Source: Hyphomonadaceae bacterium
GTDB lineage: Bacteria > Pseudomonadota > Alphaproteobacteria > Caulobacterales > Aquidulcibacteraceae
Assembly (NCBI GenBank): GCA_021299265.1
Contig: JAJTGP010000090.1
Span: 1-33,625, forward strand
Length of the DNA stretch: 33,625 nucleotides
Reading direction: 5' to 3'
A model generated the notes under the pieces. The model made no database searches and had not been told where the DNA came from. It saw nothing but the letters and a program-made list of their open reading frames with translations. Made by a program: the position numbers and the translations under genes. This document shows positions 1 through 33,625 of the stretch, in pieces (the stretch's first letter is position 1; each line of letters starts with the position of its first letter).

Positions 1-1
1 C

Positions 2-643
2 GGCGCGCCTCTGGTCAATGGTCAGATTGCCACTGGCACATTGGCCTTTACCCCAAGCGGCAAGCTCGACACCGCGGCAACCACCCCTGCACTATTGGCT
101 GGCTTCAATTTGGGCGCGGCAGCAGCGGGTGCTCCGGCTGCGGGCACAGCCAAATGGGCCGCCTCGACCGGTCTTGCCGCCCAAACCTTCAGTCTCGATC
201 TCGGCCAAATCAGTGGCGAAGGCGGCGTGAGCCAGTTCGACAGCCCAACCGCGATCACCTCCACCACAACCGATGGTTCGCTCTTTGGCGATGTGAGTGG
301 GGTAGAGATTTCGAAGGATGGCTACATCTCGGCGATCTTCAACAATGGTGTTACCAAGAAGATCTTTAAGCTGCCGGTCGCGACATTTATTAATCCCGAC
401 GGGCTCCTGGCGGACCGCGGCGGCGCCTATCGTCCGACGGCAGATTCCGGTCAGTTCAGCCTGAAAGATCCAGGGCTCGGCGGCGCAGGCGTGATTGCCT
501 CATCCAGCCTCGAATCCTCAAGCGTTGATTTGGCTCAGGAATTTTCTTCCATGATCGTCATTCAACGCGCGTACAGCGCCTCGTCGAAGATCATCACGAC
601 AGCTGATGACATGCTCGACGAAGTCATTCGAATGAAGCGCTAA
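2..643 (+). CDS. flgE: Flagellar hook protein FlgE, C-terminal part (5' truncated by window edge)
   Basis: Frame is open from position 2 (GAPLVNGQIATGTLAFTPSGKLD...). The C-terminus SSSVDLAQEFSSMIVIQRAYSASSKIITTADDMLDEVIRMKR is typical of hook/rod-family proteins. It lies upstream of a sciP-like gene and fliF. Confidence 0.9.
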   Translation, partial: GAPLVNGQIATGTLAFTPSGKLDTAATTPALLAGFNLGAAAAGAPAAGTAKWAASTGLAAQTFSLDLGQISGEGGVSQFDSPTAITSTTTDGSLFGDVSGVEISKDGYISAIFNNGVTKKIFKLPVATFINPDGLLADRGGAYRPTADSGQFSLKDPGLGGAGVIASSSLESSSVDLAQEFSSMIVIQRAYSASSKIITTADDMLDEVIRMKR

Positions 644-721
644 GGCTGACAAGCTGAACGCCTCGCTACGGCAATCTGAAGAATACTGATGTCTGAAATC
701 ACTCAAAATTAAGCCTGTCGC

Positions 722-737
722 TTAGCGCGGCCTTAAA
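722..737 (+). promoter_or_regulatory. Candidate CtrA box upstream of the sciP-like gene (TTAG-N7-TTAAA)
   Basis: ttag-cgcggcc-ttaaa has two mismatches to the Caulobacter CtrA consensus TTAA-N7-TTAAC and lies about 50 bp upstream of the ATG at 785. Confidence 0.3.
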
Positions 738-784
738 TCGAAAGGCGTATCTTCTTCTCAAGAACAAGATATGGAGGTGAGCAC

Positions 785-1054
785 ATGGTGCACGCCATGC
801 AACGGGAATTATCGGTGACGGGTCCAGAGGGTACACCTCTTACTTTGTCGAGTTTACCACCCCCCAACACAGAACGTTGGGTCGCACGCCGCAAGGCTGA
901 AGTGGTCGCTGCTGTTAAGGGCGGTCTCCTCAGCTTTGAGGATGCGTGCGCGCGCTATCGCATCACAGCGGAGGAATTTCTCGGCTGGCAACGTCAGGTG
1001 GACCGTCACGGTCTTCCAGGACTGCGTGTCACGCGCATCCAAAACTACCGTTAA
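785..1054 (+). CDS. sciP: SciP-like CtrA inhibitor / DUF1153 family protein
   Basis: 89 aa. VTGPEGTPLTLSSLPPPNTERWVARRKAEVVAAVKGGLLSFEDACARYRITAEEFLGWQRQVDRHGLPGLRVTRIQNYR matches the family pattern; located between flgE and fliF; ggaggtgagcac RBS. Confidence 0.88.
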   Translation: MVHAMQRELSVTGPEGTPLTLSSLPPPNTERWVARRKAEVVAAVKGGLLSFEDACARYRITAEEFLGWQRQVDRHGLPGLRVTRIQNYR

Positions 1055-1077
1055 GTTTGCAGGCTTAACCGCCGAAA

Positions 1078-1093
1078 TTAACGTGTCTTTTAC
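1078..1093 (+). promoter_or_regulatory. Candidate CtrA box upstream of fliF (TTAA-N7-TTTAC)
   Basis: ttaa-cgtgtct-tttac has one mismatch to TTAA-N7-TTAAC; in the 244-bp sciP-fliF spacer. Confidence 0.35.
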
Positions 1094-1128
1094 CTAACAC
1101 CCGGAAAAAGCTGCCTAGCAGGCAAAAA

Positions 1129-1159
1129 TGACCGAGTAGCCAACAGGGCTATTCGGTCA
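1129..1159 (+). terminator. 13-bp hairpin in the sciP-fliF spacer (terminator-like or 5'UTR structure)
   Basis: TGACCGAGTAGCC-aacag-GGCTATTCGGTCA, one G-U pair, followed by ctttgcc (short T run). Confidence 0.5.
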
Positions 1160-1298
1160 CTTTGCCACCGTGCTGCGTGTGATTCGGATCGCCTGAAACG
1201 GCCGAAAAATGCCAGCGCGAAACAAGGTGACGGAGTGCCCGAACACCCTACAGACCCTTTAAGTCTGCGGGTTTTGGCGCTTCAAGCGGAGCGGGTCG

Positions 1299-2921
1299 TT
1301 GGAACGATTTTTATCGATTTTGAAGTCAGCAGGTCCAGCTAAGCTGGTTGCCGCCTTTGCTGTAACAGCATTGGTGGCCGTAGCCCTGTTCGCAATCATG
1401 TTCCGCGTCGGCACAGAAGAACGTTCACTGCTTTATTCAGATTTGTCCGCCAAGGATGCAGCAGCGGTGAGCGAAAGCCTGACTGCGGCGAATGTAGACT
1501 TCCAACTTTCACCCGATGGGTCGAGCATTTTTGTCCCCCGCTCGAAAGTGGCAGAAGCCCGCATGCGGCTGGCTGCAGACGGTCTGCCCGGCCAAGGTTC
1601 GATCGGTTACGAGATTTTTGACAAGCAAGATGCCTTAGGTGCGACCTCCTTTGTGCAGAACGTCAACAAGTTGCGTGCGCTGGAAGGCGAATTGGCACGC
1701 TCGATTGACAGCCTCGACACAGTTAACGCCGCCCGCGTCCATTTGGTTCTGCCGGAAAAGGCGCTGTTCCAAACGAATTCAGAGCCACCAACCGCTTCTA
1801 TCGTTGTTGGGTTGGAGCGCGGCTCGTTGTCTGAAAAGCAAATCACCGCCATTCGTAGTCTGGTCGCAGCCGCAGTTCAAGGTCTTTCGCCCGACAAAGT
1901 CACGATCTTGGACGAGCGTGGCGAATTGCTGGCCGGTGCCAGCATTGGGGCCGATGCCTCCTCTGCCGCTATGGACGACCGCACCAGCCAATATGAAGAG
2001 CGTTTGCGTCGGCGCTTGCAAGAAATTGTTGAAGGCATTGTCGGCCCCGGGGGCGCAAGGGTCCAAGTCTCGGCCGATCTGGATTTCAGCCAAGTCACCA
2101 AGACCGAAGAAAACTTCAATCCCGACCAAGTAGCACCACGCTCGACCCGGACCATTGAAGAGGTCGCTGCCGATAAAGCCAATGATCAAGGCGTAACCCA
2201 AGCGCAGAACGTACCCGACGGTCAAACACCCGGTGCTGCGGGCGGTCAGGAATCGAACTCCAACCGCACCGACGAAACAGTCAATTACGAAATCTCCAAG
2301 AGCACCCGCACCGAAGTCATTACGCCGGGCAAAGTGACGCGTCTGTCGGTTGCCGTGGCCGTCGACGGCGTGTCGACCCCAGCGGCAAAGGCTGGCGAAA
2401 CACCCAAATGGGCAGCACGGCCCGAAGCTGAAATGAAGCAGATTGCCGCTTTAGTCAGCTCAGCCGCTGGCATCAATGAAGAGCGCGGCGACAAGATCGA
2501 AGTAGTCAATGTGCGCTTCGCCAAGGCGGCTGCTGATGCCGGATCAAAGGCACCCAGCGCTTTTGCCTTTGACAAGAATGACATCATGCGTGGGGCTGAA
2601 ATCCTAGCCATGACCTTAGTTGCCGCCGCCCTTCTGTTCTTTGTCGCCCGGCCATTGGTCAAAGGCGTCTTTGACGGACCAAGTGCAGGCTCTGCCGTCA
2701 TGCCCATGGGCCTACCTGGTCAAGCCATGGGTATGGCAGGGGCTGGTAATGTGGCTGCCCTGCCCGGAGGTGAGGCTGGTACCGGCGATGAACGCGTCGA
2801 CATAGCGCGCATCCAAGGTTCAGTGAACGCTAATGCGATGAAGCAAGTCTCTCAAATGGTTAGCGAAAATCCTGAGCAAACCGTTTCGGTCATCCGGGCC
2901 TGGTTGCAGGAGCGCAGATAG
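1299..2921 (+). CDS. fliF: Flagellar M-ring protein FliF (TTG start)
   Basis: 540 aa with two TM segments; motifs ERSLLYSDLSAKDAAAVSESLTAANV, DGLPGQGSIGYEIFD, LEGELARSIDSLDTVNAARVHLVLPEKALF; C-terminal FliG-binding tail; directly abuts fliG. Confidence 0.95.
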   Translation: MERFLSILKSAGPAKLVAAFAVTALVAVALFAIMFRVGTEERSLLYSDLSAKDAAAVSESLTAANVDFQLSPDGSSIFVPRSKVAEARMRLAADGLPGQGSIGYEIFDKQDALGATSFVQNVNKLRALEGELARSIDSLDTVNAARVHLVLPEKALFQTNSEPPTASIVVGLERGSLSEKQITAIRSLVAAAVQGLSPDKVTILDERGELLAGASIGADASSAAMDDRTSQYEERLRRRLQEIVEGIVGPGGARVQVSADLDFSQVTKTEENFNPDQVAPRSTRTIEEVAADKANDQGVTQAQNVPDGQTPGAAGGQESNSNRTDETVNYEISKSTRTEVITPGKVTRLSVAVAVDGVSTPAAKAGETPKWAARPEAEMKQIAALVSSAAGINEERGDKIEVVNVRFAKAAADAGSKAPSAFAFDKNDIMRGAEILAMTLVAAALLFFVARPLVKGVFDGPSAGSAVMPMGLPGQAMGMAGAGNVAALPGGEAGTGDERVDIARIQGSVNANAMKQVSQMVSENPEQTVSVIRAWLQERR

Positions 2922-3935
2922 ATGGCAGCCATTGCATCTTTGAGTGAACTGAAAGGCGCCGAGAAGGCAGCCGTCTTCCTCTTAGCCTTAGGGGAAGATC
3001 ACAAGACATTGTGGGAATTCTTCGACGAAGAAGAAATCAAAGAAATCTCCCAAGCCATGTCCAATTTGGGCAATGTGCAATCCGACGCGGTGGAAGAATT
3101 AGTGGTCGACTTTGTCGGTCGCATTTCCAACACGGGCGCGGTCATGGGGTCTTACGAGCAGACCCAGCGCCTGCTGGCTTCGATCCTGCCACCTGAAAAG
3201 GTGGAAGCCATCATGGAAGAAATCCGGGGTCCTGCCGGGCGAACCATGTGGGACAAATTGGGCAATGTCGCTGAAACGACTTTGGCCAATTACTTAAAGA
3301 ACGAATATCCCCAGACGGTGGCTGTGGTGCTGTCGAAGGTAAAGGCAGACCACGCCGCCCGCGTGCTGTCGGCGCTGCCAGACGATTTCGCGCTCGAGTG
3401 CGTGAACCGGATGCTGCATATGGAGCCTATCCAACGCGACATTCTGGAAAAAATCGAAGTCACTTTACGCAACGAATTCATGAGCAATTTGGCGCGGACC
3501 TCCAAACGCGACAGCCATGAACTGATGGCCGAAATCTTCAACAACTTCGACCGCGCCACCGAAAACCGCTTCATTGGGGCCTTGGAAGAACGTAACCGCG
3601 AAGCCGCAGAGCGCATCCGTTCCTTGATGTTCGTGTTTGAAGACTTGAAGAAACTCGATCCCGGCGGTGTTCAAACCTTGCTGCGAGCAGTCGAGAAGTC
3701 GCAACTGGCCTTGGCGCTCAAAGGGGCTTCCGACGAACTGCGCAATCTTTTCTTCACCAATATGTCCGAGCGCGCCGCGAAAATCATGCGCGATGACATG
3801 GCCTCCATGGGCCCTGTGCGCCTGAAGGACGTGGATGGTGCGCAGTCCGGCATGGTCCAGATCGCCAAAGACTTAGCCCAGCGTGGCGAAATCATGCTCG
3901 CCGAAGGCGGACGTGATGATGAGCTGATTTACTGA
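2922..3935 (+). CDS. fliG: Flagellar motor switch protein FliG
   Basis: 337 aa; [73 protein letters not shown]. Confidence 0.96.
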
Positions 3936-3940
3936 GGCGC

Positions 3941-4585
3941 ATGATGGTTCAATCTTCAAAATATAGCTTCGAGCCCATGTTCACCAAAGCAGGTGCCACG
4001 CCACCTAGCGCCTCGAACCGCCGTAAGGTTTTGACTGACGAGGATGTGGCCGCCGCCCATGCAGCAGGTTTTGCCGAAGGCCAACAGGCTGAACTTGTGA
4101 AGATAGAGCGTGCCACCAGCGAATCCCTGCGCGCGATTGCGCACATGATGCAAATGATGTTGGGTCGTCTGAATGATGAGGCCCACAGCCTGCGCCAAGA
4201 CGCAACCGAAGTCGCACTTGCTGCTGCTCGCTCAGTCGCCCATGCCGCGTTGGACACGTACGGTGCAGATCGGGTTGAGGCGATTGTTGCTTCTGCTGTT
4301 GCCCATCTGCGCGACACCCCACGACTGGTGGTTCGCGTTTCGCCCGACTTGGCCGAGACGATTGAAGAACGCCTGATTGGCTGCGCCCGCGAAGCTGGCT
4401 TTACCGGCGAAATCGCGGTGCGTCCTGACCCCCAAGCTCAGACCGGGGATTGCACCCTGGATTGGGGCGATGGGCGCATTGTGCACGATCGTGCAAGCGC
4501 CCTCGCCGAGATTGAAACTTCCGCTCAAAACTGGCTGACCTCAGCAAATGCTGAGGGCTTAAGCCTCGACATGACCCAGACCTGA
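3941..4585 (+). CDS. fliH: Flagellar assembly protein FliH/FlbE-like
   Basis: Located between fliG and fliN; FliH-like C-terminus (RLVVRVSPDLAETIEERL...DCTLDWGDGRIVHDRASALAEIE). Confidence 0.8.
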   Translation: MMVQSSKYSFEPMFTKAGATPPSASNRRKVLTDEDVAAAHAAGFAEGQQAELVKIERATSESLRAIAHMMQMMLGRLNDEAHSLRQDATEVALAAARSVAHAALDTYGADRVEAIVASAVAHLRDTPRLVVRVSPDLAETIEERLIGCAREAGFTGEIAVRPDPQAQTGDCTLDWGDGRIVHDRASALAEIETSAQNWLTSANAEGLSLDMTQT

Positions 4586-4596
4586 GGAGGCCTGAA

Positions 4597-4953
4597 ATGG
4601 ACGAAAACAACGAGTCCTACGATCTGCCCGACCTCTCGGAGCTAGATCCGCTACCAGCCGACCCCCCACAAAGCGAGGCCCCGCAACAATATACGCGCTC
4701 GGCAACGGATCTGGCACCGGTCTTCGACGTGCCAGTGAACATTAAAGCTGTCTTGGGCCGTGCGACGATGGATGTGGCCTCACTTCTAAAGCTCGCTCGC
4801 GGGTCCTTGATTGAATTGGATCGCCGCGTCGGGGAGGCCATCGACATTTATGTGAACAACCGCCTTGTGGCGCGCGGCGAGCTTGTCGTCGTCGACGAGC
4901 GACTGGGCGTGACCATGACTGAAATCATCAAGGACAATGACACCAACTCATAG
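4597..4953 (+). CDS. fliN: Flagellar motor switch protein FliN
   Basis: 118 aa; VPVNIKAVLGRATMDVASLLKLARGSLIELDRRVGEAIDIYVNNRLVARGELVVVDERLGVTMTEII is a SpoA/FliN domain. Confidence 0.95.
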   Translation: MDENNESYDLPDLSELDPLPADPPQSEAPQQYTRSATDLAPVFDVPVNIKAVLGRATMDVASLLKLARGSLIELDRRVGEAIDIYVNNRLVARGELVVVDERLGVTMTEIIKDNDTNS

Positions 4954-5024
4954 ACCTTGAGACCAAACGAATGCGCGCAGAAGCGCGAGACTAATGAACA
5001 CGCGCAAGCGTGAGGAGACCGAAA

Positions 5025-6419
5025 ATGCGAGTTTTGATTGTTGGCAACATGAGTGGGCAGCTCGCCGTCGCATCCAAAATTGCGATGGATCGCGGTGCTA
5101 AAGTGTTCCAGGTCGACACCATCGCGCAGGCCACGACTGCCTTGCGAAATGGCAAAGGGGCAGATTTGCTTTTGGTCGATGTCAGCCATGATATCGCGGC
5201 TTTGATTGCGCAGAACGAGGCCGAGCACATCATCGTGCCAGTTGTTGCCTGCGGTGTCTCCACCGATCCACGCACAGCAGCCAATGCCATTCGGCAAGGC
5301 GCGCAAGAATTCTTGCCTTTGCCGCCGGACCCAGAGTTGATCGCAGCTGTCCTCGCCGCCATCACAGACGACAATCGTCCACTAATCGCTCATGACCCTG
5401 CGATGAAAGCCGTCATCCGGCTGGCCGAACAAATTGCTCCATCAGAAGCGAGTGTTCTAATCACGGGCGAGAGCGGCGTTGGCAAAGAGGTCATGGCGCG
5501 CTTTGTGCACCAGAATTCGCGCCGCACCGACAGAGCCTTCATCAGCGTCAATTGCGCGGCTATTCCGGATAATCTTCTGGAATCAGAGCTATTTGGCCAT
5601 GAGAAAGGTGCCTTCACCGGTGCCTTGGCCCGCCGGATCGGCAAGTTTGAGGAGGCCGATGGCGGCACACTTCTACTCGACGAAATCAGCGAGATGGACA
5701 TTCGCCTGCAGGCCAAGCTATTGCGCGCCATTCAAGAGCGGGTGATTGACCGGGTGGGGGGCTCTAAGCCTGTGCCCGTCAATATTCGTATCCTCGCGAC
5801 CTCCAACCGCAATTTGGAAGAGGATGTGCGCGCTGGGAAATTCCGCGAAGACCTCTATTACCGCCTCAATGTCGTCAATCTGTGCATTCCGCCCTTGCGC
5901 GACCGTCCCGGCGATCTGGTCGCGCTGTCGACCTATTTCATCAAGAAATACACCACCGCCAATGGCTTGAAGCCAAAAGGTATTTCAAATGTAGCGCTGG
6001 ATGCCATCAAGGCTAATCCTTGGCGCGGCAATGTGCGGGAGTTGGAAAATGCCATGCACCGCGCGGTCCTTCTGTCGGCTGGGCCAGAAATTGAGATTGG
6101 CGACATTCGCCTCCCCGATGGGGCAGCTTTGGGGACAGCTTCTGCCCTAAACCCGCATGTCGCCACCGCCGGACAAGCTATTCTGGCTGCCCAAGCGGTG
6201 CAAAGCGCGCCAGCTAATCTTGTTGGGCGCACCATTGAAGCGGTGGAACAGGAAATGATCCTCGACACGCTGAAGCATTGCTACGGCAACCGGACCCATG
6301 CGGCCCAAATCCTCGGCATCTCGATTCGGACGCTGCGCAACAAGCTGAAACTTTACATGGATGCGGGCATCGACGTGCCTGCGCCTGGTGCCAATGAACC
6401 CCGCTTTGTTTACGGATAA
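5025..6419 (+). CDS. flbD: FlbD-type sigma54-dependent flagellar transcriptional regulator
   Basis: Receiver-like N-terminus, AAA+ core with GESGVGKE and intact GAFTGA loop (ELFGHEKGAFTGALARR), Fis-type HTH at the C-terminus. The ATG at 5025 follows AGGAG; the track's 5010 GTG start is upstream of the SD. Confidence 0.92.
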   Translation: MRVLIVGNMSGQLAVASKIAMDRGAKVFQVDTIAQATTALRNGKGADLLLVDVSHDIAALIAQNEAEHIIVPVVACGVSTDPRTAANAIRQGAQEFLPLPPDPELIAAVLAAITDDNRPLIAHDPAMKAVIRLAEQIAPSEASVLITGESGVGKEVMARFVHQNSRRTDRAFISVNCAAIPDNLLESELFGHEKGAFTGALARRIGKFEEADGGTLLLDEISEMDIRLQAKLLRAIQERVIDRVGGSKPVPVNIRILATSNRNLEEDVRAGKFREDLYYRLNVVNLCIPPLRDRPGDLVALSTYFIKKYTTANGLKPKGISNVALDAIKANPWRGNVRELENAMHRAVLLSAGPEIEIGDIRLPDGAALGTASALNPHVATAGQAILAAQAVQSAPANLVGRTIEAVEQEMILDTLKHCYGNRTHAAQILGISIRTLRNKLKLYMDAGIDVPAPGANEPRFVYG

Positions 6420-6428
6420 GCCTAGTCT

Positions 6429-8546
6429 ATGACCGACACTTCCGCAGGAATTGGCACGAACCCAAAGGCCCCGCAATTCAGCCTGTCGACTTTCTTTAAG
6501 GGGGTAATGACAGGCCAAGTTTTGATGGGGGTTGGGGTTGTTGGGCTGGTGGTCCTTCTGATCATCCCGCTTCCGCCCTTCCTGTTGGATTTCTTGTTGG
6601 CGATTTCGGTCACAAGCTCTGTGCTGATCTTGATGACCGCGCTGTTCATTCGCAAGCCACTGGAATTTAGCGCCTTTCCTGCCGTGCTTTTGGTCGCGAC
6701 CATGTTCCGGCTGGGCCTGAATATCGCCTCAACCCGCTTGATCCTAAGCCATGGCCATGAAGGCCCAGACGCAGCGGGTGAGATCATTGCCGCCTTTGGT
6801 GACTTCATCATGGGTGGTAATTTCGTCATCGGGATTATTGTTTTCATCATCTTGGTGATCGTCAACTTCGTCGTTATCACCAAGGGTTCGACGCGTATCG
6901 CCGAAGTCGCTGCGCGCTTCAGCTTGGACGCCATGCCCGGCAAGCAAATGGCCGTGGACGCCGATTTGTCGGCTGGCCTCATCAATGAGGACGAAGCCCG
7001 CCGCCGCCGGAAAGAACTGGAAGGCGAAAGCAACTTCTTCGGGGCGATGGATGGTGCATCCAAGTTTGTGCGCGGCGATGCCGTTGCAGGCCTGATCATC
7101 ACCGCCATCAATGTGATCGGCGGCATGATCATCGGTATGGCCCAAGAAGGCCTTAGCTTTAGCGAAGCTGGCACCACCTACACCCAATTGACAATTGGCG
7201 ACGGCCTGATCAGCCAAATCCCAGCCCTCATCATCTCGCTCGCCGCTGGTATGTTGGTGGCAAAAGCAGGCGTGGAAGAGGCCGCAGAAACTGCACTGGC
7301 CCGCCAGTTGGCTGGCAGCCCACAAGCGTTGGGGATGGTGGCCGCGACGGCTTTCATCGCAGGCGTTCTGCCTGGCATGCCCATGATCGCATTCTGGTTG
7401 ATCGGGGCGGGTGCCAGCTATTTGGCCTATAAGCTTTGGAAGGCCGAAGCCGACAAGCAGTTCACATCCGATGTCGCTTCGTATGACGCGGCTAATGCGC
7501 CACCAAAGCCGGAAGAAGATGAGCCCATCGCTACGGCGCTCTCCATCGATGAGCTCAAGATCGAGTTGGGCTATGGCTTGTTAGCCTTGGTCAATGACGT
7601 CCAAGGTCGCCGCATCACCGATCAGATCAAAGCGCTGCGCCGCCAGATCGCCCAAGAACTGGGCTTTGTCATGCCTGCCGTGCGCATCTTGGACAATATG
7701 GCCGTTCCCAACAACAGCTACTCGATCCGCGTGAAAGAGATGGAAGCTGGCGAAGGCGAATTGCGCATCGGCCATCTCTTGGTGATGGACCCAGCCGGCG
7801 AGACGCCCAACCTGCCAGGCGAGCCCTGCAAAGAGCCTGCCTTCGGTTTGCCCGCAGCCTGGGTGGCCGAAAGCTTCCGCGAAGAAGCCGCCTTCAAGGG
7901 CTATACGATTGTCGATCCAGCCACAGTTCTGACCACCCATCTCACCGAAGTGGTGAAGGACAATATGGCCGAGCTTCTCTCGATTGCTGAAGTCCAGCGC
8001 CTGATGAAGGAATTGTCGAAAGAACATCAGAAGCTGGTCGAAGATACCATCCCAAGCCAAGTCTCTTGGGCGACGGTTCAGCGCGTGCTGCAAAGCCTGC
8101 TGCGCGAGCGCGTCTCGATCCGCGACCTCGCCACCATTATGGAAGCCATTTCCGAAGCCACGTCGATGGATGCGGTATCGATGGTCGAACATGTCCGTGC
8201 GCGTCTGGCCCGCCAGATTTGTTTCCAAAACCGCAGCCCCGATGGCTCACTGCCAATCGTGGCGCTGTCGCCCAAATGGGAGCAGGCTTTCTCCGAAGCG
8301 ATTGTTGGTGAACGCGGCGACCGTCAATTGGCGCTGGCCCCCAGCCAAGTGCATGAGTTTGTGCAAGCCGTTCGGATTGCTTTGGACCGTGCAGCCCAGA
8401 CTGGCGAAATCCCTGTCATTCTGACCTCTGGCGGCATTCGCCCCTATGTCCGCTCGCTGATTGAGCGCTTCCGCGCCCAGACCATGGTGATGAGCCAGAA
8501 CGAAATCCACCCGAAAGCCAAGCTGCGCACCTTGGGCAGTGTCTAG
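6429..8546 (+). CDS. flhA: Flagellar export apparatus protein FlhA
   Basis: 705 aa; KGVMTGQVLMGVGVVGLVVLLIIPLPPFLLDFLLAISVTSSVLILMTALF, ARFSLDAMPGKQMAVDADLSAGLI, and the cytoplasmic FHIPEP domain. Confidence 0.97.
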   Translation: MTDTSAGIGTNPKAPQFSLSTFFKGVMTGQVLMGVGVVGLVVLLIIPLPPFLLDFLLAISVTSSVLILMTALFIRKPLEFSAFPAVLLVATMFRLGLNIASTRLILSHGHEGPDAAGEIIAAFGDFIMGGNFVIGIIVFIILVIVNFVVITKGSTRIAEVAARFSLDAMPGKQMAVDADLSAGLINEDEARRRRKELEGESNFFGAMDGASKFVRGDAVAGLIITAINVIGGMIIGMAQEGLSFSEAGTTYTQLTIGDGLISQIPALIISLAAGMLVAKAGVEEAAETALARQLAGSPQALGMVAATAFIAGVLPGMPMIAFWLIGAGASYLAYKLWKAEADKQFTSDVASYDAANAPPKPEEDEPIATALSIDELKIELGYGLLALVNDVQGRRITDQIKALRRQIAQELGFVMPAVRILDNMAVPNNSYSIRVKEMEAGEGELRIGHLLVMDPAGETPNLPGEPCKEPAFGLPAAWVAESFREEAAFKGYTIVDPATVLTTHLTEVVKDNMAELLSIAEVQRLMKELSKEHQKLVEDTIPSQVSWATVQRVLQSLLRERVSIRDLATIMEAISEATSMDAVSMVEHVRARLARQICFQNRSPDGSLPIVALSPKWEQAFSEAIVGERGDRQLALAPSQVHEFVQAVRIALDRAAQTGEIPVILTSGGIRPYVRSLIERFRAQTMVMSQNEIHPKAKLRTLGSV

Positions 8547-8558
8547 GGTGACTAACTG

Positions 8559-9818
8559 ATGCGCGTCTTCACCTACTTTGCTTCCACCCTGCCTGAGGCG
8601 ATCGCGCAGGTGCGGGCAGAGCTTGGGCCAAAGGCGGTGGTGTTAAGCTGGCGCAGCACGCGCGGCGGCATTGAGATCAGCGCCTCCGCTGAACCCGGCA
8701 CCAAACCGCGCGCCAAATCTGCGGTCTCCCCGCCGGAACGCGCCAAGCCAGTCCTAGGGACAACTTCCAAACAAGAGACTTTAGCGCAGCACTTTAAGCC
8801 CGAAGATTTCCTGATGGGGGCACCACGCCCAGCAGCTGCAGACATTGTCCCGCTTGCCCCAGCCTCCAAGCCAAAACCAGCACCCGTCAGCGGTCGGGGC
8901 ACCGCCGCGCTGCTCGGGCGGCAGGCCGCGGCCAAGCCCCTTGTTCAAGAAGCCGCGCCCAAGCCTGCACCAGCTCCGCCTAAGCCAACCGCCAAGGCCG
9001 CGCCTGCCACGCAAGCCAAACCCACTCCAGCTCTTGAGCCACCAGCCAACAAGCCTGCGCCATCGCGTTTGGCCATGTTCTGGACGCGGGCTGGGCTGAC
9101 GCGTGAACAGGCGATGGCCATGGCGCTAAGCGACCACGCCCAATTGCGCCAAGCCCTCTCAGAATCCCTCTCGCAAAAGCTGAAGTTTGAGCCGATTGAA
9201 GCCGCCCCAACGCGTCCAATCGTGCTGGTCGGCCCTCCAGGTGCAGGCAAAACGGCGGCTGTTGCCAAGCTTGCGACGCGGGCCTTGGCCGTTGGCTATG
9301 AGGCGCTGTTGATCTCCGTCGATAGCGAGCGCTGCGGCGGGGCTGAGCAATTGCGCGCCATGGCCGATCGCTTGGGCACGCCCTTTGAAACCGCCACAAC
9401 GTTGCAAGACCTCTCACGCCTGACCAAACAAGCGCGGCAAGCCGGTCAGTGCGTCTTTGTCGATGCCGCCGCGGCCAGCCCGATGCAGCCCTCTGACATG
9501 CGCTCTACCGAACGACTGGTGCAGGAAGTGGGCCTTGAGCCCATCCTCTGCATGCCCGCCGATCTGCGCTATGAAGATCTCGAGGACTTGGGTCTGGCCT
9601 TTGCTGAGATTGGCACCAAACGTGCGATTGTAACGCGGTTTGACCTGACCAAGCGGCGGGCCTCGGCGGTATTTGCCTTGCATAAAGCAGGCATCGCCTT
9701 GGCACAGATTTCGGCCACCCCTTTTATCACAGGCGGTATCGCGCTGGCTTCTGCCCACCGCGTCGCAGCACTCCTGCTCGAGCCATTTGATGACATCAAA
9801 GCAGAGGATGCGGCATGA
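8559..9818 (+). CDS. flhF: FlhF-like SRP-family GTPase with degenerate G motifs
   Basis: MRVFTYFASTLPEAIAQVRAELGPKAVVLSWR N-terminus; Pro/Ala/Lys-rich linker; GPPGAGKTAAVAKLATRALAVGYEALLISVD core; between flhA and flhG. Confidence 0.85.
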   Translation: MRVFTYFASTLPEAIAQVRAELGPKAVVLSWRSTRGGIEISASAEPGTKPRAKSAVSPPERAKPVLGTTSKQETLAQHFKPEDFLMGAPRPAAADIVPLAPASKPKPAPVSGRGTAALLGRQAAAKPLVQEAAPKPAPAPPKPTAKAAPATQAKPTPALEPPANKPAPSRLAMFWTRAGLTREQAMAMALSDHAQLRQALSESLSQKLKFEPIEAAPTRPIVLVGPPGAGKTAAVAKLATRALAVGYEALLISVDSERCGGAEQLRAMADRLGTPFETATTLQDLSRLTKQARQAGQCVFVDAAAASPMQPSDMRSTERLVQEVGLEPILCMPADLRYEDLEDLGLAFAEIGTKRAIVTRFDLTKRRASAVFALHKAGIALAQISATPFITGGIALASAHRVAALLLEPFDDIKAEDAA

Positions 9819-10645
9819 GCGATTCTGCAACTACCATCGTGCCGTTTCCAACCCGCAAGCCACCCGGCCGCATTGTCGCTGTCGCGTCTGGCAAAGGCGG
9901 GGTCGGCAAGACGTTTATTGCCGTTTCGCTTGCAAGGTCCTTGGCAGAGCAAGGGGAGCGTGTCCTTTTGGTCGATGGCGACTTGGGTCTCTCCAATGTC
10001 GACATTCAATTGGGCGTCCAGCCAGACTTGACCCTCGCCCATGTCATGGATGGGGAAGCAACCTTGGCCGAAGCCGTCATGCGGATTGCAGGCGGCGCGG
10101 CAAGCCCCAGTGGCTTTGACCTTTTGCCCGGTAGCCATGGAATCGCCAGCTTTGCCGATCTGGGCGAGCGCGACGTCCAACGCATTGCAGCAGGGATTTC
10201 GGCTTTGAGCTTTTCCTATGACCGCGTGATCGTCGATCTGGCAGCCGGTATCGGCCATGCCATGCTGAAGCTTGCAGCCGATGCTGATGATGTGCTGATT
10301 GTTGCCTTGGACGAGCCTGCCTCTTTGACCGATGGTTATGCCTTCGTGAAGCTACTGAAAAGCCGCCGACCGAATGCACGCATTGGGGTTTTGGCCAATC
10401 GGGTCAAGAATAAGAAAGAAGCCGACCGCATCCATCAATCCTTCGCGCGGGCTTGCGGCTCCTATTTGGGGTTTGAGCCGGGCTTTGCCGGGGCCATCCA
10501 CGAAGACCAGGCCGTCAAAACAGCCCTGCGCGCGCAAATGCTGTTGTCGCGCCATGCCCCCACCTCCACCGCGCTCGGCGACCTTGAGACGGTCACCCAT
10601 TTGGTGAAATCTGGCCTAGCGTTTGAAACCCGCATCGCCGCTTAA
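9815..10645 (+). CDS. flhG: FlhG/FleN (MinD-like ATPase)
   Basis: VASGKGGVGKTFIAVSLARSLAEQGERVLLVDGDLGLSNVDIQLGVQPDLTLAHVMDG; overlaps the flhF stop (ATGA). Confidence 0.9.
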   Translation: MSDSATTIVPFPTRKPPGRIVAVASGKGGVGKTFIAVSLARSLAEQGERVLLVDGDLGLSNVDIQLGVQPDLTLAHVMDGEATLAEAVMRIAGGAASPSGFDLLPGSHGIASFADLGERDVQRIAAGISALSFSYDRVIVDLAAGIGHAMLKLAADADDVLIVALDEPASLTDGYAFVKLLKSRRPNARIGVLANRVKNKKEADRIHQSFARACGSYLGFEPGFAGAIHEDQAVKTALRAQMLLSRHAPTSTALGDLETVTHLVKSGLAFETRIAA

Positions 10646-10752
10646 AGCGCGCGGCCCACGCCCTAATCTGACGCAGCTATCTGTTAGCAAATCCTCCTTT
10701 GGGCTGAACCGCCCCCCTGCCCAAGTCGCGTCGTCTCGCGTAGGAGGAGAGC

Positions 10753-12909
10753 ATGGCTGTTGTTTCCGTCCTTCTTCCCCTGCCCTTGCCGGAAGCGTTT
10801 GACTATGTCGTGCCGGCGGAACTGACACTGGGGCTGGGCGATGTAGTGGAAGTGCCCTTGGGGCAAAACCTGCGCATTGGTGTCGTTTGGGCGGTTAAAC
10901 CCGATAGCGATGGCAGCAATCTAAAGCCGGTTAAGTCACGGTTTGATAGTCCACCTTTCCCACCCGCTTTGCGGCAATTCATTGACTTTGCTGCCCGCTA
11001 TCTCGTCACCCCTCCGGGGCAAGTTTTGGCCATGGTGCTGCGGCAACCTGAAGCCTTGGGCCCAGGTCCGTTTGAGCGCTTGGCTGCGGCGACTTCGCTT
11101 CGCCCTGACAAACTTAATGAAGCTCGGGCGCGGGTTCTCGACTGCGCGCAAGAGCCGATCCCGCGCGCTGCCCTCGCCAAGGCGGCGGGCGTTGGCTCGG
11201 GCATTGTCACAGCGCTCCTAAAGCTGGGAGCCTTGGAAGAGATCGAGCGACCTGTCGACCTGCCCTTTGATGTCCCAAACCCCAGTCTGCCGGCGCGGCC
11301 CTTGTCTGAGATGCAAGCAGACGCGGCCCATATGATCGCTAAGGCCGCCTCGGCAGGCGGGTTCAGCCCCTTCCTGCTCGACGGGGTAACAGGGTCGGGC
11401 AAGACCGAGGTCTATCTGGAGGCCGTCGCGCAAGCCTTGATTGCGCGACCCGATGAGCAAGTGTTGATCCTGCTGCCAGAGATCGCCTTGACCCAAGCCA
11501 TTGTCGCCCGTTTTGAACAGCGCTTTGGTGCTGCCCCTGCGCAATGGCATTCCGACATTGGCGCCGCGCAAAAGCGGCGGACGTGGCGAGAAGTTGCCGC
11601 CGGTCGTGCCCGCATCGTCATTGGTGCCCGCTCGGCCTTGTTTCTACCCTTTGCCAAACTCTCAATGATCCTCGTCGATGAGGAGCATGACAGCAGTTTT
11701 AAGCAGGACGACGGCCTGCGCTATCATGCCCGCGACATGGCGGTGGCGCGCGCCAAGTTTGAGCAGGCGACCATTGTTTTGGGCTCGGCCACGCCCTCGA
11801 TGGAGACCCGCCTCAATGCTGACGCCGGGCGCTATCAGCGCCTGCTTCTGCCCAGCCGCTTTGGTGTCGCCCTTCTGCCTGATGTCAGTCTGATCGACTT
11901 GAAGGAATATCCACCCGAACGCGATCAGTGGCTGAGCCCGGTACTGGTTCAAGCCATGGCCGAGACGTTGGAGGCGCGCGAGCAAGTCTTGTTGTTCTTA
12001 AACCGTCGCGGCTATGCGCCCGTGGTTTTGTGCCGCAAGTGTGGGCACCGCATGAAGGCACCCGACACCGAGTCTTGGCTGGTTGAGCACAAATATTCCA
12101 ACCGCTTAGTCTGTCACCTGACCGGCTTTTCCATGCGCAAGCCCGATGCGTGCCCGAATTGCGGGGCCGAAGATGGGCTGGTCTCGGTTGGGCCGGGGGT
12201 AGAGCGCATTGCAGCCGAAGCCACCGAGCGTTTCCCCGATGCACGGATTGAGATTTTCTCCTCCGATACCGCGCACAATCCCCAAGCCGTGCGGGAATTG
12301 GTCGGGCGGATGGAGCGCGGCGAGATCGACATTTTGATCGGCACCCAAATCGTTGCCAAAGGCCATAACTTCCCGAACTTGACCTTGGTGGGCGTTGTCG
12401 ATGCCGATCTGGGCCTCAAAGGGGGTGATCCGCGCGCGGGCGAGCGGACCTATCAGATGTTGAGCCAAGTGGCAGGGCGGGCAGGCCGCGCCGACCGGCC
12501 CGGTCGCGCCCTGATCCAAACCCATTATCCCGACAATGAAGCGCTGCAAGCCCTCGTCATGGGCGACCGCGATGCCTTTATCGAAGCCGAAAGCTTGGGT
12601 CGCGCCGCCGTGGGGGCGCCGCCCTTTGGCCGTATGGCCGCCCTACACATCATGGCCCAAAGTGATGAGGCCGCCGATGCCGCCGCCCAAGCCGCCAGCG
12701 ACGCGTTGTTTCCAGCGGATGGCGTTGAAGTGTGGGGGCCAGCGCCACCGCCTTTGGCCATGATACGCGGCTGGCGGCGACGGCGCTTTTTGATCCAGTC
12801 CAGCAAGGAAGTTGACCTTTCGGCCTTTATGGCGGCTTGGCGACGCGGATTTCGGGTGCCCGGCAGTGTGCGCGTGAGCATCGACATGGACCCCTATTCC
12901 TTCCTGTAG
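10753..12909 (+). CDS. priA: Primosomal protein N' (PriA helicase)
   Basis: 718 aa; DGVTGSGKTEVY (Walker A), LVDEEHDSSFKQ, LGSATPSMET, FLNRRGYAPVVLCRKCGHR, QVAGRAGRADRPGRALIQTHYP. Confidence 0.96.
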   Translation: MAVVSVLLPLPLPEAFDYVVPAELTLGLGDVVEVPLGQNLRIGVVWAVKPDSDGSNLKPVKSRFDSPPFPPALRQFIDFAARYLVTPPGQVLAMVLRQPEALGPGPFERLAAATSLRPDKLNEARARVLDCAQEPIPRAALAKAAGVGSGIVTALLKLGALEEIERPVDLPFDVPNPSLPARPLSEMQADAAHMIAKAASAGGFSPFLLDGVTGSGKTEVYLEAVAQALIARPDEQVLILLPEIALTQAIVARFEQRFGAAPAQWHSDIGAAQKRRTWREVAAGRARIVIGARSALFLPFAKLSMILVDEEHDSSFKQDDGLRYHARDMAVARAKFEQATIVLGSATPSMETRLNADAGRYQRLLLPSRFGVALLPDVSLIDLKEYPPERDQWLSPVLVQAMAETLEAREQVLLFLNRRGYAPVVLCRKCGHRMKAPDTESWLVEHKYSNRLVCHLTGFSMRKPDACPNCGAEDGLVSVGPGVERIAAEATERFPDARIEIFSSDTAHNPQAVRELVGRMERGEIDILIGTQIVAKGHNFPNLTLVGVVDADLGLKGGDPRAGERTYQMLSQVAGRAGRADRPGRALIQTHYPDNEALQALVMGDRDAFIEAESLGRAAVGAPPFGRMAALHIMAQSDEAADAAAQAASDALFPADGVEVWGPAPPPLAMIRGWRRRRFLIQSSKEVDLSAFMAAWRRGFRVPGSVRVSIDMDPYSFL

Positions 12910-12981
12910 ACCACTGCCTGTTTGTTCTGAAACCTGTGTGCCATCATTGACCTTGGCCAGCGGCACGCACAAAGAAAATCC

Positions 12982-13656
12982 ATGCTGCTTGTTCATGCCA
13001 GAACCCTAGACCCCCTCTCGCGGGCCGTGCGCTTGGCGCTGGGTGAAAAGCGCGCCGTCTTTCACGTGCGCGAAGCCTTACCGTTTGAAGCCGATGCTGG
13101 GCTGCTGGCCGTGGCCCCCGATGGCATGACGCCTGTGCTGGTCGATGATTCCTGGGGCCATGGCGCGACCATCTCCGAAGCGCTCGCAATCTTTGAATAT
13201 TTGGAAGACCTTTTGCCCACCCCGCCACTTTTGCCTGGCGGACCTTTGGAGCGCGCGGCTGTGCGCGCCATGACGATAAGGGCGATCCGGACTTTGGGGC
13301 CGATTGTCGACAATGTCGTGCATGAGAAGGCGCGCAAGGCCCTTGCCCGGGGTGGTGCACCCGACACCGCCATCCTGCGCCAAGCCACATTGGCGGCCAC
13401 CCAAACCCTCGATCAGATTGGCCGCGCGGCAGAGGCCGAAGGCTGGATAGGTGGCAAGAAGCTGTCGATTGCCGACATGGTTGCTGCCGCGCATTTCTCC
13501 GTATTGGATTATCTTGATGCCGTCAGTTGGAGTAGCGCGCCAGCAGGCAAGGATTGGTATGCGCGTTTGAAGCAGCGCCCGGCGTTCAGACCCCTTCTGG
13601 GTGACTTGCTGGCGGGCCTGTCGCCACCACCACATTATGGTGATTTAGACTTTTAG
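12982..13656 (+). CDS. Glutathione S-transferase family protein
   Basis: Thioredoxin-like N-terminus (LLVHARTLDPLSRAVRLALGEKR...TPVLVDDSWGHGATISEALAIFEYLEDLLP) and a helical C-terminal domain. Confidence 0.8.
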   Translation: MLLVHARTLDPLSRAVRLALGEKRAVFHVREALPFEADAGLLAVAPDGMTPVLVDDSWGHGATISEALAIFEYLEDLLPTPPLLPGGPLERAAVRAMTIRAIRTLGPIVDNVVHEKARKALARGGAPDTAILRQATLAATQTLDQIGRAAEAEGWIGGKKLSIADMVAAAHFSVLDYLDAVSWSSAPAGKDWYARLKQRPAFRPLLGDLLAGLSPPPHYGDLDF

Positions 13657-13665
13657 GAGGGCGCT

Positions 13666-14805
13666 TTGGCCAAGACCGCGTCCAAATCCCAACCCCTTGA
13701 TGCCGCCATGGTCAAACAACTGGCGCGCGCGCATGGCTTTGACGTTTGCGGTCTTGCCGATGCACGCGCCGCCTGGGAGGCAGATACCCGTCTCCGCGAG
13801 TTCGTCGCCGCAGGTTTTCATGGCGCAATGGGCTGGATGGAAGAGACGCTCGACCGCCGCAGCCATCCCACCGCCATGTGGGAAGATGCCAAGACTGCCA
13901 TCATGCTGGGCGTTAATTATGGCCCCGATACTGACCCGATGGCGAAATTAGCGCGGAAGAATCTGGCTAATATCTCGGTCTATGCCGGCGGCGATGATTA
14001 TCATGATGTGATCAAGAAGCAGCTCAAGGCCTTTGCTGGGCTGTTGCATCGCCAAAGTGGCGCGCAAGTCAAAGTTTTTGTCGATACGGCCCCCTTGATG
14101 GAAAAGCCGCTGGCGGCGCGCGCCGGTCTTGGCTGGCAGGGCAAACATACCAATCTTGTCTCCACCGACTTTGGCTCTTGGCTTTTCTTGGGCTGTATCT
14201 TGATCGCGCAGGACTTTGCCGCAGATGTGCCAACGAAGGATCATTGTGGGTCGTGCACGGCGTGCTTGGATGCCTGCCCGACCAAGGCTTTCCCGGCACC
14301 CTATCAACTCGACGCGAGGCGCTGCATTTCCTACCTCACGATTGAACATGCTGGCCCAATCCCGTTGGAGTTCCGCGCCGCGATGGGCAATCGCATCTAT
14401 GGCTGTGACGATTGCTTGGCCGTCTGCCCATGGAACAAATTCGCCCAAACCGCGCGCGAAACCAAATTGCACGTGCGCGACGCGTTGAAGCACTTGAGCC
14501 TGCTCGAATTGGCCTACCTCGATGATACCCATTTTCGGGCATTGTTTGCCAAAAACCCCGTCAAGCGCATTGGCGTCGACCGCTTCTTACGCAATGTCGC
14601 CATTGGCCTCGGCAATCGGGGAGCAGCCGAAGCTGTACCTGCCGCCCGTCATCTCAGCCAACATGAAAGCCCGCTGGTACGCGGGGCTGGAATATGGGCC
14701 CTGAAACAATTGATGCCGCCTGAGGACTTTTCAGCTTTGGCAGAGACCAGTATGGCCTATGAGACCGACGCGCTGGTGCGCGCCGAATGGGAACAGCCAC
14801 TTTGA
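13666..14805 (+). CDS. queG: Epoxyqueuosine reductase QueG (TTG start)
   Basis: LARAHGFDVCGLADARAAWEADTRLREFVAAGFHGAMGWM; two 4Fe-4S motifs, CGSCTACLDACP and CDDCLAVCPWNKF; AGGAGG upstream. Confidence 0.95.
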   Translation: MAKTASKSQPLDAAMVKQLARAHGFDVCGLADARAAWEADTRLREFVAAGFHGAMGWMEETLDRRSHPTAMWEDAKTAIMLGVNYGPDTDPMAKLARKNLANISVYAGGDDYHDVIKKQLKAFAGLLHRQSGAQVKVFVDTAPLMEKPLAARAGLGWQGKHTNLVSTDFGSWLFLGCILIAQDFAADVPTKDHCGSCTACLDACPTKAFPAPYQLDARRCISYLTIEHAGPIPLEFRAAMGNRIYGCDDCLAVCPWNKFAQTARETKLHVRDALKHLSLLELAYLDDTHFRALFAKNPVKRIGVDRFLRNVAIGLGNRGAAEAVPAARHLSQHESPLVRGAGIWALKQLMPPEDFSALAETSMAYETDALVRAEWEQPL

Positions 14806-15545
14806 ACCTTGCTACTAGCCCCGCGCCACAGGTAAGCCCGCCGCCCAAGCCAAAGCCTCGCAAGGGCTTTTGGGGTCGCTTGGGGAAGTTCATGCTATTC
14901 CTCGCGTTGGCACCGATTGTCTGGACCTTGCTCTACCGCTTCGTGCCCATCCCGGGGACAATCTTGATGGTGGAGCGTGCCTTTCAAGGCAAGGATGTGC
15001 GGCGCAATCCTGTCGCGCTCAACCAGATCAGCCCGCATTTGATCTACTCGGTCATTGCTTCCGAGGACGCGAAATTCTGCAGTCACAATGGCTTTGACTG
15101 GATTGCGATCCAAAAGGCGGTGAAGAGCAATGAGCGCGGCCGCAAGCTGCGCGGTGGCTCTACCATCAGCCAGCAGACCGCCAAAAATGTGTTCCTGTGG
15201 CCCGAACGTTCGTGGCTGCGCAAAGGCTTGGAGGCGGGCTTTACGGTATTGATTGAAACTCTGTGGCCAAAGCAGCGCATCATGGAGGCCTATCTGAATG
15301 TAGCCGAGTTTGGCCCCGGTATCTTTGGGGCGGAAGCCGGCGCGCTCTATCATTTTGGTAAGCACGCCAAGGACCTCACGCCCATGCAGGCTGCCCGCCT
15401 CGCCGCCATCCTGCCACTCCCAGCGAAATGGAGCCCGACCAAGCCTTCCCGTCGCGTGGCGCGCAAGGCTAATGGGATCGTGAAAGGGGCGCGTATCGTG
15501 CGCGAAAGTGGCTTGGGTTCCTGCATCAAGATTGAAAAGAAGTAG
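14787..15545 (+). CDS. mtgA: Monofunctional biosynthetic peptidoglycan transglycosylase
   Basis: GT51 motifs ASEDAKFCSHNGFDW, GGSTISQQTAKNVFLWPERSW, QRIMEAYLNVAEFGPGIFG; one N-terminal TM segment. Confidence 0.93.
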   Translation: MGTATLNLATSPAPQVSPPPKPKPRKGFWGRLGKFMLFLALAPIVWTLLYRFVPIPGTILMVERAFQGKDVRRNPVALNQISPHLIYSVIASEDAKFCSHNGFDWIAIQKAVKSNERGRKLRGGSTISQQTAKNVFLWPERSWLRKGLEAGFTVLIETLWPKQRIMEAYLNVAEFGPGIFGAEAGALYHFGKHAKDLTPMQAARLAAILPLPAKWSPTKPSRRVARKANGIVKGARIVRESGLGSCIKIEKK

Positions 15546-15553
15546 AAAAAATC

Positions 15554-16402
15554 ATGAAAGAGGAACGCGCGCTTCTTAAACGCATCGCCGAAGCCTTGGA
15601 GCGTTTAGCCCCAGCGCCTGCCCCTTTGCCGAGCCCCGAAGACCATGACGTGTTTGTCTGGCGCGGCGATCAGTTGCGTTTGAGCCCTGTCGCGCAACCC
15701 CGCCGCGTACCCTTGTCCTTGATCCAAGGGGTGGAGACACAAAAAGGCCGCCTCCTTCAGAATACCGAGCGCTTTGCCGCAGGCCATCCGGCCAACCACG
15801 CCATGCTATGGGGCGCGCGCGGCACGGGTAAGAGCGCCTTAGTGAAGGCCGTCCATCATCAGGTTTCCAAGCAGCATCCAGACCTGAAACTCGTCGAGAT
15901 TGGCCGCACAGACCTCAGAAGCCTACCCGATCTAGCTGATCGCTTAAGTGAAGCAGGCTGGCGCGCCCTTGTTTTCATCGACGACCTTTCTTTTGAAGGG
16001 GCGGACGAGACGTATAAGGCGCTGAAAAGCGTGTTGGACGGTGGCGTTTCTGGCGCGATGGCCAATCTATTGGTCTATGTCACCTCCAACCGTCGCCATC
16101 TGATCAATCGCCCGGACGGCAATCAAGCGGAATTTCGCCCCGAAGAGACGGTGGAAGAACAAGTAGCCTTGCCAGAGCGTTTCGGCCTGTGGCTAGGCTT
16201 CCAAAGCTTGGATCAACCAACGTGGCTGGCCATCGTGCGCGGCTATGCCGAGGCGTTAAATCTCGCCCCCGATGATCCAGAGCTAGAACGCACCGCTTTA
16301 CAATGGGCCGCCCAACGTGGAGCGCGCTCTGGCCGCAGTGCTTGGCAATTCGTGATTGATCGTGCCGGGCAGTTGGGGCTGTCGATCGATCTGCAGGATT
16401 AG
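15554..16402 (+). CDS. DUF815-family AAA ATPase
   Basis: MLWGARGTGKSALVKAVHHQ (Walker A), RALVFIDDLSFEGADETYKALKSVLDGGV, NLLVYVTSNRRHLI. Confidence 0.88.
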   Translation: MKEERALLKRIAEALERLAPAPAPLPSPEDHDVFVWRGDQLRLSPVAQPRRVPLSLIQGVETQKGRLLQNTERFAAGHPANHAMLWGARGTGKSALVKAVHHQVSKQHPDLKLVEIGRTDLRSLPDLADRLSEAGWRALVFIDDLSFEGADETYKALKSVLDGGVSGAMANLLVYVTSNRRHLINRPDGNQAEFRPEETVEEQVALPERFGLWLGFQSLDQPTWLAIVRGYAEALNLAPDDPELERTALQWAAQRGARSGRSAWQFVIDRAGQLGLSIDLQD

Positions 16403-16412
16403 TTTTTTTTGA

Positions 16413-16491
16413 GGTCATCCCCGCCGCAGCGTCAGCGGAGAGCGGGGACCCCAAGGACTTTCAGCCCTCCCCTCACCCTGTGGGAGAGGGG
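16413..16491. repeat. REP-like intergenic palindromic sequences at a convergent gene junction
   Basis: gtcatCCCCGC...GCGGGGacc with inner ccgc/gcgg, followed by CCCCTCaccctgtgGGAGAGGGG. Both resemble intergenic repeats common in alphaproteobacteria. Only one copy in this window. Confidence 0.5.
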
Positions 16492-16556
16492 CTTCTCCTT
16501 CCCACCCCTTCGCCGTAACGTCAACTGCAAACTAGGAAACAGTCAAAACGCCACAC

Positions 16557-17594
16557 TCAAGTCGGATTGGCGCTGCTTGAGCCCAAAAATGGGACGGGAT
16601 CCACCGGCTTGGTGGCGTGACGAACCTGGAAGTGCAGGCGGGGGGAGCGGGCGCGGCCGGTTTGGCCGACTTGGCCAATGACTTGCCCGCGCGTGACAGT
16701 TTGGCCCTCGCGAACAGTGACCGAATTGGCGAAAGCATAGGCGGTCATATAGTCGCTGGAGTGCCGGATCAGGACGAGCCAGCCATAGCCTGCCAATTGA
16801 TTGCCCACATAGGCCACTTCACCAGAGGCGGCAGCCTTAAAGGGCGTGCCAGCCGGAGCTTCAATCTCAATTCCATCCACCACGCGTAAGTCTGCTTTGG
16901 TGCCAAAAGTCTCCACCAAGCGCCCGCGTACTGGCCAAGCGAAACTGGGCAAGGCTGCCAAAGGCCCCGGTGTGGCTAGGGGTGGAGTGGATGGTGTCGT
17001 CTTGGGCTTTGGCACCTCTGGAAGAGGCCGTTTGGGTAGCGCTGGCGGGGTAACATTTGCGACAGGGCCAGCTTCAACATTTGGGCGCAATTGACCGGGC
17101 ACGGCCCCACTGATGGGCCGGCCGGCGGCCAATTCTGTTGCCAGCAAGGCAACAAGATCTTGCGGCTCCAACCCCGTCAATTGGTCGCGAACCAAAGCTG
17201 GCAGAATGATTTTCTGGCCGGGTTGTAACTTCACGGGCCGAGGAAAGCGGTTGAACAAGGCTAGCGACCGCTCGTCCACACTATAGCGCCGCGCAATCGC
17301 GGAGAAGCTTTCGTTGCGTCGGACAATATGTACTTTGAGGGGTGGCAGTTTCAGGACCTGACCCGGCGTTAGGGCAAAGGGTGCGCGCAGATCATTGACC
17401 TGGATCAGCCCGACCAATGGCGAGCGGGTGCGCTCTGCAATGGCATAAAGAGTTTCGCCGCGCATCACCCGGGTCTCTATCGGCGGATTTTGCGGATCAA
17501 AGTCTAGTGTGCCCGGCGCGGGCTGAGCTGCCAACGGCGAGAGACCGCTCAAGGCGAGGGTGGCGATGAGAATAAGGCTGACGGCGCGACGCAT
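16557..17594 (-). CDS. nlpD: NlpD-like LysM (x2) + degenerate LytM/M23 murein hydrolase activator
   Basis: Two LysM repeats (VMRGETLYAIAERTRSPLVGLIQVNDLRAPFALTPGQVLKLP; VRRNESFSAIARRYSVDERSLALFNRF) and a C-terminal M23-like domain ending PRLHFQVRHATKPVDPVPFL; surE-pcm-nlpD order. Confidence 0.85.
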   Translation of the reverse strand: MRRAVSLILIATLALSGLSPLAAQPAPGTLDFDPQNPPIETRVMRGETLYAIAERTRSPLVGLIQVNDLRAPFALTPGQVLKLPPLKVHIVRRNESFSAIARRYSVDERSLALFNRFPRPVKLQPGQKIILPALVRDQLTGLEPQDLVALLATELAAGRPISGAVPGQLRPNVEAGPVANVTPPALPKRPLPEVPKPKTTPSTPPLATPGPLAALPSFAWPVRGRLVETFGTKADLRVVDGIEIEAPAGTPFKAAASGEVAYVGNQLAGYGWLVLIRHSSDYMTAYAFANSVTVREGQTVTRGQVIGQVGQTGRARSPRLHFQVRHATKPVDPVPFLGSSSANPT

Positions 17595-17652
17595 AGCTAA
17601 AGCTGTCGCACAACATGGTTAAGCAGGCGTTTCCGGCCCTTGGTGGGGCAAT

Positions 17653-18294
17653 TTATCCTTCGCGTGCGACGCCCGGCAGGAGCGGCACAAAGCGCACATC
17701 CATCAGGGCTTCTTCCTCAAACACCCCATCCTCTCGCAGGCGATAGCGCAACAACTCTTGCACAGCCCCTGCCCCGACGGGAGCAACCAAGATCCCGCCA
17801 GGGGCCAATTGCGCGAGCAGGGCGTCTGGGCGAACCGGTGCCGCGCAGGTGAAGATGATGCGGTCAAACGGGCCTTGGTCTGGCCAGCCTAAGCCCCCAT
17901 CGCTGCATTTGGAGACAATATTGGTAAGCTTAAGCGCCTCATGGCGGCTTTGGGCCAAGCGTAATAGGGTGCGGTAACGCTCCAGCGTAAAGACGCGGCG
18001 GGCAAGCTTAGAAAGAATGGCGGTTTGATAGCCAGAGCCGGTTCCAATCTCTAAAACCTTCTCGCGCCCGGTAAGCTCTAGCGCGGCAGTCATAATGCCG
18101 ACGACATAGGGCTGGCTGATAGTTTGGCCGCATTCAATCGGCAAAGCGGCATCTTCCCACGCGCGGCCTTCAAAGCCAGCTGACATGAAGACCTCCCGTG
18201 GAATGGTCTCGATAGCATTCAGCACTGAAGGGTCTGTCACCCCTGCCTTTCGCAAAGCGAGAACGATACGGGCGCGACCATCGTCTTGGCTCAT
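17653..18294 (-). CDS. pcm: Protein-L-isoaspartate O-methyltransferase
   Basis: QTISQPYVVGIMTAALELTGREKVLEIGTGSGYQTAILSKLARRVFTLER; overlaps surE by 4 nt. Confidence 0.94.
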   Translation of the reverse strand: MSQDDGRARIVLALRKAGVTDPSVLNAIETIPREVFMSAGFEGRAWEDAALPIECGQTISQPYVVGIMTAALELTGREKVLEIGTGSGYQTAILSKLARRVFTLERYRTLLRLAQSRHEALKLTNIVSKCSDGGLGWPDQGPFDRIIFTCAAPVRPDALLAQLAPGGILVAPVGAGAVQELLRYRLREDGVFEEEALMDVRFVPLLPGVAREG

Positions 18295-19055
18295 GCTTTA
18301 AGTACCTCCCGCAGCGCGCCCAAGGCGCTATGTTCGGTCATGTCGATATGCAGGGGCGAGACCGAGATGCGGTTCTCGTAAATGGCCAATAGATCAGAGC
18401 CAGCTGGCGGCTTGGAAAGCTTCCCGCGATAGCCAATCCAATAATAATCGTTGCCGCGCAGATCGCTGCGGCGGTCGATCTGATGGATGCATTCATCACG
18501 GAAGCCCTGAAAGGTCGCCTCTAACCCCGTGACTTCTTCGGGTTCGCAATCGGGAAAATTGACGTTCATCACGACGCCGTCTGGCCAAGGGTTGGCTAAG
18601 AGCTTGCGCAAGACGTCTGCGCCATGCGCTTCGGCGGTGTGCCAAGGGATAGGTTGGCCAACCCGAAAATTGACCGCTTGGGATAAAGCAATTGAGGGAA
18701 TGCCCATTTGCATGCCTTGTACGGCTGCCGCGACCGTACCCGACACACTCGTATCTTCAGCCAGATTTTGCCCGCGATTGACGCCCGACAGCACCAAATC
18801 TGGGCGGCCGCCTTTTACCAATTCATCCACACCCAAGAGAACGCAATCGGTTGGCGTGCCCGAACAAGCAAAGCGTCGCTCGCCCACCGTCCTAACCCTT
18901 ACTGGCTCGGTCAAGGTCAAAGCGCGCGAAGCGCCAGACCGCTCCACCTCTGGCGCGACGACCCAGACGTCTGAACTGATGGCTTGAGCGATCCGCTCCA
19001 AGACGGCTAGGCCCGGCGCATGAATGCCATCGTCGTTAGAAATCAAAATGCGCAA
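18291..19055 (-). CDS. surE: 5'/3'-nucleotidase SurE
   Basis: MRILISNDDGIHAPGLAVL; VLSGVNRGQNLAEDTSVSGTVAAAVQG. Confidence 0.96.
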   Translation of the reverse strand: MRILISNDDGIHAPGLAVLERIAQAISSDVWVVAPEVERSGASRALTLTEPVRVRTVGERRFACSGTPTDCVLLGVDELVKGGRPDLVLSGVNRGQNLAEDTSVSGTVAAAVQGMQMGIPSIALSQAVNFRVGQPIPWHTAEAHGADVLRKLLANPWPDGVVMNVNFPDCEPEEVTGLEATFQGFRDECIHQIDRRSDLRGNDYYWIGYRGKLSKPPAGSDLLAIYENRISVSPLHIDMTEHSALGALREVLKA

Positions 19056-19143
19056 GAACTGTCCCCTGTGGAACCAGAATCACTGGTTCAGACCAATTGG
19101 CTTTGGCAGGGGGTATCACTTCACGGCCTGCTTCGCGAGCTTC

Positions 19144-19554
19144 TTATTCGGCGGCTTTCATCGCGCCCAAGACTGCGCCAGCAATCATGGCATTGGCCAT
19201 CAAATGCGCTGAATCCATCAGAAGAAGCCCCAAGGGCTCGTTGCCATAGGCGTAATTGTACATGCGCGCGGCAACCAGAAACAAAAGGCCCACCAACACA
19301 CCTAGCCGCAGACCCGCCATCAAAGTGGTAATGCCCCTGTCCTTAATCAAAAGGCCCATCCCGACAGTGATCATCACCGGCATGATGGGGCTTAAGGCCA
19401 TCCGCCACTGCTCGCCCGCCAAACTCTCCGGCGTATAGCCCGACAAGGCCATCCATTGCGCCGAAAACATCACGCCATAGATGAGCGCGCCGACGAAATA
19501 GATCAACACAGAGGCAAGGAGCAGCGGGATTAGCTTAATACCCAAGACGCGCAT
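19144..19554 (-). CDS. Small four-TM membrane protein, DUF1761-like
   Basis: 136 aa, hydrophobic, with LIYGVMFSAQWMALSGYTPESL near the N-terminus. Family assignment from general resemblance only. Confidence 0.65.
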   Translation of the reverse strand: MRVLGIKLIPLLLASVLIYFVGALIYGVMFSAQWMALSGYTPESLAGEQWRMALSPIMPVMITVGMGLLIKDRGITTLMAGLRLGVLVGLLFLVAARMYNYAYGNEPLGLLLMDSAHLMANAMIAGAVLGAMKAAE

Positions 19555-19575
19555 GTTATTTTTTCCCCAGTTTTT

Positions 19576-19589
19576 GATAAAATTTTATC
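19576..19589. promoter_or_regulatory. Perfect 14-bp palindrome GATAAAATTTTATC between the DUF1761-like gene and flagellin 1
   Basis: Exact self-complementarity read from the sequence; contains the GATAAAATT core seen upstream of flagellins 3 and 4. Confidence 0.4.
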
Positions 19590-19790
19590 GAGCCTAATAC
19601 GGAAGCAAGGATGATGCAAAGCCAAAATGGGGCAGCCGATTTCTCGGAATTCGCTTGAAAACAAAAAGAAAAACCTCTCATTCAGGTCGACAAAAACTAT
19701 ACCTGACAATACCTGCAATTATTTCAAATTAGATATTTGTTTACCATGCTTCTCAACGGAGCATTTAGAACTCACTGGTAGCTTAGTCAG

Positions 19791-19837
19791 GTATTCAAAA
19801 CGAATGCGACTTGCTGAATGCAAGTGACAAACTAGTA
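19791..19837 (+). promoter_or_regulatory. 5'UTR tandem-hairpin element of flagellin 1
   Basis: H1 GTATTC-AAAAC-GAATGC (19791-19807, one G-U pair); H2 ACTTGC-TGAAT-GCAAGT (19809-19825); TAGTA at 19833-19837. Confidence 0.65.
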
Positions 19838-19854
19838 GGGATGAGGGCTAAGAA

Positions 19855-20679
19855 ATGCTCAGCGTAAACACCAATCAAGGCGCCATGGTCGCGCTGCAAA
19901 CCTTGAACAAAACCAATTCCGATCTCGACAAGACTCAAAACGCGATTTCGACGGGTTTAAAGGTTGCCACCGCAAAAGATAACGGTGCCATCTGGGCCAT
20001 TGCCAACAAAATGAGATCTGACGTTGGTGCTTATGACCGCGTCCGTGAATCGACAGACCGCGCAGCCTCTATTCTCGATACAGGCATTGCAGCCGGCGAA
20101 AGCATCATGGAACTCCTGAACGAAATGAAGGGCAAGGCTTTGGCCGCCTCGCAAACAGGATTGTCGGCTTCTGCGCAAGCAGCTTTGGCCGCCGACTTCG
20201 CTCAATTGCGCGACCAAATCACCAGCATCGGGGCCAACGCTTCGTTTGACGGGGCCAATATGATTGCCGCTACACCAAATAACGCGGTCGCTCTGGGCGA
20301 TTCCGCAGGTGGCAACACAATCACGGTGACCGGGGTAAGCTTGGCCTTGGCCAGCACAACCATCACAGTTACGGGCACCTCCGCGCTCGACACCTCGGCT
20401 AACGCAACAACTGCTTTGGGCTTGGTCAATACGTCCATCACCAATCTGGGTACCCAATTGGCGACCTGGGGTGCAGGCGCAAAGCGTTTGGAAGTGCACA
20501 AGACCTTCATCGGTAAGCTGCAAGACGCCTTGAACAATGGCATTGGTGCCATCGCAGACGCCGACCTCGCCAAGGAAAGCGCAAAGCTGCAAGCTCTGCA
20601 AACCAAATCGCAGCTCGGCATTCAGGCATTGTCGATTGCAAACAGCTCTTCGCAGTCAGCTTTGTCGCTGTTCCGCTAA
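19855..20679 (+). CDS. Flagellin (copy 1)
   Basis: 274 aa; SVNTNQGAMVALQTLNKTNSDLDKTQNAISTGLKVATAKDNGAIWAIA; C-term ALQTKSQLGIQALSIANSSSQSALSLFR. Confidence 0.96.
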   Translation: MLSVNTNQGAMVALQTLNKTNSDLDKTQNAISTGLKVATAKDNGAIWAIANKMRSDVGAYDRVRESTDRAASILDTGIAAGESIMELLNEMKGKALAASQTGLSASAQAALAADFAQLRDQITSIGANASFDGANMIAATPNNAVALGDSAGGNTITVTGVSLALASTTITVTGTSALDTSANATTALGLVNTSITNLGTQLATWGAGAKRLEVHKTFIGKLQDALNNGIGAIADADLAKESAKLQALQTKSQLGIQALSIANSSSQSALSLFR

Positions 20680-20712
20680 AGCTCATAAGAAGAAAAAAGT
20701 ATCTTTCAAATT

Positions 20713-20742
20713 GGCTCAAGCAGAGATGCTTGGGCCTTTTTT
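20713..20742 (+). terminator. Rho-independent terminator after flagellin 1
   Basis: GGCTCAAGCA-gaga-TGCTTGGGCC followed by TTTTTT. Confidence 0.88.
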
Positions 20743-20780
20743 GCATTTTATTTTATGAATACCTCAGATTCTCACCGAAT

Positions 20781-20791
20781 CAATAAAATTG
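20781..20791 (+). promoter_or_regulatory. CAATAAAATTG promoter-like element upstream of flagellin 2
   Basis: Variant of CGATAAAATTG found at nearly the same distance (106-110 nt) before flagellins 3 and 4. Confidence 0.4.
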
Positions 20792-20839
20792 TATCTAGTT
20801 ATTAGAAATATATTTCATCCCCGGTGTTACCATGATGTA

Positions 20840-20879
20840 GATCAAAAAGATCGGTGCATCTGAATGATGCATTTTAGTA
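20840..20879 (+). promoter_or_regulatory. 5'UTR tandem-hairpin element of flagellin 2
   Basis: H1 GATC-AAAAA-GATC (20840-20852); H2 TGCATC-TGAAT-GATGCA (20855-20871); TAGTA at 20875-20879. Confidence 0.65.
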
Positions 20880-20897
20880 CGTACCGGAGGATCAAGA

Positions 20898-21722
20898 ATG
20901 ATCAGTGTAAATACCAATCAGGGTGCCATGGTAGCCCTGCAAACTCTGAACCGCACCAACAACGAAATGAACAAGACGCAAAACGCGATTGCCACGGGTT
21001 TGAAAGTCGCTTCAGCAAAAGACAATGGTGCTTTGTTCGCCATTGCCAACAAAATGCGTTCGGACGTGACAGCCTATGACCGCGTGCGGGAATCGGCCGA
21101 TCGTGCAGCTTCCATCCTCGACACTGGCATCGCAGCTGGTGAAAGCATCATGGAACTGTTGAACGAAATGAAGGGCAAGGCTTTGGCCGGCACGCAGGCG
21201 GGTAACTCCACTTCTGCTCAGGCTGCTTTGGCTGCCGACTTCGTGCAATTGCGTGACCAGATCACCAGCGTGATCGCCAACGCTTCGTTCGACGGCGCAA
21301 ACATGATTCAAGGTACACCCAATAGTGCGGTCTCCTTGGGTGATGCAGCCGGTGGTAACACCATCACCATCGCCGGTGCCAGCTTGGCTTTGGGCGGCAC
21401 CACGGTGACCGTTGCAGCCGCGGCGGTCTTGACCGACAACACCACTTCTGGAACGGCACTTGGCCAAGTCAACGCGTCTATCACCAACTTGGGGACCCAA
21501 TTGGCGACCTGGGGTGCTGGTGCAAAGCGCCTAGACGTTCACCGTACTTTCGTTGGCAAATTGCAAGACGCTTTGAGCAATGGGATCGGGGCCATCGTCG
21601 ACGCAGACCTCGCCAAAGAAAGTGCCAAGCTGCAAGCCTTGCAAGTCAAGCAACAGCTGGGCGTGCAAGCTTTGTCGATTGCCAATGGTTCTTCGCAAAC
21701 GGCGCTATCTTTGTTCCGCTAA
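20898..21722 (+). CDS. Flagellin (copy 2)
   Basis: 274 aa; MISVNTNQGAMVALQTLNRTNNEMNKTQNAIATGLKVASAKDNGALFAIANKMRSDV; GGAGG RBS. Confidence 0.96.
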   Translation: MISVNTNQGAMVALQTLNRTNNEMNKTQNAIATGLKVASAKDNGALFAIANKMRSDVTAYDRVRESADRAASILDTGIAAGESIMELLNEMKGKALAGTQAGNSTSAQAALAADFVQLRDQITSVIANASFDGANMIQGTPNSAVSLGDAAGGNTITIAGASLALGGTTVTVAAAAVLTDNTTSGTALGQVNASITNLGTQLATWGAGAKRLDVHRTFVGKLQDALSNGIGAIVDADLAKESAKLQALQVKQQLGVQALSIANGSSQTALSLFR

Positions 21723-21748
21723 TCTTGAAGAAATACCTAAAATCGAAT

Positions 21749-21786
21749 GGGCTTGGACAGGTTTAGTCCAAGCCCTTTTTTATTCT
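21749..21786 (+). terminator. Rho-independent terminator after flagellin 2
   Basis: GGGCTTGGAC-aggttta-GTCCAAGCCC followed by TTTTTTATT. Confidence 0.92.
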
Positions 21787-21839
21787 ATACTGCATTATTC
21801 GCACTATTCTTGAATATGTTTTTGCATTTACCAAGAGTT

Positions 21840-21850
21840 CGATAAAATTG
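21840..21850 (+). promoter_or_regulatory. CGATAAAATTG promoter-like element upstream of flagellin 3
   Basis: Sits in aagagttCGATAAAATTG, identical to the flagellin 4 upstream element inside otherwise diverged sequence. Confidence 0.45.
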
Positions 21851-21899
21851 TTCCTATTTGTAAAACTGAAAATCCGCCTTCGATCCCTAGTCTCCGCGC

Positions 21900-21941
21900 A
21901 AGTCTGAATGACTTTCATGCCTGAATGGCGTGATTTTAGTA
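21900..21941 (+). promoter_or_regulatory. 5'UTR tandem-hairpin element of flagellin 3
   Basis: H1 AAGTC-TGAAT-GACTT (21900-21914); H2 TCATGCC-TGAAT-GGCGTGA (21915-21933, one T-G wobble); TAGTA at 21937-21941. Confidence 0.65.
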
Positions 21942-21959
21942 CCAGTAAGGAGATCAAGA

Positions 21960-22784
21960 ATGATCAGCGTAAATACCAATCAAGGTGCCATGGTCGCTTT
22001 GCAGACCTTGAACCGCACCAATGACCAAATGGACAAGACGCAAAACGCGATTGCCACCGGCCTCAAAGTTGCTTCGGCTAAAGACAATGGTGCCTTGTTC
22101 GCCATTGCAAACAAAATGCGTTCGGACGTGACCGCTTATGACCGCGTGCGGGAATCAGCCGATCGTGCATCTTCCATCCTCGACACCGGCATCGCAGCTG
22201 GCGAGAGCATCATGGAACTTCTGAACGAAATGAAGGGTAAGGCTTTGGCCGGTACCCAAGATGGTAACTCGGCTTCGGCACAAGCGGCGCTCGCTGCTGA
22301 CTTCGTGCAATTGCGCGACCAAATCACCAGCGTCGTCGCCAACGCGTCGTTCGATGGTGCCAACATGATTGCAGCTACCCCAAGCAGCGCCGTATCATTG
22401 GGCGACGCAGCTGGCGGTAACACCATCACCATTACTGGCATCAGCTTGGCTTTGGACAGCACGACCATCAGCGTCGCCGGTACCAACGTCTTGACCGATA
22501 ACACGACGTCGACCGCAGCACTGACCGCAACCAACAACTCCATCAACGCTTTGGGTACCCAATTGGCGACCTGGGGTGCTGGTGCGAAGCGCTTGGAAGT
22601 GCACAAGACCTTCATCGGCAAATTGCAAGACGCATTGAACAACGGGATCGGCGCGATTGTTGACGCCGACCTCGCCAAGGAAAGCGCCAAGCTGCAGGCT
22701 CTGCAAGTCAAGCAACAGCTTGGTGTGCAGGCTTTGTCGATTGCTAACTCTTCTTCGCAAACAGCGCTCTCGTTGTTCCGCTAA
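21960..22784 (+). CDS. Flagellin (copy 3)
   Basis: 274 aa from ATG 21960 (AGGAG at proper spacing); the ORF track's start at 21930 (GTG) is inside the leader. Confidence 0.95.
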   Translation: MISVNTNQGAMVALQTLNRTNDQMDKTQNAIATGLKVASAKDNGALFAIANKMRSDVTAYDRVRESADRASSILDTGIAAGESIMELLNEMKGKALAGTQDGNSASAQAALAADFVQLRDQITSVVANASFDGANMIAATPSSAVSLGDAAGGNTITITGISLALDSTTISVAGTNVLTDNTTSTAALTATNNSINALGTQLATWGAGAKRLEVHKTFIGKLQDALNNGIGAIVDADLAKESAKLQALQVKQQLGVQALSIANSSSQTALSLFR

Positions 22785-22811
22785 GATAAGAAGAAAATCA
22801 AAAACAAATTG

Positions 22812-22840
22812 GGCCTGGATCACTTCGATCCAGGCCTTTT
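22812..22840 (+). terminator. Rho-independent terminator after flagellin 3
   Basis: GGCCTGGATC-acttc-GATCCAGGCC followed by TTTTCTT. Confidence 0.9.
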
Positions 22841-22891
22841 CTTACGCAATTAACTGCGAAATCTCGATTCTATTTGGCGTTACTAAGAGTT

Positions 22892-22902
22892 CGATAAAAT
22901 TG
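22892..22902 (+). promoter_or_regulatory. CGATAAAATTG promoter-like element upstream of flagellin 4
   Basis: aagagttCGATAAAATTG, 110 nt before the ATG at 23013 (flagellin 3: 109 nt). Confidence 0.45.
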
Positions 22903-22952
22903 CTTCCATTTCAAGAACAGAAAATACGGGTCCGAGACTTATTCTCACGGGT

Positions 22953-22994
22953 AAGTCTGAATGACTTTCATGCCTGAATGGCGTGATTTTAGTA
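22953..22994 (+). promoter_or_regulatory. 5'UTR tandem-hairpin element of flagellin 4
   Basis: H1 AAGTC-TGAAT-GACTT (22953-22967); H2 TCATGCC-TGAAT-GGCGTGA (22968-22986); then TTTTAGTA. Identical to the flagellin 3 leader. Confidence 0.65.
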
Positions 22995-23012
22995 CCAGTA
23001 AGGAGATCAAGA

Positions 23013-23837
23013 ATGATCAGCGTAAATACCAATCAAGGCGCCATGGTAGCGCTTCAAACTTTGAACCGCACCAACAACGAGATGGACAAGACGCAAAACG
23101 CGATTGCCACCGGCCTCAAAGTCGCTTCAGCAAAAGACAATGGCGCTTTGTTCGCCATTGCCAACAAAATGCGTTCTGACGTCACGGCCTATGACCGTGT
23201 GCGTGAATCCGCAGACCGTGCATCTTCCATCCTCGACACTGGCATTGCTGCTGGTGAAAGCATTATGGAACTCTTGAACGAAATGAAGGGCAAGGCCTTG
23301 GCCGGCACCCAAGTTGGCAACTCAGCTTCAGCTCAGGCTGCTTTGGCTGCCGACTTCGCTCAATTGCGCGATCAAATCACCAGCATCGGCGCCAACGCGT
23401 CGTTTGACGGTGCCAATATGATTGCAGCTACTCCAAGCAACGCCGTTTCTTTGGGTGACGCCGAAGGTGGTAACACCATCACGATCTCCGGCATCAGCTT
23501 GGCCTTGGGTAGTGCAACGATTTCGGTAACAGGTACGAATGACGTTGCCTCAACCGCAAACGCCACGACTTCTCTGACGAACGTCAACGCCTCCATCACC
23601 GCTTTGGGTACCCAATTGGCGACCTGGGGTGCTGGTGCGAAGCGCTTGGACGTTCACCGTACGTTTATCGGGAAACTGCAAGACGCTTTGAACAACGGGA
23701 TCGGGGCCATCGTGGATGCCGACCTCGCTAAAGAAAGCGCCAAGCTGCAAGCTTTGCAAGTCAAACAACAGCTAGGCGTTCAAGCTTTGTCGATTGCCAA
23801 TAGTTCTTCGCAAACAGCGCTCTCGTTGTTCCGCTAA
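23013..23837 (+). CDS. Flagellin (copy 4)
   Basis: 274 aa from ATG 23013; high similarity to copies 2 and 3. Confidence 0.95.
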   Translation: MISVNTNQGAMVALQTLNRTNNEMDKTQNAIATGLKVASAKDNGALFAIANKMRSDVTAYDRVRESADRASSILDTGIAAGESIMELLNEMKGKALAGTQVGNSASAQAALAADFAQLRDQITSIGANASFDGANMIAATPSNAVSLGDAEGGNTITISGISLALGSATISVTGTNDVASTANATTSLTNVNASITALGTQLATWGAGAKRLDVHRTFIGKLQDALNNGIGAIVDADLAKESAKLQALQVKQQLGVQALSIANSSSQTALSLFR

Positions 23838-23860
23838 GATCAGTCTAGCACAAAAATTTC

Positions 23861-23893
23861 AGGCCCGGCGTCAAACCCGGGCCTGCTTTTTAC
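23861..23893 (+). terminator. Rho-independent terminator after flagellin 4
   Basis: GC-rich inverted repeat caggcccgg...cgggcctg followed by ctttttac. Confidence 0.85.
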
Positions 23894-24071
23894 GTGTAAA
23901 CTTCGAGGCAATAAGTCTTAATTTTATCTAAAATGCGGTCGATTGGGGAAACCTTCCCTTGATGGTCCTGTGTTACCCTAAAGATGGGTCAATGTGACTT
24001 AGGTACTTTAGTAGATGTGCCTGGTACACAAGAACTGGAGGGGACCGGTGGCGACATCGGCCTAGGATCGG

Positions 24072-24509
24072 ATGAACATCGAGACGAAGAATATCTCGCT
24101 GACACAAACCGCACCAATTGCTCCCATACGTCCGGGGCAGGAGGCGGTTGTGGTACAACCAGCGTCCAAAAACATCAGAAATCAGCAAACCGATGACCGT
24201 GCGCCGTCCAATGACTATAAGCGCCCGGTAGGCCAAGGGTCCAAGTCTGCCCCGGTTGAGTCCGTGCAGGATGAGCTCGACGCTGAGCAACGCGTTGCCA
24301 TGGTTGAAAAGATCATGGGAATCAACAAATCTTTAGTCATTGAGAAAAACAAGGATTCCCAAGGCTTCATCTATAAATCGGTGGATCGGGTGACTGGTGA
24401 AGTCACGCGGATTTGGCCAATTGAAGACTTGGCGAACACCCTGACCTCGCTGGCTGATGAGGAAGAGCGCGCCACCATGCGGGGCGTGATGATTGACGCA
24501 AGAGCTTAA
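24072..24509 (+). CDS. flaG: FlaG family protein
   Basis: 145 aa; C-terminal NKSLVIEKNKDSQGFIYKSVDRVTGEVTRIWPIEDLANTLTSL is FlaG-like; within the flagellin cluster. Confidence 0.82.
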   Translation: MNIETKNISLTQTAPIAPIRPGQEAVVVQPASKNIRNQQTDDRAPSNDYKRPVGQGSKSAPVESVQDELDAEQRVAMVEKIMGINKSLVIEKNKDSQGFIYKSVDRVTGEVTRIWPIEDLANTLTSLADEEERATMRGVMIDARA

Positions 24510-24559
24510 TACGGCTTGCGTTCCAAAGATGATTCCGCGACCATAAAAGTCGCGCTTAC

Positions 24560-24583
24560 CCACCAAAATTGGGATTTTGGTGG
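24560..24583. promoter_or_regulatory. Perfect 10-bp inverted repeat CCACCAAAAT-tggg-ATTTTGGTGG between flaG and flagellin 5
   Basis: Exact inverted repeat, preceded by a second hairpin CGCGAC-cataaaa-GTCGCG (24536-24554); not followed by a long T run. Confidence 0.5.
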
Positions 24584-24654
24584 CGTTTACCATTGGTTAT
24601 ACAAATCAAATCACATCTGATACCCTCTTTCTCATTCATCCGAGGAGGCTTGAT

Positions 24655-25518
24655 TTGGCATCGACTGTTAACACCAATTTGGCAGCTTTAGGCGCCGTCC
24701 AATCCTTTAACACCGTCAATCGAGGCGTTGAACAGGTGCAAAATCGGATCTCGACCGGACTGAAAGCAAGCGGCGCTCGCGACGGGGCCGCCACCTTTGG
24801 CATTGCCCAGCAACAGCGGGCCGAGGCCAGTAGCTTAGAGGCCGTGACCACCAGCCTTAACCGCGCTCTCAGCATCGCCGATGTCGCGCTCGCAGCCGGG
24901 TCTGCTTTGTCGGATGTCCTCACCCAAATGCGCGAAAAGGCCGTCGCTGCCTCGGACACGTCGATCACCGACATGAGTCGCGCGATTCACAATGCTGACT
25001 TCATCGCGCTCCGCGATCAGATTGGGGGCATCATTGCCAATGCCTCGTTTGACGGCCAAAATCTTCTGGCTGGACCAGCTTCCAGCAGCCTCACCTTCTT
25101 GGCCAGCACCAATGGATCCGTTAGCCTCGACTTGCCGGTCCTAGACTTGAGGCTGCCGGCGAGCCCCGGTGCCATCGCCAGCCCAGCCGCCGCTATGTAT
25201 CTGGGTAGCGGCACAGCCCTGTCCAGCGCGGCCAATAGCGTGGATGCGGCCGCGCGGGTCAGTGCCAGCCTCGACTATCTCAACACCGAACTTTCGCGTC
25301 TGGGTGCAGCCAGCAAAAAGTTTGAGAACCAGATCGTCTATTTTTCAAAGCTGAAGGACAGCGTCACCGCCGGGATCGGCCAAATGGTTGATGCCGATTT
25401 GGCATACGAAAGCGCCCAATTGCAAGCTCTTCAAACCCGCCAGCAATTGTCTGTTCAAGCCATGTCGCTGGCCAATCAAGCGCCCCGCGCGATTTTGAAT
25501 CTCTTGCGGGATAGCTAA
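24655..25518 (+). CDS. Divergent flagellin (copy 5; TTG start)
   Basis: 288 aa from TTG 24655 (GAGGAGG RBS); ASTVNTNLAALGAVQSFNTVNRGVEQVQNRISTGLKASGARDGAATFGIAQQQRAEASSL; C-term YESAQLQALQTRQQLSVQAMSLANQAPRAILNLLRDS. Confidence 0.9.
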   Translation: MASTVNTNLAALGAVQSFNTVNRGVEQVQNRISTGLKASGARDGAATFGIAQQQRAEASSLEAVTTSLNRALSIADVALAAGSALSDVLTQMREKAVAASDTSITDMSRAIHNADFIALRDQIGGIIANASFDGQNLLAGPASSSLTFLASTNGSVSLDLPVLDLRLPASPGAIASPAAAMYLGSGTALSSAANSVDAAARVSASLDYLNTELSRLGAASKKFENQIVYFSKLKDSVTAGIGQMVDADLAYESAQLQALQTRQQLSVQAMSLANQAPRAILNLLRDS

Positions 25519-25587
25519 ATCAGCGATAGGCTCGACCATTCTCAGCAGCCAAGATCGTGTGTGGTTGCGACAGGAAAGGAAAGTCTG

Positions 25588-26016
25588 ATGCTGATTTCCC
25601 TAACGATGCTCTTGGCCGCGGGCCTTGGCCCCACCACCGAACCAACCCCTATGGCCAAACCGGCTGTCGTTGATCCCTATGCCGGGCGTCCCAGTGCACG
25701 GATCCTATCGTCGCGAAATGTCCGCAACTTTGTTGTGCGGCGCGAAGAAGCCAATGACCGGGTTGTCTATCTCGAAACATCGCGCAATGTCTGGTTTCGT
25801 GGCGAGATGATCTGCCGAGGGGCCGGCGACCCACGCGATGCCCATTCGCTTGAACCCGTCAGCCACTCCCTAGGCATCGACGACAATACGACTTTGGTTT
25901 TCAGAGAGTTATCGTCGCAAACCTCCGTCTGCACCTTGGTCAGTCTGGTTAGCCTAACAGAAGCAGAAGCGTTGGATCTAAAATTGATCCGCCCGCCTAA
26001 GGCGAAGAAGGGCTAA
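25588..26016 (+). CDS. Small secreted protein of unknown function
   Basis: Signal-like N-terminus MLISLTMLLAAGLG, two Cys (MICRGAG, SVCTLVS); start taken as ATG 25588 rather than 25561. Confidence 0.6.
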   Translation: MLISLTMLLAAGLGPTTEPTPMAKPAVVDPYAGRPSARILSSRNVRNFVVRREEANDRVVYLETSRNVWFRGEMICRGAGDPRDAHSLEPVSHSLGIDDNTTLVFRELSSQTSVCTLVSLVSLTEAEALDLKLIRPPKAKKG

Positions 26017-26057
26017 AGCTCTTTCACCTCAGGCCTAAGTCGGGTTATGGAAGCTGC

Positions 26058-27191
26058 ATGAAGAATCACTCTGTTAGTCTCCTGATCGCCTCCACCCTTG
26101 TCTTTGCCGCGTCCTGTGCGCCGGCAGCTAAAACGCAAGCCCCTGTAGCTGCAACGGCACAGACCATTAAGGTCACCGAAATTGCCAGCGGGCTGGGCTA
26201 TCCGTGGGGGGCAGCCATCCTGCCTGATGGCTCCATTCTGGTAACCGAGCGTGATGGTCGTTTGCGAATTATCCGCGACGGAAAATTGGTTGAAGCCCCG
26301 ATCACGGGTGTACCCGCCGTTTTGAACGATGGCCAAGGCGGCTTGTTTGATGTGGCACTGCACCCAGACTTTGCGACCAATGGCTTGGTCTATTTGTCCT
26401 TTGCCAAGGGTACGAAATCGTCCAACCACACGGCAGTTGTGCGCGGCAAGTTTGACGGCAAGGCGCTGACCAATGTCGAGCCGGTATTTGACGCCGTGCC
26501 AGAGCGTCAAACCCAAGCCCATTTCGGCGGCCGTTTGCTTTTTATGCCCGACAAAACCCTCATCGTGACGTTGGGCGATGGCTATAAATATCGCGATAAG
26601 GCGCAAGATCTGTCGAGCGATCTGGGCAAGATCGTCCGCATCACCGATACGGGCGCGCCTGCCCCCGGCAATCCGTTTGAAGGCCAAGTGGGCAAGCGGG
26701 CCGAAATCTATTCCTATGGCCATCGCAATGTGCAGGGCATCGCGCGCGACCCTGCCAGCGGCACACTTTATGCCCACGAACATGGTCCAAAGGGCGGCGA
26801 TGAGGTCAATATTATCCAACCCGGCAAGAATTACGGCTGGCCTGTAATTACTTATGGCGTTGATTATTCCGGTGCGCCGATCAGCATGGAGAATAAGCGC
26901 GACGGGATGGAGCAACCGCTCGTCTATTGGGTCCCCTCCATCGCGCCTTCCAGCATGGTTTTTTATACTGGCAGCCTGTTCCCACAGTGGAAGGGTGATC
27001 TTCTGGTGACCGCCTTAGCCGGTCAACAAATTCGCCGGGTGGACCTTGAGAATGGTGCCGTGAAGGCTCAAGAAACCTTACTGACCGAGCGGGAAGAGCG
27101 CTATCGCGCCATCATCCAAGCGCCCGACGGTAGCTTAATCGCGCTGACCGATGACCCCGAAGGCAAAGTGCTGCGCCTAACCCCGAATTGA
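26058..27191 (+). CDS. PQQ-dependent sugar dehydrogenase (glucose/sorbosone dehydrogenase-like), lipoprotein
   Basis: Lipobox-like AASC; IASGLGYPWGAAILPDGSILVTERDGRLRII, GLVYLSFAKG, YGHRNVQGIARDPASGTLYAHEHGPKGGDEVNIIQPGKNYGWPVITYG. Confidence 0.93.
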   Translation: MKNHSVSLLIASTLVFAASCAPAAKTQAPVAATAQTIKVTEIASGLGYPWGAAILPDGSILVTERDGRLRIIRDGKLVEAPITGVPAVLNDGQGGLFDVALHPDFATNGLVYLSFAKGTKSSNHTAVVRGKFDGKALTNVEPVFDAVPERQTQAHFGGRLLFMPDKTLIVTLGDGYKYRDKAQDLSSDLGKIVRITDTGAPAPGNPFEGQVGKRAEIYSYGHRNVQGIARDPASGTLYAHEHGPKGGDEVNIIQPGKNYGWPVITYGVDYSGAPISMENKRDGMEQPLVYWVPSIAPSSMVFYTGSLFPQWKGDLLVTALAGQQIRRVDLENGAVKAQETLLTEREERYRAIIQAPDGSLIALTDDPEGKVLRLTPN

Positions 27192-27193
27192 TC

Positions 27194-27985
27194 ATGAGCT
27201 CGATTGTCACCCAAGAAGTTCTGGCCTTTGCCCATGAGCTTGCCGACATCGCACGTGCGGCCATCCTGCCCTATTTCCGGGCTGAGGCCGCGATTGAGAA
27301 TAAGGCGGAGACGGGCTTTGATCCTGTCACAGCGGCCGACAAAGCCGCTGAAGAGGCGATGCGTGCCAAAATCCGCGCCGACCGCCCACGCGATAGCATT
27401 GTCGGGGAAGAGTTCGACGATCATGACGGCAGCTCTGGCTGGACTTGGGTGCTCGCCCCCATCGACGGCACGCGTGCCTTCATCGCTGGTACCGCGACCT
27501 GGGGCGTACTGATTGGTGCGCGCTATGAGGATAAGCCGCTGGTTGGCATTATGGACCAACCCTTTGCCGATGAGCGTTGGGCCGCCAATCCAGATCGCGG
27601 CTTCTGGTCACGCGGGCGGGCGCGTCAGCCCTTGATGACCCGCAAGAATGTGGCGCTTGATCAAGCACTCTTGGCCACGACGGACCCGTTCCTTTTCCAG
27701 GGTCAGCAACATGAGGCCTTTTTGGCTTTGCGCGAAGCGACCCGCCTCACCCGCTATGGTCTCGACTGCACGGCCTATGCGCTGTTGGCGCATGGTCATA
27801 TTGATCTGGTGGTCGAGCCCGGCTTGAAAGATGTGGACATTGCCGCCCTCATCCCGATTATCGAAGCTGCAGGCGGCGTGGTCACCGATTGGCAAGGTCG
27901 CCACCACCCCAAGGGCGGTGACATTATTGCGGCAGGTTGCCCCGCCCTGCATGCCAAGGCACTGGCCTTTGTGGCGGGGAAGTAA
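27194..27985 (+). CDS. hisN: Inositol monophosphatase family protein, histidinol-phosphatase-like
   Basis: FDPVTAADKAAEEAMRAKI, SIVGEEF, WVLAPIDGTRAFIAGTATWGVLIG, YGLDCTAYALLAHGHIDLVVEPGLKDVDIAALIPIIEAAGGVVTDW. Confidence 0.85.
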   Translation: MSSIVTQEVLAFAHELADIARAAILPYFRAEAAIENKAETGFDPVTAADKAAEEAMRAKIRADRPRDSIVGEEFDDHDGSSGWTWVLAPIDGTRAFIAGTATWGVLIGARYEDKPLVGIMDQPFADERWAANPDRGFWSRGRARQPLMTRKNVALDQALLATTDPFLFQGQQHEAFLALREATRLTRYGLDCTAYALLAHGHIDLVVEPGLKDVDIAALIPIIEAAGGVVTDWQGRHHPKGGDIIAAGCPALHAKALAFVAGK

Positions 27986-28000
27986 AGCTTCCCCTGCCCC

Positions 28001-29833
28001 TTAAGTTTTGACGCTATTCTGCCAGTCGACAATCACAGAATCGAGGACGTCGAGGGGCAGTGGCCCCGGTAGCAGGACTTGATCGTGGAAAGCCTTGATG
28101 TCGAATTTGTCAGCCAGCTTGGTTTTGGCATCCGTGCGCAAGCGGATCAGATTGGTCTTGCCAACCATATAGCTGCAGGCTTGGCCCGGCCAAACGCAAT
28201 AGCGCTCGACTTCCGTGACGATGCTATCACGCGTGTCGCCTGTGGCTTCCAGCATATAGTCAACGGCCTGTTCTTTGGTCCATTTCTTGGCATGCAGGCC
28301 CGTGTCCACCACGAGGCGGGCGGCCCGGAAGGCGGCGGACTGGGCATAACCCAAACGGCCCGGAATATCATTCTCATACAGACCCATCTCATCGGCCAAT
28401 TGCTCCGCATAGAGCGCCCAGCCTTCGCCGTAAGCCCCAAACCACAGCATTTTAGAACGCAAGAACGGCAGGCCTTGGGCTTCTTGGGCCAGCGAAATCT
28501 GCAGATGGTGGCCGGGTTGGGCCTCGTGATAGGTCAAAGTCGGCAAAGACCATTTCGGCCAGGCCGCCGTATCGCGCAGATTGATATAATAGGCTCCGGG
28601 GCGTGACCCGTCCGGTGCTGGCGATTGATAATAGCCGCCGGGCGCGCCAGCTTCAGTATAAGCTGGGACACGTTTTACTTCGCAATCGGCTTTGGCCAGC
28701 GTCGCAAACATCTCTGGCAGACGGCCTTTGAGGACCGCCATCTGCTTGTTCAGATCAGCCAGCAATTGCTCTTTGCCAGCATCATTATTGGGATAAAGAT
28801 ATTTGGGGTCCTTGGACAAAGCCCTCATCCGCTCGGCCACACTGCCTTGGGTCATGCCCAGCTTCTTCAAACCTTCATCCATTTGCGAGCCGAACGAGCG
28901 CACCAGATCGCGGCCCAATTCATGGATTTCGTCAGGCGACATTTTAGTCGTCGTCCAATAGCCCGTCGCAGCCTGATAATAGGCGTCACCTTGTGGCAGT
29001 TTCCATACCCCGGCATCGGCGGTCGATTTGGCCCGCAATTCTTCCATCAGGGCAATTTGGGCCTGATAGGCGGGGAAGACTTTTTCGCTCACCAATTTGG
29101 TGGCCGCTGCCCCCAATTGATCAGCAGCCAGACCGGATTCCTTGGCCTTGCGAACCAAGCCAGACACCAAGACGGTTTCAGCCACCGGGATTTTCAGAAA
29201 GCTGCGCAATTGGCCTAGGGCGCGATCAATGATGAAGTTTGGCGGGATAACGCCTTTTGCGGCATCGGCATTGACGCGCTCGACCTCATGGCCCATTTGA
29301 CCGGCAAAGCCCTCAACGCGCGAGAGCCAAGCATCCGCATCATCCTTGGTCTTCACCACATGTTGGCTGTCCAAGAAGTCTGGCATACCGACATAGCTGC
29401 CGGTCAATTGCGACAGGATGTAGGGGTTGGGTGAGCCATAGCCTGCTGTGCCATAGCCCATGGGTGCGGCGGCTGCGGCATAACGGGTGGACGATAGGAC
29501 TACCGCATGGCTGATCTTGTCAGTCGGGTTCAAGCTGTCTGGCTTGATCGCCTCAAGGTCTTTGATCCAACTTGCCACCCATTGATTGCGGGCGGCTTCT
29601 GCAGCGGCCGACATATCCGTCACCCGACCCTTATAGGGCCCACCAGCCAAAGCTTCTGGCACGGTCAAGCTGGTCGCATATTCGGGGGAATCTTTCAGCA
29701 TGGCCGTGGTGATGGAATCAATCACCGCCTTAAGGTCCGGATTGGCGGCAGCCTTATCGGCACAGCCCGACAAAAAGGCCGTGGCCCCAATCGCCCCCGT
29801 GCCCAACAGGGCACCCCGCCTCGTTAGCATCAT
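28001..29833 (-). CDS. DUF885 family protein with Tat-like signal
   Basis: MMLTRRGALLGTGAIGATAFLSGCA; TLTYHEAQPGHHLQISLAQE; WALYAEQLADEMGLYEN. Start assigned at MMLTRRG rather than the longer ORF. Confidence 0.9.
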   Translation of the reverse strand: MMLTRRGALLGTGAIGATAFLSGCADKAAANPDLKAVIDSITTAMLKDSPEYATSLTVPEALAGGPYKGRVTDMSAAAEAARNQWVASWIKDLEAIKPDSLNPTDKISHAVVLSSTRYAAAAAPMGYGTAGYGSPNPYILSQLTGSYVGMPDFLDSQHVVKTKDDADAWLSRVEGFAGQMGHEVERVNADAAKGVIPPNFIIDRALGQLRSFLKIPVAETVLVSGLVRKAKESGLAADQLGAAATKLVSEKVFPAYQAQIALMEELRAKSTADAGVWKLPQGDAYYQAATGYWTTTKMSPDEIHELGRDLVRSFGSQMDEGLKKLGMTQGSVAERMRALSKDPKYLYPNNDAGKEQLLADLNKQMAVLKGRLPEMFATLAKADCEVKRVPAYTEAGAPGGYYQSPAPDGSRPGAYYINLRDTAAWPKWSLPTLTYHEAQPGHHLQISLAQEAQGLPFLRSKMLWFGAYGEGWALYAEQLADEMGLYENDIPGRLGYAQSAAFRAARLVVDTGLHAKKWTKEQAVDYMLEATGDTRDSIVTEVERYCVWPGQACSYMVGKTNLIRLRTDAKTKLADKFDIKAFHDQVLLPGPLPLDVLDSVIVDWQNSVKT

Positions 29834-29862
29834 ATCGCTCACCCCTTTAATCAACTTCGTCC

Positions 29863-30717
29863 TCAGCCCGCTAGGACGCACTTGCCGTTCTTGATCACAA
29901 CCACGTCACGCGATTTTACCCGCGCTTCAAACGACACCACATTACCATCGCGCCACATCTGCACACTCACCGTTTCACCGGGGAAAACAGGCGAGGAGAA
30001 GCGCACATCATGGCTCAAAATCAGACTGGAGTCGTTGCCGCAATAGGCCGACAAAACAGCGCGACAGGTTAGGCCATAGGTGCACAAACCATGCAGGATT
30101 GGACGGGGAAAGCCGACCATTTTTGCAAAGTCTGGGTCGGCATGGAGGGGGTTACGATCCCCCGACAAGCGGTAGATCAAGGCTTGATCTGGGCTGGTTG
30201 CAATGTCGACTTCCATATCGGGCGCGCGATCTGGAATAGGGTGCGATTCTGGGCCACCTTCGCTGGGCCCACCAAAGCCACCATCGGCGCGGGCAAAGAT
30301 CGACGAGGTCAACGTGCAGAGTGGGCTATTGTCTTTCTTGTCGCGAATGACCGTCTCGCTGATCAGAACTGCACCTTTGCCAGCGCCTTTATCAAGACAC
30401 TCCACAAAGCGGCTATCGGCCAGAATGGTCGCAGCAACAGGCAAGGGCTTGTGCATGGTCAAGCGCTGTTCGCCATGCACGACCATCGCATAATTAATGC
30501 CGCTATCGCCAACCCGACCGGCACCCCAGGCAATCACGGTCGCCATGGTGGGAATGGTTTTTAGGCCATTTTCATAGACAAAAGGTAGCTCCCCTTTGTC
30601 CATCGGGTCCGCACCCATGCCAATGCCCAAGGCATAGAGCATGGTCTGGGTATCGCCATAGGAGAATTCTTGGTCCTTGGATGTCAGCGACATCACGTGC
30701 TCATAATTGATAGCCAT
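29863..30717 (-). CDS. MaoC-type (R)-specific enoyl-CoA hydratase, double hot-dog
   Basis: SPDQALIYRLSGDRNPLHADPDFAKMVGFPRPILHGLCTYGLTCRAVL is a hydratase-2 motif; start MAINYEHV. Confidence 0.92.
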   Translation of the reverse strand: MAINYEHVMSLTSKDQEFSYGDTQTMLYALGIGMGADPMDKGELPFVYENGLKTIPTMATVIAWGAGRVGDSGINYAMVVHGEQRLTMHKPLPVAATILADSRFVECLDKGAGKGAVLISETVIRDKKDNSPLCTLTSSIFARADGGFGGPSEGGPESHPIPDRAPDMEVDIATSPDQALIYRLSGDRNPLHADPDFAKMVGFPRPILHGLCTYGLTCRAVLSAYCGNDSSLILSHDVRFSSPVFPGETVSVQMWRDGNVVSFEARVKSRDVVVIKNGKCVLAG

Positions 30718-30837
30718 GGGTGTTCCTCCAGCTGTGCCTATATTCGCTTGGCTTTTCAGCAGTGTGACAGAATAAATCAGCTGGGCGCAAGGGGGCGCAT
30801 GTGGCCCCACTGCCTTAACTTAGCTCAGCCTTCAGGC

Positions 30838-32655
30838 TTAAGCGGTCACCACGGGATCGTGCTCTGCCACCCAGTGGCCGGGTGCTACTTCCATCAATTG
30901 CGGGCGATACTGGGGGCCATCGCCCTCAACCAATTTCGACTTCATGAACCGCAATTGCGCGCGCGGATCCATCGGCGAGGGAAGATCGCCCTCCAAGCGG
31001 ATGCGAGGTCGCGCCTTCTCCAACTCTGGGTCTGGGATCGGGGCCGCCGAGATCAGCGCTTGGGTATAGGGGTGGCGCGGATTGAGATAGATGGAATTGC
31101 GGTCTGCCGTTTCCACCACACGGCCCAGATACATCACCATGATCCGATGGCTGACTTCGCGCACCACAGCCAAGTCATGGCTGATGAACAACATGGCAAG
31201 GCCAAACTCGCGCTGAAGGTCGAGCAAAAGATCAATGATTTGCGCGCGAATGGAAACATCGAGTGCAGAGACCGCTTCGTCGCATACCACAAACTTCGGA
31301 CGCAGGATCATGGCCCGCGCAATGCCGACACGCTGGTTCTGACCACCTGAAAACTCATGCGGATAGCGATTGATCCAGTCAGGGTCGAGGCCAACCCGGT
31401 TCATCATGTCCTTGACCAAGGCGTCGCGCTCTTGCTTGCCAATACCGGGCTTATGGACTTCCAACGGCTCAGCAATCGACGCCCCGATTGTCATGCGCGG
31501 ATCAAGACTGGCCAGCGGGTCTTGGAAGACGATGGTTAAGTCCTTGCGCGAGGCGCGTAAGTTATATCGCGACGTTTCGGTCACGCCCTTACCGAGCCAA
31601 ACCACTTCGCCAGCCGTTGTTGGCACCAAGCGCAAGACGCCGCGCGCCAAGGTGGATTTGCCACAACCCGACTCCCCCACCACGCCGACAGTTTCACCAG
31701 CACGGATGACCAGATCGACCCCGTCCACCGCGCGCAAGGGCATGGACTTAGGGAATAAACCGCCGGAGACTTTAACCGGGAAATGGATTTGTAGGTTCTT
31801 GGCTTCTACCAGAATGGGATCGCTATCCTTTGGGGGATCTGCCAATGGCACGCCCTTGCGCTCAGGCCGGTCTAAGCGCGGAACCGCGGCCAACAGCTTT
31901 TGGGTATAGGCATCTTTTGGAGCCGAAAAGATTTGGTGCACGTCGCCGGTCTCAACATAGAGACCCTTATTCATCACCTGAACCTTATCGGCCAAGCGCG
32001 CCACAACGCCCATATCATGGGTGACGAGGGCAATCGCGGCACCGGTATCGCGCTTCAGCTCATCCATCAGTTCCAGCACTTGGGCTTGAACGGTCACGTC
32101 TAGCGCTGTCGTAGGCTCGTCGGCAATTAGAAGGGCTGGCTCGCACAGCATGGAAATCGCAATCATCACGCGCTGGCGCATGCCACCCGACAATTCGTGC
32201 GGATATTGGCTGAGACGACGGGCGGCTTCTGGAATGCGAACGCGTTCCAGCCAATCCACACAGCGCTTGGTAGCCGCCTCGCCTTGCATATTCATATGCA
32301 GCTTCAGCACTTCATACATTTGCTCCCCCACTTTCATGTGTGGGGTCAAAGAGGTCAGCGGGTCTTGGAAAATCATCGCCATTTGCTTGCCGCGAATGGC
32401 ATTCAACTCAGTTGGTTTTAGACCAATCAATTCCTGGCCTTTGAATTTGATCGAGCCTGTCGCCACGCCATTGGTCGCTAACAGCCCCATGGTCGCCATA
32501 AAGGTCTGGCTTTTTCCGGACCCCGATTCCCCAACCACGGCGACGCATTCACCGGGCAAAATATCCAGATCGATTCCCTTCACCGCACGCACGGAACCAT
32601 CAGGCGTCGAGAACGTCACGGAGAGGTCACGGACGGACAAAATCGGGCTGGACAT
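30838..32655 (-). CDS. ABC transporter ATP-binding protein, two NBDs (di/oligopeptide type)
   Basis: [18 protein letters not shown] and [30 protein letters not shown] and [14 protein letters not shown]; oligopeptide-type C-terminus [17 protein letters not shown]. Confidence 0.95.
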
Positions 32656-32808
32656 AGAGGCGAGGTTCCTTGAAGAAACAATTTCGAAACTACGACTTAG
32701 CTTTGCATTTCCTTGCGGTCTATGTGTTCAAGCACATGTGACCACATTGCGGCGCACGCGCGGTGCCAATAAGGTTGCGAAAAAGTCCTCTTGCTCAGGA
32801 AACAGACA

Positions 32809-33625
32809 ATGGCCAGCCTTCCTTATTTGACCGATACCCGCTTTGACCATGGTGCTGTCAGCCAGACTGGCAAAGCGCTGCAGAGTTTGGGGGCAAGCCG
32901 CCCGCTGATTGTGACCGACCGCGGCATTGTCGCAGCGGGCCTGCTGCAAACCGTGCTGGACGCCCTTGGCGCGCCGCCTGCTGCCGTGTTTGACGAGACG
33001 CCGGGTAATCCAACAGAAGCCGCTACTTTGGCCGCCACCGCGCTCTACAAGGAAGCTGGCGCAGATTCGATCATTGCTTTAGGCGGCGGGTCGTCCATGG
33101 ATTTGGCCAAGGGCGTCGGGCTGTTGGTTAGTGGCGAAGGCCCCTTGGCGCGCTATGGTGCAGCCCAGCGCGGCTCGCGCCTGATCGGGAAAATCCCGCC
33201 GCTGATCGCGATCCCGACCACCTCTGGCACCGGCTCTGAAGTCTCGATCGGTGCGGTGATCGTGCTTGAGTCTGGCATCAAGGAACTCTTCGTCTCCAAG
33301 CATTTGATCCCAGCCATCGCCATTTGCGATCCAGACATGACTTTGGGCTTACCCGCAGGCCTCACGGCAGCGACCGGCATGGATGCGGTGACCCATTGTA
33401 TTGAGAGCATCATGTCGCCCGCCATCAATCCACCTGGTGACGCGATTGCCGCCGACGGGATCGTGCGGGCTGTGCGCGATGGCATGCTTGCGCGTGCCGT
33501 CAAAGATGGCTCTGACAAAGAAGCTCGTTGGCACATGATGATGGCCTCGACCGAAGGTGCTTTGGCCTTTGTGAAGGGCTTGGGCAGTGTTCACGCGCTT
33601 TCCCATGCCGCCGGTCGCCTCAAGA
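32809..33625 (+). CDS. Iron-containing alcohol dehydrogenase (3' truncated by window edge)
   Basis: MASLPYLTDTRFDHGAVSQTGKALQSLGASRPLIVTDRGIVAAGL...IIALGGGSSMDLAKGVGLL...IPTTSGTGSEVS; open to the window end, so absent from the ORF track. Confidence 0.92.
   Translation, partial: MASLPYLTDTRFDHGAVSQTGKALQSLGASRPLIVTDRGIVAAGLLQTVLDALGAPPAAVFDETPGNPTEAATLAATALYKEAGADSIIALGGGSSMDLAKGVGLLVSGEGPLARYGAAQRGSRLIGKIPPLIAIPTTSGTGSEVSIGAVIVLESGIKELFVSKHLIPAIAICDPDMTLGLPAGLTAATGMDAVTHCIESIMSPAINPPGDAIAADGIVRAVRDGMLARAVKDGSDKEARWHMMMASTEGALAFVKGLGSVHALSHAAGRLK

Follow-up and report, generated by a model that had tools for sequence, protein, structure and literature searches.

Covarying tandem pentaloop hairpins in structural-flagellin mRNA leaders of Hyphomonadaceae and relatives: a putative docking site for FlbT

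Four structural-flagellin genes standing in tandem in an Aquidulcibacter-like bacterium raise the question of what element precedes their start codons and which factor would read it. The genes (F1-F4), followed by a fifth flagellin (F5), lie in a window of 33,625 nt, the whole stretch of DNA analysed, from contig JAJTGP010000090.1 of assembly GCA_021299265.1 (Hyphomonadaceae bacterium, Aquidulcibacteraceae). The original prediction placed paired hairpins with a conserved UGAAU loop before the tandem flagellins, and every hairpin that it quoted is present at its stated place in the four leaders, in the sequence as in RNA folding, where the MFE structure of each leader consists of exactly hairpins 1 and 2 (Table 1); hairpin 2 does end 26-29 nt 5' of the ATG. 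The placement holds for F1-F4, the element not having been found in the leader of F5, fifth in the cluster. Because single-sequence folding energies of the four leaders are modest to weak (z -1.6 to -2.4), the case for the hairpins rests on comparison.

Table 1. Positions in the window of the flagellin genes, leader hairpins and neighbouring stem-loops
Feature	Positions	Strand	Description	Basis
F1 hairpin 1	19791-19807	+	GTATTC-AAAAC-GAATGC	
F1 hairpin 2	19809-19825	+	ACTTGC-TGAAT-GCAAGT; 29 nt before ATG 19855	
F1 start-codon hairpin (3)	19845-19860	+	GGGC-TAAGAAAT-GCTC; includes ATG 19855-19857	
F1	19855-20679	+	structural flagellin, 274 aa	ORF
Stem-loop 3' of F1	20713-20736	+	terminator-like	
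F2 hairpin 1	20840-20852	+	GATC-AAAAA-GATC	model R1, E 8e-5
F2 hairpin 2	20853-20873	+	(GG)TGCATC-TGAAT-GATGCA(TT); core 20855-20871	sequence, model R1, folding
F2 start-codon hairpin (3)	20890-20903	+	GATC-AAGAAT-GATC; includes ATG 20898-20900	
F2	20898-21722	+	structural flagellin, 274 aa	ORF
Stem-loop 3' of F2	21749-21775	+	terminator-like	
F3 hairpin 1	21900-21914	+	AAGTC-TGAAT-GACTT	model R1, E 3e-5
F3 hairpin 2	21915-21933	+	TCATGCC-TGAAT-GGCGTGA	sequence, model R1, folding
F3 Shine-Dalgarno mini-hairpin	21942-21950	+	possible 2-bp CC-AGTAA-GG, weak; counterpart in relatives CC-AGAAY-GG	
F3 start-codon hairpin (3)	21952-21965	+	GATC-AAGAAT-GATC; includes ATG 21960-21962	
F3	21960-22784	+	structural flagellin, 274 aa	ORF
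Stem-loop 3' of F3	22811-22837	+	terminator-like	
F4 hairpin 1	22953-22967	+	AAGTC-TGAAT-GACTT	model R1, E 4e-5
F4 hairpin 2	22968-22986	+	TCATGCC-TGAAT-GGCGTGA	sequence, model R1, folding
F4 start-codon hairpin (3)	23005-23018	+	GATC-AAGAAT-GATC; includes ATG 23013-23015	
F4	23013-23837	+	structural flagellin, 274 aa	ORF
Stem-loop 3' of F4	23860-23885	+	terminator-like	
F5	24655-25518	+	fifth flagellin, FljJ-like paralogue group; leader without the element; candidate co-repressor	

Comparison with about 200 distinct flagellin leaders of Hyphomonadaceae, Maricaulaceae, Robiginitomaculum and Kordiimonadales, and with those of Caulobacteraceae besides, reveals a recurrent architecture: structural-flagellin mRNA leaders carry a cis-acting RNA element made of a tandem pair of hairpins whose pentaloops, [A/U][A/G]AAN, are closed by C-G, the pair ending mostly 24-31 nt 5' of the ATG. 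Loop positions 3 and 4 are nearly invariant, with A in 69-70 of 70 rows, and UGAAU is one local form of the consensus, conserved as predicted within this genus and its near kin but not family-wide; the loops of flagellin paralogues in the same genome are UCGUA or AAAAY. At a score of at least 24, strict tandem pentaloop hairpins occur in 36% of the 201 distinct leaders; dinucleotide shuffles gave 0.8%, and the region farther upstream 7%. When the alignment was anchored on the loop alone, with re-dealt stem letters as the control, stem positions 2-5 of hairpin 2 were paired in 84-96% of cases as opposed to 47-51% (six pair types at each), and positions 2-4 of hairpin 1 in 93-96%; the covariation score on alignment A3 was 0.839 versus 0.215 shuffled. 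Covariance model R1, run over 0.92 Mb, gave 112 matches at E<=1, on the sense strand only and, by coordinate comparison, nearly all directly 5' of a flagellin ATG. The covariation is strong and survives the loop-only anchor, in support of the selected RNA structure that the original prediction proposed.

Most members of the FljJ-like regulatory flagellin clade lack the element, among them F5 of the window. It is present in 6 of 43 HTN/FljJ-like flagellins versus 167 of 187 others (Fisher p 5e-22, near relatives not being independent) and in none of 15 leaders of families f2 and f138, and a second covariance model, R2, matched none of eight FljJ-like leaders. As for its position on the mRNA, the distance from the sigma-54 TTGC to the first stem peaks at 11-13 nt in relatives with a visible sigma-54 promoter, and hairpin 1 therefore starts at about +1 to +3. 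By extension from these relatives, structural-flagellin mRNAs in the window genus are predicted to begin with the element or to carry it very close to the 5' end; no sigma-54 box was seen by eye in the window leaders. Flagellin mRNA is abundant, and 5' stem-loops guard mRNA against decay in other bacteria; hairpin 1, at the extreme 5' end in the sigma-54 relatives, might likewise do no more than shield the message from 5'-end-dependent decay, its loop unread by any specific protein. We regard this as improbable as a full account, given that a stability element needs neither an invariant AA in two successive loops, nor a second hairpin at fixed spacing, nor absence from one paralogue clade, although hairpin 1 may have a 5'-end stability role in addition to regulation.

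What, then, would read the loops? That Caulobacter FlbT acts through the flagellin 5'UTR has been known for more than 20 years (reviews PMC4347634 and PMC3930126), and PMC4347634 leaves the FlbT binding sequence blank, calls the mechanism unresolved and presents Brucella FlbT as a proposed activator, not a repressor. A further paper (PMC7591256, citing Ardissone 2020) describes an FlbT-FljJ complex that represses the other flagellins and is relieved by secretion. FlbT is encoded in the source genome, alongside FlaF, and in 58 of 60 family genomes; in 45 of 78 loci flbT precedes the flagellins by 0.55-3 kb. Co-occurrence alone carries limited weight with a protein as widespread as FlbT. Sampled flagellin leaders of FlbT-bearing genomes in other orders pass the strict scan in 27% of cases, versus 1 of 14 leaders from genomes without FlbT, and therefore either the site varies or some FlbT targets look different.

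An FlbT/FlaF-type regulator had been suggested as the reader, and distribution, the exclusion of CsrA and near absence from the FljJ-like clade lend support to FlbT as the candidate. The hairpins probably supply the docking site that has long been sought for FlbT, the protein that delays flagellin production until the base of the flagellum is built, and we consider it likely that they form a binding platform for FlbT together with a FljJ-like regulatory flagellin. Such a complex would occupy the hairpin loops, hold the start region closed and shorten the lifetime of flagellin mRNA; repression would last until the hook-basal body is finished, when FlaF-assisted export of the FljJ-like flagellin would empty the complex and permit flagellin translation. 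The FlbT-FljJ step of this scheme is taken from the Caulobacter literature; structure, covariation, position, distribution and clade near-absence are shown by the present analysis. It seems improbable that the reader is instead a different RNA-binding protein, whether FlaF or some unrecognised regulator, or a small RNA: sequence searches give no solved relative of FlbT and Foldseek gives no credible match, which leaves room for another candidate, but the effect of FlbT on the Caulobacter flagellin 5'UTR is reported (PMC4347634, PMC3930126) and flbT is a frequent flagellin neighbour. The loop consensus, sequence-free stems, fixed mRNA 5'-end position and paralogue exception offer a precise and cheap test in Caulobacter, and the covariance model can be used to find candidate FlbT targets across Alphaproteobacteria. 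If true, FlbT control would be an RNA counterpart of CsrA/FliW control in genomes without CsrA.

Two further readings fare worse. Function as DNA inverted repeats (an operator) or as transcription attenuators, rather than as leader RNA, is very improbable: hairpin 2 of F3 and F4, with TTTT after it, fits a terminator-like pattern, but TTTT directly 3' of hairpin 2 is confined to F2-F4 and absent from most relatives, which have no conserved T-run there, and the arms vary freely while pairing is kept. G-U pairs (7.4% of stem cells), an A-rich loop that is strand-asymmetric and a position at the 5' end favour RNA over a DNA operator, in agreement with the original prediction. An intrinsic terminator or attenuator was rejected as a candidate, there being no conserved U-run after a GC stem. 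Control of the CsrA/FliW type, with the hairpins as CsrA sites, is scarcely credible: it would work alike, through hairpin loops near the flagellin start, and two FlbT-lacking, CsrA-bearing genomes (G076 and G082) carry AGGAA-loop hairpins at the same place, but the loops of the family lack GGA and CsrA was found neither in the source genome nor in any of the searched genomes that bear the element, which refutes CsrA sites in the source genome barring a gap in its 95% complete assembly.

How new is the element? The fljK leader of Caulobacter crescentus (Anderson & Gober 2000; Ardissone 2020), as described in PMC4347634, PMC3930126 and PMC7591256, is alike in being a structural-flagellin 5'UTR in an FlbT genome with a separate FljJ-like paralogue. 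Unlike the fljK account, as set out in those papers, the present one comprises a covarying family, a loop consensus, many genera, a start-codon hairpin and non-sigma-54 promoters. FljK-like leaders of Caulobacteraceae have the same hairpins as the window leaders, as detected by R2, which recovers Caulobacteraceae leaders that did not go into the model: among them are those of both structural flagellins of the fljJKL-like cluster L338 (E 6e-4 and 0.04), with weaker matches at L132, L145, L148 and L149. Across 241 genomes of the class, R2 matched 12 at E<=0.1, which is not above chance at that threshold, and only linkage is informative, 6 of the 11 others being linked to flagellin or flbT. Since FlbT action on the fljK leader is already known, the hairpin family is a broad, covarying new variant and not wholly new.

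Other known RNAs are more distinct. The suggested Rfam comparison, at the gathering cut-off and at E<=10, gave nothing credible for the window and relatives. The flg-Rhizobiales RNA sits before basal-body operons and is not known to precede flagellins. Like the present element, it (RF01736) is an alphaproteobacterial cis RNA that is tied to the flagellum and comprises several hairpins; a link to it is not supported, no covariance-model match exceeding the gathering score in window or relatives; a search of 14 genomes was silent, as were its controls, and says nothing on absence elsewhere. ANTAR RNAs have hexaloops with different fixed letters. They serve antitermination before other genes and have no Rfam match in the window, although they share the arrangement of two tandem hairpins and one protein reader (PMC4347634). 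CsrA/RsmA sites in flagellin leaders likewise present several protein-binding hairpin loops per leader that block flagellin translation, but with ANGGA loops, whereas the present loops are [A/U][A/G]AAN and csrA is absent here; ANGGA was not found in the window hairpin loops, which are UGAAU, AAAAC and AAAAA.

A third, weaker hairpin spanning the start codon had been overlooked. In many species the two are joined by another of similar kind that covers the start codon, the Shine-Dalgarno or both: the start-codon hairpin occurs in 71 of 200 flagellins versus 47 of 487 other ORFs, and in 93 of 273 observed versus 36 re-dealt. Hairpin 3, we infer, might be the point of repression. The Shine-Dalgarno mini-hairpin CC-AGAAY-GG has a strongly recurrent loop among relatives; it is not claimed as a structure, the loop-anchored pairing test in relatives giving almost no covariation past the second pair.

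It is doubtful that FlbT is a remote CsrA-like RNA-binding protein whose N-terminal ~45 residues read [A/U][A/G]AAN as CsrA reads ANGGA, with the start-codon hairpin as a third copy of the site. If true, Alphaproteobacteria would have exchanged one translational brake on flagellin that works through hairpin loops for a second of the same sort, and an exported flagellin paralogue would time the FlbT brake. Foldseek returned no CsrA for the full FlbT model or its N-terminal part. In the FlbT comparison E. coli CsrA fell mid-field among decoys, and one alphaproteobacterial CsrA ranked below 12 of the 1331 decoys, among them four with scores like those of FlbT relatives. The likeness is retained as a lead only: hhalign gives a collinear 38-column alignment of FlbT with CsrA, but at P 0.055, and the N-terminal ~45 residues of FlbT form, in the structure model, five strands and then a helix (...NKASVLREKDI).

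In flagellin leaders sampled from 78 loci of public genomes and the window's own genome, tandem hairpins with 5-nt loops reach a score of 24 in 36% of 201 leaders; the rate falls to 0.8% in dinucleotide shuffles and to 7% in the sequence lying farther upstream. The density of C-NNAAN-G hairpins is 11 per kb in the leaders and 0.38 per kb in the upstream sequence. Because selection of sequences by their pairing was to be avoided, the pairing test used the 7-mer C-NRAAN-G, taken at the proper ATG distance, as its only anchor, and the flanks were then scored. So anchored, positions 2-5 of hairpin 2 pair in 96, 93, 94 and 84% of cases, compared with about 48% after re-dealing of the 3' arms, and positions 2-4 of hairpin 1 in 93-96%; around the same 7-mer at any place in the loci, the flanks pair in only 42-46%. 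All pair types are present in the stems, with G-U at 7.4%. These values bear out the original observation of stems that stay paired while their letters change. The covariation score on the model-fitted leader alignment (70 distinct rows), 0.839 versus 0.215 shuffled, comes from an alignment biased towards structure, and relatedness inflates shuffle tests; the loop-anchored figures are therefore safer, though relatedness touches these too.

The loop of the element reads A/U, A/G, A, A, any, with A at positions 3-4 in essentially all rows. The proposed conserved UGAAU loop is present in the window, as is every hairpin originally quoted, but it is just one local form of this broader consensus. 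Loop starts are most commonly 17 nt apart, and hairpin 2 mostly ends 24-31 nt upstream of the ATG. A first covariance model gave 112 matches in 0.92 Mb, none antisense and nearly all immediately upstream of a flagellin ATG; at E < 1 the own genome yielded flagellin leaders only. Genome-wide covariance searches were run behind strict prefilters. A second model recovered Caulobacteraceae leaders outside its building set, among them that of a MALNS-type, FljK-like flagellin (GAGC-AAAAU-GCUC / GUC-AAAAU-GAC). In one leader (L286) two full element hairpins are followed by a third, AGCAAAATGCA-like hairpin.

The genome is Aquidulcibacter-like, its nearest named relatives being Hyphomonadaceae bacterium UKL13-1 and Aquidulcibacter, and has 14 flagellin matches. 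The four structural flagellins of the window (F1-F4) are consecutive, each with its own leader and terminator-like stem-loop, and several leaders on other contigs also carry two hairpins, with differing loops.

Features of the window, the own genome and sampled relatives
Feature	Location	Sequence or loop	Remark
Start-codon hairpin, F1		GGGC-UAAGAAAU-GCUC	RNA folding
Start-codon hairpin, F2-F4		GAUC-AAGAAU-GAUC	RNA folding
ORF between F4 and F5	24072-24509		145 aa; no Pfam match
Fifth flagellin, F5	24655-25518		TTG start; 41% identity to F2
Own-genome leader	contig C257	UCGUA	
Own-genome leader	contig C47	shifted loop	
Own-genome leaders	contig C191	AAAAC and AAAAU	
Leader hairpin, family f3	L166, L176, L202, L204, L205, L130, L133, L134, L140, L212	GTC-AGGAY-GAC type	
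Leader hairpin, family f139	L216, L172	GTC-AGGAY-GAC type	
Leader hairpin, genome G217	L324, L335	GTC-AGGAY-GAC type	

Relatives that have a sigma-54 promoter most often leave 11-13 nt between TTGC and the first stem; by sigma-54 geometry, hairpin 1 then lies at about +1 to +3. Inspection by eye found no sigma-54 box in these leaders of the window's genus, although sigma-54 is encoded. Likewise by eye, F1-type leaders have motifs resembling TTTACCAT (CtrA-like) and GCTAGC, located 8-9 nt ahead of hairpin 1. Leader RNA thus probably starts with hairpin 1 here too. The same genome has a different promoter type in leaders of the C191 type (L008, L047, L049, L050), in which a repeated GGTAAC...GATTCATAACCC...GGTAAC stands ahead of hairpin 1. 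A AGTTNGATAAAATTG-like block, conserved about 117-131 nt before the ATG in the genus's F2-F4-type leaders, including those of the window, resembles a promoter or activator element.

CsrA is the usual flagellin brake elsewhere. It was not found in the own genome, and the three of 55 genomes that have it all lack FlbT; in two of these, AGGAA-loop hairpins at the same leader place (L293, L256) are likely CsrA sites. FlbT is present in the own genome and 58 of 60 family genomes (FlbT and FlaF identities confirmed by Pfam), and in 45 of 78 loci flbT precedes the flagellins by 0.55-3 kb. Distribution, linkage and CsrA absence thus favour FlbT as the putative reader. In the own genome flbT precedes and overlaps flaF on contig C43, away from the window's contig, unlike the linkage of flbT to flagellins in most relatives. 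Where a genome has just one or a few long flagellins, the leader bears a hairpin with an AGGA loop (Table); no CsrA was found among those searched. A CsrA-like nature of FlbT is only a lead: strand and helix order are similar and the alignment is collinear (34-36% identity across 38-39 columns), against non-significant profile scores and a Foldseek search of FlbT without a CsrA match.

That FlbT controls flagellins by way of their 5'UTR has been established by others (reviews PMC4347634, PMC3930126), and the element is likely the general form of this control; the Caulobacter hairpins may already have been drawn in 2000 (Anderson & Gober). Among leaders sampled from FlbT-bearing genomes of other orders, 27% pass the strict scan; many of the rest have related AGAA tetraloops or nothing clear.

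RNA folding of F1-F4 predicts that the start codon itself lies in a small third hairpin. C-G-closed hairpins of at least 4 pairs over the AUG occur in 93 of 273 flagellins (mean 36, maximum 53 with upstream parts exchanged between genes), and start-codon hairpins in 71 of 200 flagellins versus 47 of 487 other ORFs; codon 2 (Ile, Leu, Ala) varies together with its upstream partner. Compared with hairpins 1 and 2 this hairpin is weaker, and it is present in part of the flagellins. At the Shine-Dalgarno, relatives repeatedly show CC-AGAAY-GG, with almost no covariation.

One paralogue group is an exception. The element precedes 6 of 43 flagellins with N-terminus S[VIL][HQ]TN versus 167 of 187 others (Fisher p 5e-22, near relatives being non-independent), and in a 120-row tree element-poor rows cluster in one weakly supported 30-row group (24 without element). 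According to one study, C. crescentus FljJ is a CtrA-activated regulatory flagellin, required for FlbT repression of the other five flagellins and relieving it on secretion (PMC7591256). The third member (MTIGVHTN) of a Caulobacter-like three-flagellin cluster is FljJ-like by similarity and element-free; we infer that true FljJ belongs to the HTN group, judging by similarity, by the order of the genes and by the CtrA-like box. An element-free FljJ-like gene fits the model, which predicts a co-repressor escaping its own brake. F5, which is divergent and lacks the element, groups with the own-genome HTN-type paralogue on C304 in the FljJ-like group and is a candidate FlbT co-repressor. The position of the neighbouring ORF suggests a FlaG-like protein.
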